A stretch of DNA of 64,000 nt. It comes from an alpha proteobacterium HIMB59. GTDB lineage: Bacteria > Pseudomonadota > Alphaproteobacteria > HIMB59. Location: NCBI GenBank assembly GCA_000299115.1, contig CP003801.1:682001-746000 (forward strand), given 5' to 3'. A program made the position numbers and the translations under genes. Under the pieces are notes generated by a model, which saw only the letters and a program-made list of their open reading frames with translations, ran no database searches and was not told the origin of the DNA. Of the stretch, positions 1 through 64,000 are shown piece after piece (position 1 is the stretch's first letter; each line of letters opens with the position of its first letter).

Positions 1-1
1 T

Positions 2-787
2 CTCCATTGGGTCATTAAATATCTAAAAAAAAATAATATTAAAAATATTTATAAGCATTTTTTATTTATCACTGAAAATAAAAATAATTATTTAAATAAT
101 TTTGCTCAGAAAAACAATATAAGAACATTTGAACATGACCCACAAATTGGTGGGAGGTTTAGTATTTTTTCAATCACAGCTCTTTTACCAATTATTGCTA
201 TGGGCTACTCTTTAGGAAGTCTTATTAATTCTTTCAAAAAAGCCAAAGAATTAATTAAAAAAAACCACAAAAAACTGGCATTAAATATTATTTCTTCGCA
301 AGTTTATGAAAAAAACAAAGGTCTTAATATTGTAGTTGGTCTAAATTATCACGATAAATTACGAACTCTAAACGAATGGTACCGTCAAATTTTTGCTGAA
401 AGTCTTGGTAAAAATAAAAAAGCAATTAATTATGTAAGCGCCTTTGGATCAATTGATCAGCATAGTCAATTTCAACTCTTTATTGACGGCCCAAGGGATA
501 AACAATTTATTTTTTTTAAAATAAAAAATTCTATAAAACCAATAAATTCTATCCAAGATCTTCTTCTTAATCATAATCTCTTATCTACTCTAGAAAAGGG
601 AGCTATTAAAACTTTAGAATTAGAAAAATTTTTAGTTAATCAAATAATAATAGATGATAATTTTGAAGATTATTCTTACCTTTTAATCTATTTGATTTTT
701 GATATTTATCTGAGAGCAAAAATTGAAAAAATTAATTTTTTAGATCAACCTGCAGTTGAAGTTTTAAAGAAAAATACTAGAGCGTAA
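2..787 (+). CDS. pgi: Glucose-6-phosphate isomerase, C-terminal part (5' end outside window)
   Basis: Glucose-6-phosphate isomerase interconverts glucose-6-phosphate and fructose-6-phosphate in the cytosol. The reading frame is open from base 2, so the N-terminus lies outside the window. The visible 261 residues include an IGGRFS motif near residue 51, matching the conserved (V/I)GGR(F/Y)S signature of the family, and end with the typical DQPAVE segment near the C-terminus. An internal ATG at 200 is not the real start because clear homology continues upstream of it. The next gene follows within a few bases and probably shares its transcript. The assignment is by recognised motifs and is fairly secure despite truncation. 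Confidence 0.85.
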   Translation, partial: LHWVIKYLKKNNIKNIYKHFLFITENKNNYLNNFAQKNNIRTFEHDPQIGGRFSIFSITALLPIIAMGYSLGSLINSFKKAKELIKKNHKKLALNIISSQVYEKNKGLNIVVGLNYHDKLRTLNEWYRQIFAESLGKNKKAINYVSAFGSIDQHSQFQLFIDGPRDKQFIFFKIKNSIKPINSIQDLLLNHNLLSTLEKGAIKTLELEKFLVNQIIIDDNFEDYSYLLIYLIFDIYLRAKIEKINFLDQPAVEVLKKNTRA

Positions 788-788
788 C

Positions 789-1082
789 CTGTTAGAAAAA
801 TTAATAAAACTATTTAAAGCTAAGTCTTTTTTTCATTTAATTAAAATTTTTATTGTATTTGCTTTAGCAGGATCTTTATCGGTCATTATTTCTGATCCAA
901 TTTTAAAGATCATTAATTTAAACGAAATTATTACTTTTTATCCTCTTTATTTATTTATCAGATTAATAATAATTTTTCCTTTATATCAAGTAACTTTAAT
1001 GGGTGTCTCATTTTGCTTTGGTGAATATAATTATTTTAAAAAATTTATGATTAAATTCTTAAATTATTTTAAGTTTCGTTAA
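789..1082 (+). CDS. Small DUF6787-like membrane protein
   Basis: A 97-codon open frame fills the gap between pgi and rsmD. The product begins LEKLIKLF, has two hydrophobic segments (about residues 17-36 and 48-70), and ends with a GEYNYFKKF motif followed by a basic tail. This matches my memory of the DUF6787 family of small inner-membrane proteins, which end in a similar FG(Q/E)xxFFxxF block; the function is unknown. No ATG, GTG or TTG lies at the expected N-terminus, so the CTG at 789 is my best guess and initiation is uncertain. The TAA stop interlocks with the rsmD stop in a shared TTAA (1079-1082). Probably translated with pgi. Confidence 0.6.
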   Translation: MLEKLIKLFKAKSFFHLIKIFIVFALAGSLSVIISDPILKIINLNEIITFYPLYLFIRLIIIFPLYQVTLMGVSFCFGEYNYFKKFMIKFLNYFKFR

Positions 1083-1609
1083 TTATTTCTAAAAAAAAGA
1101 ATTTTTTTATTTTTATAATTTTTAGAAAAAACTAAATTTTCATTAGATATATTTTGATTAGACTCATAGATCACAAGACATTTTTTTGAGAGCTTTGGTA
1201 AAATATTTATTTTAAATAAATTAAAGTCATAATTATATGGAGGGTCCACATAGATAATATTGCAATTTTCAATTAACGATTCTGAATGTTTAAAAATATC
1301 AGTTTGATGAATTTCATAATTGTCATTTGGAATATTTTTTAAAAAAATCTTAAGTGTATTTAAGTTTTGAATTGATAAATCATTGAAAATGACTTTTTGG
1401 GCACCTCTAGAAAGTGCCTCAATCCCCATAGACCCTGTCCCACAAAATAAGTCTCCAAATGTGCTTTCTGCTAAGTTCACATTGAGTTCATTGTTGTGCT
1501 GTATAAGATTGAAGACATCCTCTCTTATTCTAGAAAGAGTGGGCCTATAATCATGAGTTTTTAAAATGGGTATTACCCTTCCTTTTAAAGTCCCACTAAT
1601 AACTCTCAT
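1079..1609 (-). CDS. rsmD: 16S rRNA (guanine(966)-N2)-methyltransferase RsmD
   Basis: RsmD methylates G966 of 16S rRNA during 30S assembly, using S-adenosylmethionine. The 176-residue protein starts MRVISGTLKGR, the characteristic RsmD opening. It contains an RPT motif near residue 23, a FGDLFCGTGSMGIEAL SAM-binding loop at about residues 51-66 and the catalytic VDPPYNYD (DPPY) motif at about residues 122-129. Length is normal to slightly short. It overlaps the 3' end of the pseudouridine synthase gene upstream by 14 bases, so the two are probably translationally coupled; both modify rRNA. Confidence 0.93.
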   Translation of the reverse strand: MRVISGTLKGRVIPILKTHDYRPTLSRIREDVFNLIQHNNELNVNLAESTFGDLFCGTGSMGIEALSRGAQKVIFNDLSIQNLNTLKIFLKNIPNDNYEIHQTDIFKHSESLIENCNIIYVDPPYNYDFNLFKINILPKLSKKCLVIYESNQNISNENLVFSKNYKNKKILFFRNN

Positions 1610-2282
1610 GTATTGTCATTTCTTTATATTTAGATATCGGGATAGTTTTCACTTTGTATTGACCAAAAGAAATTCTTTTTAATCTCTCCACTTTTAAATT
1701 AAATATCTCACATATATTTCTAATTTCTCTATTTTTTCCCTCTGTTAATTCAAACCTAAGCGTATGCTTATTTTTATCTGTATGAGTTAAAGATACATGG
1801 GGATTTTTATATATTTTTGCTGCATAAATTTTTTTATTCAGAGCTTTAAGCTTTAAATCATTAAAAGATCCAATAACGTTTACCACATAGACTCTTTTGA
1901 TATTTGATTTAGGAGACTCCAGTTTTCTTTTATAGGTAGTGCTATCAGTTAATAATAACAATCCCTCTGAATTATAATCTAATCTACCAATATAATGATA
2001 ATTTTTAAATTTTTTTGGAAGGTAATCATAAACAATTGTCCTATTTTTTTCATCACTCCTTGAGGTAATACACCCTTTAGGCTTATGAAATAAAAGAAGA
2101 TTTACTTTTTTTTCAATTGGCTTATTGAGACTAATGATATCTTTTTCTTGTACTACTAAATATGGCCTTGATTCAATATTATCATTTAATAAAACTTTTT
2201 TGTTTTTAATCAAGTCCTCTGCTTTTTTTCGAGAAATTTGAAACTTTTCAGAAAGTAATTTACTAAATGTTTTTTTTGACAT
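1596..2282 (-). CDS. rluB: RsuA/RluB-family pseudouridine synthase
   Basis: This enzyme isomerises a specific uridine in ribosomal RNA to pseudouridine. The 228-residue protein has an N-terminal S4 RNA-binding domain (about residues 1-60) and a catalytic domain with the motif GRLDYNSEGLLLLTD around residues 100-115, which carries the catalytic Asp. A second family motif, EGKNREIRN, lies near residue 185. I chose the ATG at 2282; a TTG at 2291 would add three residues. The 5' end overlaps the amidotransferase gene and the 3' end overlaps rsmD. RluB is most likely, but RsuA or RluE/F specificity cannot be separated by eye. Confidence 0.85.
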   Translation of the reverse strand: MSKKTFSKLLSEKFQISRKKAEDLIKNKKVLLNDNIESRPYLVVQEKDIISLNKPIEKKVNLLLFHKPKGCITSRSDEKNRTIVYDYLPKKFKNYHYIGRLDYNSEGLLLLTDSTTYKRKLESPKSNIKRVYVVNVIGSFNDLKLKALNKKIYAAKIYKNPHVSLTHTDKNKHTLRFELTEGKNREIRNICEIFNLKVERLKRISFGQYKVKTIPISKYKEMTIHESY

Positions 2283-2970
2283 GATTGACAAAATCTTGAA
2301 TAAAATTTTTATCGAAGTCAGTTATTAAAAATTCGGGGTGCCACTGCGCTCCTACACAATAATAATGACTCTGGTGTTTAAATCCTTCTATAATTCCATC
2401 AGGAGCTGTGCCAGTAACAGTCAAGTTATTGCCTAATTTGTCAACTCCCTGATGATGAGCGCTATTAATAAAGGTTATTTTATTGTTAGTAAATTTTTTA
2501 AGAGGGGAGTCTTTTGGAAAAGTAATTTCATGACTTGTTTCATCTCTTGGATTCGGTTGTTCGTGTTCAATATTCGATTGAATATCTTGGATTAAAGAAC
2601 CACCAAAATAGACATTCAATAATTGACAGCCACCACATATTCCAAGAATTGGCTTATTTGTGGGAATAAATTGATCAATTAATTTCATCTCAAAATCTGT
2701 TCTTTCAGGGATAGTTTGAACCTTTTCTGATGTAATTTCTTGTCCATAAAAACTAGGATCAATATCAAAGTCACCACCAGATATAACAATTCCATCTAAA
2801 AAATCTAAATCAGGAAGTGATTTAGTAAGAGGTAAAATGATTGGCATGCAATCAAATATTTCAAGACATTCTGTATAATGTCTTCGTAAAGCGAACCAAG
2901 GATATTTTGAATAAGAGTTAACTTTCTCTTGGTAATCAGTTGTGATACCAATGATAGGAATTTTATTCAT
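2263..2970 (-). CDS. Gamma-glutamyl-gamma-aminobutyrate hydrolase family protein (peptidase C26)
   Basis: A class I glutamine amidotransferase-like hydrolase of the PuuD/C26 family, which in characterised members cleaves gamma-glutamyl amides such as gamma-glutamyl-GABA. Visible motifs are the opening IPIIGIT, VISGGDFDIDP near residue 62, the nucleophile elbow GICGGCQLLNV (about residues 109-119) with its catalytic Cys, and the C-terminal GAQWHPEF, which supplies catalytic His and Glu. The 235-residue length is normal. It heads a minus-strand operon with rluB and rsmD. Its ATG lies one base from the divergent tadA start. Substrate is inferred only from family. Confidence 0.85.
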   Translation of the reverse strand: MNKIPIIGITTDYQEKVNSYSKYPWFALRRHYTECLEIFDCMPIILPLTKSLPDLDFLDGIVISGGDFDIDPSFYGQEITSEKVQTIPERTDFEMKLIDQFIPTNKPILGICGGCQLLNVYFGGSLIQDIQSNIEHEQPNPRDETSHEITFPKDSPLKKFTNNKITFINSAHHQGVDKLGNNLTVTGTAPDGIIEGFKHQSHYYCVGAQWHPEFLITDFDKNFIQDFVNHVKKNI

Positions 2971-2971
2971 T

Positions 2972-3397
2972 ATGAAGACAGTAACAGATTTTCTTCAAGT
3001 TGTATTGGACCAAAGTCAGCAAGCATTAAAAAAAAATGAAATCCCAGTTGGGGCGGTTATTTATGATCCAAAAAAAATGACCTTAATTTCCAAAGCTCAT
3101 AATAAAGAATTATCATCTAAGGACCCAACATCCCATGCAGAAATCTTATGCATTAGAAAAGCTTGCAAAAAATTAAATCAAAAAAGATTGGATGGTTTAA
3201 TAATGATCACCTATCTCGAACCTTGTAATATGTGCAAAGAAGTCATTAAGTCAGCAAGAATAAAAGAGGTGAGGTTTATTTTTAGCAATCAAAACCCTTC
3301 GAGAAAAACAATAAAAAAAATTTTATATCAAAAATTAGAAACAAATGAGGAAAATTTAGTAAAAATATTTTTTAAAAAAAAAAGAATTAAAAACTAG
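2972..3397 (+). CDS. tadA: tRNA-specific adenosine deaminase TadA
   Basis: TadA deaminates adenosine 34 of tRNA-Arg(ACG) to inosine. The 141-residue protein carries the zinc-dependent deaminase signature: HAE at about residue 56 (Zn ligand His and catalytic Glu) and PCNMC at about residues 87-91 (two Zn ligand Cys). I chose the ATG at 2972, whose product MKTVTDFLQ fits the family N-terminus; an in-frame ATG at 2942 lies inside the divergent amidotransferase gene and adds an unlikely leader. The last 11 bases overlap the convergent purD gene. A guanine deaminase is a less likely alternative given the length and motifs. Confidence 0.9.
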   Translation: MKTVTDFLQVVLDQSQQALKKNEIPVGAVIYDPKKMTLISKAHNKELSSKDPTSHAEILCIRKACKKLNQKRLDGLIMITYLEPCNMCKEVIKSARIKEVRFIFSNQNPSRKTIKKILYQKLETNEENLVKIFFKKKRIKN

Positions 3398-4649
3398 CAC
3401 CAATATCTTTTCGATAGTATTTCTGATCCCAATCTATTTTTTCAGCAATTTGATAAACTTTATTTCTACATTCCTCATAGGTATTCCCTAGAGCTACAAG
3501 CGATAAAACTCTTCCACCATTAGTTAAAATATTTTCATCAATTTTTTTAGTGGCAGCATGAAAAATATAAAAATGATCATCGTTAGGAAATTCATTTAAA
3601 TTTCTTATCTGAGTATCTTTTGGGTACTGATTCGGATATCCTGAAGTTGCCAAAATTAGACAAATTGATTTTTTATCACTATCAAATTCTATGTCAGCAT
3701 ATTCAAGATTTTTTGTAGCTGTTGCATGAGCTAAAGATAAAAAATCTGAATTCAACCTTAATGATATACTTTGTATTTCAGGATCTCCAAATCGAGTATT
3801 ATATTCTAATAAAAAGGGGTTATTCTCCTTGTCAACCATAATTCCAAAAAATAACACCCCTTGAAAATCGATTTCATCTATTTTTAGCCCATTGATAGTT
3901 TTTTCGATAATCTGTGATTGAATTCTCTCCATAAGTTTGTCATTTAAGATTGGAGCTGGGCTGACTGTCCCCATTCCGCCTGTATTTGGTCCTGTGTCAT
4001 TGTCTCCAATTCTTTTATAGTCTTGGGCAGAACTGAAATTTAAATAATTTTTCCCGTCTGTTATCGTAAAAAAACTAAGCTCTTTTCCTTCTAAAAAATC
4101 CTCAATGACAACTTTATTGTTTTCTTTGCTAAAGATTTTTTCTTCGAAGACTTTAGAGCATGCATCAATAGCTTCTTGTTGATTAGTGCAAACAAAAACA
4201 CCTTTTCCAGCTGCCAGACCATCATATTTCACAACAATAGACCCATTCCTTTGCTCTAAATAAGTTTTAGCAGATTCAAAGGTAGTAAATGTCTCGGAGC
4301 GAGCAGTTGGTATGTTATGAGATTTGCAAAATTCTTTCATAAATTCCTTGGATGACTCTAATTTTGCACCATGATCATCTGGGCCGAAAACATTAAAATT
4401 AAGTTTTCTTAATTTACCAGCTAAATTTTCTGATAAGTAGTTTTCTGGACCTATAATTATAAGATCAGGATTTATTTTTTGACATTCTTCAATTATTTCA
4501 TCTGAATTACTAATATTTTTACATTCAGCAATTTGACTAATGCCAAAATTCCCTGGAAAGCAATATAGTTTCTCGCACAAATAAGATTTTTCAATCAAAC
4601 GACATAAAGCATGCTCTCGAGCACCAGAACCTATAACTATGACATTCAT
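3387..4649 (-). CDS. purD: Phosphoribosylamine--glycine ligase (GARS)
   Basis: PurD joins 5-phosphoribosylamine and glycine with ATP hydrolysis, the second step of de novo purine synthesis. The 420-residue protein starts MNVIVIGSGAREHAL, the typical PurD opening with its glycine-rich loop. The ATP-grasp segment VKYDGLAAGKGV lies near residues 140-151, and the GPNTGGMGTVSPAP and EYNTRFGDPE motifs follow at about 220-235 and 284-293, the latter with metal-binding residues. Length is normal. In alphaproteobacteria purD often sits divergent to xseA, as here, with only 24 bases between start codons. Confidence 0.96.
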   Translation of the reverse strand: MNVIVIGSGAREHALCRLIEKSYLCEKLYCFPGNFGISQIAECKNISNSDEIIEECQKINPDLIIIGPENYLSENLAGKLRKLNFNVFGPDDHGAKLESSKEFMKEFCKSHNIPTARSETFTTFESAKTYLEQRNGSIVVKYDGLAAGKGVFVCTNQQEAIDACSKVFEEKIFSKENNKVVIEDFLEGKELSFFTITDGKNYLNFSSAQDYKRIGDNDTGPNTGGMGTVSPAPILNDKLMERIQSQIIEKTINGLKIDEIDFQGVLFFGIMVDKENNPFLLEYNTRFGDPEIQSISLRLNSDFLSLAHATATKNLEYADIEFDSDKKSICLILATSGYPNQYPKDTQIRNLNEFPNDDHFYIFHAATKKIDENILTNGGRVLSLVALGNTYEECRNKVYQIAEKIDWDQKYYRKDIGASF

Positions 4650-4673
4650 TCTATTTTATGTATATTAAATTAC

Positions 4674-5993
4674 GTGAACAATATTCCTGAGTATACCGTA
4701 ACTCAACTTAATAGATCAATTAAAGAATTATTAGAAGAGAAATTTGATTATATAAAATTAATAGGAGAGTCTGGACCTATTACCATTGCCAATTCTGGAC
4801 ATGTATATTTTTCTATTAAAGAAAATGATGAGGTAATTTCTTGTATATGCTGGAAGGGAACTTATGAGAGATTAGAAATCAATCTTGAGGAAGGAACTGA
4901 ATATAACTTTTTTGGAAGAGTTACCTCTTACTCTAAGTTTGGGCGATCAGTTTATCAGCTGATAATTGATCAGGTGGAATACAGCGGTGATGGATCTATT
5001 CTTAAATTAATTGAGAAAAGAAAAAAAGATTTAGAAAATTCAGGATATTTTAAAGAGGATCACAAATTAACAATTCCAAAATATCCAGAAAAAATAGGTA
5101 TTTTGACTTCAGCTACAGGATCTGTAATTCACGATATTATACATAGGATAGAAGACAGGTTTCCTTTAACAAATTTAGAAGTTTATCCAATCCCTGTTCA
5201 AGGAAAAAAAACTCATTCAGAAATAATACAATATTTGGACTTAATAGAAAACAATACTCCTAAACCTGATTTAATTATTTTTGCAAGGGGAGGCGGTTCA
5301 CTTGAAGAAATGATGCCATTCAACGAACCCGAATTGATTAAAAGAGTTTATGACTTAAAAATACCTTCAATTTCTGCAATAGGTCATGAAACAGATTACA
5401 CGCTTCTAGATCTTGTTTGTGATTTAAGAGCCCCAACCCCTACGGCAGCAGCAGAACTATCTGTGCCTGATAAAAGAGAAATTTTAAAAGACTTAAAAAA
5501 TTTCGAAATAGATTATTTTATTAATATAAAACAAAAAATTACATTGCCGGAAAAAGTAATATTAAACTTTTCCAGCTCAATGAATTTTCTTTCAAGCAAA
5601 ATTTATAAAACTGAAAACACACTTTCAAATTATATTTCTAATAATTTAGAGTCGATAAAAGAAAATTTAAATAGTCTAAAAATTATTGTTAATGAAAATT
5701 ACATGAAAATTACAGAATATAGTCCAAAACAAAAAATTGAAATTACCCAAAATAAAATAATATCTTTAGCAAAAAATAATCAAATTTTTATAAAAAATAA
5801 AATTAATTCTATTCATCAAAATATTTCTTTATTGAAAAGAATAATTCAAAACTCATCCGTAGAAAAAAACTTAAAAAAAGGCTATTCCATTTTAAAATAT
5901 AAACAAAATCTAATTAAAGACTTAAAAACATTAAAAGGCGTTGACGAATTTTCAGTCAAAATGCATGATGGTGAAATCTTAATTAAAAAATAA
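4674..5993 (+). CDS. xseA: Exodeoxyribonuclease VII large subunit
   Basis: XseA is the catalytic large subunit of exonuclease VII, which degrades single-stranded DNA into oligonucleotides; the partner XseB is not in the window. The product opens VNNIPEYTVTQLNRSIK, the standard N-terminal OB-fold start, so I chose the GTG at 4674 (439 residues) over an ATG at 4611 inside purD. Family motifs include PKYPEKIGILTSATGSVIHDI near residues 123-143, ARGGGSLEEMMPFNEPE at about 204-220 and AIGHETD near 236. The C-terminal third is a long lysine-rich helical region, as expected. It ends three bases before the convergent acyltransferase gene. Confidence 0.94.
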   Translation: MNNIPEYTVTQLNRSIKELLEEKFDYIKLIGESGPITIANSGHVYFSIKENDEVISCICWKGTYERLEINLEEGTEYNFFGRVTSYSKFGRSVYQLIIDQVEYSGDGSILKLIEKRKKDLENSGYFKEDHKLTIPKYPEKIGILTSATGSVIHDIIHRIEDRFPLTNLEVYPIPVQGKKTHSEIIQYLDLIENNTPKPDLIIFARGGGSLEEMMPFNEPELIKRVYDLKIPSISAIGHETDYTLLDLVCDLRAPTPTAAAELSVPDKREILKDLKNFEIDYFINIKQKITLPEKVILNFSSSMNFLSSKIYKTENTLSNYISNNLESIKENLNSLKIIVNENYMKITEYSPKQKIEITQNKIISLAKNNQIFIKNKINSIHQNISLLKRIIQNSSVEKNLKKGYSILKYKQNLIKDLKTLKGVDEFSVKMHDGEILIKK

Positions 5994-5995
5994 AA

Positions 5996-6904
5996 TTATA
6001 GTCTCCATCTTTGATGGACCCATAACCATTGAGTTGGATTTTCTCTAATCCATTTTTCGAAATAGTCAGAGTGAACTTTTTCGACCAGGTTATTTGCTGA
6101 TAATTCCTTGTAGTCTTTAAAATAAAGAGGTTTTTCATATATAAATTTAAAATTCCCATTTTTTTGTCTAATTGAATAAATTGGGCAGATCATAGTTTGA
6201 TATTTTAAAGCAAGATTTGCAAAACCATCTGTTGCATATGCTTTTTTTCCAAAAAAGTTAATAACAGGGCCACTACTATCACGTTGATCTACCAATAATG
6301 CTAAGTCTTCATTATTTTTAAGCGCTTTAATCATATTTTTTGCGCTATCAGAACCTTTCTTATAAAAATATGCATTTTTTCTAATTCTATTTTTTTGAAT
6401 ATATTGATCAATTTTATGATTATTCGCATGTCTATAAACCGAGTGCAGTTTAAAACCAAGATTTAATAAATAATTTCTTGTAATTTCCCAGTTTCCTATA
6501 TGAGCAGAGATAAAAATTTTTGAACCTTGATATTCCTTAATTTCATTAAGGTATTTTTCATTTTCTACAGAAATAGCCTCCCAATTAAATTTATTTAAAT
6601 TAAAAAATTCAAAAAAGACTCTGCCGGTTTGACTTAAATTTTGTTTTGAAATCGATGATATAAGTGATTTTTCACAATCCAAATTTTCTAAATTTTTAGA
6701 GATTATATTTGAATATTTTGTGAATGGACCAAATGTAGAAACAAGAAAACTACCTAGATTAGAAGTCGTATTGAAGCTAAGTAATTTTAAAGTTTTATTA
6801 AGAATAACAAAAATTATAAATTCTATATTTTGAAATAATGTCTTAAATATATTTTTCAATTTCAGATGCCAAATCAGATTGGTTATTGGATACCATCTTG
6901 CCAT
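5996..6904 (-). CDS. lpxL: LpxL/HtrB-family lipid A acyltransferase
   Basis: This enzyme likely transfers a secondary acyl chain onto Kdo2-lipid IVA at the inner membrane. The 302-residue protein has one N-terminal hydrophobic anchor and the family motif HIGNWE at about residue 135, giving the catalytic H(x)4E pair. A VDQRDS segment follows near residue 204, and the C-terminal WLWVHQRW matches the family's end. It is the last gene of the lipid A operon after lpxK. The ATG at 6904 lies 62 bases inside lpxK; a TTG at 6859 would give a shorter overlap and may be the true start. LpxL versus LpxM or an acyl-specific variant cannot be settled by eye. Confidence 0.85.
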   Translation of the reverse strand: MARWYPITNLIWHLKLKNIFKTLFQNIEFIIFVILNKTLKLLSFNTTSNLGSFLVSTFGPFTKYSNIISKNLENLDCEKSLISSISKQNLSQTGRVFFEFFNLNKFNWEAISVENEKYLNEIKEYQGSKIFISAHIGNWEITRNYLLNLGFKLHSVYRHANNHKIDQYIQKNRIRKNAYFYKKGSDSAKNMIKALKNNEDLALLVDQRDSSGPVINFFGKKAYATDGFANLALKYQTMICPIYSIRQKNGNFKFIYEKPLYFKDYKELSANNLVEKVHSDYFEKWIRENPTQWLWVHQRWRL

Positions 6905-7802
6905 AAATAATTCCTACTGAACTTTTAAATTCTTTTGGAATTCTAAGATGATCTTTTTCAGTAGTAACAAGGAATGAGTCATTTTTATTAGCCTCATCTA
7001 ATAAATTAAACATATCATCTTGGGAATAGTGGTGATGATCAGGAAATTCTTTTGTAAGAGCAATATTTAAACCTTGATTATATAGCTGGTCAAAGAATTT
7101 TTTGTTAAATCCTAAACCAGCAAAGGGCATTAATTTTTTATCGCTTATTTCGGGTTTAATAGAAATTTCATAATTTATACTTTGTTGATATTGACCCTGA
7201 GAAATTTCAGGACAATTGTCCGTATTAACCAAAAAAACGATTTGGGATCGATTTAAGACACTATTAATTGACTCCCTGAGTGGCCCAGAAGGTATTATTA
7301 ATTTATTTCCAAAGGATTGAATAGAGTCATAAACATAAATATTAAGATTTTTGAATACATTGTATGATTGGAGTGCATCATCCAAAACTAATATATTTGC
7401 TCCATCTTTTTCTGCCATCGAGAAAGCACTATATTTGTTTTTACTCACCCATGTTGGATAATACTTTGACATCATAATCGCCTCATCTCCAACCAAAGAA
7501 AAGCTCATGTCTGGAGAAACTTTAATCACTTCGTTAGCAGAACCGCCATATCCTCTTGAAATTATATGAGGTTTATATCCAATTTTTTCCAGTATTTCGC
7601 AAACATAGATTACTGATGGAGTTTTACCAGAACCACCAATGATAGCGCTCCCAACAGCAATTACTGGAACTTTTGAACGAATAGGCTTCGCAAATTTTTT
7701 TTTAAATGACGTTCCTATTATCCAGAGCAAAGAAACTGGAAGGAGTAGTATAGCAAGAAAAGAAATTTTATTTTGATACCAAAACTTTGGAGCTTTTAGC
7801 AT
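6843..7802 (-). CDS. lpxK: Tetraacyldisaccharide 4'-kinase
   Basis: LpxK phosphorylates the 4' position of the lipid A disaccharide precursor using ATP at the inner membrane. The 319-residue protein has an N-terminal hydrophobic helix (about residues 13-30), a Walker A-like loop GGSGKTPSV at about residues 56-64, a SRGYGG motif near 81 and a DDALQ motif near 141. A C-terminal DHHHYSQDD block near residue 253 is also typical. Length matches the family. It overlaps waaA by 7 bases upstream and the acyltransferase downstream, within a six-gene lipid A transcript. Confidence 0.94.
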   Translation of the reverse strand: MLKAPKFWYQNKISFLAILLLPVSLLWIIGTSFKKKFAKPIRSKVPVIAVGSAIIGGSGKTPSVIYVCEILEKIGYKPHIISRGYGGSANEVIKVSPDMSFSLVGDEAIMMSKYYPTWVSKNKYSAFSMAEKDGANILVLDDALQSYNVFKNLNIYVYDSIQSFGNKLIIPSGPLRESINSVLNRSQIVFLVNTDNCPEISQGQYQQSINYEISIKPEISDKKLMPFAGLGFNKKFFDQLYNQGLNIALTKEFPDHHHYSQDDMFNLLDEANKNDSFLVTTEKDHLRIPKEFKSSVGIIYGKMVSNNQSDLASEIEKYI

Positions 7803-8956
7803 TCTTCAACCTTATCAATTATTGAACTTAATTGTTTAATATTGAAATTAAAATAATCTTTTATATTAGTTTCATTATCTAATTTCATATCAATATATTC
7901 ATTAATAGCAGATCCAATTTCTTGATTATTTTTTTCATTAAATACTTTAGCTAATGATAAACTTTCAAGATCTGTATAAATCTCTGAAAAATTATTTACA
8001 TATTGACCAGATAAAACAAAACATCCTTTTGATAGAGGTTCAATTGGATTTTGGCCACCATGCTCAAATAAAGAACCCCCCATAAATGTCAATTTTGAAT
8101 TTTCATAAGCAAAATCATTTTCTCCAAATTTTTCTATAATAAAAACTTTATTTGAGTAAAAATTTTTAATCATTGATTTTAGCTTTGAACTGAAATGTAT
8201 ATGTCTTGGTATAATAATTATCCGTTCAATAGAATTTAAATCTAAATTTTCAATTATTTGTATGACGTTTTCAAATTCCTCTTTATGAATACTAGCAAAA
8301 CAAATAATATTTTTTTTATCATTTTTTAAATTTAGTTTTTGGTAGAATTTCAAATTACCATTATACAATACCTCTCTATCAAAAATAATTTCAAATTTCT
8401 TTTTATCTTCTAAACCTTTTGCAAAGATTAAAGAATACTTGCTACCAAGAAGTTTAGAAAATGAAGAGAAGTTCTTCCATCTTGAGAATGACTTATTTGA
8501 AAGTCTACCGTTAACTAATATATTTTTAATTTTTTTATTATTTGAGATGGTAAGCCAGTTTGGCCAAATTTCTGAGTCGATCCAAATTATTTTCTTTATC
8601 TTAATATGGTGTAAAAATTTATTGATATTCCATCTAAAATCTAAGGGTAAAAAAATAACTGAATAATTTTGGTACTTTTGTTTTGCTAAATTATAAGAAG
8701 AAAGAGTAGAACATGTTAATAAAACTTTTTTGCTAGATAAATTTTCAATTAAATAATTAATGGAATTTAGTTCACCAATGCTTGCAAAATGAATTAAATA
8801 ATCAAAGTTATCAAATTGAGAAAAGTTATAGTTGCACAAAAACTTCTGACCAAATGATGTAAAACTTTCTTTATTAAAAATTATTCTAAAAGAAGCTATA
8901 AAAAAAATAATCGGAAAAAAAATTATCTGTAAAATATTATAACTAAAAATAATCAT
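7796..8956 (-). CDS. waaA: 3-deoxy-D-manno-octulosonic acid transferase (Kdo transferase)
   Basis: WaaA (KdtA) transfers Kdo residues from CMP-Kdo to lipid IVA. I chose the ATG at 8956 (386 residues) because an AGAGGA ribosome-binding site lies just upstream and the product then begins with the membrane anchor MIIFSYNILQ; an ATG at 8986 would add ten residues. The motif HFASIGELNS near residue 56 holds the probable catalytic Glu, and EIWPNWL near 128 and NGRLSNKS near 147 are family hallmarks. The late FMGGSLFEHGGQNPIEP segment is the CMP-Kdo-binding region. Neighbours lpxK and the DUF374 gene fit its role. Confidence 0.93.
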   Translation of the reverse strand: MIIFSYNILQIIFFPIIFFIASFRIIFNKESFTSFGQKFLCNYNFSQFDNFDYLIHFASIGELNSINYLIENLSSKKVLLTCSTLSSYNLAKQKYQNYSVIFLPLDFRWNINKFLHHIKIKKIIWIDSEIWPNWLTISNNKKIKNILVNGRLSNKSFSRWKNFSSFSKLLGSKYSLIFAKGLEDKKKFEIIFDREVLYNGNLKFYQKLNLKNDKKNIICFASIHKEEFENVIQIIENLDLNSIERIIIIPRHIHFSSKLKSMIKNFYSNKVFIIEKFGENDFAYENSKLTFMGGSLFEHGGQNPIEPLSKGCFVLSGQYVNNFSEIYTDLESLSLAKVFNEKNNQEIGSAINEYIDMKLDNETNIKDYFNFNIKQLSSIIDKVEEC

Positions 8957-9596
8957 TGATCCTCTTAGAATTTTTATTGAGTTCATCTGAAATTTTTTTA
9001 TTAAAGTCTGTTTCGATTTTAAATTCTTTTGATTGAATTATCTCATTTCCCCATAAATAAATTCCTTTACTAAAAGGAAGGGGTATTTTTAATTTATCCC
9101 AACTATTTATTCGAAAGTATCTATTTGTATGAAAAGATAAAATAGCAATATTTAAATCAAATTTTTGACATAATTTAAAAATATTAGTGTTAATTTTTTG
9201 GGGGGGTCCGTGGGGGGCGTCCGGAGTAATATAAATACAATCTCCATTTTGAACTGCTTTTGAAATATTTTTAATTAAAAAAGTTGGATTATCTTTTTTC
9301 CTTAAAAGTGGATCTAGGCCAAATTTTTTTTGAACCAGGGTGCTCAATTGACCATCTCTATGTGATGTTGCTATTGGTCTTAACTTGGGTTTAAATTTCC
9401 AACTAAATGTTGAGCCCATTAATTGATGATGCCAAATTAAAACTATTAATGTCCTATTTTTGGTAAGCTCCTTTTCTATTATTTGTTCATTCACACCCTT
9501 CCAATTACTAGTAGATTTAATAAACCAAAGAGATAAAAAAACCAAACTAGCAAAAATTTGTAAAAAAAAATTATTCTTGCTTAGTCTTTTAAGCAT
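8943..9596 (-). CDS. DUF374-family lysophospholipid acyltransferase-like protein
   Basis: A 217-residue member of the DUF374 family, related to lysophospholipid acyltransferases and commonly next to waaA in alphaproteobacteria. It has an N-terminal hydrophobic stretch (about residues 12-27), an IWHHQLMG segment near residue 54, SHRDGQL near 80 and the diagnostic TPDAPHGPPQ block near 122, a variant of the usual TPDGPRGP. The exact acyl acceptor is unknown; a role in lipid A or LPS acylation is inferred from context. The TPDAPHGPPQ codons form the only long G/C homopolymers I noticed here (G7 at 9200-9206 and G6 at 9212-9217 on the plus strand). Confidence 0.82.
   Translation of the reverse strand: MLKRLSKNNFFLQIFASLVFLSLWFIKSTSNWKGVNEQIIEKELTKNRTLIVLIWHHQLMGSTFSWKFKPKLRPIATSHRDGQLSTLVQKKFGLDPLLRKKDNPTFLIKNISKAVQNGDCIYITPDAPHGPPQKINTNIFKLCQKFDLNIAILSFHTNRYFRINSWDKLKIPLPFSKGIYLWGNEIIQSKEFKIETDFNKKISDELNKNSKRINDYF
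8960..8965 (-). promoter_or_regulatory. Ribosome-binding site of waaA
   Basis: On the minus strand AGAGGA sits three bases upstream of the ATG at 8956. This Shine-Dalgarno-like sequence, embedded in the 3' end of the DUF374 gene, decides the start in favour of 8956 over the in-frame ATG at 8986, which has no comparable sequence. Confidence 0.55.
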
Positions 9597-11316
9597 TCTT
9601 TTTTAATTGTTTTTGATAAAGCTGATAATAAGAACCTTTTTTTGCCATTAGATTCTTATGTGATCCTCTCTCAGTTAATTTACCAGCCTCAAAAAAAAGT
9701 ATTTCATCAAAATTTTTGATAGTACTTAGCCTATGAGCTACTACAACGAGAGTAATATTTTTGATTCCATTTAGATTTTCAAATAATTGCGACTCTGTTC
9801 TTAAATCTAGATTTGATGTAGGTTCATCAAGAAGAACAATTGATTTTTGTTGGGCAAGAGCTCTAGCAATAGCTATTCTTTGCCTTTGCCCTCCTGAAAG
9901 TTTGACACCATTTTCACCTATTTGAGAATTAAGACCTTTAGGTAGCTTTTCAATTACTTCCTCTAGGCAAGCTAGTTTGGCAAATTTTTCTATACTCTTA
10001 ATGGATAACTTAGAGTTATATTTTATGTTTTCTGATATTGAGCCATCAAACAAAACAGTTTCCTGACTGACTAAACTAAAAAAGCTCCGTAAATTGCTTA
10101 GACGAAGATCTTTGATATCTTCATTGCCAATTGTTATTTTACCTTTATCAAGATCAAATAAACGTATCATTAATCCCAATAAAGTTGATTTCCCAGAACC
10201 TGATGGTCCTACAATGGCTATCTTTTTATTTTTAACAAATTTAACATTAATTCCTTCAAGTACATTTTTTTCAGTATTAGGATACTTAAAAAAAACTTCA
10301 TTAAGTTGAATTTCATCAAAATTCTTAATTGTTTTTTTGCCCTCACGAATATCATTTTTCAAATCAATAAATTCAAATATTCTTGAAGCGGCCCCCAGGC
10401 CACTTTGTAGAAGCACATTTACATTTATAAGATTTTTTAGAGGAGCATAAGCTAGCATTAAGCTAACTAGAAAACTCATTAACTCACCAGCTGTCATATT
10501 ATCATTTATGACAAATACACCACCACCAAATATGGCCAAACCCGCTGCAAGTGATCCAAGTGTTTCAGTAAAAGGTCTTGATCGAGCTGTGACCTTCTCT
10601 TGTTTAAAATTTAACTCCCTAGCGGTCGCTATTTCCTCATTAATTCTAGATATTTCAAATTGCTCAGCATTAAAAGATTTTACATTTTTAATTCCTTTGA
10701 AAATTTCCTCTAAATTAGATGCTAGGTTACCTATTTGATGTTGAAGATTTTTGGTAATGTTTCTAATTTTTTTACCTAAAACTCTAACTGGTATAAGAGC
10801 CAAAGGGAAAACTACTATAGAAATTAATGCTAATTTCCAGTTTTGATAAAACATATTTCCAATTAAAACCAATAGCGTCAAAGAGTCTTTGATTAAAGCT
10901 GTGTAAGTATTAGCCATGGCACCACTTAGATAGTAAGTGTCAGCGGTTATTCTAGTGATTAAAGATCCAGTTTTGTTCTGAACAAAAAATCCATAATGTA
11001 AGTTTATGAGATTATGAAAAACATCTTTTCTTAATTTCTCGATAATTCTATGACTCATAAATTGAAGCGATGTAACTTGAGTGTAGCTCGCTAATCCTTT
11101 AATGAGACCGGTTACTAAAATTGCTCCAGGTATAAAATATAAATAAAATTCATTTGCATTAACCAACACTTGATCAAGAGCAGGTTTAACTAGCCAAGCA
11201 TGAAAACCAGTACAAAGAGCGGCAATAATCATGCAAAAAACTGCAATGATCATTTTCATTTTGTACTTTAAAAAAAGTTTAGAAATTCTTATAAAATGCG
11301 CTCTGCTTTCAGACAT
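9589..11316 (-). CDS. msbA: Lipid A export ABC transporter MsbA
   Basis: A fused membrane-plus-ATPase ABC half-transporter of the MsbA type, which flips lipid A-core across the inner membrane as a homodimer. The first ~300 residues hold six predicted membrane helices. The C-terminal ATPase has Walker A GPSGSGKST, the signature LSGGQRQRIAIARAL, Walker B SIVLLDEPTS, and an AHRLST H-loop. The ATG at 11316 (MSESRAHF, 575 residues) is preferred over a TTG at 11331. It overlaps the ubiA stop by 8 bases and precedes three lipid A/Kdo genes, which argues for MsbA rather than a drug exporter. Confidence 0.9.
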   Translation of the reverse strand: MSESRAHFIRISKLFLKYKMKMIIAVFCMIIAALCTGFHAWLVKPALDQVLVNANEFYLYFIPGAILVTGLIKGLASYTQVTSLQFMSHRIIEKLRKDVFHNLINLHYGFFVQNKTGSLITRITADTYYLSGAMANTYTALIKDSLTLLVLIGNMFYQNWKLALISIVVFPLALIPVRVLGKKIRNITKNLQHQIGNLASNLEEIFKGIKNVKSFNAEQFEISRINEEIATARELNFKQEKVTARSRPFTETLGSLAAGLAIFGGGVFVINDNMTAGELMSFLVSLMLAYAPLKNLINVNVLLQSGLGAASRIFEFIDLKNDIREGKKTIKNFDEIQLNEVFFKYPNTEKNVLEGINVKFVKNKKIAIVGPSGSGKSTLLGLMIRLFDLDKGKITIGNEDIKDLRLSNLRSFFSLVSQETVLFDGSISENIKYNSKLSIKSIEKFAKLACLEEVIEKLPKGLNSQIGENGVKLSGGQRQRIAIARALAQQKSIVLLDEPTSNLDLRTESQLFENLNGIKNITLVVVAHRLSTIKNFDEILFFEAGKLTERGSHKNLMAKKGSYYQLYQKQLKKNA

Positions 11317-12214
11317 TAAATTGACTTCCAATTATAATACTTAAAAGTAAAAAAATACCGTAATAATTATTTCTTTTGAAATAGGAGCCTGATTTTAGAG
11401 GGTCGTTTTTCCAAAAATAGTTAATGTCAATTAAATTTAAAGCCAATAACAATGAAAGAAAAATAAAATATTTAAAATGAAACCCAAGATTTTTTCCAAA
11501 GAACATTAAAAATCCATACATGAACATGATCAAAGAATTCAGAATAATAATTTTATATTTACCAAATAATATTGCGCTCGATTTTAGGGAAAGCTTCTTG
11601 TCATCCTCTTCGTCTTGAGTCGCATAAACAGTGTCATAAATTAAGGTCCATAAAATCAAGGATATGAATAAAAGAAAAACATCTGAAAAGCTACCATGGG
11701 AATTTGATGATGACCAACCTATCATACATCCCCAATTATAAGTAAAAGCTAAAATAAACTGGGGAAGAAAAAAGTACCTTTTGGCAAGTGGGTATAAAAA
11801 AATAAGAGGGGTTATCATTAGCGCTAGAATAATTGAGGGTAAATTTAATTGAGTTAAAACAATTAAACCAATACTCAATAATATGATCAGACAAATAATT
11901 GAATTTTTTATAGAAAGCGTATTGGAAACTAGTGGTCTGGTCTGTGTTCTTTCGACTTTAATATCAATATCGCGATCGAGAAGGTCATTGACGATACATC
12001 CAGCAGACCGCATAGCGATTGAGCCGATTAAAAATATTATTAATAAAATTGCGACTTCTTGATTAAAACTAGAAAATGCAAAAATAGAAAAGCATATTGG
12101 GTAAAACAACAATACATAACCAATAGGTCTGTCCAGTCTCATTATTGAAATATACGGATGGGTAAATATTGGAAAAATTCTAAAAATTAAATTATCTTGT
12201 CTGATATCGTTCAT
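11309..12214 (-). CDS. ubiA: 4-hydroxybenzoate polyprenyltransferase
   Basis: UbiA prenylates 4-hydroxybenzoate, the first committed step of ubiquinone synthesis, in the inner membrane. The 301-residue protein has about eight hydrophobic helices and two Asp-rich motifs typical of the family: NDLLDRDID near residue 76, and DTVYATQDEEDD near residue 195. The opening segment with RLDRPIGYVLLFYP is typical of alphaproteobacterial UbiA. Ubiquinone is needed by the bc1 complex encoded elsewhere in this window. The start codon overlaps the divergent rsmE start in a CATG (12212-12215), and msbA follows on the same strand. Confidence 0.93.
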   Translation of the reverse strand: MNDIRQDNLIFRIFPIFTHPYISIMRLDRPIGYVLLFYPICFSIFAFSSFNQEVAILLIIFLIGSIAMRSAGCIVNDLLDRDIDIKVERTQTRPLVSNTLSIKNSIICLIILLSIGLIVLTQLNLPSIILALMITPLIFLYPLAKRYFFLPQFILAFTYNWGCMIGWSSSNSHGSFSDVFLLFISLILWTLIYDTVYATQDEEDDKKLSLKSSAILFGKYKIIILNSLIMFMYGFLMFFGKNLGFHFKYFIFLSLLLALNLIDINYFWKNDPLKSGSYFKRNNYYGIFLLLSIIIGSQFNV

Positions 12215-12923
12215 GAAGAGAATTTACAATAAATCAAATTTGGTTAAGGGTAACACTTATCATTTAGAAGAAAAGTACTATATCCACCTTATCAAAGTAA
12301 TGCGATTAAATATTGGAGAACAAATATCTTTATTTAATGAAGAAAACGGTGAATGGCTGGCAAAAATTATTGAAGTAAAAAAAAACAGTCTTATAGCTGA
12401 AGTTTTAGAGCAAACATTGCCTCCCAAAATCACTGCTAATATTAATCTGCTCTTTTCTCCAATTAAGCATTTAAATAGTGAGTCTATTATTAGACAGTCT
12501 ACAGAGATGGGAATAAAAAATCTTTACCCTACAAAATTCCAAAGAACTGTGGTGAGCAAGATAAATTTATTAAAATTTGAGGCTTATGGGGTTGGGGCTA
12601 CTCAACAATCGGGTAGATTATCTCTTCCAAGTATCTTTCAAATGGTGAAACTCTCTCATCAAAAAGAACTTCTTAAAAAATCAAATGTTTTGATGTTTGA
12701 TGAAAATCTCAAAGGCATCCATATTAATGAGGTACCAAAGGAAAATTTTAATGAAAATATTTTAGTTATCATTGGGCCTGAGGGTGGCTTTGAAGAACAG
12801 GAGAGAGAGTTTGTGGAAGCTAACTCAAAAAACTTTTTCAATATAAAACTAGGAAGCCAAATTTTAAAGGCAGATACTGCAGTTATTGCCGCACTTAGTT
12901 TGACGTTTCATTTTTTTTCATAA
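12213..12923 (+). CDS. rsmE: 16S rRNA (uracil(1498)-N3)-methyltransferase RsmE
   Basis: RsmE methylates U1498 of 16S rRNA in the mature 30S subunit. The 236-residue protein begins MKRIYNKSNL, has a small PUA-like N-terminal domain and a SPOUT-fold C-terminal domain. The SAM-binding knot motif is IIGPEGGFEEQE at about residues 187-198, followed by LGSQILKADTAVIAAL near 218-233, both highly characteristic. It is divergent from ubiA, with the two start codons sharing two bases. A 64-base gap separates it from the oxidase operon, whose promoter may lie there. Confidence 0.94.
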   Translation: MKRIYNKSNLVKGNTYHLEEKYYIHLIKVMRLNIGEQISLFNEENGEWLAKIIEVKKNSLIAEVLEQTLPPKITANINLLFSPIKHLNSESIIRQSTEMGIKNLYPTKFQRTVVSKINLLKFEAYGVGATQQSGRLSLPSIFQMVKLSHQKELLKKSNVLMFDENLKGIHINEVPKENFNENILVIIGPEGGFEEQEREFVEANSKNFFNIKLGSQILKADTAVIAALSLTFHFFS

Positions 12924-12987
12924 AAACAAGGTTTTTAGCGACATCCTGTCAATATACTGCTCAAAATAGAATACTAATATAAAGATC

Positions 12988-15443
<2,456 letters not shown>

Positions 15444-15446
15444 TAA

Positions 15447-16373
15447 GTGGCTGTAAATAAAGACAGACAAGAACACTTACTTTCTTCAAGCGTAGGTTTT
15501 AATCTACCTTCGCTGTTGAATTTTTTAAAACAGGTATATGTTTTAATTAAACCTGGAGTTATCTCATTAGTTATATTTACAGCATTATGTGCGATGTTAG
15601 TTGCCCCATCTGAAAAATCAATTTTCATTAAGGGTATTAGCCTTCTACTAATTGCAATGGGCGCCTCAGGATCGGCTATTTTAAATATGTGGCATGATCG
15701 AATAATTGACTCAAAAATGGACCGTACTAAGTTTAGACCAATTCCTGCAGGTAATATCTCAGCTAATACTGCGTTAGCAATTGGCTTAGTATTTTCTTTT
15801 TTCTCTGTGGTAGCTTTATTCTTTTTTGCCAATATTCAAGCAGCTATTTTACTAGCATTTACAATCATTTATTATTCTGTCTTTTATACGATGTTTTTAA
15901 AATATCGAACTGCACAAAATATTGTTATTGGAGGTTTAGCTGGGGCGCTTCCCCCAGTTATAGCATGGATCAGTATTTCAAATGAGATGATCCTATACCC
16001 AATAATTTTATGTCTAATTATATTTTTGTGGACCCCGCCACATTCATGGGCTTTAGCAATTTATAGAAATCAAGATTATTCAAATGCAGATGTTCCAATG
16101 TATCCCGTCAAACATGGCATTCAAAATACTTTGAAAATGATGAACATCTATACTTTCTTGATGATTGTCTCTACTAACTTACTTTTTATATTTGGATTTA
16201 CAGGAATGATATTTCTTGTTACTTCAAATTTACTAAACAGTTATTTTGCTTTTCAACTCATTAAACTCAATAAGTCCAAAAATTTAAAAAAGGACTCGAT
16301 TAAATTATTTGGCTTTTCAATTATTTATTTATTTTTGATTTTTTTCCTTACTGTTATCGATCGTTTTTTTTAA
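15447..16373 (+). CDS. ctaB: Protoheme IX farnesyltransferase (heme O synthase)
   Basis: CtaB (CyoE) farnesylates heme b to heme O, the precursor of the heme A used by the neighbouring oxidase. The 308-residue membrane protein has about eight helices and the UbiA-superfamily Asp-rich motif N-x3-D-R-x2-D seen as NMWHDRIIDSKMDRT near residues 75-89. A second typical segment, TPPHSWALAIYR, lies near 197-208. The start is GTG at 15447, three bases after the ctaD stop. It is followed by a micro-ORF through a TAATG overlap. A heme A synthase (CtaA) is not in this window. Confidence 0.95.
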   Translation: MAVNKDRQEHLLSSSVGFNLPSLLNFLKQVYVLIKPGVISLVIFTALCAMLVAPSEKSIFIKGISLLLIAMGASGSAILNMWHDRIIDSKMDRTKFRPIPAGNISANTALAIGLVFSFFSVVALFFFANIQAAILLAFTIIYYSVFYTMFLKYRTAQNIVIGGLAGALPPVIAWISISNEMILYPIILCLIIFLWTPPHSWALAIYRNQDYSNADVPMYPVKHGIQNTLKMMNIYTFLMIVSTNLLFIFGFTGMIFLVTSNLLNSYFAFQLIKLNKSKNLKKDSIKLFGFSIIYLFLIFFLTVIDRFF

Positions 16374-16474
16374 TGAATAAAAAGAAAAAAAATCTCATTG
16401 TTTTGATTATCTTGCTTTGTTTAGTTGTGAGCTTTTATTTTATTACTATTCAAAGAATTAAATCTGGTATTTGA
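16373..16474 (+). CDS. CoxF-like single-span micro-protein in oxidase operon
   Basis: A 33-residue open frame starts at an ATG that overlaps the ctaB stop (TAATG) and ends at a TGA that overlaps the ctaG TTG start (TTGA). The product has a lysine-rich N-terminus, one hydrophobic helix (about residues 8-24) and the tail FYFITIQRIKSGI. That tail resembles the (L)FYxVTIxxxG ending of the ~50-residue CoxF-type proteins found between ctaB and ctaG in many alphaproteobacteria. The tight coupling on both sides argues that it is a real gene rather than noise. A role in oxidase assembly is inferred from position only. Confidence 0.72.
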   Translation: MNKKKKNLIVLIILLCLVVSFYFITIQRIKSGI

Positions 16475-17007
16475 AAAACTCCGGTAAATATAGAACTCTT
16501 ATCTTTTTGATACTAATCTTGGCTTTTATGTCAAGCTTGGTAATTTTTTCAGTTCCATTGTATCGACTTTTTTGTGATCTAACTGGCTTTCAGGGCTTCA
16601 ATCAGGAAACAAACAATTTAATAGAACAAATAGATCCTAAGATGGGTGAATTAGAATTGAATGTTGTTTTTTCTTCTCAAGTCAATGATGGGCTAGATTG
16701 GAATTTTGAGGCCCCTGATAAAATGATAATTACCGAAGGGGTGAAATACGATGTTACTTTTAAAGCTCAAAACAATTCTTCAATGCCCAATACTGGCACT
16801 TCTATTTTTAATGTATTGCCACCAAAAATTGGACCTTACTTACTCAAAATAGAATGTTTTTGTTTTCAAGATCAAGAAATTCAGCCTGGTGAAGTTGTAG
16901 AGTTCCCAGTAACTTTTTATATTGACCCCCTGATTTTAGAGGACCCTGAAGCTAAAAAAGTTAAGAATGTCACTTTGTCATATACCTTTTTTGAGAAAAA
17001 AGAATGA
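16471..17007 (+). CDS. ctaG: Cytochrome c oxidase assembly protein CtaG/Cox11
   Basis: Cox11 delivers copper to the CuB site of oxidase subunit I. The 178-residue protein has an N-terminal membrane anchor (about residues 9-28), followed by the diagnostic VPLYRLFCDLTGFQG near residues 29-43 and the copper-binding CFCF motif near residue 130. The periplasmic beta domain ends with FFEKKE. The start is a TTG at 16471 overlapping the preceding micro-ORF stop. Its place between ctaB and coxC matches the alphaproteobacterial arrangement. Confidence 0.95.
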   Translation: MKNSGKYRTLIFLILILAFMSSLVIFSVPLYRLFCDLTGFQGFNQETNNLIEQIDPKMGELELNVVFSSQVNDGLDWNFEAPDKMIITEGVKYDVTFKAQNNSSMPNTGTSIFNVLPPKIGPYLLKIECFCFQDQEIQPGEVVEFPVTFYIDPLILEDPEAKKVKNVTLSYTFFEKKE

Positions 17008-17018
17008 AATACTAATAA

Positions 17019-17861
17019 ATGGTCGATTTAACATTTAAAGATTCAGAAAAAAAGCATCAGTACCACTTGGTTAATCCTAGCCCATGGCCGCTAGTTGGTT
17101 CATTTTCTGCATTGTTCTTAGTTTCTGGGGCCATCTTATATATGCACTATGAGATGCTTTGGCCAATGTTTGTTGGGTTAGGTCTTATACTCTTTACTAT
17201 GTTTATGTGGTGGAGAGACATCATTAAAGAAAGTACTTTTCTTAAAGTTCACAATTCAATCACAGAAATAGGTCTACGTTGGGGAATGGCCTTATTTATT
17301 ACTTCTGAGGTAATGTTTTTTGTTGCATTCTTTTGGGCTTTTTTTGATGCTAGCTTGCTTCCAAAAGCTTTCATTGAAGATTATAAAGACGTTTTTACTG
17401 GTTCTCTTGGAATTGGTATTTGGCCGCCAGAGGGCATAGAAACATTTGATCCACTTGATATTCCTTATTTAAATACTTTAATTCTTTTATTATCTGGAAC
17501 AACATGTACTTGGGCTCATCATGCTGTTAGAGAAGGAAATAATAAAGAAGCTCTTCAAGGTCTTTACTTAACAGTATTTTTAGGCGGTATTTTTACATTA
17601 CTTCAAATTTATGAGTATCAACATGCAACATTTGGTTTTACTGAAGGTATATACCCATCAACGTTTTATATGGCAACGGGCTTCCATGGTTTTCATGTAT
17701 TAATCGGAACACTTTTTTTACTTGTTTGTTTAATGAGAGCTAGAAAAGGTCATTTAACCCCTGAAAGACATTTTGGTTTTGAGGCTGCTGCTTGGTACTG
17801 GCATTTTGTTGATGTTGTATGGCTATTTTTATACATAGCTATCTATTGGTGGGGAAGATAA
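17019..17861 (+). CDS. ctaE: Cytochrome c oxidase subunit III
   Basis: Subunit III is a seven-helix membrane subunit that binds lipids and stabilises proton uptake in the aa3 oxidase. The 280-residue protein begins with a short polar tail, then HLVNPSPWPL near residues 17-26, a common subunit III start. Other family motifs are RWGMALFITSEVMFF near 88-102, the Glu-containing helix with FFWAFFD, GTTCTWAHHAVR near 160-171, and the C-terminal WYWHFVDVVWLFLYIAIYWW. Length is normal. It follows ctaG by 11 bases. Confidence 0.97.
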   Translation: MVDLTFKDSEKKHQYHLVNPSPWPLVGSFSALFLVSGAILYMHYEMLWPMFVGLGLILFTMFMWWRDIIKESTFLKVHNSITEIGLRWGMALFITSEVMFFVAFFWAFFDASLLPKAFIEDYKDVFTGSLGIGIWPPEGIETFDPLDIPYLNTLILLLSGTTCTWAHHAVREGNNKEALQGLYLTVFLGGIFTLLQIYEYQHATFGFTEGIYPSTFYMATGFHGFHVLIGTLFLLVCLMRARKGHLTPERHFGFEAAAWYWHFVDVVWLFLYIAIYWWGR

Positions 17862-17905
17862 AAATCTTCTCAATTCCCAGCTTTTTTTTTAAAACTATCT
17901 AATTT

Positions 17906-18595
17906 ATGAAATTAAAATCATTAACATTTGTTTTTTTATTTATTAGTTTTGTAACTTTTATTTTAGGGGTATGGCAGTTATACAGACTGAATTGGAAAAA
18001 TGATTTAATTGAAAATATCAATAATTCTGTCAATTCACCGAAGATTTTTGACAGCAATGAAGAATATGAAGAACTTATAACTGTTAGTTTAAACAATGAA
18101 TTTGATTTAATTGATAGCCCCATTTTTCTAGAATCCAAAACCCAGCAAGGGAAAGTGGGTTATCATGCAGTTTTACCTTTGACTTATAACAACAAGTTTT
18201 ACTCTGTAATTAACCTAGGATGGCTTTCTGATAAAAATTTAGAATATGTTAGTAACCTCATAAAAGAAATTAAAAACCAAGACTCTTTCTATGCTTACAC
18301 ACGTCATTTAACAAATGAAAAACAATTTTTTGTGCCAGAAAATCAACCCAATGATAATATTTGGTTTTCTATATTAAAATCTGACTTAGAGGAATATTAT
18401 AAATCAAATTTTAATTCTATTTATTACTTTGTATTATTTGATCCAAGAATAAAACCTGATACTAATCCCCTAGCTTTTTTAAGAAATAATCATCTAAATT
18501 ATTCTATAACCTGGTTTTTATTAAGTCTCTCAAGTGCAATCATGATATTAATAATTAGACGAAAGCATTATGGACAATCTAAAAAAATATTTTAA
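17906..18595 (+). CDS. SURF1 family oxidase assembly protein
   Basis: SURF1 (Shy1) proteins assist heme a insertion into oxidase subunit I. The 229-residue protein has the typical two-helix layout: an N-terminal membrane helix (about residues 6-24) followed by the diagnostic LGVWQLYRLNWK, a periplasmic middle domain containing GYHAVLPL near 86 and NLGWL near 104, and a C-terminal helix near residues 200-217. The overall sequence is divergent, which is usual for the family. It lies 44 bases after ctaE, and its last 26 bases overlap the M32 peptidase gene. Confidence 0.88.
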   Translation: MKLKSLTFVFLFISFVTFILGVWQLYRLNWKNDLIENINNSVNSPKIFDSNEEYEELITVSLNNEFDLIDSPIFLESKTQQGKVGYHAVLPLTYNNKFYSVINLGWLSDKNLEYVSNLIKEIKNQDSFYAYTRHLTNEKQFFVPENQPNDNIWFSILKSDLEEYYKSNFNSIYYFVLFDPRIKPDTNPLAFLRNNHLNYSITWFLLSLSSAIMILIIRRKHYGQSKKIF

Positions 18596-20009
18596 AAACT
18601 ATTATGTTTTAAATGATATCAGTGGGATCCTTTTTTGGGATAATGCCACAAATCTTCCTGCAAAAAGTATTGAGTCTCGATCAGATCAAATGTCAATATT
18701 AGCAGAATATATTGATCAAGAATTAAGAGATCTAAATATAATTAAAGAAATTAATCTAAACAAAAATAAAGATTTAAATGATTATGATAAAAAAAATTTA
18801 TTACTTATGGAGAGCATAGTCTTAAAAGAAAATGCAGTGGATGGCTTACTTAAATCTCAATTGGTTAAAAAGAAACTAAAATGTGAACATTTGTGGAGAG
18901 AGGCTAGAGAAAAAAATGATGTATCGATAATTGAAAAGGATTTTAATGAGTTATTAAATTTAGTCCATGAAGAGGCAAGTCAGCTATCAAAATCTTTAAG
19001 TTTAAATCCTTATGATGCTTTGATTTCAAACTATGATAGGGATTACAACTCAAGTAAAATAGATAAGTTATTTGAGATTATAAAAACAGATATAATCCCT
19101 CAATATTTAAATTTAGAAAAAATAAGTAAGCCAACTATTTTTAAATCAGATTTATCAAAAGATGACATTTTTCAACATACCAATTTGAAATTAAAAGAAT
19201 TAGGATTTAACTTTGATTATGGTCGAATTGACCAATCAATGCATCCTTTTTGCGGTGGAGCAAATAAAGACGTAAGAATAACCACAAGATTTGAGGATAA
19301 TATTTTAGAAACTCTTTCTGCTCTTTTTCATGAAACGGGGCATGGGGTATATGAACAAAATAGACCAACTGAACTATTATATGAACCTATTGGACAAGCA
19401 CGAAGCTTAAGTGTTCATGAAAGTCAGTCTTTATTTTATGAAAATCATATTTTTAAATCAAAATCATATTTTCAGGTTTTTAATAAAATCTTTGATGGGT
19501 CAAAAGATATGCACCAATCCTTTATCGAACATTACCACACAGTTAGACTAAACCCGATCAGGGTAAGTGCAGATGAATTTTCTTATCCTATTCATGTTTT
19601 TATTCGATATGAAATTGAAAAAGAAATATTTAATAACAAAATCCAGTTTAAAGATATTCGTCATCTCTGGAATAAATATTATAAACAGTACCTAGATATT
19701 GATTTACCTAATGATACTGTAGGGGTTTTGCAGGATATACACTGGTATGAAGGTATATTTGGATATTTCCCAACTTATGCAATTGGAGCCATGATTTCAT
19801 CTCAAATTAAATTTAGTTGCCCTGAATATCAATCCTTTGTTGATAATGTAAGTGAAGAAAGCATCTATAAAGTAACTGATTGGTTAAAAAATAACATTCA
19901 TCAAAAGGCCTCTTTATATTCATCTGACGAAATGTTACAAAATATCTCTGGAGAGTCTTTAAATTCTTCATATTTTTTAAAACACTTAAATAATAGGTTT
20001 ATTCAATGA
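18570..20009 (+). CDS. M32 family carboxypeptidase (carboxypeptidase Taq)
   Basis: A zinc-dependent metallocarboxypeptidase of family M32, which trims C-terminal residues from cytosolic peptides. The 479-residue protein contains the HExxH zinc motif as HETGHG near residue 255, followed by the family segment SLSVHESQSLFYEN near residue 280 with the third metal-ligand Glu, and ADEFSYPIHVFIRYE near 335-349. A GVLQDIHWYEG motif appears near residue 390. Length is close to the family norm of about 500. It overlaps surf1 upstream and thrC downstream (four bases), so it is probably co-transcribed as a tail of the oxidase operon. Confidence 0.93.
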   Translation: MDNLKKYFKNYYVLNDISGILFWDNATNLPAKSIESRSDQMSILAEYIDQELRDLNIIKEINLNKNKDLNDYDKKNLLLMESIVLKENAVDGLLKSQLVKKKLKCEHLWREAREKNDVSIIEKDFNELLNLVHEEASQLSKSLSLNPYDALISNYDRDYNSSKIDKLFEIIKTDIIPQYLNLEKISKPTIFKSDLSKDDIFQHTNLKLKELGFNFDYGRIDQSMHPFCGGANKDVRITTRFEDNILETLSALFHETGHGVYEQNRPTELLYEPIGQARSLSVHESQSLFYENHIFKSKSYFQVFNKIFDGSKDMHQSFIEHYHTVRLNPIRVSADEFSYPIHVFIRYEIEKEIFNNKIQFKDIRHLWNKYYKQYLDIDLPNDTVGVLQDIHWYEGIFGYFPTYAIGAMISSQIKFSCPEYQSFVDNVSEESIYKVTDWLKNNIHQKASLYSSDEMLQNISGESLNSSYFLKHLNNRFIQ

Positions 20010-21358
20010 ATTATGTCAGCACTCGTAATAATCAAATAAATTTCAGTTCTGAACAAGTTTTGAACTATGGCTTGGCTCCAGATGGAGGATTATTTATTCC
20101 AAGTGAACTTCCAAAGTTTTCTTCAGAGGATTTAAATAACTTAAAAAACGCTGACTACAAAGAAATAGCATATTTTGTTCTAAACCCTTTTTTAAAAGAT
20201 TTATTTTCAGAGAAAGAAATAAAACACCTGATTTCAGATGCTTATCAAAGTTTTGATGAAGGAATCGTCTCTATAACTGAGTTAGGTGAAAATCAATTAT
20301 TAAATTTATTTCATGGGCCAACATTAGCTTTTAAAGATTACGCAATGTGTCTTTTAGCTAAAATATATGAGCTATATCTTAGAAAAAAAAATCAAAAACT
20401 AGTAATTGTGGGAGCAACTTCAGGTGATACAGGTTCTGCAGCAATTCATGCTTTCAAGGGTATTGAAAATATAGATATTTTTATTCTTCACCCTCATAAC
20501 GCCACATCTCTTTTCCAAAGAAAACAGATGACAACTAGTGGAGCTGACAATGTATTTAATATTGCTCTTGAGGGAAGTTTTGATGATTGCCAGACTTTGG
20601 TAAAAAAAACTTTTAATGATCAAGAACTAAGTACCAAATATCATTTCACAGCGATCAACTCTATCAATTGGTTTAGAATATTGCCTCAATCTATTTATTA
20701 TGCTTGGGCTTATCTAAATCACAATGTTGATAGCTTCGTAGTACCAAGTGGAAATTTCGGAAATATCTATTCAGCACACCTTTTAAAGTCAATGGGCTTT
20801 CCCCTTAAAAATCTTGTTATAGCGACTAATGAAAATAATATTTTACATAGAATTATAGCTAACAATGATTTTTCATTAACTGATGTAATTAAAACAAATA
20901 GCCCAAGTATGGACATAACCATTTCAAGTAATTTTGAACGAATTTTAGCAGAGTCATTTAACCCAGAAGAATTATCTCATTTATATCAAAATTTGATAAA
21001 TCACGCACACAACCCCAAACTAGATGAGACTGTCCACGAGCAGTTGGCTGGTAAATTTAAGTCAGAGTATGCAACATCAGAAGAAGTCCAAAAATGTATC
21101 AAGAAATACTTTGATAGTAATAATGTTTTGATTGACCCACATACCGCTGTTGGGGTAGTTTGTGCGGAAAAAATGAATTTAAGTAATCATATGTGCTTGG
21201 CTTGTGCCCATCCGGTAAAATTTCAAGAAACCGTAACAAAATCTCTCGGTCATGAAATTGAATATGATAAAAACTTTGAATTTAAGAGTAGTGAAAAATT
21301 TGAAATACTAAAAAATGATTATAATCTTTTGAAGGAGTTTATTTTAAACAATGCCTAA
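20006..21358 (+). CDS. thrC: Threonine synthase
   Basis: ThrC converts O-phosphohomoserine to threonine with pyridoxal phosphate. The 450-residue protein begins MNYVSTRN, has LAPDGGLFIP near residue 23, and contains the PLP-lysine motif FHGPTLAFKDYAM at about residues 102-114. ATSGDTGSAA near 140 is the cofactor phosphate-binding loop, and PSGNFGN near 247 is also conserved. Length is normal for the longer ThrC class. Homoserine kinase (thrB) lies on the opposite strand 1.7 kb away, so the two pathway steps are local but not in one operon. Confidence 0.96.
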   Translation: MNYVSTRNNQINFSSEQVLNYGLAPDGGLFIPSELPKFSSEDLNNLKNADYKEIAYFVLNPFLKDLFSEKEIKHLISDAYQSFDEGIVSITELGENQLLNLFHGPTLAFKDYAMCLLAKIYELYLRKKNQKLVIVGATSGDTGSAAIHAFKGIENIDIFILHPHNATSLFQRKQMTTSGADNVFNIALEGSFDDCQTLVKKTFNDQELSTKYHFTAINSINWFRILPQSIYYAWAYLNHNVDSFVVPSGNFGNIYSAHLLKSMGFPLKNLVIATNENNILHRIIANNDFSLTDVIKTNSPSMDITISSNFERILAESFNPEELSHLYQNLINHAHNPKLDETVHEQLAGKFKSEYATSEEVQKCIKKYFDSNNVLIDPHTAVGVVCAEKMNLSNHMCLACAHPVKFQETVTKSLGHEIEYDKNFEFKSSEKFEILKNDYNLLKEFILNNA

Positions 21359-22604
21359 TATTCATAAACTAAATAACGGCCTTACTGTTATCACCGATTA
21401 TATTGATACCGTGGAAACCGTTTCAGTGGGCATGTGGAACAAAGTTGGGGCTAGAAATGAGCAGGAAAAAGTTAATGGAGTGGCTCATTTATTAGAACAT
21501 ATGGCCTTCAAAGGCACTGCTAATAGAACTGCTCTTGATATAGCAAAAGAGGTAGAAATGGTTGGAGGGGCTGTTAATGCTTACACTTCAAGAGAAGTGA
21601 CTGCCTATTATATGAAAGTGTTGAAAGAGGATATTGGTTTATCCATTGATATTATTAGTGATATTTTACAAAATTCTACTTTTGATGCGAAAGAATTAGA
21701 CAGAGAAAGAGGAGTTATTCTCCAGGAAATTGGCATGTATCTTGATACCCCAGATGATGTGGTGTTTGATAAATGGCAGGAGGTAGCTTATCCCGATCAA
21801 CCAATGGGAAGATCTATTTTAGGAAAAAGTGAAATTATAAAATCAATTTCTAGAGACCAGGTAGAGGGTTTCATGAAAAGTTTTTATCGACCTGATCGAA
21901 TGGTATTCTCAGTTTCAGGAAATTTTCAAGAGGCTTTAGTTTTAGATCTTGTCGAAAAACATTTCAATAATTTACCTAATGGCCAAGATGATCATTCTCC
22001 AAAGGCCTCATATAAGGGCGGTGAATTTAGACAAGAAAAAGAATTAGAACAAGTTAATATTATTCTGGGTTTCGAAGGTGTAGATTTTTATTCCGATCTC
22101 TATTACTCCACTGCTGTATACTCTACTGTTTTGGGCTCAGGAATGTCTTCTAGACTTTTCCAAGAAATAAGAGAAAAGAGAGGTTTGGTATATAGTGTAT
22201 CCAGCTATATCTCTTCTTTTTCTGACTCTGGAATATTTGGAGTTTATGCGGGTACTGGCCAGAAAGAGGTAAAAGAATTAATACCAGTTTTGTGTGATCA
22301 ATTAAACATTAGTGCGAAGAATTTCACCCCTGAAGAGTTACAACGTGCAAAAGCACAGTTTAAAGCTTCTTTGTTGATGGGTCAGGAAAGCACCTCAAGA
22401 AGGTGTCGATCTAATGCGTCAAAGTATTTAATGCACAATAAAATAATATCTCATGATGAAATAATTTCAAAAATAGATGCTGTTCAACTTGAAGATTTAG
22501 AAAGAGCAAGGCTCAATATTCTTAAATCTAATATTACACTTTCTTCAATTGGACCAGTTCAAGATTTAGAGTCTTTAGACTCCATCAAAGCTAGATTTAA
22601 TTAA
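21351..22604 (+). CDS. M16 family zinc peptidase (processing-peptidase-like)
   Basis: An M16 metallopeptidase related to the beta subunit of mitochondrial processing peptidase. The 417-residue protein has the inverted zinc motif HLLEHMAFKGT (HxxEH) at about residues 46-56, with the distal Glu in the RERGVILQEIGMY segment around residue 128. The C-terminal half holds the non-catalytic repeat with SRLFQEIREKRGLVYSV near 265-281. It overlaps thrC by 8 bases, a common alphaproteobacterial pair. Its natural substrate is unknown. Thirty bases of its 3' end overlap the convergent rnhA gene. Confidence 0.93.
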   Translation: MPNIHKLNNGLTVITDYIDTVETVSVGMWNKVGARNEQEKVNGVAHLLEHMAFKGTANRTALDIAKEVEMVGGAVNAYTSREVTAYYMKVLKEDIGLSIDIISDILQNSTFDAKELDRERGVILQEIGMYLDTPDDVVFDKWQEVAYPDQPMGRSILGKSEIIKSISRDQVEGFMKSFYRPDRMVFSVSGNFQEALVLDLVEKHFNNLPNGQDDHSPKASYKGGEFRQEKELEQVNIILGFEGVDFYSDLYYSTAVYSTVLGSGMSSRLFQEIREKRGLVYSVSSYISSFSDSGIFGVYAGTGQKEVKELIPVLCDQLNISAKNFTPEELQRAKAQFKASLLMGQESTSRRCRSNASKYLMHNKIISHDEIISKIDAVQLEDLERARLNILKSNITLSSIGPVQDLESLDSIKARFN

Positions 22605-23024
22605 TTTTTCAGCAGCTTCTCTTGCTAGAAGGTCAACTCTGTTATTATGTTCGTTGACGTCATGAGCTTTTACCCATTTCCAAGTAACATTCCTATTGGA
22701 ATTCAAAAAATCTAATTTGACCCAAAGATCTTTATTTTTAATTTCTTTTTTTTGAGAATTTTTCCAATTATTTTTTTTCCAGTTTACAATCCAAGAGGTA
22801 ATACCATTTTTAACATAACTACTATCAGTAAATAGTGTAACTTCATCATTTTCTTTAATAAACTCCAATGCATTAATTGCAGCTGTCAGTTCCATTTGAT
22901 TGTTTGTAGTATTTTGTTGGTATCCAAAATGATTAATATCCCCAATCTCTCTTAAAATTAGAAAAGCCCAACCCCCTGTGCCCGGATTACCCAGACATGA
23001 ACCATCTGTATAAACTTCAATCAA
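22575..23024 (-). CDS. rnhA: Ribonuclease HI
   Basis: RNase HI cuts the RNA strand of RNA-DNA hybrids, including R-loops and primers. The 149-residue protein has all the expected acidic residues: Asp in VYTDGSCLGNPG near residue 6, Glu in NNQMELTAA near residue 46, and Asp in LFTDSSYV near residue 66. The C-terminal VKAHDVNEHNNRVDLLA segment supplies the active-site His and last Asp. The start is a TTG overlapping the thrB TGA (TTGA). The thrB-rnhA order is a common alphaproteobacterial pair. Confidence 0.95.
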   Translation of the reverse strand: MIEVYTDGSCLGNPGTGGWAFLILREIGDINHFGYQQNTTNNQMELTAAINALEFIKENDEVTLFTDSSYVKNGITSWIVNWKKNNWKNSQKKEIKNKDLWVKLDFLNSNRNVTWKWVKAHDVNEHNNRVDLLAREAAEKLIKSSFDGV

Positions 23025-23959
23025 AAGAAATCCTGTAAGTTATTTTTTTCGTGAAATCGCAGAATGGCAAAGAATTCCATGGGGTCTTTATGGTTTACTT
23101 CACCATCTTTGTTAAAATTTTTATCATGAATACGAGTAAGAAAAAATCTTATTGCACTGGCTTTTAAGTAAAAATTAAAACTTTCTTTTTCTTCATTTGA
23201 CCACGAAATAGAACCAAAGTAGTGGTCAAAGAATATTTCAAAATAATTTTCATTAAAATTTTCATAGTTTAAAAACCAAGCATTTATCAATGTCGCCAAG
23301 TCATAAACAATGGTATCAGAACAAGTAAAAAAGAAGTCGATAAAGCCAGATACTTCATCGTTTTTAAAAAAAATATTATCCTTAAATAGATCTCCATGAA
23401 TTAAAGACTTTTTTAAATTTTGAGGAAATTGTGACTCGAGCGAAGAGATTAAATTTTTAATATAGTTAAACTCACTGATATTTTCTCCATCATAATCCTT
23501 GAATTTATTAATTATATATTTCCAACTTGGTAGTAGCATATCATTTTCTCTAGATAATTTAGACTGCGCACCAATATGATGAATTGTGGAAATATTTTTT
23601 GCTAAAGATACCATAGCATCATTATTTAGAGATTGGATTTGACTGCCCTCAATAAAAGAATAAATAGCACAAGGTTTTTCTTTTATATTAAATATATCAT
23701 TTTCATTTACTTTGATGGGAGTAGGGCAAGCAATACCTTTATGATAGAATTCACTCATCGCTTTATGAAAAAAAGGCAAATCAGAGCGCTTGGTTCTTTT
23801 CTCAAAAATTGTAAAAATAAATTTATTTTGATTTTTGGTATTAACTAAATAGTTTGTATTTTCTACACCCTCTGCAATACCTTTTATTTGTTCAATCCCA
23901 TCATAGTCTTGAAAAAGGTAGTCGATGTCTTGTTGAGTAATTTTTGTGTAAACTGCCAT
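23021..23959 (-). CDS. thrB: Homoserine kinase (ThrB, aminoglycoside-phosphotransferase fold)
   Basis: ThrB phosphorylates homoserine, feeding threonine synthase. The 312-residue protein is the alphaproteobacterial type with an APH-like kinase fold: MAVYTKITQQDI at the N-terminus, GIAEGVENTNYLV near residue 28, the catalytic loop SLIHGDLFKDNIFF near residue 186, and GFIDFFFT near residue 205 with the metal-binding Asp. Length is normal. It is upstream of rnhA on the same strand and divergent from a lipoprotein gene across a 62-base gap. Confidence 0.92.
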   Translation of the reverse strand: MAVYTKITQQDIDYLFQDYDGIEQIKGIAEGVENTNYLVNTKNQNKFIFTIFEKRTKRSDLPFFHKAMSEFYHKGIACPTPIKVNENDIFNIKEKPCAIYSFIEGSQIQSLNNDAMVSLAKNISTIHHIGAQSKLSRENDMLLPSWKYIINKFKDYDGENISEFNYIKNLISSLESQFPQNLKKSLIHGDLFKDNIFFKNDEVSGFIDFFFTCSDTIVYDLATLINAWFLNYENFNENYFEIFFDHYFGSISWSNEEKESFNFYLKASAIRFFLTRIHDKNFNKDGEVNHKDPMEFFAILRFHEKNNLQDFF

Positions 23960-24021
23960 TTTTATTAATTACAAAAAAGAATTCGTAATTTGATAGTAAT
24001 TTATTAATATCATCTATCATA

Positions 24022-24507
24022 ATGTTAAAATTTTTCATATTGTTAATATCGTCTTTACTTTTTTTTAATGCATGTAGCATCAAAAATCCTCTAAGTAAAA
24101 AATCTAAAATTACATATATTGATTGTCCTAAAACTTTAATTTTAGCCCCAGGCTCAAAGATATCTAATGATCAAATCACGATGACACTAAATAAGAACTA
24201 TTCTATGAATTGTTATTTACCTGAGCCCGAGTCAAGCAAGGTAGTATTTGAGTATAATTATACTATTGAAACCACTCTCAATAACCCTTCAACAGAAATA
24301 GAAAAGGTTGTATTTATTGTGTTTGTTACAAATAAAACAGAAGACTTAAAGGTTCACGAAGAAACTTTTAATAAAGATATACAATTAGATATTTCTAAAG
24401 ATGAAATGCCAGAGTCATACAATCAAATAACAAATTTCAGTGATAAAATTATCTTAGATCAAAAATTGTATGAAAATGGCGTAAAAACTTTTTTAGCTAT
24501 TAATTAA
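24022..24507 (+). CDS. Predicted lipoprotein of unknown function
   Basis: I do not recognise a characterised family. The 161-residue product has a lipoprotein signal peptide: a Lys at position 3, a hydrophobic core, and a lipobox FFNAC with the acylated Cys at position 18. The mature part contains YIDCPKTLILAPGSK near residues 33-47, a second Cys near residue 62, and a beta-rich stretch with alternating charged residues, suggesting a small periplasmic beta domain anchored in the outer or inner membrane. It stands alone between divergent thrB and convergent atpF, whose stops overlap by 8 bases. Function unknown. Confidence 0.75.
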   Translation: MLKFFILLISSLLFFNACSIKNPLSKKSKITYIDCPKTLILAPGSKISNDQITMTLNKNYSMNCYLPEPESSKVVFEYNYTIETTLNNPSTEIEKVVFIVFVTNKTEDLKVHEETFNKDIQLDISKDEMPESYNQITNFSDKIILDQKLYENGVKTFLAIN

Positions 24508-24976
24508 TTGATTTAAAATCACTAACACTTTTTTCTAACACTTTATTTCTATCAGAGTCAGATAAATTCGATAAGTAATTGGTGATCATATTATTTAGTT
24601 CAATTGAAGCCTGATTTTTAATTGATTGTATAGCAGAGATTTCGATTTGCTTAATCCTCTCCAAAGAGTTTTTTTCTTTAGAGGAAATAGCTTGAGCTGT
24701 TTTATCAACAATATTTTTAGATATGGTTTCAGCTTGAGATTTAGCAGAGTTTAATAATTCTTGTATCTTATTATCTAAGTCTGCTGTTTGTTTTTCAGCT
24801 TCTTTTAGTTTATTTTCCGCATCAGAAAAAGATTTTAGAGATGAATTTATATTAGATTTTATCTCTTCGATTTTTTGATCAAGACCTCCAATCAACATAG
24901 ATTTGAAAGGTTTAATCATTAAAATTACAAATAATACAAATGAAACTAAAAGCCAGAATTTTGGATCTTCAAACAT
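24500..24976 (-). CDS. atpF: ATP synthase F0 subunit b
   Basis: Subunit b forms half of the peripheral stalk linking F0 to F1. The 158-residue protein begins with a membrane helix (about residues 7-22) with the family-typical start MFEDPKFWLLVSFVLF, followed by a long charged coiled coil. It lies two bases downstream of the b' gene, as in alphaproteobacteria that carry paired b and b' genes. The F1 genes (atpHAGDC) are not in this window, so the synthase operons are split, a common alphaproteobacterial layout. Confidence 0.92.
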   Translation of the reverse strand: MFEDPKFWLLVSFVLFVILMIKPFKSMLIGGLDQKIEEIKSNINSSLKSFSDAENKLKEAEKQTADLDNKIQELLNSAKSQAETISKNIVDKTAQAISSKEKNSLERIKQIEISAIQSIKNQASIELNNMITNYLSNLSDSDRNKVLEKSVSDFKSIN

Positions 24977-24977
24977 T

Positions 24978-25436
24978 TTAAACCTTTATGTTTCCTTTAT
25001 CGAAATTTGTTATCTTAGATAAAAAAGTAGATGCAGAGTCTTTTAATTGATCGTTTAATTCAGCAATAGCAAGACTCTTTTCTTTGCTTACTCTCTCTTC
25101 AGTATTTTTAATTTCTTGCTGTATTTTTTCTTCAGTAGCTTTAATTAATTTTTCACTGTCTTGAAGGGCATTTTCTTTTGCATCAGCAATAATTTGACTA
25201 GCCTGATTTTTTGCCTCATTCAGTTTCAACTCATAGTTTTCTATCAGTTGCTCAGCCTTTTTGATTAATTCATCTTGTTTTGAGATGTGAGATTGAACGA
25301 ATTCGTCTCTCTTGTTCAAAAAAGCTCTAATTTTGGGTAGCGTTATATAAGTCAATACTACGAAGAGTATGACAAAAAAAACACCCAGCCAAAAAAGCTG
25401 AGATATAAAGAACTCTATTTGTTCTAATTGAGGCAT
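24978..25436 (-). CDS. atpF': ATP synthase F0 subunit b'
   Basis: The b' subunit pairs with b in the heterodimeric peripheral stalk of alphaproteobacterial and photosynthetic ATP synthases. The 152-residue protein starts MPQLEQIEFF, has a membrane helix at about residues 12-31 with the conserved FWLGVFFVILF, then YITLPKIRAFLNKRDEFVQ near residues 30-48, a b' hallmark, and a coiled coil rich in Glu, Lys and Ala. It follows atpE and precedes atpF with two bases between, in one operon. Confidence 0.92.
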   Translation of the reverse strand: MPQLEQIEFFISQLFWLGVFFVILFVVLTYITLPKIRAFLNKRDEFVQSHISKQDELIKKAEQLIENYELKLNEAKNQASQIIADAKENALQDSEKLIKATEEKIQQEIKNTEERVSKEKSLAIAELNDQLKDSASTFLSKITNFDKGNIKV

Positions 25437-25459
25437 TAAGTGATTTTATTAAATTTTAA

Positions 25460-25687
25460 CTATGAGAATAAAATCACTAATGCAATAACAAGCGCAAAAA
25501 GTGCAATCGCTTCAACGAGAGCAAATCCTAGCATAGTCATTGTGAAAACTTCATTTTTTGCAGCTGGGTTTCTTCCAACAGCCGTAATAAATGCAGCAAA
25601 GATATTTCCGATACCAAGACCTGCACCGATCACACCGATCACCGCTAATCCAGCACCTAAGTATTTAAAAGCTTCAACTAGTTCCAT
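25460..25687 (-). CDS. atpE: ATP synthase F0 subunit c
   Basis: Subunit c forms the rotating membrane ring. The 75-residue protein is a two-helix hairpin: helix one contains GAGLGIGNIFAAF (about residues 21-33), the polar loop is GRNPAAK, and helix two carries the ion-binding Glu in FALVEAIALFALV near residue 59. The residues around the Glu lack the Gln/Ser pattern of sodium-binding rings, so proton coupling is likely. It has the best Shine-Dalgarno sequence in the window, fitting the need for many copies per complex. Confidence 0.97.
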   Translation of the reverse strand: MELVEAFKYLGAGLAVIGVIGAGLGIGNIFAAFITAVGRNPAAKNEVFTMTMLGFALVEAIALFALVIALVILFS

Positions 25688-25691
25688 ATTT

Positions 25692-25699
25692 ACCTCCTT
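25692..25699 (-). promoter_or_regulatory. Strong Shine-Dalgarno of atpE
   Basis: On the minus strand AAGGAGGT, a near-perfect complement to the 16S rRNA 3' end, lies with five bases between its last G and the atpE ATG. Most genes here have weak or no such site, so this probably raises subunit c synthesis to match c-ring stoichiometry. Confidence 0.75.
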
Positions 25700-25707
25700 A
25701 TGTTCAT

Positions 25708-26460
25708 CTAGTGTAAGTGTAAAGCGTCGTTAATATACAAGCATGTTAATATTGCAAAAACATAAGCTTGTAAAAAAGCAATTAGTATTTCAAGCCCCGT
25801 TAAGGCAACTATAAATACTAATGGCAAAATTCCAAAAAAACCTAAAGCAGATACAAAACCTGCAAAAACTTTTAAAAGTGTATGGCCTGCTAGCATATTG
25901 GCAAATAATCGAACGGCAAGGCTAATAGGTCTTGAAAGATAAGAAATCACCTCAATTGGAATGAGAAGTGGTAGCATGTAAATTGGCAGTCCAGGAATCA
26001 CAAAGAAACTAAAGAATTTCAAGCCATGTTTAACAAAGCCTAATATTGTTACAAATAAAAATACCGCCAGAGCTAATCCAAAAGTAACGATTATGTGGCT
26101 GGTAAAGGTAAAACTATACGGGATCATTCCAAATAGATTTCCAAATAAAATAAACATGAATAATGAGAAAACTAAAGGAAAGTACTTTCTCCCCTCTTTG
26201 CCGGCAGTGTCAGTAATCAAGTTGTTAATAAAACTAAATCCCATCTCAGCAGCTACTTGCATACGAGAGGGGTATAGATCTTCAACAGAGTTAGTTTTTC
26301 TTGATTTTAGAAAAGGGATAGTAAAAAAAACTAAGATAAAGACGGTAGTGATTGTCATCCATAGAGATGAATTAGTGAAGGAAATATCATACCCAAACAA
26401 TTCTAAATCCATTAAAGGTTTAATTTCAAACTGTTTTAAGGGACTCTCGCCTTTAGCCAT
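25708..26460 (-). CDS. atpB: ATP synthase F0 subunit a
   Basis: Subunit a provides the proton half-channels against the c ring. The 250-residue membrane protein has about six helices. The essential Arg is visible in SLAVRLFANMLAGHTLLKV near residues 180-198, and the final helix carries the family's LQAYVFAILTCLYINDAL near 229-246. The N-terminus, with ESPLKQFEIKPL, resembles alphaproteobacterial AtpB. It follows atpI by 17 bases and precedes atpE by 20 bases. Confidence 0.96.
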   Translation of the reverse strand: MAKGESPLKQFEIKPLMDLELFGYDISFTNSSLWMTITTVFILVFFTIPFLKSRKTNSVEDLYPSRMQVAAEMGFSFINNLITDTAGKEGRKYFPLVFSLFMFILFGNLFGMIPYSFTFTSHIIVTFGLALAVFLFVTILGFVKHGLKFFSFFVIPGLPIYMLPLLIPIEVISYLSRPISLAVRLFANMLAGHTLLKVFAGFVSALGFFGILPLVFIVALTGLEILIAFLQAYVFAILTCLYINDALHLH

Positions 26461-26477
26461 GCGCTAATAAAACAAAT

Positions 26478-26705
26478 TTATTTGGAATTTTCTATGCGAC
26501 GTATAAGCCTGTAAATATTAAGTAAGCCAGCAAAAAAACCCAATATTATCAACGTTATTAGTGCAATAGGTTTCGTATCCAAGAAATTATCTATGGTAAG
26601 TCCTAAAATAACTGAGACGATCAGGGCAGCTACAAGTTCTGATGAGATTCGATAGGCAAAACTTAGACCTTTAAGGTCTGATTTGCTTTTACCCTCATTC
26701 TGCAT
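26478..26705 (-). CDS. atpI: AtpZ/AtpI family protein
   Basis: A 75-residue protein with two membrane helices (about residues 25-43 and 48-66) at the head of the F0 gene group. AtpI/AtpZ proteins assist assembly of the c ring or take part in Mg/Ca transport in some bacteria. The segment LGLTIDNFLDTKPIALITLIILGFFAGL is recognisable, with the G-x-x-x-D and G-x-x-x-G features of the family. The ATG lies 11 bases inside the 3' end of smc, so translation is coupled to smc. Confidence 0.85.
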   Translation of the reverse strand: MQNEGKSKSDLKGLSFAYRISSELVAALIVSVILGLTIDNFLDTKPIALITLIILGFFAGLLNIYRLIRRIENSK

Positions 26706-29292
26706 ATTTGACCGCTTCTTCTAATTCAACGGAGACAATTTGAGAGACACCTTCCTCTGGCATGGTAACACCATAGAGCCTATCAACTCTGGACATAGTC
26801 ATTCTATTATGAGTGATAATAATAAATTTGGTTTGAACTTTTTCTGATATCTCCTCAACCATACTACAAAAGCGGTCAACATTATTATCATCTAAAGGTG
26901 CATCAACCTCATCCAATATGCAAAAGGGTGATGGATTAGCTATAAAAACAGCAAATAATAAAGAAATTGCAGTTAATGCCTGTTCGCCACCAGAAAGAAG
27001 GGTAATATTTTGCATTTTTTTACCTGGTGGACTTGCGAAAATTTCTAAACCTGAATTTAAGGGATCTTCATCATTTTGAATTAGTTTTAAATACGCTTTG
27101 CCACCACCAAATAGTTTAGTAAATAGCCTTTCAAAATTTTCATTAACTATTTGGAAAGCATCACGCAATCTTGAAACACCCTCTTTATTTATTTTATTAA
27201 TTGCATCATGAAGTTTTTCTATAGACTCTTGTATTTCATTTTTATCTTTGATCGTATCATTGACTTTCTCTCTAAGTTTTGTGTACTCATCTTCTGCCAA
27301 TAAATTTACAGCACCTATTCTTTCTCTTTCAGTAACCAATCTTATTACTCTTTTTTCAGCTGTTTCTAAGTCTTCATCCTTCTTTAGTTTGTCAATTTCA
27401 TTTTCTAAATTTAGCAAATCAACATTAATTTTTTCACGACAAGAAAGAATGAGCTGTTGAAGATTATTATTAAAGTTTGATATCTCAGACTCTTTCCTAA
27501 TGAGATCCTCTTTAACAACAGAAAAGTTTTGTTCTTTATTTCTCAAATCTTTCGATAGCTGTTCTAATAAGTTTTCTTTTTCTTGTAACTCATTATCAAA
27601 TAATCTCTTTTCTTCAGTTAAATCTTTAATTTTGTTTAATAAAAATTGTCTTTTACTGTCAATATCACCAGGATTATTTTGAGAAATATCAAGTTCCTCT
27701 TTAGCAGTCTTGATCCTGTCATTTAAATCATTAATTTTTTGAATAGTTATTTCACTTATTCTTTCCCATTCTAAAATTTGTTTTTTTAAATCATTAAGCC
27801 TTTTTTCTTTTAATTCTGACAAAATAGAGGAAATATTTGCTTCATAAGAACTAGAGACAAATAGGCCATCCCATCGCCAAAGGTTACCTTCCTTGTCGAC
27901 AATTGCCTGACCTGGTTTTAAATTTTTATGAAATTCATAACCTTGTGATGATTCCTCAATAACAGCAACATTATTTAGCTTATTGGCGATCCTATCTGGG
28001 GCTTTGATAAGTTCCGAAGCTACTTTACAAGGAAAGTTGAAGGAACTGCTAACTTCTTCGACTATATTTTCTGACCAATAAAAAACCTCATCTTTATCAA
28101 GAGAAGCCAATAACTCTTTACCAAAGATCGCGGCTACTGAATTTTCATACTCTTTTTCAAAAGAGATATTATTTAAAAGACTTCTGTCAGATTGGCCTAT
28201 GGTTTTTTCAGGATTGCTCTCAAAATCTTTGGAACTAATATCATTAATCTCATTTCTTATTTCTTGAATTTTTATCTGAGTATCATTGTTTTGTTTATTC
28301 TCGACTTCAAGATCCTGCTGCAATTGTTTAACCCGATGCTCAAGATTAGTTTTATGTTCTTCAAAACGTAATTCTTCTTGTTTAAGGTTTTCAACTGTCA
28401 TATTTAGTCTATCCAATTCACTATTAAGTGAATATGATTTCTCTCGCATCGGAGGGATTTTGACTTTTAAATCCTCAAATGCTTGATCCTGCGAAGATAC
28501 ATCTCCTTGAAAATCAGCTAATTTTATTTTTATTTCATTTTTTTCATCTTCTAGTTTTTGAAGAATGGTTTGAATTTGATTTCTTTTAACATAAAAAACT
28601 GAAGCCTCCGCATTTTTAATAAGTGTTGAAATGTTTCTAAACCGCTCAGCTTCTTTGGATTGCTTTTTTAAAATAGCAAGTTGTTCTTCATAAGTTGTAA
28701 TAACATCTTCAACACGAAGAAGATTGTTTGTGGCAGCTTTTAAACGAAGTTCAGAATCATGCCTTCTAGATTGGAGTCCTAATATTCCGGCCGCTTCCTC
28801 TAAAACCATTTTTCTATCTTCTGGTTTTGCTTGAGTAATAGCGCCAATTCTACCTTGGCTAACTATTGATGTTGATCTAGCAGAAGTAGATGCATCAGCA
28901 AAAAGTAACTGAATATCTTTTAGTCTAACTTCTTTGCCATTAATATAGGAGTTTGTTCCTTCTCCTCTCCAAATCTTTCGCGCTATTTCTAATGATTTAG
29001 ATTCAAACTTATTTTCTAAATCTGTTCCATCAATATTAACAAAAAGACCAACTTCAGCTAAATTCCATGAAGGTCTATTGTCAGTCCCATTGAATATGAG
29101 ATCATCTATTTCTTTCCCTCGTAATTGTTTCGCAGATACTTCGCCAAGACCAAAACGAATTGCCTCGACAATATTAGATTTCCCACAGCCGTTTGGGCCT
29201 ACGATACCTGTCAGACCAGATTTGATTTCAAATTCAGTTGGTTCAACAAAAGATTTAAAACCTTTGATTGATAATTTATCTAGGGATAACAA
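26695..29292 (-). CDS. smc: Chromosome segregation ATPase SMC (short-arm form)
   Basis: SMC dimers with ScpA/ScpB compact and separate chromosomes. The 865-residue protein has Walker A GPNGCGKSN at residues 32-40, the signature LLSGGEQAL near 765-773 and Walker B CILDEVDAPL near 791-800. A globular hinge lies at roughly residues 360-490, flanked by coiled coils. Typical bacterial SMC is about 1,150-1,200 residues; here each arm is only about 165-200 residues, roughly half the usual length, while both ATPase halves are complete. The start is a TTG at 29292. It sits downstream of dciA and dsbA and upstream of atpI. ScpA/B are not visible here. Confidence 0.93.
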   Translation of the reverse strand: MLSLDKLSIKGFKSFVEPTEFEIKSGLTGIVGPNGCGKSNIVEAIRFGLGEVSAKQLRGKEIDDLIFNGTDNRPSWNLAEVGLFVNIDGTDLENKFESKSLEIARKIWRGEGTNSYINGKEVRLKDIQLLFADASTSARSTSIVSQGRIGAITQAKPEDRKMVLEEAAGILGLQSRRHDSELRLKAATNNLLRVEDVITTYEEQLAILKKQSKEAERFRNISTLIKNAEASVFYVKRNQIQTILQKLEDEKNEIKIKLADFQGDVSSQDQAFEDLKVKIPPMREKSYSLNSELDRLNMTVENLKQEELRFEEHKTNLEHRVKQLQQDLEVENKQNNDTQIKIQEIRNEINDISSKDFESNPEKTIGQSDRSLLNNISFEKEYENSVAAIFGKELLASLDKDEVFYWSENIVEEVSSSFNFPCKVASELIKAPDRIANKLNNVAVIEESSQGYEFHKNLKPGQAIVDKEGNLWRWDGLFVSSSYEANISSILSELKEKRLNDLKKQILEWERISEITIQKINDLNDRIKTAKEELDISQNNPGDIDSKRQFLLNKIKDLTEEKRLFDNELQEKENLLEQLSKDLRNKEQNFSVVKEDLIRKESEISNFNNNLQQLILSCREKINVDLLNLENEIDKLKKDEDLETAEKRVIRLVTERERIGAVNLLAEDEYTKLREKVNDTIKDKNEIQESIEKLHDAINKINKEGVSRLRDAFQIVNENFERLFTKLFGGGKAYLKLIQNDEDPLNSGLEIFASPPGKKMQNITLLSGGEQALTAISLLFAVFIANPSPFCILDEVDAPLDDNNVDRFCSMVEEISEKVQTKFIIITHNRMTMSRVDRLYGVTMPEEGVSQIVSVELEEAVKYAE

Positions 29293-29293
29293 A

Positions 29294-29911
29294 TTATTTA
29301 TTTTTTAGTTTCTTTTTTATCGCTTTAATAAATTCAGAAGCAGGGCGGTTGCCCTGAAATTTTTCACCATCTATTAAAAAAGTTGGTGTGCTTTCAACTC
29401 CAAAGTTGCTTTGTGCTGCCACTTGTAAGGATAGAAGATTATTTTGCAAACCTTCATCTTTTAGACATGATTGTAATTGTTCATCTTCTAATCCTAACTG
29501 TAATCCATAGTTATTCAAAAGTTCAATAATTTCTTCACCCGTCTCAGATTTAGTCCATACATCATAATTTTCATAAACAGAGTCAGTATAAGAGGGTCGG
29601 ATTTCAGAATTACAATTTGCAATTATAGAAGCATAAAAAGCAGCTTGGTTAAGAGGGTAGTCAACAATGTAGTAGTTAATATTTTTATAAATATCACTCT
29701 CTTTAATTTCTTTTAATGTTTCGTTATGAAATGCTGCGCAATGGGAGCAGCTAAAAGAAGAAAATTCAATTACGTCTACAGTCTGATCAGCATCTGATTT
29801 TACTAAAGGAGTTATTTCATTATCAGCTAAAAACTGTTGATATTCATATTCTTTAGCTTGTGAAAAACTAGTGATAATTAAAAAGAAAGGTATGAAAATG
29901 AGTTTAAGCAT
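29294..29911 (-). CDS. DsbA-family periplasmic thiol oxidoreductase
   Basis: A periplasmic thioredoxin-fold protein that probably introduces or shuffles disulfides. The ATG at 29911 gives a 205-residue protein with a signal peptide (MLKLIFIPFFLIITS, cleaved after about SFSQA). The active site CSHC is within FSSFSCSHCAAFH near residue 50, and the cis-Pro loop STPTFLIDG is near residue 175. An upstream TTG at 29920 adds three residues and is less likely. It overlaps the dciA stop and precedes smc by one base; the dciA-dsbA-smc order recurs in alphaproteobacteria. DsbA versus DsbC/G-like function cannot be settled here. Confidence 0.88.
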   Translation of the reverse strand: MLKLIFIPFFLIITSFSQAKEYEYQQFLADNEITPLVKSDADQTVDVIEFSSFSCSHCAAFHNETLKEIKESDIYKNINYYIVDYPLNQAAFYASIIANCNSEIRPSYTDSVYENYDVWTKSETGEEIIELLNNYGLQLGLEDEQLQSCLKDEGLQNNLLSLQVAAQSNFGVESTPTFLIDGEKFQGNRPASEFIKAIKKKLKNK

Positions 29912-30356
29912 CACTATCAATTCTTTTTTTTATGTTAATAAAAATTTCTCTCACTTTTTCATCTTTTATATCATTAAAAGTTTGATTATTAACATCTTTT
30001 AATTGCAATTCCTTATCTGTTTTGTCGCTAAATTTATCATCATTAAAGTTTTCAATGAGATCATGAAAAAAAAGGATTTTATTAACTTTTTGACCAAGAA
30101 GTTCCTCACATTTTAATTTAATAATTTCCATCTGTGTATGTAATTCAAAGGATATACTGGAATCGATAGAAAATTCAAAATTCAGTAAGCTATCTTTTCC
30201 TAACATAGTAATTTTTTTGATTTTAACTTTGCTGTGATTCTCTCCAAATATTTTTTCCCAATTCTTTATAAGAAGGGTATTTATCTTTAATTTTTTTTTA
30301 TTTACTTTGTTTATTAAATGAAAAGCAACATCATTCAACTTAGCAATCTTCTTCAT
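29904..30356 (-). CDS. dciA: DUF721/DciA-family protein
   Basis: DciA-type DUF721 proteins are the ancestral loaders of the replicative helicase DnaB in most bacteria. The 150-residue product has a divergent but recognisable DUF721 core: LLIKNWEKIFGENHSKVKI near residues 27-45, matching the family W-x2-(I/V)-(V/F)-G pattern, then a beta-rich segment and the helix LKCEELLGQKVNKILF near 86-101. The C-terminal third is acidic and probably disordered. Its start region overlaps the divergent mutY start by 39 bases. Confidence rests on the domain pattern plus the mutY-dciA-dsbA-smc neighbourhood. Confidence 0.78.
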   Translation of the reverse strand: MKKIAKLNDVAFHLINKVNKKKLKINTLLIKNWEKIFGENHSKVKIKKITMLGKDSLLNFEFSIDSSISFELHTQMEIIKLKCEELLGQKVNKILFFHDLIENFNDDKFSDKTDKELQLKDVNNQTFNDIKDEKVREIFINIKKRIDSDA

Positions 30357-31319
30357 GATAATCAGTTTTATGAAACTATCTTATCTTGGTTTAAACAAAA
30401 TCAAAGAAACTTGTATTGGAGAGATAATAGAAAGATATATTTAACTTATCTGACTGAAGTTATGCTTCAGCAAACGACAGTTTCAACTGTTCAAAACAAG
30501 CTCCCATCCATTTTAAAAGAATTTCCAGATTTTAAGTCATTTAAGTTTAAAAAGACTGATGATTTTCTCAAATGTTGGTCAGGACTTGGATACTATAATA
30601 GAGCAATTAATTTTTATAAATCAGCATCAATCATTAATAAAAATTTTAATGGAATTCTACCCAAGGATAAAAATGAATTATTGAATTTACCAGGAATAGG
30701 GGAGTATACAGCTAATGCTATAATAGCTATTGGATATAATAAACGAGCTTTTCCAGTAGATGTGAACATTAAGAGATTAATTTCAAGATTGATTAAGGAA
30801 AACCTTACTGATCAGCAAGTATCAGAAATCCTGGATAGGATCACTTTCAAGAAAAGAAATTTTAGAAAATTTGCAGAGTCCATGATGGATTATAGCTCAT
30901 CAATTTGTAAAAAAAATTCCCCCCAATGCGAAGAATGCATATTTCAAAGTTATTGTAAGTCTGCTTTTACAGATTTTAAACCAAAGAAAAAAAATGAATT
31001 TTTATCTAAAAATATTAATTTTTATCTGATTAAAGCTAAAAATAAAATTTGTTTTATTAAAAATCCTAAATTCCAATTTTATAAGAATTTTAAGCACTTG
31101 CCTTCTAGTTTAGATATTGACTTATTAAATAAATATAAAAAAGATCAAAAAATTTTGAAGTTTAGCTTTCAATATTCAATTACGAATTACAGATTTAAAA
31201 TAAATGTATTCGAAATTTTATCTAAAGAATTTAATGATATTCCTGATACTGAATGGATTAAAAAAAGTGAGGTTAGTAAAATTCCTATTCCTACTTTATT
31301 TAAAAAAATCCTAAATTAA
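30318..31319 (+). CDS. mutY: A/G-specific adenine DNA glycosylase
   Basis: MutY removes adenine mispaired with 8-oxoguanine. The 333-residue protein has TEVMLQQTTVSTV near residues 50-62, the helix-hairpin-helix and catalytic region LPGIGEYTANAIIAIGY near 124-140 with PVDVNIKRL near 147, and a complete 4Fe-4S cluster loop with Cys spacing 6-2-5 (C-KKNSPQ-C-EE-C-IFQSY-C). The C-terminal NUDIX-like domain is divergent. The ATG at 30318 is the only standard start before the conserved core, and lies inside dciA. The stop interlocks with the ccrM stop in TTAA. Confidence 0.95.
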   Translation: MKSNIIQLSNLLHDNQFYETILSWFKQNQRNLYWRDNRKIYLTYLTEVMLQQTTVSTVQNKLPSILKEFPDFKSFKFKKTDDFLKCWSGLGYYNRAINFYKSASIINKNFNGILPKDKNELLNLPGIGEYTANAIIAIGYNKRAFPVDVNIKRLISRLIKENLTDQQVSEILDRITFKKRNFRKFAESMMDYSSSICKKNSPQCEECIFQSYCKSAFTDFKPKKKNEFLSKNINFYLIKAKNKICFIKNPKFQFYKNFKHLPSSLDIDLLNKYKKDQKILKFSFQYSITNYRFKINVFEILSKEFNDIPDTEWIKKSEVSKIPIPTLFKKILN

Positions 31320-32380
31320 TTTCTGATTTTTTTTCTAATTTCATTTATTGAAACTAGTTTTTTCTTAGAGTCTTCGTAATGCCAATAATCCCATCCATTA
31401 AATGTTGAAGTATTATTTATTTTAGCAGCTATTTTATGAATAGAACCCCTGTCACTTCCAAAAGTTAAACTTCCATCTGGTAGGATTTTAGCTTTGCAAC
31501 TTTTATTTTTATTATAAAGACTGGATCCTGGCTCTAAGTAACCAGAATTTATTAATGTGCCAAAAGGAATTTTCTTTTGAGGTTTATCTTTGTCGCTAAT
31601 TTCAACTAACTCTTCATGCAGAGGTTGAATTGATTTCAATCTTTTATTAGCCAGTTTTTGATAATCTTTATCTTGCTCAAACCCTATAAAATTTCTACCT
31701 AGAAATTTAGCAGCTGCACAAAAACTCGCTGTACCTGCAAAAGGTTCAAGTAGCAAGTCCCCTTTTACAGAAGATTGTAAAATAACTTTTTTCATCAAAG
31801 CAAGAGGCTTTTGGGTTGGGTGAGCTGTTTGATTTTCTTGATTTTTTAATCTTTCTTTACCTGAACAAATTGGAAAATTCCAAATACTTCTCTCTTGTTT
31901 ATCTTCATTACTTGTTTTTAAAGTATGATAATTAAATTGATATTTAGCCTTAGGGTTTTTAGAGCACCATATAAGTGTCTCATGTGCATTTGTTAAGCGA
32001 GTAGCTCTAAAATTGGGAAGTGGGTTTGATTTTTCCCAAATTACATCATTTAAAATCCAAAAATTTAAATCTTGTAGAATTTTTCCAATTCTAAAAATAT
32101 TATGATACGAGCCTATTACCCATAAGCCCCCATCATCTTTTAATACTCTTTTACACTCGCTCAAATATTCTTTTGAGAACTGGTCATAAGAATTAAAATT
32201 ATCAAATTTATCCCATTCTTGATCTACTCCCTTGACTACTGAATGATTTGGTCTTGTTAGCTCTTTATTCAGTTGAAGGTTATAAGGAGGGTCTAAGAAA
32301 ATTAAATCTATCGATTTGTTTGGTATTTTTGGAAAATTCTTTAAACAATCTCCTAAATGAATTTTATTTATTGAAATCAC
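31316..32380 (-). CDS. ccrM: CcrM-type adenine-N6 DNA methyltransferase (GANTC)
   Basis: CcrM methylates the adenine in GANTC and in alphaproteobacteria couples gene expression to replication. The 354-residue protein is a beta-class enzyme: IHLGDCL near residue 7, the catalytic FLDPPYNLQL near residues 29-38, and the SAM motif LLEPFAGTASFCAAAK near 215-230. The C-terminal extension with LEPGSSLY, DGSLTFGSDRGSIHKIAA and FNGWDYWH is diagnostic of CcrM rather than a restriction-linked enzyme; no restriction gene is nearby. The start is GTG at 32380. Three GANTC sites lie just upstream. It follows rnhB on the same strand. Confidence 0.94.
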   Translation of the reverse strand: MISINKIHLGDCLKNFPKIPNKSIDLIFLDPPYNLQLNKELTRPNHSVVKGVDQEWDKFDNFNSYDQFSKEYLSECKRVLKDDGGLWVIGSYHNIFRIGKILQDLNFWILNDVIWEKSNPLPNFRATRLTNAHETLIWCSKNPKAKYQFNYHTLKTSNEDKQERSIWNFPICSGKERLKNQENQTAHPTQKPLALMKKVILQSSVKGDLLLEPFAGTASFCAAAKFLGRNFIGFEQDKDYQKLANKRLKSIQPLHEELVEISDKDKPQKKIPFGTLINSGYLEPGSSLYNKNKSCKAKILPDGSLTFGSDRGSIHKIAAKINNTSTFNGWDYWHYEDSKKKLVSINEIRKKIRN

Positions 32381-32385
32381 AATTT

Positions 32386-32429
32386 GAATCTTATTTTTTT
32401 AATGGATTCAAGGATAGTAGTTGCGATTC
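32386..32429 (-). promoter_or_regulatory. Cluster of three GANTC sites upstream of ccrM
   Basis: GAATC at 32386-32390, GATTC at 32405-32409 and GATTC at 32425-32429 are all GANTC, the CcrM target, spaced 19 and 20 bp apart in the 62-base rnhB-ccrM gap. In Caulobacter, methylation of GANTC sites in the ccrM promoter region affects its own transcription; by analogy this could be an autoregulatory leader. A DnaA-box-like TTATCAACA (minus strand, 32434-32442) lies next to it, but that is weak evidence. Confidence 0.5.
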
Positions 32430-32442
32430 ACCCTGTTGATAA

Positions 32443-33045
32443 CTACGTAGATAACTTAGTAATAAGCTTACTTATCGGTTGATAAGTTTTTCTATGAAAT
32501 TTACTTACACCTATGCTTGTAATGGCATCAAGGTGATTTTTGGTTCCATAACCTGCATTTTTATCCCATCCATAGAAATTCTCTTTTAAATGTAATTTTT
32601 TTAAAATCTTATCTCGATAAACTTTGGCAATTATGGATGCGGCAGACACTTGTTTAATTTTCAAATCAGCTTTGACTAATGTTTCTGCTTTTAAGTGTAT
32701 AAGTTCCTTCGGTAAAAATTTACCATCAATAATTATTTGATCAGATATTTTTGATATTCCTAAAGCGGCCTTAGCCATTGATTCCAAAATAGCTGTATGA
32801 ATATTTTTTTGCTCAATTTCCTTTTTTTTTACTATCACTATTTTATAAGAAAAATTTAATGATTTATTGGAATTAAAAAAATCATAGATCACTTCTCTTT
32901 TTTTTTGGGAAATTTTTTTAGAGTCAATTACTTCAAAAGGTAAAGTTTGAAAAAACTGATCATCAGCACGGAAGGCACAAACAACCGCACTCCCAACTAA
33001 AGAACCTCTTCCAACTTCGTCAATCCCAACGATATAATCACTCAT
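32443..33045 (-). CDS. rnhB: Ribonuclease HII
   Basis: RNase HII excises single ribonucleotides and RNA from RNA-DNA duplexes. The 200-residue protein (ATG at 33045; a TTG at 33048 is also in frame) has the N-terminal signature VGIDEVGRGSLVGSAV near residues 5-20, with the catalytic Asp-Glu pair, IIDGK near 110 and DLKIKQVSAASIIAKVYRD near 128-146 with further acidic residues. With rnhA also in the window, both bacterial RNase H types are present. It overlaps moaB by 8 bases upstream and ccrM follows; rnhB-ccrM adjacency is common in alphaproteobacteria. Confidence 0.95.
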   Translation of the reverse strand: MSDYIVGIDEVGRGSLVGSAVVCAFRADDQFFQTLPFEVIDSKKISQKKREVIYDFFNSNKSLNFSYKIVIVKKKEIEQKNIHTAILESMAKAALGISKISDQIIIDGKFLPKELIHLKAETLVKADLKIKQVSAASIIAKVYRDKILKKLHLKENFYGWDKNAGYGTKNHLDAITSIGVSKFHRKTYQPISKLITKLST

Positions 33046-33559
33046 CAAGTCTTGGGATTAATTCAATAAAATTACAAGGTTTGTGTCTGATATCTAGTTG
33101 ATAAAATAGGATATCATTCCAAGCATCTTTGACTGCTGAAACTGAGCCTGGAAGACAAAAAACATATTTTTTATTCACCAAAAATGCAGAAGCCAAAGAT
33201 TGAATAGTTGAAGTACCAATTTTCTGATAGCTCAGTTGTCTGAATAGTTCTCCAAAACCTGGTATTTCGATTTCTGCAATACTTTTGACACTATGAACTG
33301 TATTGTCTCGTCCAGTTAAACCAGTTCCTCCTGTAGTGATTATTACGTCAATATTTTTATTAATTGATTTTTCACTAATAGTTTTGATTATTCCATCAGG
33401 ATCATCATTGATTATTTCATAATCTTCACATTTATGATTTTTTTCTTTAATAGCTTTTACTAAATATGCGCCAGATTTATCAGTATCCTTATTTCTTGTA
33501 TCTGAGATAGTTATCACAGATATGTTTATTTGCTTAAAAGGGATGCTCTCATTAATCAT
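33038..33559 (-). CDS. moaB: Molybdenum cofactor biosynthesis protein MoaB/MogA family
   Basis: This family adenylylates molybdopterin before molybdenum insertion. The 173-residue protein has VITISDTRNKDTDKSG near residues 15-30, the TTGGTGLTGRDNT loop near residues 75-87, and FCLPGSVSAVKDAW near 133-146, all typical of the MoaB/MogA fold. Its length fits MoaB. With moaD and moaE at 55-56 kb, it indicates molybdopterin synthesis. It overlaps slt upstream by 8 bases and rnhB downstream. Confidence 0.88.
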   Translation of the reverse strand: MINESIPFKQINISVITISDTRNKDTDKSGAYLVKAIKEKNHKCEDYEIINDDPDGIIKTISEKSINKNIDVIITTGGTGLTGRDNTVHSVKSIAEIEIPGFGELFRQLSYQKIGTSTIQSLASAFLVNKKYVFCLPGSVSAVKDAWNDILFYQLDIRHKPCNFIELIPRLDE

Positions 33560-35234
33560 TTTTAATAATTATGGTATTTGACTCAATTAATTCATCTGCA
33601 TAATTAAATGAATTATGATTAATTAATTCATAAATCACAAGGTTTGTTAAAACGCGTTCAACAAAAATCCTTGTTTCACGAGATGGTATTGACTCAATTA
33701 AGAGAAAACTATCATTATTAAAATTAGTTTTTTTCATCCATTTAGATAAATTACCAGGTCCTGCGTTATAAGAAATGAGTGCTTTTAAAAGATCGCCCTC
33801 GATGTAACCAATTTCTAGTAAGCTTTCGATATATTTTGTTCCTGTTTCAACATTAATTTTGGGGTCAAATAATATTCTCGGGTTTGACTTAAAATTATGA
33901 TCTTTATTCACCATTCTTGCAGTGGAGGGAAGTATTTGCATTAATCCATAAGCGCTTTTACCACTTTTTGCAAAAGCACTAAATTGAGACTCTTGTCTAA
34001 TCATGCTCAAAGCGATTGTGGGATCTATATTATTAAAGTTAAAATTTTCTATCCATTTTGGTGTCGGGTACAGGAATTGTATTGGGGCCTTATCCTCGAA
34101 CAAGTATTTTGCCGTTTTGATCTGCATGGAGCTTAAGTCATTTTTAATAGCAAAACCCAAGATCACTTTCTTAAAACGATCATTAGATCTTCCTTGAAGT
34201 CGATTTAATTCTAATTCAGCAACTGGAAGTTCACCAATTTCTATTAAAGCCTGAATTCTTCTCCCAAAATCAGTGTTCAAAAAAGAACCAAGATCTTTTT
34301 TCATTTCGATATCATCAAATACATTGTCCTTAATTGGTTTATCTAAAATACGACAAGAAAGAATTGAATAAATATTAAAACTTGGTTCACAAGCAGTATT
34401 TAATGCATCTAATGAAGCTTGAAAGGTAATATTATCATTTGCATCTTTAGTAGAAGACAAGAAAGACCAATAGGCCCCAGCATTACTTAGCCACTTACTG
34501 TTTGTAATTTTAGATAAAATCAAAAATTGTCTTGATGCAGTTTGAAAATCTCCTTTACGATAAAAAGCTAAACCTTTGATCCAGAGTCCTTCCGAATAAG
34601 GCTCATTAATAAAAGAGGAATCATTAAGAACATTAATTGCTTTATCATCCAAATTTGCCAAATAATACCCATTGGCTATTTTTGATAATAAAAATGATTT
34701 TTCTTTGTCATTAAAATATTTTTCATGATGGGAAAGGTATTCTAGAGCCCCAGTTGGCCAGCCTCTACCAACTCTAGATCGTACGGTATTGTAAATACTT
34801 ACTTTTTTGGAATAATTCTTGGAAGTAAATATTTTTCTTAAATTGCTAATTTTCTTTGGAGTTTCGCTATCTTTTAAAAATATTTCATTTAATTCTGGAT
34901 AAATATTTTTTTTTGGATTTTTAGCACCTGAAGGTTTTCGTTTAACTCCTAATTTATAAATTCTTTTTGCTTCATATTGATCATTATACTTATCAAGCCA
35001 ATCCCTTAACTCTAAAAAGCTTGATCTGTGTTTAGTTGGATGAAGTAATTTTAAAGCTTGGACATGCCCCATTAATATTTGGTCTTCTAATTGAGCTATA
35101 CTCTCATCACCTTTTTTAAAATCACCATTTCTATAATCATTAAAAATAGTTTGATAAAGTTGAACATCTTTAGATGAAAGAGCATATGACTGATGAATAA
35201 AAAAAGTTAAAAGCAGGGTTAAGATTATTTTCAT
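33552..35234 (-). CDS. slt: Soluble lytic murein transglycosylase
   Basis: A periplasmic enzyme cleaving peptidoglycan glycan strands to 1,6-anhydromuropeptides. I chose the ATG at 35234, giving 560 residues that begin with the signal peptide MKIILTLLLTFFIHQSYALS; an ATG at 35282 would bury that signal. The long N-terminal region is helical (the superhelical U-domain), and the C-terminal SLT domain has SMIRQESQFSAFAKSGKSA with catalytic Glu near residue 413, then YGLMQILPSTA and SYNAGPGN. Length is slightly below E. coli Slt70. It follows the UDG-like gene by one base. Confidence 0.92.
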   Translation of the reverse strand: MKIILTLLLTFFIHQSYALSSKDVQLYQTIFNDYRNGDFKKGDESIAQLEDQILMGHVQALKLLHPTKHRSSFLELRDWLDKYNDQYEAKRIYKLGVKRKPSGAKNPKKNIYPELNEIFLKDSETPKKISNLRKIFTSKNYSKKVSIYNTVRSRVGRGWPTGALEYLSHHEKYFNDKEKSFLLSKIANGYYLANLDDKAINVLNDSSFINEPYSEGLWIKGLAFYRKGDFQTASRQFLILSKITNSKWLSNAGAYWSFLSSTKDANDNITFQASLDALNTACEPSFNIYSILSCRILDKPIKDNVFDDIEMKKDLGSFLNTDFGRRIQALIEIGELPVAELELNRLQGRSNDRFKKVILGFAIKNDLSSMQIKTAKYLFEDKAPIQFLYPTPKWIENFNFNNIDPTIALSMIRQESQFSAFAKSGKSAYGLMQILPSTARMVNKDHNFKSNPRILFDPKINVETGTKYIESLLEIGYIEGDLLKALISYNAGPGNLSKWMKKTNFNNDSFLLIESIPSRETRIFVERVLTNLVIYELINHNSFNYADELIESNTIIIKND

Positions 35235-35235
35235 T

Positions 35236-35922
35236 TTATCCACCAAGTTTGCTTTTAATTTCCTTAAGATCTTCCCAAGCATCTTTCTTTAGATCAGGAT
35301 TATTCATAAGAAGTGTTGGTTCGTATAGTACTCTAGTTTTTTTTGGGTTTGTATCATTAGGGGTATTAAAATCAAACCACTTCCCCCTTAAAGACATAGA
35401 GGATAAATCGGTAGCAAGTAGCATTTTTATACAATAATTAGACATAATGATTAAATAACGAGGATTTATTAATTCTATAATTCTATAATTGAATAATTGA
35501 ATCTCATTTAAAAAATTTTCATTATCATAGTAATTCTCAAAACCTCTTGGAATATAAGAAGCTAGAGCAATATTATCTCTTGATAAATTAATAGACCCCA
35601 ACATCTTATCAAAAAGCTTACCAGGCTCGCCATCTAAAATTTTTTTATCATCCTTATTACATTTTCCATAAAAAAACATAATTTTAGAGTGACGATCTCC
35701 CTCTATAAAAGAAGTTTTAATACTATATTTTGCTAAAAGATTAGACTCGATGTCTTCAACCTTGTTGTATGTATCTGGTCTTGATGGGCTAATATTTTTT
35801 TTTATGGTAGCTTTATCTTGTGATGTCGAAGTCACTTTCTGAATTGGATCAAAATATTCATTAAATTCTTCTAATTTCATCAATTCCAAAAGAATTTTTT
35901 TTTGATACTGTTTATGATCCAT
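35236..35922 (-). CDS. Degenerate uracil-DNA glycosylase (family 4-like) homologue
   Basis: The 228-residue product (ATG at 35922) aligns by eye to family 4/5 uracil-DNA glycosylases: GKLFDKMLGSINLSRDNI near residue 120 matches the GxLLDxMLxxIGLxR helix, and LRGKWFDF near 187 matches the LRGxWF motif. Key residues are altered. The usual GEAPGADED water-activating motif reads GKCNKDDKK, the usual FHP(S/A)YLLRNP reads YEPTLLMNNP (His lost), and the paired N-terminal Cys ligands of the 4Fe-4S cluster are absent. It is an intact frame co-directional with slt, so it is a maintained but probably altered protein. Activity is doubtful; a DNA-binding or non-catalytic role is possible. Confidence 0.75.
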   Translation of the reverse strand: MDHKQYQKKILLELMKLEEFNEYFDPIQKVTSTSQDKATIKKNISPSRPDTYNKVEDIESNLLAKYSIKTSFIEGDRHSKIMFFYGKCNKDDKKILDGEPGKLFDKMLGSINLSRDNIALASYIPRGFENYYDNENFLNEIQLFNYRIIELINPRYLIIMSNYCIKMLLATDLSSMSLRGKWFDFNTPNDTNPKKTRVLYEPTLLMNNPDLKKDAWEDLKEIKSKLGG

Positions 35923-37504
35923 GATTAAATTTGTAAGATATATTGCGAATTTTATATGCTTTTTCTTGATAAATGTACATTTGAATGCGTCACAAATCAG
36001 CACTGCTAATAATAATCAACTATTAGGCACACTTTATGCTGACTATAACAATGATTTTTTGTCATGGAAAAAGCTCCCACCATTTGAGGAATATGCTGAC
36101 CCTTCAAGTTTGCGCATGAATCAAATTATCGTTGGTGAAAAATTTAACCAATCTGACCTAAATGATAATTTTACTTTGTTGCTTATCAATAAGTTAAAAA
36201 AAATTAATAATGGAGATTGCTCCCCTCTAAAAATCGATGAAGCCAACTATGTATTTGAAGAGACTTTGGTCAAAAGTATAAATTTTTGGATGAACTACTG
36301 TCAAAAAAAAGATAGTCAAAATGAAAAAATTTTAATTGATCAAAGATTTATAAATGTATCTATTTTAAATGAATTATATTTAGGTTTTTTAAATGAAGAT
36401 TTACAAGTCATTAGCGACAAATATACAAGAATTGCAAATGATGATCAGCTTATGGGATTATTCAACTCAAAAGAATTAAATTTACTAAATAAGATATTTA
36501 CTTCATATGAATTTGATTTTCCATTAGAGGAATTGACAGTAAATGATACCTCTTTAAATAATTTAACAATTAAGCTAGACCAAGATTTTCAAATTAATAA
36601 TTTCATAGATTTAATTTTCTTACAGGCATATCAGGCGAGTATTTATTATTACTACTCAAGACAGTACAAACAATCTTTAGCCCTAATGGCTTTCTTATCT
36701 AATAATGATCTTAAAAATAAATCTTACTATGAGTATCAGTTGGTTTCTTTTCTAGCAGAGCTTAATCCTAATAATGAAAGTTTAAAAGCAATAGAGAATT
36801 TTAGTTTTACAAATACTAAATTTACTTTTTTTAAGAATTATCTATACCTTAAAACTGCTACCGAATTTGATTTAGAAATTAATCAATTAAAAAATTTCTT
36901 CAAACTAATCAAGATGTCTGGCGATTGGCAAACTATTGAGCTTGCCTTGGTCGTTGCAATTGAAATGTACAGTCAAAATCTGAATAAGGAAGCTTTAGAG
37001 TTTATTGAAAAATGTTGCTATGACGCAATTAATTCCTCAGAAGATCCTCTTCAGCTCTTTAAATATGGCATACTGTTGGAAAGAAATGGAAAAATTAAAT
37101 CTTCAGAAAAAATTATTCAAAAAAGCTTAGATATTTCAAATAACTCTTACCCCTATATTCTTAATTATTTGGCATATCTTTGGGTCGACAATAATAGAAA
37201 CTTAGAAAAGGCTGAAAAAATGTTAACAAAAGCTGTAGAAGACTCTAATTACCAAGATGGAGCTATTATTGATAGTCTCGGTTGGTTGTATTTTAAAAAA
37301 GGTGATTTGAAACTTGCTGAGAAATGGATTTCTGATGCATATCGATTGGAACCATCAGAGCCAGAAATTATTGATCATTTATCACAAATATATCTTAAGC
37401 TAGGTCGCTATAAAGAGGCGAAGTTCTTAGACAATAAAATTTTACTATTTCATCAAGATTATTTCAAAATAGATGAAATCAAAGAAAGAAATGAAAATTC
37501 ATAA
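35921..37504 (+). CDS. Exported tetratricopeptide-repeat protein
   Basis: A 527-residue protein with an N-terminal signal peptide (about residues 1-24, ending LNASQIS) and mostly helical repeats. Tetratricopeptide repeats are clear in the C-terminal third, for example LAYLWVDNNRNLEKAEKMLTKA, DSLGWLYFKKGDLKLAEKWI and IYLKLGRYKEA, giving at least three units; the rest is weaker. It is probably periplasmic or outer-membrane associated and a protein-interaction scaffold. A TPR gene directly upstream of ispE recurs in alphaproteobacteria. Its ATG interlocks with the divergent UDG-like start, and its stop overlaps ispE. Specific function unknown. Confidence 0.82.
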   Translation: MIKFVRYIANFICFFLINVHLNASQISTANNNQLLGTLYADYNNDFLSWKKLPPFEEYADPSSLRMNQIIVGEKFNQSDLNDNFTLLLINKLKKINNGDCSPLKIDEANYVFEETLVKSINFWMNYCQKKDSQNEKILIDQRFINVSILNELYLGFLNEDLQVISDKYTRIANDDQLMGLFNSKELNLLNKIFTSYEFDFPLEELTVNDTSLNNLTIKLDQDFQINNFIDLIFLQAYQASIYYYYSRQYKQSLALMAFLSNNDLKNKSYYEYQLVSFLAELNPNNESLKAIENFSFTNTKFTFFKNYLYLKTATEFDLEINQLKNFFKLIKMSGDWQTIELALVVAIEMYSQNLNKEALEFIEKCCYDAINSSEDPLQLFKYGILLERNGKIKSSEKIIQKSLDISNNSYPYILNYLAYLWVDNNRNLEKAEKMLTKAVEDSNYQDGAIIDSLGWLYFKKGDLKLAEKWISDAYRLEPSEPEIIDHLSQIYLKLGRYKEAKFLDNKILLFHQDYFKIDEIKERNENS

Positions 37505-38312
37505 ATTAATTTCCCCTGCAAAAATTAATTTAAATTTAAAAGTTATTAAATTTGATAAAAAGTTAAAAAAACATAAGCTTTCATCTCAGATAGCTATTAT
37601 CAAATTACATGATGTAATAGAAATAAAACCATCAAATGATTTATCTGTAATTTATAGAGATACTAATAAAAAAAAAATATTTGTAAAAAATGATATAATA
37701 AAAAAAACAATCAAATACTTTGATAAAAAATACAAAAAAAAATCAAAATTTAATATTCTTGTAGATAAAAAAATACCAATAGGATACGGCATAGGTGGTG
37801 GATCATCAAATGCTGCTTCTATTTTAAAATATCTTTATAAATTCTATAAAATAAATCCCCAAAACTTTTTTGATGATGCTCCTGAACTAGGATCGGATGT
37901 ATTGTTATTTTTTAATCAAACTCCAAAAATTATTGATGGAATAAAAAGCTATAGGATACTTAATAAAAATACAGCTAGATGGAAAAAAATTTATTTAATT
38001 TTTCCAAGAACAAAAAATTTAACAGCTTCAATATTCTCACATTTTCAAAAAAATTCTATAAGCGAAAAAACAACAAAAAATCCTTTTAGAAATGATCTAT
38101 TGAAATCTTCTCTTGCGGTAAACTCCGAGTTTTTTGATATTTATTCACTGATGATATCTGAAAAAAAAAATTTTTCCTTTTTTGGTATGAGTGGCAGCGG
38201 TTCTAGTATTTTCTTCAATTTTGATAAAATCAGCTCAGAAAGATCAGTAATTCAATTAATTAAGCAAAAATTTCCATTGGTTAGAATTGAAAAATCTTAT
38301 TATTTCGGATAA
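37491..38312 (+). CDS. ispE: 4-diphosphocytidyl-2-C-methyl-D-erythritol kinase
   Basis: IspE phosphorylates CDP-methylerythritol in the non-mevalonate isoprenoid pathway. The ATG at 37491 gives 273 residues that start MKIHKLISPAKINLNLKV, with the family PAKINL motif. The GHMP-kinase ATP loop is PIGYGIGGGSSNAASIL near residues 93-109, and the C-terminal FFGMSGSGSSIF near 234-245 is the third GHMP motif. The sequence is very lysine-rich, reflecting AT bias. An in-frame ATG at 37473 lies further inside the TPR gene. A tRNA gene follows 16 bases later. Confidence 0.93.
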   Translation: MKIHKLISPAKINLNLKVIKFDKKLKKHKLSSQIAIIKLHDVIEIKPSNDLSVIYRDTNKKKIFVKNDIIKKTIKYFDKKYKKKSKFNILVDKKIPIGYGIGGGSSNAASILKYLYKFYKINPQNFFDDAPELGSDVLLFFNQTPKIIDGIKSYRILNKNTARWKKIYLIFPRTKNLTASIFSHFQKNSISEKTTKNPFRNDLLKSSLAVNSEFFDIYSLMISEKKNFSFFGMSGSGSSIFFNFDKISSERSVIQLIKQKFPLVRIEKSYYFG

Positions 38313-38328
38313 GTTCATAAATTCTTGA

Positions 38329-38403
38329 TGGGGCGTAGCCAAGCGGTAAGGCACCGGTTTTTGGTATCGGCATGCGTAGGTTCGAATCCTACCGCCCCAG
38401 CCA
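38329..38403 (+). tRNA. tRNA-Gln (anticodon TTG), CCA encoded
   Basis: A 75-base tRNA with a seven-pair acceptor stem (TGGGGCG, 38329-38335, with CGCCCCA, 38393-38399), discriminator G at 38400 and an encoded 3' CCA at 38401-38403. The anticodon loop is closed by a five-pair stem with one G-T wobble (38354-38358 with 38366-38370), and the anticodon TTG is at 38361-38363. The T-arm contains GGTTCGAATCC. UUG reads both glutamine codons. It lies between ispE and uup on the same strand, probably within their transcript. Confidence 0.96.
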
Positions 38404-38420
38404 TTTAAAATAATGTTCCC

Positions 38421-40238
38421 ATGAGTAATCAACTTCTTCTATCCCTAAAGGAAGTAATTGTTAGTTATCATAAAAAAGAAATATTCAAGGATTTAGACTT
38501 AATTATACATCGAAAAGATTTCATAGCTTTGGTTGGTAAAAATGGCGCTGGTAAATCTACTTTAATGAATGTGCTTACAGAAAACCATGAAATAGATAAT
38601 GGCGAAATTTGGAAAATAGATAATTTAAAAATTAGTTACTTTAATCAAAATTTTTTTTTCAATGATGAAAGTCAATCTATAGAAAAAGAAATCTACTCAA
38701 TACTTCTTGATAAGAATGAGGATTTTCAAATTGATATTTTTTGTAATTATCTTGGCTTAGATAAAAATTCAATTATTAAAAATTTATCAGGTGGGCAAAA
38801 AAGAAGAGTAGGTTTAATAAAAACTCTAATAAATAAATCAGATATTTTATTGCTTGATGAACCAACTAATCATTTAGATTTAGATACTATTATTTGGTTA
38901 GAAAATTATTTAAAACGATTAGATTGTGCAATTTTATGTGTTAGCCATGATCGACAATTTTTAAAAAATTTCACCAATAAGATTTTCTGGATAGATAGAT
39001 CAAAAATTAAAATTAATCATCAAGGCTATGCTGACTTCGAGAACTGGTCTAATGCATTATTAGCTCAAGAAGAGCGGGAACTACAAAATAGAAAACAATT
39101 TGTCAACATTGAGGTTAATTGGGCCAACAAAGGTGTTAAAGCTAGAGTAAAAAGAAATACAAGACGACTTGAACAAGCTAGAGAACTCCAGCAAAATTTA
39201 GAGCAAGATATTAGCGCATTTAAAAAAGCTACTAAAAAAATTGAAGTAAAATTAGTAAAAGATGAAACAAAGAACTTTAGACATGTCGCTGAATTTCATA
39301 ACGCATCTTTCTATTATAATTCAGAACAAACTTTGCTTAAAAATTTTAATCTTAAGATTAACAAAAAGGATCGTGTTGGTTTGCTTGGCTCTAATGGATC
39401 AGGAAAATCTACATTTTTAAAAATTCTTTTAGGAGAAGTAGCCTTAAAGGAAGGATCTCTTAAAATTAGACAAGAGTTAGAATTTTCATATTTTGATCAA
39501 TTAAGAAATGACCTTAAAGATACAAAGCCTATAAAAAAAATATTAGTACCTTCAGGAGGGGATTATCTTAAGGCTAATCAAAAAGAACGTCATGTTTGTA
39601 GTTATCTTAAAGATTTTCACTTTGATCCATCTAAAGCAAACGACCCTGTAGGGAGTCTTTCAGGCGGAATGAAAAATAGATTGCTACTTTCTAAAGTACT
39701 GGCTAATCCTAAAAGTGGTTTAATTCTTGATGAACCAACTAATGACCTCGATACTGATACGCTTGATTTGGTAGAGTCCATTCTCTCGGAATATAATGGC
39801 ACCCTTATAGTCGTATCACATAATAGAGATTTCTTAGATAAGCTTGTTAATAAGATTCTATACTTCAAAGGCAATGGAGAGGTAATAGTATTTAATGGTG
39901 GATACCACGACTTCCTTGCTCATAAAGAGGAATTGATTGGCGTTTCAAAAGAGTTAAGGAATAATGATAAATCTGTGGAACCTTTAAAAAAATCAAATAA
40001 CTCTGATAAAAAAAAACTTACTTTTAAAATTAAATTTGAATTGGAAAATCTCCCTAAGGAGATAGATAAAATTAAAGAAGATTTAACTAAGTTAGAAATA
40101 ATATTATCCAACCCAAATTTATTTGAGGAAGATCAAAACAAATTTATAGAAACCTCTGAGAAAATTGGTGATCTTCAACTGTTGCTAGAGGAAAAAGAAG
40201 ATAGATGGCTTGAATTATTAGAAATGGAAAATCAATGA
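38421..40238 (+). CDS. uup: ABC-F family ATPase Uup
   Basis: A cytosolic ABC-F protein with two ATPase domains and no membrane helices; Uup affects ribosome function and DNA branch metabolism. The 605-residue protein has Walker A GKNGAGKST near residue 38 and GSNGSGKST near 324, signatures LSGGQKRRVG near 121 and LSGGMKNRLL near 413, and Walker B LLLDEPTNHLDLD near 140 and LILDEPTNDLDTD near 434. The linker between domains and a C-terminal coiled-coil extension (about residues 540-605, with LEEKEDRWLELLEM) match Uup rather than shorter EttA. It overlaps the following gene by four bases. Confidence 0.9.
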   Translation: MSNQLLLSLKEVIVSYHKKEIFKDLDLIIHRKDFIALVGKNGAGKSTLMNVLTENHEIDNGEIWKIDNLKISYFNQNFFFNDESQSIEKEIYSILLDKNEDFQIDIFCNYLGLDKNSIIKNLSGGQKRRVGLIKTLINKSDILLLDEPTNHLDLDTIIWLENYLKRLDCAILCVSHDRQFLKNFTNKIFWIDRSKIKINHQGYADFENWSNALLAQEERELQNRKQFVNIEVNWANKGVKARVKRNTRRLEQARELQQNLEQDISAFKKATKKIEVKLVKDETKNFRHVAEFHNASFYYNSEQTLLKNFNLKINKKDRVGLLGSNGSGKSTFLKILLGEVALKEGSLKIRQELEFSYFDQLRNDLKDTKPIKKILVPSGGDYLKANQKERHVCSYLKDFHFDPSKANDPVGSLSGGMKNRLLLSKVLANPKSGLILDEPTNDLDTDTLDLVESILSEYNGTLIVVSHNRDFLDKLVNKILYFKGNGEVIVFNGGYHDFLAHKEELIGVSKELRNNDKSVEPLKKSNNSDKKKLTFKIKFELENLPKEIDKIKEDLTKLEIILSNPNLFEEDQNKFIETSEKIGDLQLLLEEKEDRWLELLEMENQ

Positions 40239-40954
40239 ATTATAAAAAACAAGTCGATAATTTTATCAAATATTCAGAATTAAAAGAGTTAGTAAAAATT
40301 TTAAAGTTATCAAATAACAAAATTTATTTTGTTGGTGGTGCTACTAGGTCAATATTGTCTGAAGAATACAATAATACTGATGTTGATATAGTCGTTCCTA
40401 ATATAGAAGATGATGTAATTGAAGAGCTCAACTGTCAATACGACGTTAAGTTCTTCCCAAGTTATCGAAGTTTAGCTATTTCGATCGGTAATTTTGAATA
40501 CCAAATTAATTCTTTTCGTAAGGATATCAAATCAACAGGAAGACACTCTAAAGTAGCCCCAGCCTTAACTTTAAAAGAAGACTCAGAAAGAAGAGATTTT
40601 ACATTCAATAGTGTATATATCAATTTTGAGGGAGAAGTATTTGATTTTTACTCTGGGGTAAATGATTTTAAAGAAAAACACCTACGTTTTATCTTCAATC
40701 CTATTGATCAAATCCAGCAAGATTATTTAAGGGCAATAAGGTATATTCGATTTTTATCTCTTTTCAAAAAGATTAAAACTAGGAGTGAAGATATAGAAGC
40801 TATTCTCTTATTATCAAAAAATATTTTTGATTTTGTAAAAGAAAAAAAAATATCTCAAGAACTTGGTAAAATTAAAGACATGCCATATCCAATAAATTCG
40901 ATTAGCTTCTTAGAAAAGCATCAAGAATTGCGAGATTTTCTTCAATTAATTTAA
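40235..40954 (+). CDS. Short CCA tRNA nucleotidyltransferase/poly(A) polymerase homologue
   Basis: The 239-residue product has the class II nucleotidyltransferase head: VGGATRSIL (in place of the usual GGxVRD) near residue 34, the metal-binding DVDIVV near 49, RRDFTFNSVYIN near 118-129, and DYLRAIRYIRF near 162. It ends soon after an ISQELGKI neck-like segment. Bacterial CCA-adding enzymes are typically about 370-420 residues, so the body and tail are missing here. Downstream is the convergent trmL, so no continuation exists. It could be a minimal CCA-adding enzyme or a specialised relative. It overlaps uup by ATGA. Confidence 0.78.
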   Translation: MNYKKQVDNFIKYSELKELVKILKLSNNKIYFVGGATRSILSEEYNNTDVDIVVPNIEDDVIEELNCQYDVKFFPSYRSLAISIGNFEYQINSFRKDIKSTGRHSKVAPALTLKEDSERRDFTFNSVYINFEGEVFDFYSGVNDFKEKHLRFIFNPIDQIQQDYLRAIRYIRFLSLFKKIKTRSEDIEAILLLSKNIFDFVKEKKISQELGKIKDMPYPINSISFLEKHQELRDFLQLI

Positions 40955-41406
40955 ATTGAATTAATTATTGTTGAAGAAACGATTGCAACAGAGGTTGCTA
41001 GATTTAGAGATCTTGTTTTTGAGCTCATGGGAATGGTTATTTTTTCACTTATTTGATTATGCACAAAATCAGGAACCCCAGCTGTTTCTTTGCCAAATAA
41101 AATTATATCCTTTTCCTTAAATCGATAGTCATAAAGACTATTCTGAGTTTTAGTGGTTGCTAGGATTAAACGATAATTTGAAGATGAACAAAAATTTTTA
41201 AAATCTTCCCATGAGTCATGTAGCTGAAGAGTACAATGATCAATATAATCCATAACCGCCCCCTTGAATCTTTTATCAGTCATTGAAAAAGAGAGTGGTT
41301 TTATAATATGGAGAGGAAATTCTAAACAAGCAGCAGTTCTGATAATCACGCCTAAATTTTGAGGCATATCGGGTTGATATAGACAAACTGAGAATTTATG
41401 CGTCAT
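40951..41406 (-). CDS. trmL: tRNA (cytidine(34)-2'-O)-methyltransferase TrmL
   Basis: TrmL 2'-O-methylates the wobble base of tRNA-Leu. The 151-residue minimal SPOUT protein has LYQPDMPQNLGVIIRTAAC near residues 9-27, MDYIDH near 52, LFGKETAGVPDF near 94-105, and the C-terminal MSSKTRSLNLATSVAIV knot near 126-142. Length is exactly that of TrmL rather than larger SpoU methyltransferases. The stop interlocks with the CCA homologue stop (TTAA), and it is divergent from petA across 61 bases. Confidence 0.93.
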   Translation of the reverse strand: MTHKFSVCLYQPDMPQNLGVIIRTAACLEFPLHIIKPLSFSMTDKRFKGAVMDYIDHCTLQLHDSWEDFKNFCSSSNYRLILATTKTQNSLYDYRFKEKDIILFGKETAGVPDFVHNQISEKITIPMSSKTRSLNLATSVAIVSSTIINSI

Positions 41407-41467
41407 GATGACTACTACTTATGCTACATCTTACCAATAAAATCTAGGAACATTTATTATAAAAAAT

Positions 41468-41992
41468 ATGTCAGATCATAAAACACCTAGAAGAGATTTT
41501 ATTAAACTAGCTACCATGACTCTTGGAGGAGTAGGCGCCGCAAGCTTGGCTATTCCTTTCATCACTAGTATGAATCCTGGTAAAGATACCCTTGCTCTTG
41601 CTTCAACTGAAATTGATCTATCCCCACTAAAAGAGGGCCAAAGCTTGACAGTTATTTGGAGAGGTAAACCAGTTTTTATTAAACACAGAACTCCACAGGA
41701 AATTACTGAAGCAAAGAACACTGATTTGAATGACTTAATCGATATTGAAGATGATGCCGATCGTGTACAAAATGATAAATGGCTTGTTGTTCTAGGTGTA
41801 TGTACTCATTTAGGATGCGTCCCTTTAGGTCAAAAAACTTCTGATGTTAAAGGCGAATATGGTGGATGGTTTTGTCCTTGTCATGGTTCTCACTATGATA
41901 CTTCAGGAAGGATAAGAAAAGGTCCTGCACCTAAAAATCTTCCAGTACCTCCTTATGTATTCCTAAATGAAAGTAGAATAAAGATTGGATAA
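41468..41992 (+). CDS. petA: Ubiquinol-cytochrome c reductase iron-sulfur (Rieske) subunit
   Basis: The Rieske subunit carries electrons from ubiquinol to cytochrome c1 in the bc1 complex. The 174-residue protein has a Tat-type N-terminus, RRDFIKLA, followed by a hydrophobic anchor (about residues 14-33). The 2Fe-2S ligands are in CTHLGCVPLG near residue 112 and CPCHGSHYD near residue 137, giving two Cys and two His plus the disulfide pair. Length is normal. The adjacent petB and petC complete a three-subunit complex. Confidence 0.97.
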   Translation: MSDHKTPRRDFIKLATMTLGGVGAASLAIPFITSMNPGKDTLALASTEIDLSPLKEGQSLTVIWRGKPVFIKHRTPQEITEAKNTDLNDLIDIEDDADRVQNDKWLVVLGVCTHLGCVPLGQKTSDVKGEYGGWFCPCHGSHYDTSGRIRKGPAPKNLPVPPYVFLNESRIKIG

Positions 41993-41998
41993 AAAATT

Positions 41999-43243
41999 AT
42001 GAGTTCAAACGACCCTCAAGGATATAAAAAAACACTCAATTCACCTTATACAGGTTTTAAAGGATGGATAGACTCAAGGTTGCCTTTAGTCAGAATGATG
42101 GAAGCAGAATATTTAAAGTTTCCAGTTCCTAAATCATTAAATTACTTCTGGTCTTTTGGTGGGATAGCTATGTTCTGTCTAATCGGATTAATCTTAACAG
42201 GAATATTTTTAGGATTTCATTACAAGCCTTCAGCTGATGAAGCTTTTGACTCTGTAGAAAGAATAATGAGAGATGTTAATTTTGGTTGGTTAATCCGATA
42301 TTTGCACGCCAACTTAGTTTCTTTCTTTTTTATCGCTACGTTTATTCATATATTTAGAGCTCTTTATTTTGGATCGTATAAGGCGCCCAGAGAATTAGTG
42401 TATTTATTTGGTCTTACGATGTTTGTTTTGATGATGGGCACTGCATTCTTAGGGTACACGCTTCCTTGGGGGCAAATGTCATACTGGGGAGCTACTGTGA
42501 TTACTAATTTATTCTCGGCAATTCCTTTTGTGGGGGATGCTATTTTAAAATTATTATTAGGCGATTTTAATGTTGGAGATTCAACGATTAATAGATTTTA
42601 TGTATTACATTGGTTATTAGCTTTTGCCATAGTTGGTTTAGTTGTCTTCCATGTAATTACCTTGCATATGACAGGTTCTAATAATCCTACAGGGTCGGAA
42701 CCTCAAAGTTGGGATGAGACAGTAAGTTTTCACCCGTATGTCACCATCAAAGATTTAAACGCAACAATCTTCTTTTTCATCATTCTTGCTTTTGTATTAT
42801 TTTATTATCCAAATATTTTAGGGCACTCCGATAATTATATTAGAGCCAATCCTATGGTAACACCGGCTCATATTGTTCCTGAATGGTATTTTTTACCTTT
42901 CTACGCAATTCTAAGAGCTATCCCTGATAAATTAGGTGGAGTTTTAGCAATGTTTGGTTCAATTGCTGCATTGGGACTATTACCTTGGCTTGATACATCT
43001 AAAGTTAGATCTTGTTTATTTAGACCTGTTTGGAGAATTTGTGTTCTTTTATTTGCTGTAAACTTCTTTGTGCTTATGTACATGGGAGGCAAACCTGCTG
43101 AAGGTATATACGTTTTGATTTCTAGAATTGGAACAGCATATTGGTTTTTGTTTATTTTTGTTTTGGCCCCACTTGTTGGTTTTCTAGAAACACCTAGACA
43201 GCCTTTAAGTATTACTAATTATCTTAAGAGTAAGAAAGCTTAG
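41999..43243 (+). CDS. petB: Cytochrome b of the bc1 complex
   Basis: Cytochrome b binds two b hemes and forms both quinone sites. The 414-residue protein has eight membrane helices, with heme-ligand His pairs in the second and fourth helices (RYLHANLVSFFFIATFIHIFRAL near residues 100-122 and LHWLLAFAIVGLVVFHVITLH near 203-223). The Qo motif PEWYFLPFYAILRAIPDK, a variant of PEWY, appears near 290-307, and GTAFLGYTLPWGQMSYWGATVI near 142-163. It is the fused, full-length form as in mitochondria. It starts 6 bases after petA. Confidence 0.97.
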   Translation: MSSNDPQGYKKTLNSPYTGFKGWIDSRLPLVRMMEAEYLKFPVPKSLNYFWSFGGIAMFCLIGLILTGIFLGFHYKPSADEAFDSVERIMRDVNFGWLIRYLHANLVSFFFIATFIHIFRALYFGSYKAPRELVYLFGLTMFVLMMGTAFLGYTLPWGQMSYWGATVITNLFSAIPFVGDAILKLLLGDFNVGDSTINRFYVLHWLLAFAIVGLVVFHVITLHMTGSNNPTGSEPQSWDETVSFHPYVTIKDLNATIFFFIILAFVLFYYPNILGHSDNYIRANPMVTPAHIVPEWYFLPFYAILRAIPDKLGGVLAMFGSIAALGLLPWLDTSKVRSCLFRPVWRICVLLFAVNFFVLMYMGGKPAEGIYVLISRIGTAYWFLFIFVLAPLVGFLETPRQPLSITNYLKSKKA

Positions 43244-43245
43244 CG

Positions 43246-43995
43246 ATGAGAAGTCTATTCATAATAGTACTCTCTTTGTTTAGTTTGAACACATTTGCAG
43301 CAGGATCAAAAATAGATATTCCAAAATATGATTGGTCCTGGAAGGGGTTCTTTGGAACTTATGATCGAGCATCTGCCCAGAGAGGTTTAAAAGTTTATCG
43401 AGAAGTATGTGCTGGTTGTCACTCAATGGATTTGATTGCTTATCGAAATCTTGAAGATTTGGGTTTCAGTGAAGCGCATATTAAAGCGATCGCTGCAGAG
43501 TACTTAATTCCTGATGGACCTAATGATGAGGGAGAAATGTTTGAAAGAGAAGCTATCCCCTCAGATAGATTTGCTAATCCCTATCCAAATGTTCAAGCTG
43601 CAAGAGCTGCTAATAATGGTGCCTACCCCCCTGATCTTTCGCTTATCGTTAAAGCAAGACCAAAGGGAGCAGATTATTTAAAAGCTTTATTGTTAGGTTA
43701 TGTTGATGCTCCTGCAGGTAAAGAAGTTCCTGAGGGTCAATACTACAACAAGTATATGGAAGGCAATCTAATAGCCATGCCTTCTCCATTATCTGAGGGT
43801 CTAGTAGAGTATGATGATGGCACTGAGGCCTCTATGGATCAAATGGCCACCGATATCACAACATTTCTTGCTTGGGCCGCAGAACCCAGCTTAGAGGATA
43901 GAAAAAGAATTGGCTTAAAAGTGATTTTATTCTTATTTGTTCTTTTAATTTTGGCTTATATTTCAAAGCAACAAATCTGGCGCGATATCAAATAA
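43246..43995 (+). CDS. petC: Cytochrome c1
   Basis: Cytochrome c1 passes electrons from the Rieske protein to soluble cytochrome c. The 249-residue protein has a signal peptide (cleaved after about residue 18, NTFAAG), the covalent heme motif CAGCHS near residue 56, the axial Met in IAMPSPLSEGLVEY near residue 176, and a C-terminal membrane anchor (about residues 224-241). Length is normal. It ends eight bases before the convergent ychF stop. No terminator hairpin is evident between them. Confidence 0.96.
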   Translation: MRSLFIIVLSLFSLNTFAAGSKIDIPKYDWSWKGFFGTYDRASAQRGLKVYREVCAGCHSMDLIAYRNLEDLGFSEAHIKAIAAEYLIPDGPNDEGEMFEREAIPSDRFANPYPNVQAARAANNGAYPPDLSLIVKARPKGADYLKALLLGYVDAPAGKEVPEGQYYNKYMEGNLIAMPSPLSEGLVEYDDGTEASMDQMATDITTFLAWAAEPSLEDRKRIGLKVILFLFVLLILAYISKQQIWRDIK

Positions 43996-44002
43996 AGCTT
44001 AT

Positions 44003-45088
44003 TTAAACGTTAAATAGAAAATGCATGACATCTCCGTCTTGCACAACGTATTCTTTTCCTTCAAGGCGCAGTTTACCCTTTTCTTTTGATCCTGCCTCTC
44101 CCTTAAACTCAATATAATCATTATAAGAAATAGTTTCCGCTCTGATGAATCCTTTTTCCATATCACTATGAATAACTCCAGCGGCAGTTGGCGCCAAACT
44201 TCCTTTAACAATAGTCCAAGCTCGTAACTCCTTCTCACCAGCTGTAAAGAAGTTGATATAATTTAAGATCTCATATCCCTTTCTAATTACCCTTTTAAGT
44301 CCAGTTTCAGCAAGTCCAAGACTTTCCAAAAATTCTTTCTTTTCATTTTCATCAGAAATTTGTGAAATTTCCGATTCTATTTTTGCACTTACTAATAAAA
44401 CTTCAGAGTTATTTTGTTTAGCATACTCATCAATTTGTTTTGTAAATTCATTTCCATTAACGGCTGAGTCTTCATCCACATTACAAACATATACGACTGG
44501 TTTAATAGAGATTAACTGAAAGGTATTCAGATATTCAATTTCATCTTTTTCAAGGTTGCCTAATAATTGTTTCTCATTAGAGATAAGATCTATTGCTTTT
44601 TCCAAGATGATAACTTTTTTCTTTTCATCATCGGTCTTTTGAATTTTTTTTTGTTTTTGAAAGTTTTTTTCTAATATATCTAAGTCAGATAATGCCAATT
44701 CTGCATTTATGATTTTTATATCTTCAAGAGGGTCTATTCTATTTTCTACATGTTGGATGTCAGAGTCTTCAAAACATCGAACAATATGAAATAAGGCATT
44801 TACAGATCTTATATGAGATAAAAAAGCATTTCCTAAACCTTCACCCTTAGAGGCACCTTTGACAAGTCCTGCTATATCGACTATTTCAAAAGCTGCAGGA
44901 ATTATTTTTTGAGGATTACAAATAGCAGACAAATTTTTAAGCCTATCATCAGGAACTCGAACTAATGAACTGTTTGGATCAATTGTAGCAAAGGGATAAT
45001 TTGCAGCTAGTGCTTGCTCATTTTCACATAAAGCATTAAACAGTGTTGATTTCCCTACATTAGGAAGACCTATAATTCCACATTTCAT
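44003..45088 (-). CDS. ychF: Redox-regulated ATPase YchF
   Basis: YchF is an Obg-family P-loop protein that prefers ATP and associates with ribosomes. The 361-residue protein begins MKCGIIGLPNVGKSTLFNAL with the Walker A motif, then PFATIDPN near residue 36, DIAGLVKGASKGEGLGNAFL near 70-89, and the C-terminal TGS domain with FFTAGEKELRAWTI near 272 and GKEYVVQDGDVMHFLFNV at the end. Length is normal. It follows pth by three bases; the prs-rplY-pth-ychF order is a common alphaproteobacterial translation cluster. Confidence 0.96.
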   Translation of the reverse strand: MKCGIIGLPNVGKSTLFNALCENEQALAANYPFATIDPNSSLVRVPDDRLKNLSAICNPQKIIPAAFEIVDIAGLVKGASKGEGLGNAFLSHIRSVNALFHIVRCFEDSDIQHVENRIDPLEDIKIINAELALSDLDILEKNFQKQKKIQKTDDEKKKVIILEKAIDLISNEKQLLGNLEKDEIEYLNTFQLISIKPVVYVCNVDEDSAVNGNEFTKQIDEYAKQNNSEVLLVSAKIESEISQISDENEKKEFLESLGLAETGLKRVIRKGYEILNYINFFTAGEKELRAWTIVKGSLAPTAAGVIHSDMEKGFIRAETISYNDYIEFKGEAGSKEKGKLRLEGKEYVVQDGDVMHFLFNV

Positions 45089-45091
45089 AGT

Positions 45092-45640
45092 TTAAATACC
45101 CAAATTCGATAAATGTTTTGAAACAAATATTTGAGAGAGGTTAAGGTGTATGATTTCAAATAGTGCATATAAATCTTTTTTTTCATTTTCTTTAAAATTT
45201 CCGAGGACATGCTTAGTTACCATATCTTTGTGTCCAGGGTGTCCAATTCCAATTCTTAATTTCCAGTAATTCTCTCCAATTTTTCCAGAAATACTTCTTA
45301 AACCATTATGTCCTGCATTACCACCTGCAAACTTAATTTTTACCTCTCCAAGACCTAAATCTAGCTCGTCGTATAAAACAAAAAGTTCATCACTTTTTTT
45401 TAATTTTGTTGTTTTAAGACTCAAAACCCCAAGACCAGACTCATTCATATAATTTTCTGATAAAGCTATTTGACATTGAACCCCATCTAATAAAAATGAG
45501 TTAGACAATTTATAATGCTTAAATTTCTTAATACTTAAGTCCATTTTCTCAATGAGAAACTCACCAAGTAATAAACCAGCGTTATGTCTGTTATATTTGT
45601 GTTTTAAAGTGGGATTACCTAAACAGAATAAAGTAAGCAT
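45092..45640 (-). CDS. pth: Peptidyl-tRNA hydrolase
   Basis: Pth releases stalled peptidyl-tRNAs by ester hydrolysis, recycling tRNA. The 182-residue protein has FCLGNPTLKHKYNRHNAG near residues 5-22 with the catalytic His, YDELDLGLGEVKIKFAGGNAGHNGLRSI near 90-117, and RIGIGHPG near 128, all family signatures. The Asp in YDELD is the catalytic acid. Length is normal. It lies between rplY and ychF. Confidence 0.95.
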   Translation of the reverse strand: MLTLFCLGNPTLKHKYNRHNAGLLLGEFLIEKMDLSIKKFKHYKLSNSFLLDGVQCQIALSENYMNESGLGVLSLKTTKLKKSDELFVLYDELDLGLGEVKIKFAGGNAGHNGLRSISGKIGENYWKLRIGIGHPGHKDMVTKHVLGNFKENEKKDLYALFEIIHLNLSQIFVSKHLSNLGI

Positions 45641-45654
45641 ACAGACAGATTATA

Positions 45655-46296
45655 TTATTCTGCTGCTTTTTCTTCTTTCTTTTCTTCTGTTGCTTCTGTC
45701 TCTTCAGAGGCCTCTTCAGTAGCTTGAGGTTCTTTTTCTACTTTTGGAGCTTGGATAGTTGCTAGCATGAAGTCTCTTCCTAAAATTGTTGGCTTCATAC
45801 CTTCACCTAATGTAACAGAGCTTAATCTGATATCATCTCCAATTTCTCTTCCTTCTAAAGAAATAACAAATTTTTCTGGGATATTATTAGCTAGACAACT
45901 TAGTTCAATTTCTCTTCGAACAACATTCAGGACACCACCTTGTTTTAATCCAGGTGAAGTTTCCTGATCAACAAACTCTATAGGAACAGAGATGACGATT
46001 CTTGTTTTATCATCTACTCTTTGAAAATCTACGTGGATAGGATGATTTTTAACTTTATGTCTTTGAATGCTTTTAACAACTACAGGCTCTTTTTTTTCAC
46101 CTAAATCAACTTCAAAGATTTTTGAGTAAAATCCACCTTCTTCAAAACGTTTTTTTAATTGAATTCTGTCGACAGCAACCATAAGAGGGTCGGCACTTCC
46201 TCCATAAATTATTGAAGGGATTAGGCCATCCTTTAAATAAGGATTCGTATTGCCTTTTTTTCTTTCTTTTCCAGGTATATTTCCACTAATTTTCAT
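45655..46296 (-). CDS. rplY: 50S ribosomal protein L25 (Ctc form)
   Basis: L25 binds 5S rRNA in the large subunit. The 213-residue protein is the long Ctc-type with an L25 domain (about residues 1-90, with SIIYGG near 28 and VKNHPIHVDFQRV near 80) and a beta-rich C-terminal TL5 domain with GVLNVVRREIELSC near residues 120-133. It ends with an acidic tail rich in Glu, Ala and Thr. The neighbours pth and prs are expected partners in this cluster. Confidence 0.94.
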   Translation of the reverse strand: MKISGNIPGKERKKGNTNPYLKDGLIPSIIYGGSADPLMVAVDRIQLKKRFEEGGFYSKIFEVDLGEKKEPVVVKSIQRHKVKNHPIHVDFQRVDDKTRIVISVPIEFVDQETSPGLKQGGVLNVVRREIELSCLANNIPEKFVISLEGREIGDDIRLSSVTLGEGMKPTILGRDFMLATIQAPKVEKEPQATEEASEETEATEEKKEEKAAE

Positions 46297-46325
46297 AGGC
46301 TGAGTTTATACAATAAATTAATTAA

Positions 46326-47252
46326 TTAATCAAATAGAGAAGAGATAGAAGTTTCGGTATTAATACGCATAATTGCCTCACCAAAAAGGGGGGCCACAGA
46401 TAGATATCGCATGGATTTGGGTACATCAAATGTTGGCTTTATTGAGTTTGTACAAACCATTTCCTCTAAAACAGAGTTATTGATGTTGTCAAGAGCCTTG
46501 CCAGAATAGACTCCATGAGAGCAATAACCATAAACGCTAGTCGCTCCGTTATCTAACAAAGCTTTTGCTGCGTTACAGATAGTTCCACCTGAGTCAACCA
46601 AATCATCCACAATGATACATTTTTTGTTTTCAACTGAGCCAATTACATTCATAGCGTTTGATACCCCAGGAGCATCTCTTCTTTTATCTATAATGGCTAA
46701 ATCTGCATTTAATTTTTTAGCAAAAGATCTAGCTCTTAATACTCCTCCAACATCAGGAGATACAAACACTAAGTTTTCTTCTCTTTTTTTGTCTTTGATA
46801 TCGGCGATAAAAAGATTTGAAGCATATAGGTTATCGAGGGGAATATCAAAAAATCCTTGTATTTGACCCGCATGTAAATCCATAGTCAAAACTCTATTTG
46901 CACCAGCTGTTGTAATAAGATTAGCAACAAGTTTTGCAGATATCGGTGTTCTAGGACCAGTTTTACGATCTTGGCGTGCATAACCAAAGTAGGGAAGTAC
47001 AGCAGTAATTCTAGCAGCAGAACCTCTTTTCAAGGCATCTATGGCCACTAAGAGTTCCATTAAATTATCATTTGCTGGAAATGACGTAGATTGAATTAGA
47101 AAGACATCTTCTCCTCTAACGTTTTCTCCAATTTCTACAAATATCTCTTTATCAGAGAATCTAGTCATGGTTGTATCTGCTAAAGAATTTTTTGTATATT
47201 GAGCGATTTCTTGGGCTAATTCTAGGTTGCTATTACCAGAAATTATCTTCAT
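46326..47252 (-). CDS. prs: Ribose-phosphate pyrophosphokinase
   Basis: Prs makes phosphoribosyl pyrophosphate from ribose-5-phosphate and ATP for nucleotide, histidine and tryptophan synthesis. The 308-residue protein has [20 protein letters not shown] near residues 32-51, [11 protein letters not shown] near 86-96, [15 protein letters not shown] near 124-138, and the PRPP-binding loop [14 protein letters not shown] near 211-224. Length is normal. It follows pgeF by 42 bases and precedes rplY. Confidence 0.97.
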
Positions 47253-47294
47253 AGGTGGGTATGTTTATATATTAATTAAAATTTCAATCAAAAC

Positions 47295-48008
47295 TTAAAT
47301 TATAGAAATTAAATTTATATTTCTCCCATAGTCCCTATATTTCTTTTTCTTGCTTTCACGAAAACTAAAGTAATTCTTATCTAAGAAAGTATTTTTTTTT
47401 ATATCATGTACCGATGAAATATTTGACTCTGATAGGATATATTTAGCTAATTTCGGTAAGTCGAAGTATATTTTTTGCGTTTGCCTGATAGCAAATCTTT
47501 GGTATTGGGTTTTTAATTTATTAACGAATTCCTCATTTACCTCATATGACTTTACTCTTATACAAGGCCCAATAATTGATTTTATTGATTTATTTTGAGC
47601 ACCTAAGCTAATCATTTTTTTTACAGTATTCTGAATCACACCCTTAACTAATCCTTTCCATCCAGCATGCGCAATTCCAATTACCTGATTTTTAGGATCA
47701 TAAAAGATGATTGGAAGGCAATCAGCGGTGGTTATTCCTAATATTAATGAATTATCTGATGTAACTAGAGCATCACATTTAGGATAAGGATTATTAGCTT
47801 TTGCGACTAAGCATTTACTTGAATGATATTGATCAGGAATTATTAAGTTCTTATCTTTTTTAAACAAAGATCTCTTAGCTAAATTTAAATTTAGTTTAAC
47901 ATTTTTTTTATTATCAAACGATTTAAGTCCACAATTTAAAGATTTATAAATTCCTGTTGAGGAACCATGATTTTTGGAAAAAAATTTATAGCGAATAAAT
48001 TTTTTCAT
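47295..48008 (-). CDS. pgeF: PgeF/YfiH-family multicopper polyphenol oxidase-like protein
   Basis: Peptidoglycan editing factor PgeF removes wrongly incorporated residues in cell-wall precursors; related proteins have purine nucleoside activity. The 237-residue protein has the motif TTADCLPIIFYD near residues 97-108 and GIAHAGWKGLVKGV near 115-128, containing the conserved Cys and His metal ligands, and GPCI near 150 with a further Cys. The C-terminal YFSFRESKKKKYRDYGRNI is typical. Its ATG overlaps the stop of the shifted midA frame in ATGA, so it was coupled to that gene. Confidence 0.9.
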   Translation of the reverse strand: MKKFIRYKFFSKNHGSSTGIYKSLNCGLKSFDNKKNVKLNLNLAKRSLFKKDKNLIIPDQYHSSKCLVAKANNPYPKCDALVTSDNSLILGITTADCLPIIFYDPKNQVIGIAHAGWKGLVKGVIQNTVKKMISLGAQNKSIKSIIGPCIRVKSYEVNEEFVNKLKTQYQRFAIRQTQKIYFDLPKLAKYILSESNISSVHDIKKNTFLDKNYFSFRESKKKKYRDYGRNINLISII

Positions 48009-48325
48009 ATTGAATAAAATGAAATATTTAGGAATTGATCACCCATATTTTCAAAGTTAGAGCCACCAAGCATATCTATAGTTTTATCGACCATATCTTT
48101 ATTTTCAGAATGAGTATTTTGATTCAAATAATTTTCAAATAGTTCTTTTTGAGAAATGACCTTAGGTTTAAAAGTATCAAAATTGTCTTTTAAATATTCA
48201 AAATTAACTCCAAATGAATAGTCAATATTTTCAAATTCTTCGAATAAATTAACCTTCTTATGATTTGATATCAGTCTAAGTGTACTTTTTCTAGGAAGTT
48301 TTAAGTATCCATAATCAGTTGTACT
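48005..48325 (-). pseudogene. C-terminal part of midA, out of frame with the N-terminal part
   Basis: After the A8-T10 tract (minus strand; plus 48326-48343) the +1-shifted frame remains open for 107 codons: it begins STTDYGYLKLPRKSTLRL, continues without a stop, and ends with MGDQFLNISFYSI at a TGA that overlaps the pgeF ATG. DYG followed by a TLR-like segment, and the final MGxxF block, match the C-terminal half of DUF185/MidA-type methyltransferases. One extra T, or loss of two, in the tract would join this to the upstream part to give about 336 residues. So it is a real fragment, not a separate gene. Confidence 0.75.
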
Positions 48326-49014
48326 AAAAAAAAAATTTTTTTTAATTTTTCTTTTAATTGTACTAAGAGATTATCAATTAAGACTGAATGTTCTAGTATG
48401 TCTTTATCTTCAAATTCATAATTGGAATATCTATTTTTCAAGTGTACAGAAATTAAATTTTCTTCATATACTAATTTATATTCATTATTAATTTTTGTTA
48501 TTTTTATTTCATTGAACTTTTGATTTTGATGAATGTATTGTTTTGATCCAAAAGCATCGAAGAATTCATTAGAATAAAAAAACGAGGTAATATTTGGATT
48601 AATTTTAATATTTTGTAGATCATCAAAAACCTCAGCTGAGGGTATCTTTTTTTTTATCTCTTTGATGAAGAAATCACTTTTCTCTAATATCGAAATCTTT
48701 TGAACTTCTATCTTTTTTGATTTTAAATAGTTCAAGATATCAAGGGTCAAATATCCATTACCTGGCCCAAATTCAATTAAATGAACTTCTTTTGTATCAG
48801 GAAATGCAGATAAAAATTGATTAGTTAGACATATACCAAATAAAGATGATATTTCTGGCGAGGTAATAAAATGTCCTTTGTTTCCAATTTTTTTTATTTC
48901 TTTAGAATTATAAAAACCATCTTTTTTTGAGAAATTAGATATTTCAACAAAATCTTGGATGCTTATACTGCCAGAGGCCCTTATAGCCAAATCTATTTTT
49001 TGTTGTACAGACAT
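48301..49014 (-). CDS. NDUFAF7/MidA-family SAM-dependent methyltransferase, N-terminal part; frameshifted
   Basis: DUF185 (MidA/NDUFAF7) proteins are methyltransferases; the mitochondrial one methylates an Arg of complex I subunit NDUFS2. The 237-residue frame has the SAM-binding motif LIEFGPGNGYLTLDIL near residues 77-92 and EFFDAFGSKQ near 147. Its last eight residues (LVQLIMDT) are off-frame, reached after a homopolymer. The true protein likely continues into 48005-48325. Either the gene is recently disrupted, or transcriptional slippage rescues it, or the base call is wrong. It is sandwiched in the conserved lgt-midA-pgeF operon, overlapping lgt by 22 bases. Confidence 0.82.
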   Translation of the reverse strand: MSVQQKIDLAIRASGSISIQDFVEISNFSKKDGFYNSKEIKKIGNKGHFITSPEISSLFGICLTNQFLSAFPDTKEVHLIEFGPGNGYLTLDILNYLKSKKIEVQKISILEKSDFFIKEIKKKIPSAEVFDDLQNIKINPNITSFFYSNEFFDAFGSKQYIHQNQKFNEIKITKINNEYKLVYEENLISVHLKNRYSNYEFEDKDILEHSVLIDNLLVQLKEKLKKIFFLVQLIMDT

Positions 49015-49772
49015 AAATATAAAATCACCAAACCAATGAATAAAATTGGAATGCTTAAAATTTGACCTTGAGTAAAAAGATTATATTTAATTCCGATTTG
49101 AACATCTGGCTCCCTTAAGTATTCAATTAGAAATCTTACGATTGAATAATTAATTAAAAAGATACTTGTTATCAGACCTTTTGGAATTTTTTTTAATAAT
49201 TTAAAAATACAAAATAAAATTATAAAAGGAATAAGACCTTCGAATACTGCCTCATAAATTTGAGATAAATGTCTATAAAATTCTTCACCAGAATATCGAA
49301 TACTTATAAAAAAATCAGTTTTTCTGCCAATGAGTTCTTGATTTGTAAAATTAGATAATCTTCCTAAAAAAATTCCCAAGGGTGCAGTAATACTTAATAA
49401 ATCAGCAAGTAGAAATAATTTAATGGAATAAATTTTGGTGAATATAATTGTGGTCAATATAATTCCAAATAGGGCCCCATGAAATGACATTCCACCTTCC
49501 CATACTTTTAATATATCTAGGGGGTTAGATGAATAAAATGAAAAATTATAAAAGATAACATAGCCTAATCTTCCACCAATAATTACTGATAAAAATAAAT
49601 AAAAAAATAAATCATCTAATTTCTTTTTATCTAAGTTAAAATCATTAAGATGAGATGCTGCAAATATATAAAAATAAATAAAACCCAATATATAAGAAAG
49701 ACTGTACCAACGAATGGCTAAGCCAAAAAATTCAAAAGCTACCGGTGATAAAAATTCAGGATATTCAAACAC
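48993..49772 (-). CDS. lgt: Prolipoprotein diacylglyceryl transferase
   Basis: Lgt transfers diacylglycerol from phosphatidylglycerol to the lipobox Cys of prelipoproteins. The 259-residue membrane protein has about seven helices, GGRLGYVIFYN near residue 62, the conserved GGMSFHGALFGI near 92-103, and the Lgt signature GRLSNFTNQELIGRK near 137-151. The start is GTG at 49772. It serves proteins such as the predicted lipoprotein at 24.0 kb. It is divergent from the ubiK-ybjN-proC group and overlaps midA. Confidence 0.95.
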   Translation of the reverse strand: MFEYPEFLSPVAFEFFGLAIRWYSLSYILGFIYFYIFAASHLNDFNLDKKKLDDLFFYLFLSVIIGGRLGYVIFYNFSFYSSNPLDILKVWEGGMSFHGALFGIILTTIIFTKIYSIKLFLLADLLSITAPLGIFLGRLSNFTNQELIGRKTDFFISIRYSGEEFYRHLSQIYEAVFEGLIPFIILFCIFKLLKKIPKGLITSIFLINYSIVRFLIEYLREPDVQIGIKYNLFTQGQILSIPILFIGLVILYLCLYNKK

Positions 49773-49938
49773 TTTAAAAATTAATAATACAACTTATGTC
49801 TCCAACAAAGACAAACTTTATATACACTTATCCAAAGTTATATATAGAGGGTTAGATTTTCTTGAATTGACTCAGTCTTTAAGATCAGATTTTAAAAGAC
49901 TTAAACCTTACATCGCAAATATTCGAAAATTAAAGTAA
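49714..49938 (+). CDS. UbiK (BMFP)-family accessory factor, probable
   Basis: A 74-codon frame divergent from lgt. The likely protein is the part after about residue 23, with a helical segment LYIHLSKVIYRGLDFLELTQSLRSDF resembling the (F)xxLxKxxxGxxxxxQxxRxxF pattern of UbiK/BMFP proteins that aid ubiquinone synthesis, plus a basic tail. Support is chiefly syntenic: many alphaproteobacteria carry ubiK-ybjN-proC divergent from lgt, exactly this order. The ATG at 49714 lies inside lgt; no ATG, GTG or TTG occurs before the helix, and an ATT at 49780 is another possible start. Identity and start are both tentative. Confidence 0.5.
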   Translation: MAKPKNSKATGDKNSGYSNTLKINNTTYVSNKDKLYIHLSKVIYRGLDFLELTQSLRSDFKRLKPYIANIRKLK

Positions 49939-50006
49939 GTATTTTACTAACAACTTTATACTATATCTAGTGTGTTATAGGTGTTTATTTGTGATATATA
50001 TGGTGT

Positions 50007-50462
50007 ATGTCTAAAAAAAGCATTGATTCTAGCCCTATTTCACACTTAGAGGATATTTTTAATGTAAAACAGGAGGGCACATCTTCACATTCCGGTGAAA
50101 TATCATTACTGACTGAAATTCATGATCAAAAAGTCATTATGGATTTTCAATGGATTAAGGATTTAAAAGTGCTGATTACATCTTTTAGTATTGATAATTA
50201 TGAATATAGCTTTTTAACTCATCATATTAACAAGATTAATAACAACTTAGTAATCGGTACACTTAAACAAAATACTAATAATAAAATAGTTTATAAGCAT
50301 AGCTTGCCAATATCTGGCCACGCTTCTTCCGAGGATATCAGATTGTACCTTGAAAATATATTATCGGAGTTCAATCATCTTGTTTCTGTTCTGCTAAAGA
50401 GTGATAAGATTATTCAACAATCTCATAATTTAATAAATCAAAAAATTGTCGGTCACGCTTAA
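50007..50462 (+). CDS. YbjN domain-containing protein
   Basis: A 151-residue protein matching the alphaproteobacterial YbjN-domain family by pattern: a central beta-rich region (IMDFQWIKDLKVLITSF near residues 45-61) followed by HHINKINNNLVIGTLKQN near 71-88, like the (L)xxINExLxxGxF block, and a C-terminal amphipathic helix with LENILSEFNHLVSVL near 113-127. YbjN proteins have been linked to stress and class I chaperone-like fold, but the function here is unknown. It sits between the ubiK-like gene and proC, as in many relatives, and overlaps proC by 17 bases. Confidence 0.72.
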   Translation: MSKKSIDSSPISHLEDIFNVKQEGTSSHSGEISLLTEIHDQKVIMDFQWIKDLKVLITSFSIDNYEYSFLTHHINKINNNLVIGTLKQNTNNKIVYKHSLPISGHASSEDIRLYLENILSEFNHLVSVLLKSDKIIQQSHNLINQKIVGHA

Positions 50463-51240
50463 GCCTAAAATTCTTTTTGTTGGCTACGGACATCTTGCTA
50501 AATCTTTAGTATCAAAGTCTTTTTTAAAAAATTTTACAATTGACTCCATTAACTCCAAAAGCCGGATTTACTCGTTAAATAGCAAAAAGGAAATTAAAAA
50601 AATAAATTATTCTTATAAGTATATTTTTTTGCTTGTAAGGCCAAATTTATTTTATCAAAAGGGTTCTGAGTTTAGTAAATACGTTGGTCCCAAAACAGTT
50701 GTGGTTTCCTGTATGGCAGGAGTAACTGTAAATAGAATCCAAAAGATTATAAATTCAAAAAATATTATAAGAATTATGCCAAATGTGATGGCAAAACAAA
50801 ATGCATCTCATACTTATGTTTATGTTAAAAATAAAAAATTAATTAATACGACTTTTAATAAAATTCTTAAATCATTTGGAACTTTTCATATTGCATCGAA
50901 AGAAGATGAAATAAATATTGCCACTGCCTTATATGGTAGTGGGCCAGCTTTTATTGCATTCTTAGTTAATGCTTTTTTAGCTGCAAGTAAAAATATTTCT
51001 CCTAATTCAAAATTAAATGAAAGAGATGTAATTCATCTTTTTCAAAATGTTATTTTAATCAATGATAGTTCTCAAAAGTTAGAGAGATTTGTTCAATCCA
51101 TTGCTAGCAAAAAAGGCACCACTCAAGCTGGTGTTCATTTTCTTAAATCTCAAAATTTAAAAAAAATTATGTACACTACTCTCCATAGGGCTTATAAACG
51201 TGCTAAGGAAATTAGCATTGAAAAACAAGGCCCTAAATAA
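50446..51240 (+). CDS. proC: Pyrroline-5-carboxylate reductase
   Basis: ProC reduces 1-pyrroline-5-carboxylate to proline with NAD(P)H. The 264-residue protein has the Rossmann start ILFVGYGHLAKSLV near residues 9-22, VSCMAGVTVNRIQK near 87-100, RIMPNVMAKQN near 108-118, and the C-terminal catalytic block ALYGSGPAFIAFLVNAF near 160-176, plus TTQAGVHFLK near 225. It is divergent in sequence but complete. The TTG at 50446 lies inside ybjN; no other start fits, so translational coupling is likely. Confidence 0.9.
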   Translation: MSVTLKPKILFVGYGHLAKSLVSKSFLKNFTIDSINSKSRIYSLNSKKEIKKINYSYKYIFLLVRPNLFYQKGSEFSKYVGPKTVVVSCMAGVTVNRIQKIINSKNIIRIMPNVMAKQNASHTYVYVKNKKLINTTFNKILKSFGTFHIASKEDEINIATALYGSGPAFIAFLVNAFLAASKNISPNSKLNERDVIHLFQNVILINDSSQKLERFVQSIASKKGTTQAGVHFLKSQNLKKIMYTTLHRAYKRAKEISIEKQGPK

Positions 51241-51709
51241 ATCCAACTTAAAAGATCTTAATAATTTTGCGCATTTAGGAAATTTTCCTAAAAAATTAAA
51301 AACATTTAATTCTAATTATGAAAATTTTGAGAGTTTCTTAGAAGATTTTGAGAAATATCTAGAAAATCAAATTGAGGTTCCCTCCTCAAAGCTCAATTCA
51401 CAAGATAGAATTTTCGAGGGTATAGTAAATAGACTTGACGTTTTATCAGACTTCAAAAAAATTGTCATAAGAATTTATTTAGAGTCTCAAAAAAATCCAA
51501 AGCTTTTGATCACTCTAAATAAATATATACATAAGTATTTTAGTAGTTTTTTAAAATCGCCAATTAATTTGGGTACTTCTTATTTGATCTATATTTACGC
51601 TTTTAATATTTGGATCGAGGATGATGAAAATATGGATAAAACTATGGCGGCAATCGGAAATTCTTTTGAGGGTATTAATAAAATAAAATCATTTATCAAA
51701 TTCTCATGA
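51200..51709 (+). CDS. TetR/COQ9-like protein with reduced N-terminus
   Basis: The 169-residue product resembles the alphaproteobacterial TetR-like/COQ9-like proteins that carry (R)ERLFxxxMxRFDxL and WLxDDSxDxxRTMAAL motifs: here DRIFEGIVNRLDVL near residue 69 and WIEDDENMDKTMAAI near 137-151. The N-terminal region corresponding to the HTH is short, with only DLNNFAHLGNFPKKL recognisable, so DNA binding is doubtful. COQ9 itself is a lipid-binding ubiquinone accessory protein, which would fit the nearby ubiK-like gene, but this is inference. ATG at 51200 overlaps proC by 41 bases; TTG 51218 is an alternative start. Confidence 0.65.
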   Translation: MLRKLALKNKALNKSNLKDLNNFAHLGNFPKKLKTFNSNYENFESFLEDFEKYLENQIEVPSSKLNSQDRIFEGIVNRLDVLSDFKKIVIRIYLESQKNPKLLITLNKYIHKYFSSFLKSPINLGTSYLIYIYAFNIWIEDDENMDKTMAAIGNSFEGINKIKSFIKFS

Positions 51710-52038
51710 TTGAATATAGCGATTTTGAAAAAGTAGAAATCAGAGTAGGGACTGTAATTGAAGCTAAATTTAATGATAAGTCAAATAAGCCTAGTATTAT
51801 TCTTATAATTGATTTTGGAGAAGTTATTGGTCACAAAAAAACATCAGCTCAGCTCACCAAACATTATATGCCTGAAGATCTTATCGGAAAACAAGTAGCT
51901 GCAGTTACTAATTTTCCACCAAAACAAATTGGAAAAATGATTTCCGAGGTATTAGTTCTCGGGTTCCCCGATGAAGAAAATAATCCAATTTTAGTAATGC
52001 CTACAAAAAAAGTAAATAATGGCGGGAAGCTTTTTTAG
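51706..52038 (+). CDS. csaA: CsaA-like tRNA-binding-domain protein
   Basis: A 110-residue stand-alone tRNA-binding OB-fold. Visible features are FEKVEIRVGTVIEA near residues 7-20, IDFGEVIGHKKTSAQLT near 39-56, QVAAVTNFPPKQIGKMISEVLVLG near 62-86, and a terminal VNNGGKLF. This is the CsaA type, described as having export-related chaperone activity. It overlaps the preceding gene by ATGA and ends one base from the convergent histidine kinase stop. Confidence 0.88.
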   Translation: MIEYSDFEKVEIRVGTVIEAKFNDKSNKPSIILIIDFGEVIGHKKTSAQLTKHYMPEDLIGKQVAAVTNFPPKQIGKMISEVLVLGFPDEENNPILVMPTKKVNNGGKLF

Positions 52039-52039
52039 C

Positions 52040-53284
52040 CTATTGAATTTCAAAAGAAATAGTTACCTTTAGACCGCCATAATTAGATTTTCCAAACTTT
52101 AATTCCCCATTGTTTAACTTAATTAATTTTTGAACAATAGATAATCCTAGTCCGGTTCCTTGATTAAGTTGCTCAGACCCTTTAACAAATGGTCTTACTA
52201 GTTGCTCTTCAGTTAAGTTAGTGCCGGGTCCATCATCTTCAACACTAATTAACCATTTGTCACTTTGAATAGTAGAGCTAAGGTAAATGTTTTCTGCAAA
52301 TTTATTAGCATTATCTAAGATATTTATTAATGCTCTTTTTACTTGGTTTTTTCTGATTAACACTTTTTTTGAGTCATTTCTTAAAATAGAAATTTTTTGA
52401 TAATTATTTGTTATATCTTGAATTAAATTATCAGCGATTGTTTCATCTAAATTCTCATTTTTTTCATTTTTTATAAAATCTAGGTAGTGATTAAGCATGA
52501 TATTCATCTCAGAGATATTTTTAGAAATAGAACTTTTAATCTCCTCATTGTTGAGTTCCTCAATCATAAGATTGATTCTTGTTAAAGGGGTTTTTAAATC
52601 ATGACTTATTCCAGCAAGCATATTTCTTTGATTTTCAAAAGTGCTATTAATATTATTTTGCATATTATTAAAATCGCTAATTAAACCTCTTACCTCTGAG
52701 GAGCCAGTTGGTTTTAAATTTGGAGTATCTACTCCTCGACCAAAACTTTTAGTGATAATTCCTAATCTTTTTAGTGGCTGAATTTGTTTTTTAATAAAAA
52801 AATAGGATATGAGAGATAGAATTATACTTACAGCAATAGTCCATAAAAAAAATCCAGCAACTGTTTTGGTTTCAACTCTTTTTTTTGGAATTAAATAATA
52901 ATAGTCATCATTAAGAGTATTCGAAAAGACGTAGAAATTATCATTTTGACTAGCAGTAAATTGTCCTGGAATTTGCCCCAAACTCTGATTCATTCTCTTT
53001 TTAAATATCCAATTTGATATTGGTTTGACTTCATCTATTTGGATTTGATCAGTTTTAATTATTTGAAGGGTATTGGCAAATTTATCAATTTCCTCATCAT
53101 CTTTATTGAGTTCTAAAATTTTAATTTCATTAGCTATTGATTGGGCACTTCTTTTAAGAACGAGATCCCAGTGAAGTTCAAAAAATATGATTATTCCAAC
53201 TACTTGAACCAAAACAATTGGTAAAGTGATGAGATAAACAGATCTCACCAACAAACTTCCTGAAAAATTACTCCATTTAAACAT
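52040..53284 (-). CDS. EnvZ-like sensor histidine kinase
   Basis: A membrane sensor kinase of 414 residues with two membrane helices (about residues 14-33 and 141-163) flanking a periplasmic loop, a HAMP-like linker, the phospho-acceptor H-box AGISHDLKTPLTRI near 223-236, N-box INILDNANKFA near 317-327, and G-boxes VEDDGPGT and GTGLGLSIVQ near 345-380. It is coupled by overlap with the response regulator upstream. The MarR-OmpR-EnvZ order beside ilvE recalls the alphaproteobacterial petP/petR region; the stimulus is unknown. Confidence 0.92.
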   Translation of the reverse strand: MFKWSNFSGSLLVRSVYLITLPIVLVQVVGIIIFFELHWDLVLKRSAQSIANEIKILELNKDDEEIDKFANTLQIIKTDQIQIDEVKPISNWIFKKRMNQSLGQIPGQFTASQNDNFYVFSNTLNDDYYYLIPKKRVETKTVAGFFLWTIAVSIILSLISYFFIKKQIQPLKRLGIITKSFGRGVDTPNLKPTGSSEVRGLISDFNNMQNNINSTFENQRNMLAGISHDLKTPLTRINLMIEELNNEEIKSSISKNISEMNIMLNHYLDFIKNEKNENLDETIADNLIQDITNNYQKISILRNDSKKVLIRKNQVKRALINILDNANKFAENIYLSSTIQSDKWLISVEDDGPGTNLTEEQLVRPFVKGSEQLNQGTGLGLSIVQKLIKLNNGELKFGKSNYGGLKVTISFEIQ

Positions 53285-53952
53285 TAAAGAAAAATTTTAT
53301 AACCTTTTCCGTGCACTGACCTTATGAGATCCTCCAAATTACATTCTTTTTTTAGTTTTAATCGCAGCCTTGATATTTGCATATCACCACTTCTAGATAA
53401 AAAATCTAAGCCTAACTCAGTATTCAATAAATCACGCGTTAAGTATTGATGGGAATTATTGATTAAAAGTTTTAATATTTTTACTTCATTGCTTGATAAA
53501 TTGACCTTTACACTCTTATGAAGCAGTTGTTCTTTTTTTAAATCAAATTCTGTATTTTCTCCTAAATTAACAACATCTAAAGACTGTTTTTTTGAGATAT
53601 TTTTTTTAATTTTTAATATTAATTCACGTGAGTCAAAGGGTTTGCCAATATAATCATCTGCTCCCAGTTCTAAACCACTAATTCTGTCATCAACATCACT
53701 CAAAGCAGAAAGAAAAATAACAGGCGTGTTGATCCTGTCTTTTATTGAATTCTTATAAAATTCTAATCCTGTGCTATCAGGTAACATCACATCAAGTATA
53801 ATCAGATCAAAAATAAAAAGTTTTACTAATTTTTGCGCCTCATCAATATTGTTTGCCTTGGAAACAATGTAATTATTATTTTTAAGTAATTTCTCAATTA
53901 GTTGTTGGAGACTTTCATCATCTTCTACAAGTAAAATATGCTGATCATTCAT
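53284..53952 (-). CDS. OmpR-family response regulator (PetR-like)
   Basis: A 222-residue two-domain regulator: a receiver with LLVEDDESL near residue 6, phospho-acceptor Asp in LIILDVMLPDSTG near 55, and Lys in GKPFDSREL near 104, then a winged-helix DNA-binding domain with LSSNEVKILKLLINN near 152 and the SRSGDMQISRLRLKL segment near 185-199. A TAATG overlap couples it to the MarR-like gene upstream and to the kinase downstream. It resembles PetR of Rhodobacter, a regulator tied to bc1 expression, but this equivalence is by synteny only. Confidence 0.9.
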   Translation of the reverse strand: MNDQHILLVEDDESLQQLIEKLLKNNNYIVSKANNIDEAQKLVKLFIFDLIILDVMLPDSTGLEFYKNSIKDRINTPVIFLSALSDVDDRISGLELGADDYIGKPFDSRELILKIKKNISKKQSLDVVNLGENTEFDLKKEQLLHKSVKVNLSSNEVKILKLLINNSHQYLTRDLLNTELGLDFLSRSGDMQISRLRLKLKKECNLEDLIRSVHGKGYKIFL

Positions 53953-54368
53953 TACAAAGACTCAATTATATTGATAAATCCTGCCATATTTTTAGGGTCA
54001 GTTTTCTGAAATACTTTAATGACTTTTTCATTTATACGATTAGTTGTTTTTTCTAATAAATCTAAACCTAATGTTGTAATTTCAGTATTCTTGTTATCAT
54101 TTGAGATTATTTTCTTAGTTTGTAAATCTTTGAGAATAAGGTTGAGATTTTGTTTTTTCAAATAAACTTTATTAGCTATTTCTATTTTTTTCTTAAATCC
54201 TTTTTTAATTTCCAAAAGGACAAGTAATTCATTAAAAGTTAAATTATTTAGTTCACAACAAGTCTGGATTTCTCTTTGTAGGTATTTGTAAGATCGATGG
54301 AGTCCTAGAATGATCTCTAAGATATTTTCTTTTTTAAAGTAGAGTGTATCGGCAAAATTTAAATTCAT
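53952..54368 (-). CDS. MarR-family transcriptional regulator (PetP-like)
   Basis: A 138-residue helical protein with a probable winged helix: LTFNELLVLLEIKKGFKKKIEIANKV near residues 43-68 and YLKKQNLNLILKDLQTKKII near 69-88, then a wing and C-terminal dimer helix. Recognition helix residues are lysine-rich. Its place at the head of an OmpR/EnvZ pair and divergent from ilvE is a common alphaproteobacterial layout, in which the MarR gene is PetP-like. Regulator family is probable; target genes unknown. Confidence 0.75.
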   Translation of the reverse strand: MNLNFADTLYFKKENILEIILGLHRSYKYLQREIQTCCELNNLTFNELLVLLEIKKGFKKKIEIANKVYLKKQNLNLILKDLQTKKIISNDNKNTEITTLGLDLLEKTTNRINEKVIKVFQKTDPKNMAGFINIIESL

Positions 54369-54427
54369 ATCTCTAATTCATAATTATATTGTGCAATGAA
54401 ATAAATAATATTACATTATTGCGAATT

Positions 54428-55318
54428 ATGGAAATTATCCCTTTTGATAAAAGAATAGGTTTTATTTGGTATAATGGTGAGTTCGTTGAATGGCAAAATG
54501 CAACCACGCATGTATTAAATCATGGACTTCACTATGCCAGTTGCGTATTTGAGGGGGTTAGAGTTTATGGTGAGAAGATCTATAAACTGGAACAACATAC
54601 TGATCGACTATTCCATTCTGCTGAAAGAATGGGAATGAGAATCCCTTTCACTAAAGAGGAATTAAACAAAGCTCAAGAAGATACAATTAGAAAAATGAAT
54701 ATAAAATATGGTTATATTCGTCCAGTAGTATGGAGGGGCAGTGAAATGATGGCTGTATCTGCTCAAAAAAATAAGATTAATGTGGCTATTGCTACATGGG
54801 AGTGGCCCAGCTACTTTTCTAAAGAGGATCGACTCAAAGGAATTTCTTTGCAATCCGCTATTTGGAAAAGACCTGCACCAGATACAATACCAACTGATGC
54901 AAAGGCTGCCGGACTTTACATGATTTGTACTTTAAGCAAACATGAAGCTGAAAAAAATGGTTATACAGATGCATTAATGCTGGATTACAAAGGAAGAGTG
55001 GCAGAGTCAACAGGATCAAATATTTTCTTTGTAATAGGAGGAGAGATACATACTCCTGTTCCTGATTGTTTTTTAAATGGAATCACTCGACAGACAGTTA
55101 TTGATTTAGCTAAACAGCAGGGGATCAAAGTAGTTGAAAGAGAAATTTATCCTGATGAAATTCAAAAAGCTGATGAGATATTTCTAACTGGTTCTGCTGT
55201 AGAAGTTACACCTGTTGGAAAAATTAATGATCAAACTTTTAAAGTAGGGGATATTACAAGTAAAATTTTAAACCTATACATGAAAGAAGTTGACCCCAAT
55301 TATCAGGAGTCTAACTAA
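54428..55318 (+). CDS. ilvE: Branched-chain-amino-acid aminotransferase
   Basis: IlvE performs the last transamination of valine, leucine and isoleucine synthesis using PLP. I chose the ATG at 54428 (MEIIPFDKRIGFIWYNGE, 296 residues), as the ATG at 54389 adds an unlikely leader. Motifs: HGLHYASCVFEGVR near residues 33-46, KAAGLYM near 158 with the PLP Lys, and ESTGSNIFFV near 194. FLTGSAVEVTPVG near 255 is also conserved. Length is normal. Its last 8 bases overlap the convergent moaE gene. Confidence 0.94.
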   Translation: MEIIPFDKRIGFIWYNGEFVEWQNATTHVLNHGLHYASCVFEGVRVYGEKIYKLEQHTDRLFHSAERMGMRIPFTKEELNKAQEDTIRKMNIKYGYIRPVVWRGSEMMAVSAQKNKINVAIATWEWPSYFSKEDRLKGISLQSAIWKRPAPDTIPTDAKAAGLYMICTLSKHEAEKNGYTDALMLDYKGRVAESTGSNIFFVIGGEIHTPVPDCFLNGITRQTVIDLAKQQGIKVVEREIYPDEIQKADEIFLTGSAVEVTPVGKINDQTFKVGDITSKILNLYMKEVDPNYQESN

Positions 55319-55760
55319 TTATTTGCCCCCAAGATAAGTATTTATCTAAATCTTTTTTTTTCTGATCAACAGGTTTTTTTTCTTTTCCTTTAATATGAAA
55401 CTTCCATAAAGCTACATTCGCTTTTAAAGTATCAATAATATATTCACACGCTTCAATACAATCAGATCTATGAGGAGCTGCGGCTATGACTAAAACTATT
55501 TTCTCTGATATGCGAAGATCTCCAATTCGATGAATGATTGTACAGTCAGACAAATTCCATTTTTTGACAGAGTCTTCTTTAATTTTATTTAATTGATTGT
55601 AAGCTAAGTCCTCATAGCACTCCAAAAAAATACCATCAATATTATCATTTACATCCTGTCTTACAGTTCCTAAGAAAAAACTATATGCACCATTTTTTTG
55701 GGAGTGAATTTTTTTGAACTCTTCCTCAAGGCTAAAACCCTCTTTTGTGATTTTAATCAT
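55311..55760 (-). CDS. moaE: Molybdopterin synthase catalytic subunit MoaE
   Basis: MoaE uses the thiocarboxylate of MoaD to add the dithiolene to precursor Z, making molybdopterin. The 149-residue protein has GAYSFFLGTVRQDVN near residues 24-38, LECYEDLAYNQL near 46-57, HRIGDLRISEKIVLV near 77-91 with the AAPHRSDCIEACEYIID block following, and a Lys-rich catalytic end ALWKFHIKGKEK near 116-127. It follows moaD by a shared base and ends inside ilvE. Confidence 0.93.
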   Translation of the reverse strand: MIKITKEGFSLEEEFKKIHSQKNGAYSFFLGTVRQDVNDNIDGIFLECYEDLAYNQLNKIKEDSVKKWNLSDCTIIHRIGDLRISEKIVLVIAAAPHRSDCIEACEYIIDTLKANVALWKFHIKGKEKKPVDQKKKDLDKYLSWGQIIS

Positions 55761-56014
55761 TATCCTCCTGTTACTGGAGGAAGTAAGGCTATTTCATCCC
55801 CATCATTTAATGAAATATCTTCATTGGTTATTTCTTTTAAATTAAGAAAAAATTTAATACTGCTGTCTTTGAAAATTTCATCAAAAAAAGAATTATGATG
55901 AATTAATTCATTTTTGAGTTTTGAAAATGTCAAATCATCTGAAAATTCAAATATTTCATGGCTTTTTTGAATTTTCACTCTTATCCAAGAGAAATACTTA
56001 ATTGTGACTTTCAA
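55760..56014 (-). CDS. moaD: Molybdopterin synthase sulfur carrier subunit MoaD
   Basis: MoaD is a ubiquitin-fold sulfur carrier whose C-terminal Gly-Gly is converted to a thiocarboxylate. The 84-residue protein ends with ALLPPVTGG, the classical tail, and has DGDEIALLP near residues 72-80. The start is a TTG that overlaps the pgsA stop (TTGA). The neighbours uvrC-pgsA upstream and moaE downstream are conserved alphaproteobacterial order. Confidence 0.92.
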   Translation of the reverse strand: MKVTIKYFSWIRVKIQKSHEIFEFSDDLTFSKLKNELIHHNSFFDEIFKDSSIKFFLNLKEITNEDISLNDGDEIALLPPVTGG

Positions 56015-56565
56015 ATATGTTTTAAACCTTTAACCATGTAATTGTAGCCAGAGAGTAGGGTAATAGTTGCGGCAATCCATAAAGTAATTAAACCAATGTT
56101 CCAAAGCAAATCATTTAATTCAAATCCAAGACTTATAATCAAGATTGATAAACTAACCATTTGAAAAGTTGTTTTATACTTGGCCAGTTTGCTAACGGGC
56201 ATATCTGTATTTAATTTAGCTAAAAATTCTCTAAGTCCTGAAATAGCAATTTCTCTGAGTAAAATAATTATTGCGGGCACAACATGTATGTTTGAGATAA
56301 CGCCTGTATCTACTAATACAACAATCACGGAAGCGATTAAAAGCTTATCTGCTATTGGGTCTAATAGAGTGCCTAGTTTTGATGACTGATTTAAAGTTCT
56401 AGCTAAATATCCATCAAAATAATCTGAAACAGAAGATACTATAAAAAGCAAACCTGCAATTAATACGATGTTAGGGTTTTCTGAAAAAAGTAGGTATAGA
56501 ATTATAGGTATCAGAAAAATTCTGATAAATGTAATGATATTAGGTATCGTATAAATTTTAGCCAT
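56011..56565 (-). CDS. pgsA: CDP-diacylglycerol--glycerol-3-phosphate 3-phosphatidyltransferase
   Basis: PgsA makes phosphatidylglycerophosphate in the inner membrane, feeding phosphatidylglycerol, which Lgt also uses. The 184-residue protein begins with the family-typical IPNIITFIRI near residue 7 and has the CDP-alcohol phosphotransferase motif SDYFDGYLARTLNQSSKLGTLLDPIADK near residues 47-74, containing the D-G-x2-A-R-x8-G-x3-D-x3-D pattern. About four hydrophobic helices follow. It overlaps uvrC by 8 bases. Confidence 0.95.
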   Translation of the reverse strand: MAKIYTIPNIITFIRIFLIPIILYLLFSENPNIVLIAGLLFIVSSVSDYFDGYLARTLNQSSKLGTLLDPIADKLLIASVIVVLVDTGVISNIHVVPAIIILLREIAISGLREFLAKLNTDMPVSKLAKYKTTFQMVSLSILIISLGFELNDLLWNIGLITLWIAATITLLSGYNYMVKGLKHI

Positions 56566-58360
56566 TAACTTTCTCTAATATATCCTTAATATTTTTTGAA
56601 TTTAAACCTTTTATTTGACTTAATTCTTCTTTAGATGCTTGCTTGAGATTTTGAACGTTCCCAAAAAAATTAATTACTCTCATTTTTTTAATTTTTCCAA
56701 TACCAGTGATACCATCAAGGACACTTGTCTTCATTGCGTCAGACATTCGTTTTAAACTATTTTTCTTAGATAAATTATGCGCTTTATCTCGCATTTTTTG
56801 AATAAAGCCTTCTATTTGAGGATTCTCTTTTAAGGATAAATTTTTTTGCTGAAGAGTATGGTACCGATCAAAGCGAAAATCTCTTTTATGACCTTTAGTG
56901 ACCCCTAATAGGAAAATATCCTCTGAAATCCCATATTTCTGGAGAGCTTCCATGCAGATTTTGAGGTAGGGAATTCCGCCATCGATAATTATGACGTCTG
57001 GTATGATTTTATCATCTTTAGAGAATCGAGAGCCAAAAACTTTTCTCATTAAATCTGCATCACCAAATTTTTTTAAATCATAATCTTTAAATTTATAAGT
57101 TCTTGAGTCCTTTATGCTAAAACCATCTGAATTAAAGACTACATAAGAGGCGACTGCATAATTATTGCCAAAAAAGCTATTGTCGTAGGCCTCTATTCTT
57201 TCAATAGGATTTTTGATTTGGAAGCGATTTCTTAATAAATCTAAAATTTCATTATTTGTATTATACTTTTGTTTTTGAAGTAATACTTCTTTGTCGTTCT
57301 TTTTTTTAGTGAGATTAGAAATTTGTCTAATTCCTGGTAATGAGTTATTTTTTAAAAATATTTCAATTTGATAATTTTCTTTCATTATCGATTTAAGCTG
57401 GTCATATCCATTAATTTTTTTTGATAGAATGATTTTTTTTGGTCTAAAACTTTTAATATAGAATTGTATCAAAAGAGAGGAGATGTCTAAATCCTCTTCA
57501 ATTTTTTCCGAAAAATAAATTAAGTTCCCACCTAAATAGCGACCATACCTTACAAATCCAATAAAAATAGAGAGGTAATCTTTGTTGTTAATATGAACAT
57601 AGTCATAGTTTGTATCTTGACTGCTAATTTTTATCTCTTCTCTAATTATATAGTTTAAAGATTGGAGGCTATCCCTCATTTCAGCAGCTTTTTCATAATT
57701 TTGATTTTGACTAAAAACTAACATTTGTTTTTCAAGTTTATTAAAAATTCCTTTTTGGTTTCCTTGAAAAAATTTTAGCGTGTCATTCACTTGTGAGTCA
57801 TACTCTTTTTTTGAAACTCTATTTACACAGGGTGCAGTGCATTGTTTGAGATCAAAGAGTAAGCAGGGTCGTTTTCTATTTTTAAATTCAAGGTCAGTGC
57901 AACTTCTTAATTTGAAAGATTTCTGCAGTATTTTAATAACTTTGTCGGTTTTCAGTGCAGAAGTGAAAGGGCCAAATACTCTATCATCTTTATGAAAATC
58001 ATTCCTAAAGCGAGTTAATCTTGGAAATTGATCGTTTGTAATTTTGATTAACGGAAAGCTTTTGTCGTCTTTAAGTCTAATGTTATATCTTGGTGAAAAC
58101 TTTTTGATTAGTAGCGCTTCTAACAGGAGCGCATTCCTCTCAGACTCTGTTAGTTCAAAATCAATATTGATAGTTTGGGATACCATCTTTTGAAGTCTTC
58201 TAGGGAGTTTGGGTAAATTCCCATAATTAGAGAGTCTTCTTTTAATATTGATAGCTTTTCCAATATAAATGGGGATATCTTTTTTATTTTTAAATAAATA
58301 AACTCCTGAGGATTGTGGGGCTTCTTTAACCCTTTTCTTTACTACCTCTAAACCTAGCAT
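56558..58360 (-). CDS. uvrC: Excinuclease ABC subunit C
   Basis: UvrC makes both incisions in nucleotide excision repair. The 600-residue protein has the N-terminal GIY-YIG nuclease (SGVYLFKNKKDIPIYIGKAINIKRRLSNY near residues 18-46), CTAPCVNRVSKKEY near 175 with paired Cys, a UVR motif (QNYEKAAEMRDSLQSL near 217-232), the RNase H-like C-terminal nuclease with IIDGGIPYLKICMEAL near 461 and ending in helix-hairpin-helix repeats with LDGITGIGKIKKMRVI near 552. Length is normal. It heads the uvrC-pgsA-moaD-moaE group. Confidence 0.96.
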   Translation of the reverse strand: MLGLEVVKKRVKEAPQSSGVYLFKNKKDIPIYIGKAINIKRRLSNYGNLPKLPRRLQKMVSQTINIDFELTESERNALLLEALLIKKFSPRYNIRLKDDKSFPLIKITNDQFPRLTRFRNDFHKDDRVFGPFTSALKTDKVIKILQKSFKLRSCTDLEFKNRKRPCLLFDLKQCTAPCVNRVSKKEYDSQVNDTLKFFQGNQKGIFNKLEKQMLVFSQNQNYEKAAEMRDSLQSLNYIIREEIKISSQDTNYDYVHINNKDYLSIFIGFVRYGRYLGGNLIYFSEKIEEDLDISSLLIQFYIKSFRPKKIILSKKINGYDQLKSIMKENYQIEIFLKNNSLPGIRQISNLTKKKNDKEVLLQKQKYNTNNEILDLLRNRFQIKNPIERIEAYDNSFFGNNYAVASYVVFNSDGFSIKDSRTYKFKDYDLKKFGDADLMRKVFGSRFSKDDKIIPDVIIIDGGIPYLKICMEALQKYGISEDIFLLGVTKGHKRDFRFDRYHTLQQKNLSLKENPQIEGFIQKMRDKAHNLSKKNSLKRMSDAMKTSVLDGITGIGKIKKMRVINFFGNVQNLKQASKEELSQIKGLNSKNIKDILEKVNG

Positions 58361-58377
58361 ATAAATATCTTACTTAA

Positions 58378-58410
58378 CTTGTGGAAATCACAAGATAAAT
58401 CTTGATATCA
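58378..58410. promoter_or_regulatory. Overlapping inverted repeats upstream of ald
   Basis: In the 79-base uvrC-ald gap, CTTGTG-5 bases-CACAAG (58378-58394) overlaps CAAGAT-AA-ATCTTG (58391-58404), and a TGATATCA palindrome follows directly. All arms match perfectly. Such a dense set looks like an operator; ald genes are often controlled by Lrp/AsnC-type regulators, and the lysR gene in the same operon is another candidate. This is inference without motif scoring. Confidence 0.4.
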
Positions 58411-58439
58411 TTTTACATAAAAAAAAATATATTTCTCAT

Positions 58440-59549
58440 ATGCTAATTGGCGTACCCAAAGAAATTAAAAATAATGAATTTAGAATTGGCCTAACACCCA
58501 AAAGCACCCAAGTATTAACTCAACAAAATCATGAAGTTCACGTTGAAAAAAGTGCAGGTTTAGGATCCGGATTTACTGATGAGGACTATCAAAATGCTGG
58601 AGCAAAAATAATTGAGAAATCTCAGGAACTATTTTCAAATTGTGAATTGATTATAAAAGTAAAAGAACCTCAAACTATTGAGACAAAACAGCTTCAGCCA
58701 AATCAAATTCTTTTTACTTACTTACATCTTGCCTCTTCTCAAAAATTAACTCAAGAATTGATCGATAGTAAATGTATTTCAATTGCTTATGAGACTATCA
58801 CTAGCGATACCCAAGGCCTTCCATTACTGACGCCGATGAGCGAGGTGGCTGGTAGATTGTCTATTCAGGCTGGCGCACGTTGTCTTGAAAAAAATCAAGG
58901 AGGGTTAGGAATACTATTAAGTGGATCGAGCTATAGTAATCCTGCTCAAACTCTTATAATTGGAGGTGGTGTTGTCGGTTATAATGCGGCTCTTATTGCT
59001 AACGGTATGCAGTCTAAAATTACAATTTTAGAAAAATCAGAAAAAAGAATTGAAGTTTTAAAGAAAGAATTTCCTAAGGCTGAAATACTTAATATTGATC
59101 AAATAAATTTGGAAACAATTATTTCAAGATTTGATTTGGTTATTGGAGCTGTACTGATACCAGGTTCTCAAGCTCCTAAAATTTTACAAAAGAAACATTT
59201 AGGCTTAATGAAACCCGGGTCTGTGGTAGTGGATGTTGCAATTGATCAAGGGGGTTGTTTTGAGACGAGTAGGGCCACTACACATGAAAATCCAACATAT
59301 ATCGTAGATGATGTTATTCATTATTGTGTAGCTAATATGCCTGGTGCCGTACCAAGGACATCTACGATTTCCTTAAATACCGCAACTCTTCCTTATATTG
59401 AATCTATTGCAAATAATGGTCTGTCTGAATTCCTAAAAAGCTCTAACCACCACCTCAATGGTCTTAATACCTTTAAAGGTCACCTAACTTATAAGCCAGT
59501 GGCAGAGTTATTTGATATCCCTTTTATGGATCCAAAAGATCTTGTTTGA
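58440..59549 (+). CDS. ald: Alanine dehydrogenase
   Basis: Ald interconverts alanine and pyruvate plus ammonia with NAD. The 369-residue protein begins MLIGVPKEIKNNEFRIGLTP, the standard opening, has VKVKEPQ near residue 74, FTYLHLASSQ near 93-102, the nucleotide-binding loop TLIIGGGVVGYNAALIANG near 170-188, DVAIDQGGCFETS near 268-280 and VANMPGAVPRTST near 301-313. Length is normal. It is followed by selO through an overlapping TTGA. Upstream palindromes may regulate it. Confidence 0.96.
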   Translation: MLIGVPKEIKNNEFRIGLTPKSTQVLTQQNHEVHVEKSAGLGSGFTDEDYQNAGAKIIEKSQELFSNCELIIKVKEPQTIETKQLQPNQILFTYLHLASSQKLTQELIDSKCISIAYETITSDTQGLPLLTPMSEVAGRLSIQAGARCLEKNQGGLGILLSGSSYSNPAQTLIIGGGVVGYNAALIANGMQSKITILEKSEKRIEVLKKEFPKAEILNIDQINLETIISRFDLVIGAVLIPGSQAPKILQKKHLGLMKPGSVVVDVAIDQGGCFETSRATTHENPTYIVDDVIHYCVANMPGAVPRTSTISLNTATLPYIESIANNGLSEFLKSSNHHLNGLNTFKGHLTYKPVAELFDIPFMDPKDLV

Positions 59550-60934
59550 GTGATCTGAGCGAATTTAAACTAATTTCACCGTATACTTTTCTTAACGACA
59601 AGTTTTACGACGAAGTGGAACCAGCAAAATTTCCAAAATTTATTACGAGATATCGAAGCCCTCACTTTGAGGAATTTGCAAATCTAAATAATGAGCAATG
59701 GATTAATCTTTTTGGAAAATTCGAAAGTCCCATGCTTCCGAAGATTAAAAATATTGCAATGCGATATCACGGTCATCAATTTCAAGTTTATAATCCAGAT
59801 ATTGGTGATGGAAGAGGTTTTACTATTGCACAATTTTATAAAAATAATGAATTGTATGACTTGGGAACCAAAGGGAGTGGAGTAACACCCTATTCTAGGA
59901 GTGGAGATGGTAGATTAACTTTAAAAGGAGGTGTCAGAGAGGTTTTGTGTTCAAATTATTTAGATGCTCTAGGTGTGAATACCTCTAAATCATTATCATT
60001 AATTGAAACTGGAGAACATTTAAGTCGAAATGATGAGCCATCACCCACTCGTTCTTCTGTATTGGTGCGTGTTTCTCATTCTCATTTAAGAATTGGAACC
60101 TTTCAATATCATGCATTTCACCAAGATACTCAGAGTATAGAATTTTTAACAAATATGATTGGAAAATATTACTTCAATCTCAATGATCAAAATAATCAAC
60201 CCATTAAAATTTTCTCTGAAGCAGTTCAACGATGTGCCACTTTAGCAGCATCCTATAATGTTTATGGTTTTGTCCATGGAGTTCTCAATACTGACAATAT
60301 TAATATTACGGGTGAGAGCTTTGACTATGGTCCATACAGATTTTTAGAAAAATATGAACCTAACAAAACAGCTGCGTATTTTGATCGCTTTGGACTTTAT
60401 CGTTTTTCAAAACAAGCTGATGCAATTTTTTGGAATGTGCAGCAACTAGCTTCAATTTTTACCTTAATGGTCAATAAAGAAATCTTGATAGAAGAACTAA
60501 AAAAATTTGTAGATCTCTATAATCAGGAGGTATTGAGGTTATTTTTTAAAAGACTGATGATTAAGCCAAGTTCAGATTCTACCAAAAACAATGAAATACT
60601 TGAGGCTTTTTATCGAATATTAGGCGACCAAGAATTCTTTTTCGAAGAGGTTTATTATGACTTAAGAGGCGGGTTAGCAAAAATTAAAAATCGAAAAGAT
60701 TTAATTCTAAAATATCAAAAATATCAATTAGAGAAAATCTTTCAAAATCATGATCCTATTAATGAAATTAATTTAAATAATTTAAATCTGATTCCTTATG
60801 AAACCTTGCATTACAATGAAATCGAAAAAATTTGGGAAGCTATAGATAAAAATGATGACTGGTCATTGTTTAATAATAAAATCGATAGTATAAGTAAATT
60901 AAAAGAGGCAAATATCATTAATGGATTGGGATAA
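59546..60934 (+). CDS. selO: SelO/YdiU-family protein adenylyltransferase
   Basis: SelO pseudokinases transfer AMP from ATP to protein hydroxyl groups and are linked to redox homeostasis. The 462-residue protein has YHGHQFQVYNPDIGDGRGF near residues 74-92, LGTKGSGVTPYSRSGDGRLTLKGGVREVL near 107-135, HGVLNTDNINITGESFDYGPYRFLEKY near 244-270 and FSKQADAIFWNVQQLA near 288-303, which match the SelO core. Length is slightly below E. coli SelO. The start is a TTG overlapping the ald stop. The short length means the C-terminal redox Cys of some SelO proteins may be absent. Confidence 0.93.
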   Translation: MSDLSEFKLISPYTFLNDKFYDEVEPAKFPKFITRYRSPHFEEFANLNNEQWINLFGKFESPMLPKIKNIAMRYHGHQFQVYNPDIGDGRGFTIAQFYKNNELYDLGTKGSGVTPYSRSGDGRLTLKGGVREVLCSNYLDALGVNTSKSLSLIETGEHLSRNDEPSPTRSSVLVRVSHSHLRIGTFQYHAFHQDTQSIEFLTNMIGKYYFNLNDQNNQPIKIFSEAVQRCATLAASYNVYGFVHGVLNTDNINITGESFDYGPYRFLEKYEPNKTAAYFDRFGLYRFSKQADAIFWNVQQLASIFTLMVNKEILIEELKKFVDLYNQEVLRLFFKRLMIKPSSDSTKNNEILEAFYRILGDQEFFFEEVYYDLRGGLAKIKNRKDLILKYQKYQLEKIFQNHDPINEINLNNLNLIPYETLHYNEIEKIWEAIDKNDDWSLFNNKIDSISKLKEANIINGLG

Positions 60935-61808
60935 GCTAAAAATATTTCACAATGTAGCTCTGGATTTAAATATTTCAGAGGCTGCTCATAAGATGAATAT
61001 TAGCCATTCTTCTATCAGCAGACAAATTAGCGCCTTAGAGCGAGAGTTAAAAGTTTCTTTGTTTAAACGTCATGCAAGGGGGCTTACATTAACAGAGCAA
61101 GGCAAAATATTATTTAAAACAGCTCACGATATTTTTGGAAAGATAGCTTTAACTGAAGCTCAACTCACAGAGTCAAAAGAAAAACCAACGGGCTCACTAA
61201 CCATTGCTGCAACCGTAGCATTCGGCACTACTTGGTTAGCTCCGAGAATAGTAAAATTCACTAATTCATATCCGGATATCGATGTTTCAATTAGAATTGA
61301 AAACAAATATACAGATTTGTCTCAAGGTGAGGCTGATGTGGCCTTAAGATTAAGAGAACCTACACAAGTAGATCTAATAAGATTTCCTCTATATAAATTT
61401 CAGTTTAAAATTTACTCTTCACCCGAATACATTGAAAAATTTGGTATTCCTAAAGATGTAAGTGAATTATCTAAGCATAAAATTATTGCTTTTGGTCATG
61501 ATGTAGAACCATCGATTCCAGATGTTAATTGCATATTGGATTTAATCCCAAAAAATAAAAAGGTTAAAACTATGTTTATCTCAAATATGTATGGAGTAAT
61601 GCGTGCTATAGGAGGGGGAGCTGGAATAGGAGCCCTTCCAGAATATATGAGAATCTCTAGTAATAATTTAGTCCCCATTCTTCCTGATGCCAAGACACCC
61701 AAAGCAGTAATTTATTTTACTTATCCTCCCGAACTCAAAGGATCCAAAAAAATTGAAGCTTTGAGAGATTTTCTTGTTAGAGAGGTCAATAAGGAGAAAA
61801 AAGATTAA
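60921..61808 (+). CDS. LysR-family transcriptional regulator
   Basis: A 295-residue regulator with an N-terminal winged helix (KLKIFHNVALDLNISEAAHKMNISHSSISRQISALERELKVSLFKRHARGLTLTEQG, about residues 5-61, quoted here only in outline by its key segments) and a substrate-binding domain opening TGSLTIAATVAFGTTW near 93. In outline: the motif SHSSISRQI near 29 is the recognition helix and LFKRHARGLTLTEQG follows. It overlaps selO by 14 bases and is the last gene after ald and selO, so it may regulate them or the divergent gene. The effector is unknown. Confidence 0.9.
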   Translation: MDWDKLKIFHNVALDLNISEAAHKMNISHSSISRQISALERELKVSLFKRHARGLTLTEQGKILFKTAHDIFGKIALTEAQLTESKEKPTGSLTIAATVAFGTTWLAPRIVKFTNSYPDIDVSIRIENKYTDLSQGEADVALRLREPTQVDLIRFPLYKFQFKIYSSPEYIEKFGIPKDVSELSKHKIIAFGHDVEPSIPDVNCILDLIPKNKKVKTMFISNMYGVMRAIGGGAGIGALPEYMRISSNNLVPILPDAKTPKAVIYFTYPPELKGSKKIEALRDFLVREVNKEKKD

Positions 61809-61975
61809 TCTTTTTTGATAAACTTTTTATTACAATAATTGCAAACGACTTCCTTATTTTTATCTATTTTGAAATAAACAGCGGGATGGCCTAAATCCCC
61901 AGTTCCCCCATCACACATTACTTTATCTGTTGATGGAGCTACAATTTCAATTTGTTGTTCTTGTTTTTCTTGCAT
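61805..61975 (-). CDS. Small zinc-finger protein (zf-CHCC, NDUFS6-like)
   Basis: A 56-residue protein, too short for most gene calls, directly downstream of htpG. Key residues are Cys21 in KVMCDGGTGDLGHPAVYF, His30 in the same segment, and Cys45 and Cys48 in VCNYCNKKF. This C-x8-H-x14-C-x2-C pattern matches the zf-CHCC zinc-finger family that includes the NDUFS6/13 kDa complex I accessory subunit; alphaproteobacteria carry a similar stand-alone protein. The ATG at 61975 is preferred; an adjacent in-frame ATG at 61978 overlaps the htpG stop (ATGA). Its stop interlocks with the lysR stop in TTAA (61805-61808). Confidence 0.88.
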   Translation of the reverse strand: MQEKQEQQIEIVAPSTDKVMCDGGTGDLGHPAVYFKIDKNKEVVCNYCNKKFIKKD

Positions 61976-63837
61976 CATAAGGAAACTAATTCTGCGATAA
62001 GATTAGTATATTTTTTAGGATCATCAAGGTTTTCCCCCTCCATTAATTTTGCATGATCGTAAAGAATTTCACTAAATTTATCTTTTGAGTTTTTATCTAA
62101 GGACATGACCTTTGAAACAAGACTGTGGTTTATATTGATTTCAAGTATTCTTTTTTCATCCGAAATTGTTTGGTTATTTGCAGCCATGAGCTTTTTTAAA
62201 TGCATATCCATATCATTCTCATCAGCTACTAAACATGAAGCGCTTGTTGTTAATCTTTTAGATACCTTCACATCTTTAACCTTGTCTTTTAAATGATCTT
62301 TTAGATAGGAGATAAAATCTTTGTTCTCTTTTGGTTGTTCGCTCTCTTTTTTATCATCTTTACTGTCCTCTAGATCTACCTCTCCCTTTGTAATAGATGT
62401 AAAATCGTATTCTTTGAATTTCATCTTCATAGGCATCCAGAACTCATCCACAGGATCAGTAATCAAAAGGACATTTATATTTTTATTTTTGAATAGCTCC
62501 ATTTGAGGGCTGTTCAGTAAGTTTTCTTTATTTTCACCTGAGATATAATAAATTTTCTTTTTATCATTCGCATAATCATTGATGTATTGGTCTAGGGTGA
62601 TCATTTCATCTTTTTCAGAACAATGAAAAATTGAAAAATCAAAAATCTGATCATGAAAATCATTGAATTCATACAAACCCTCCTTGATAACAGGGCCAAA
62701 GTTTTTCCAAAAAGCTAAAAATTCTTCAGGTTTTTTCTTCTTAAGTTCGGACAGTTCTTTGAGTATTCGTTTCGTGATAGCAGTAGATATCTTATTTATC
62801 ACGGCATTATTTTGTAATATCTCTCTTGAAATATTCAGACTTAGATCCTCTGTATCGACTACTCCTGGAATAAAACGAAGCCAAGCAGGAATAAGGGAGT
62901 CTAGTTTGTCAGATATAAATACCTTATTCACATAGAGTTTTAATTTATTTTTTCTATCGGGATGGTAGAGATCTTGTGGTTGAGATTTTGGAAGATATAA
63001 AAGAGCAGTGTAATTCACAACACCTTCTGCTTTAAAATGAATTGTTTGTAAAGGTTCGTCATAATAGGTGGATGTTTGGTTAAAAAATGACTTATATTCG
63101 TCTTCTTTAATTTTAGTTTTATCTTTAAGCCATATAGCTTCAGCTGAATTTACCTGTTCTTCTTTTTCCTCTTTGTCTTTTTTTTCTTTTTTCTCTTCTT
63201 CAGAGGTAACAAAAATAGGAAATGGAACAAAATCTGAATATTTTTTAACTATTTCTTCAATTCTATATTTACTTAAAAACTCATCCTCATCTTTTTTGAT
63301 AGATAGAGTGATTTCTGTACCAGACATATTAAATTCTGTTGGTTCAATAGAAAAAGTACCCTTGCCATCAGATGTCCATAAATAGCTAGAAGAGGAGTCA
63401 TATTTTTTCGATCTTACTACAACTTGATCGGAAACCATAAATGATGAATAAAAACCTACACCAAATTTACCTATTTGATTAATGTCACCTTTTTTATCGC
63501 CTAGTTTTTTAATAAAATCTTCCGTTCCTGATTTTGCAATAGTTCCAAGGTTGGCTTGCATATCATTTTCATCCATGCCAATACCATTATCTTGAATTGT
63601 AATCGTCTTATTTTTTTCGTTTACATGAATTTTAATCTCAAACTTATCTGTTTTTTTGACATTGGTATCAGTTTGACTAACATAACGTAATTTTTCACAT
63701 GCATCTGATGCGTTTGAAATTAATTCTCTTAAAAAAATCTCTTTTTCTGTGTAAAGAGAATTTGCAACAATATCTAGAAGTTTGGATACTTCTGTTTCAA
63801 ATTTTACTGTTTTCTTTTCCGCTTGTTGTTTAGTCAT
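61975..63837 (-). CDS. htpG: Molecular chaperone HtpG (Hsp90)
   Basis: HtpG is the bacterial Hsp90 homodimer that folds client proteins in an ATP cycle. The 620-residue protein has the GHKL ATPase domain with EIFLRELISNASDACEKLRY near residues 33-52, QDNGIGMDENDM near 82-93, GTIAKSGTEDF near 97-107 and GKFGVGFYSSFMV near 122-134. The middle domain contains RFIPGVVDTEDLSLNISREILQ near 320-341, and the C-terminal dimerisation domain is present but divergent. A poly-acidic/lysine insertion (EEEKKEKKDKEEKEE) lies near 213-227. Length is normal. Confidence 0.96.
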   Translation of the reverse strand: MTKQQAEKKTVKFETEVSKLLDIVANSLYTEKEIFLRELISNASDACEKLRYVSQTDTNVKKTDKFEIKIHVNEKNKTITIQDNGIGMDENDMQANLGTIAKSGTEDFIKKLGDKKGDINQIGKFGVGFYSSFMVSDQVVVRSKKYDSSSSYLWTSDGKGTFSIEPTEFNMSGTEITLSIKKDEDEFLSKYRIEEIVKKYSDFVPFPIFVTSEEEKKEKKDKEEKEEQVNSAEAIWLKDKTKIKEDEYKSFFNQTSTYYDEPLQTIHFKAEGVVNYTALLYLPKSQPQDLYHPDRKNKLKLYVNKVFISDKLDSLIPAWLRFIPGVVDTEDLSLNISREILQNNAVINKISTAITKRILKELSELKKKKPEEFLAFWKNFGPVIKEGLYEFNDFHDQIFDFSIFHCSEKDEMITLDQYINDYANDKKKIYYISGENKENLLNSPQMELFKNKNINVLLITDPVDEFWMPMKMKFKEYDFTSITKGEVDLEDSKDDKKESEQPKENKDFISYLKDHLKDKVKDVKVSKRLTTSASCLVADENDMDMHLKKLMAANNQTISDEKRILEININHSLVSKVMSLDKNSKDKFSEILYDHAKLMEGENLDDPKKYTNLIAELVSL

Positions 63838-63863
63838 TTTTTTCTAATATCCTTTTATATCGA

Positions 63864-64000
63864 ATGTTTACAAATGATAATACTGAGTGTTCTACTAAAG
63901 TTACTGTCATTTCACAAAATAAGTTTGATAAGTGGCTTGAAAAACAACCCACTTTTATAAGAAATTGGTGTTTATCTAATAATTTCAAGGGCGAAAATAG
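63864..64000 (+). CDS. Leucyl aminopeptidase family (M17) protein, N-terminal part
   Basis: The frame runs off the window end. The 45 visible residues begin MFTNDNTECSTKVTVIS and include KFDKWLEKQPTFIRNWCLSNNF followed by KGEN, resembling the W-L-x2-Q-P-x2-(V/I)-R-x-W-x4-(G/N)F pattern at the N-terminus of alphaproteobacterial M17 leucyl aminopeptidase-family proteins. The ATG at 63864 is 26 bases from the divergent htpG start. The catalytic domain is outside the window, so the identification is provisional. Confidence 0.55.
   Translation, partial: MFTNDNTECSTKVTVISQNKFDKWLEKQPTFIRNWCLSNNFKGEN

Follow-up and report, generated by a model that had tools for sequence, protein, structure and literature searches.

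Introduction

MidA belongs to the same protein family (PF02636) as human NDUFAF7, a homologue that is reported to modify an arginine of the complex I subunit NDUFS2, which becomes symmetrically dimethylated (PMC3829151). The modification has likewise been reported for complex I of Paracoccus but not for that of E. coli, and its site is an HRGxE motif (PMC8042128). A MidA that methylates DNA is described for Wolbachia; that activity has no bearing on the lesion described below. The midA gene of the alpha proteobacterium HIMB59 shares with MidA/NDUFAF7 the sequence family, the SAM-binding block and the DYGY block; unlike the described members, its frame is broken after about two thirds of its length, and its activity on complex I is putative.

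Genes that are intact except for a homopolymer frameshift are known from Buchnera and Blochmannia, where rescue by transcriptional slippage is thought to occur or has been shown (PMC3017870, PMC5009743). In Blochmannia vafer, eight genes are reported to carry an indel in a polyA or polyT run, for which rescue by slippage was proposed, and four genes that are broken only there are described as free of accelerated evolution (PMC3017870). E. coli RNA polymerase is reported to have rescued frameshifted reporters only where the run reached 7 T or exceeded 7 A, insertion giving about 5% (T7) and 10% (T8) of the in-frame control; rescue generally rises with run length, and T runs are preferred over A runs (PMC6260861). 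The midA gene of HIMB59 resembles the Buchnera and Blochmannia genes (PMC3017870, PMC5009743) in its AT-rich genome, its one indel in a long A/T run and its lack of decay. It differs from them in that HIMB59 is free-living and marine, the lesion is found in no relative examined, and the case is known from DNA alone.

The other closely similar class of cases is that of homopolymer miscounts in assembled low-GC genomes. Homopolymer errors in assembled genes have been put at 0.32–1.02% for Illumina and 2.13–2.78% for Roche 454; the 454 errors are described as favoring A and T as well as longer runs, and in low-GC genomes sequenced by 454 homopolymer errors may reach 20% or more of genes (PMC3277595). 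The HIMB59 lesion is like such miscounts in its A/T bias, its long run, its single base and a share of about 1% of genes, and unlike them in that no sequencing platform for HIMB59 was found in the literature and in that many runs of the same length occur within intact frames.

Results

The window that we analyzed, a stretch of 64,000 nucleotides, comprises bases 682001–746000 of the genome of HIMB59, a strain of the AEGEAN-169/HIMB59 clade. The genome is a single contig of 1,410,127 bases and has been described as 1410 kb with 32.3% GC (PMC3815206). Strain LSUCC0245 is reported to be closely related to it (PMC10308909). Three genes stand in a row on its minus strand, lgt, then midA, then pgeF, with short overlaps between them (Table 1); the first 22 nt of midA (48993–49014) also belong to lgt. 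The C-terminus of the 237-residue midA frame reads LKKIFFLVQLIMDT before its stop; as the first-pass annotation had it, the frame passes through the tract and ends early, after LVQLIMDT. A second frame is open from 48370 to 48005 (121 codons from stop to stop), and past the tract it runs for 107 codons including its stop, with the C-terminus FENMGDQFLNISFYSI. As claimed, this frame ends in the MGDQF block and overlaps the pgeF start, the two sharing an ATGA. Its label has to be corrected: it had been named the +1-shifted frame and is actually the -1 frame, which is entered if the DNA or the mRNA gains one base, or if the ribosome shifts by -1.

Table 1. Features of the midA locus; positions are counted from the first base of the window.
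Feature	Positions	Strand	Description	Support
lgt	48993-49772	minus	precedes midA	TIGR00544, E 2.3e-58, above cut-off
midA, N-terminal open frame	48301-49014	minus	237 aa; EFGPGNGYL block; ends at premature TAA 48301-48303	PF02636, E 5.8e-17, profile 1-185 of 249
A8T10 tract (plus strand: A10T8)	48326-48343	minus	longest A-then-T tract in 400 kb genome sample	
midA, C-terminal third	48005-48325	minus	-1 frame; 106 codons and TGA; DYGY and MGDQF blocks	
ATGA overlap of downstream-frame midA stop and pgeF start	48005-48008	minus	TGA 48005-48007; ATG 48006-48008	
pgeF	47295-48008	minus	next gene, same direction as midA	TIGR00726, E 7.5e-47, above cut-off

The truncated ORF matched the Methyltransf_28 profile (PF02636) at 62.4 bits (cut-off 23.3) over positions 1–185 of 249, and the intact gene of a relative (locus L002) matched it at 90.3 bits over positions 1–235. 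The C-terminal part searched alone against Pfam gave no match, and the complete domain is not contained in one reading frame here, its remainder sitting in the -1 frame. The EFGPGNGYL block of the N-terminal frame is what we take to be the SAM-binding motif; the truncated product is probably non-functional because the DYGY block falls in the part that is lost. A second intact relative (locus L003) aligns with PDB 5ztz, an NDUFAF7 homologue presumably from Dictyostelium (E 1.2e-11), and with 1zkd, a DUF185 protein (E 2e-8). The records of L002 and L003 are titled Pelagibacteraceae, and the genome search puts these contigs (G064 and G063) in the genus of HIMB59. NuoD is present in HIMB59 and carries an HRGTE motif, so the presumed target of MidA remains, the arginine of this motif being the residue on which the enzyme would presumably act.

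When the first frame was searched in 59 other genomes, 41 of them matched, 21 of the 36 from the same genus and 20 of the 23 from the same order, each time in an open frame of at least 320 aa without a stop. With the C-terminal part as query, 35 of 51 other same-genus genomes gave a match, and in 34 of these the matched part lies in one frame of 320–384 aa; in the 35th (G065) a contig end cuts the gene before the tract, in G025 a contig end lies past the tract, and G066 showed an additional weak C-terminal match in another ORF. The 16 same-genus genomes without a C-terminal match are drafts of 50–89% completeness, and midA is present in all ten near-complete genomes of the genus, that of HIMB59 included. 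The C-terminal part of the HIMB59 gene is 94% and 71% identical to the intact genes of two relatives, and, given this identity, the frame break with its C-terminal remainder is, to judge from the sequences, not a product of chance.

The 34 same-genus relatives that have a frame running across the tract are all unbroken at that point. The tract itself was read in 33 of the 35 relatives with a C-terminal match, G071 and G074 being the exceptions. The closest relative, a metagenome-assembled genome (G060, the same as G064; locus L002, contig BOYI01000001.1; 94% identical), has A9T10 and an open frame, and the other 32 have T runs of 4–9, some of them interrupted. The comparison of lengths is between A8T10 in HIMB59 and A9T10 in its closest relative, the remaining relatives that were read being without a long tract. 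The long tract thus arises locally, from AAA and TTT codons in a conserved stretch rich in Phe, and is not a conserved element.

Selection on the two sides of the lesion was estimated from HIMB59 and L002, with L003 used to polarize the changes on the HIMB59 branch. The N-terminal 223 codons hold 25 synonymous and 12 nonsynonymous differences (dN/dS 0.098) and the C-terminal 106 codons 11 and 9 (dN/dS 0.17, bootstrap 0.04–0.49), with no difference between the two parts (Fisher P 0.40). On the HIMB59 branch, 12 synonymous and 9 nonsynonymous changes fall in the N-terminal part, where 10 more are not polarizable, and 6 and 4 in the C-terminal part, where 5 more are not. Without selection, about 8 nonsynonymous changes would be expected among the 10 in the C-terminal part, and neutrality is rejected there (P 0.005). 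No further stop or frameshift occurs within these 106 codons. The first-pass annotation expected a decayed gene to have gathered more lesions; midA has a single lesion with purifying selection downstream of it, and this lack of decay means that the lesion is recent, rescued, or not real. The C-terminal value of 0.17 is high against the 189 intact orthologues in the sample, of which 1.6% reach it (median 0.045), the counts behind it being small and the dS of midA lying so far under the orthologue median that the ratio is not directly comparable to theirs. That dS, 0.21–0.23, is about one third of the median of 0.695 for the 189 orthologues (HIMB59 versus L002), a pattern that recombination at this locus or its strong conservation would leave.

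In order to place the lesion among the other genes, a 400 kb sample of the HIMB59 genome was set against three comparators: 400 kb from G060, and about 200 kb from either of G018 and G029, two drafts whose sequencing platform is not given. When 200 ORFs of G018 were searched in HIMB59, 179 matched over at least 85% of their length, 17 had no match, 1 matched in part and 3 were apparently frameshifted; the corresponding figures for 200 ORFs of G029 were 171, 22, 5 and 2. The frameshifted HIMB59 genes common to both comparators are midA (at A8T10) and a gene at genome positions 833625–835084 (at A6T8), each one base short. The third candidate from G018 (window positions about 53955–54507) proved to be an antisense artefact, the first 43 residues of the ORF matching the strand opposite another gene, and four ORFs of G029 with stops inside their best match were put down to start placement, since in HIMB59 these stops come no later than residue 13 of the region that matches. 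The reverse test, comparator genes against HIMB59 ORFs, gave no frameshifted gene in G018 (189 matches over at least 85%) or in G029 (177), two cases against none being too few for a firm statement.

The closest relative, G060, was discarded as an error-free standard, because 96 out of 425 ORFs of HIMB59 seem to be frameshifted there, and G018 and G029 took its place. Its indels relative to HIMB59 are of one base and lie mostly at runs of 1–3, and its long A/T runs are mostly of equal length, as in 45 of 50 comparable coding runs of 9–10 A or T. In the other direction, 13 of 530 ORFs of G060 appeared frameshifted in HIMB59. Two of these cases, midA and the second gene, were kept; the remaining 11 were judged, from their coordinates and lengths as a group, to be short or to stem from breaks in G060. 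A further 16 ORFs of G060 had stops inside their best match.

The second broken gene encodes a protein of about 486 aa that is conserved in the clade and has no recognized family; its longer part gave no match above cut-off when searched against Pfam. Among 32 matching relatives it is open over 466–531 aa in 27, ends at contig ends in G074 and G020, is a fragment only in G024, and carries one frameshift of its own, elsewhere in the gene, in each of G008 and G034. Single-base lesions are therefore not confined to HIMB59, and this gene is a weaker witness than midA. That it has the same one-base lesion at an A-then-T tract argues for an effect of tract length, with nothing particular to midA. 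Among the A-then-T runs of the 400 kb sample, the midA tract with its 18 bases stands first and that of the second gene (14) ties for third. T-then-A tracts reach similar lengths, with one of 18 bases outside any ORF and, within ORFs, two of 16. The ORFs of the sample contain 14 ten-base and 87 nine-base runs of A or T, yet only two broken genes were seen.

Discussion

What the first-pass annotation had described, a midA split by a single frameshift at an A/T tract and otherwise intact, stands: there is one lesion, and the remainder is open and under purifying selection. With the frameshift itself confirmed, the case comes down to a common kind of tract problem, one base in a conserved gene, and midA appears to be a normal member of the lgt-midA-pgeF row, neither a conserved switch nor a gene in decay. 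All of the explanations that had been offered (slippage, length polymorphism, assembly error) are live options; the idea of a switchable midA is not supported, the long tract being shared only with the closest relative among the 33 read and none of the 34 with a frame across it being broken there.

Our first choice for the cause is a homopolymer miscount in the assembly, to which we give about an even chance, and we infer such a miscount rather than a true one-base deletion. An AT-rich genome would encode the stretch Lys-Lys-(Asn/Ile)-Phe-Phe-Phe, a hydrophobic run ahead of the DYGY block of the family, with AAA and TTT codons and so create a long A-then-T tract, and one base lost from the count at the longest such tract of the region would leave an apparent midA frameshift in the record. 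A problem of the tract, be it a miscount or a recent slippage mutation, is indicated because the run is the longest of its kind in the sample, where another gene shows a like one-base lesion. Two broken genes in about 180, or about 1%, fit the lower published error figures and not raw 454 data. Against a miscount, many nine- and ten-base coding runs are intact while a T8 was enough for the break in the second gene, the closest comparator is noisy, the second gene is also frameshifted, at other places, in G008 and G034, and a real slippage mutation predicts nearly every point that supports the miscount. A clearly less probable, though serious, alternative is that the deletion is real and recent and that RNA polymerase slips on T10 (and on A8), adding one base to a share of the mRNA and thereby giving a certain amount of full-length MidA next to the 237-residue form. 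Should the recorded DNA be correct, such slippage is the likely rescue, and on T10 it would plausibly allow part of the product to reach full length. Published measurements put the tract in the long-enough range (PMC6260861), the needed direction (one base added) fits, and the same situation has been described in Blochmannia vafer (PMC3017870). Like genes rescued in this way, midA has a single indel in a long A/T run, an intact remainder and purifying selection on both sides (0.098 and 0.17, the C-terminal interval being as wide as 0.04–0.49); unlike them, it does not share its frameshift across lineages (0 of 34 same-genus relatives), nor is its tract conserved among relatives. The downstream part shows no decay, which a miscount predicts equally well; a literature search on SAR11 together with transcriptional slippage found nothing. 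We consider it unlikely that a real A8T10 yields, by slippage of RNA polymerase, a fixed minority of full-length MidA beside the truncated form. If the tract was miscounted, nothing needs explaining.

The deletion could also be real and recent without any rescue, the sequenced culture having no working MidA after a one-off loss that was fixed during isolation or culture. The lesion is single and not old, and long A/T tracts mutate often, the poly(A) tract in inlA being reported to mutate about 1,000 fold over point mutation (PMC2831843); we nevertheless hold such a loss to be rather improbable, as midA is kept in all nine other near-complete genomes of the genus and NuoD with the HRGTE arginine, its presumed target, is present. 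Still less is to be said for a programmed device, be it ribosomal frameshifting by -1 or switching of midA through phase variation of the tract, which we rate as very improbable. The downstream frame is indeed the -1 frame, and in-phase heptamers that follow the slippery-heptamer rule for -1 ribosomal frameshifting are present (A_AAA_AAA, U_UUU_UUU, U_UUU_UUA). The 108 nt from the tract, on the other hand, fold worse than shuffled sequence (z +1.67; 196 of 200 shuffles at least as stable), and neither the tract nor the frame break is conserved (tract read in 33 of 35 relatives); with heptamers but without downstream structure or conservation, programmed frameshifting was rejected. A housekeeping gene would be an unusual contingency locus, which counts against a phase-variable midA, and literature on phase variation, homopolymers and frameshifts in Pelagibacter gave no mention of Pelagibacter among the matches listed. 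That midA is an old pseudogene in decay is hardly credible: the premature stop removes the C-terminal quarter of the Pfam domain from the first frame, and the C-terminal dN/dS is high among the orthologues, on few sites, but the downstream codons are unbroken and under purifying selection, and the selection test disfavors such a history.

The case mostly carries a caution: apparent pseudogenes in AT-rich reference genomes of abundant marine bacteria may be tract-length errors, and two genes apparently broken by tract length turned up in 400 kb. Were the lesion real, it would offer a simple test of whether complex I in the HIMB59 group needs MidA, and slippage rescue would extend from endosymbionts to free-living plankton. 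Under slippage rescue, a break in the first frame would be tolerated in a free-living, streamlined marine bacterium whose complex I maturation depends on leaky expression, and translation of pgeF would be partly uncoupled.
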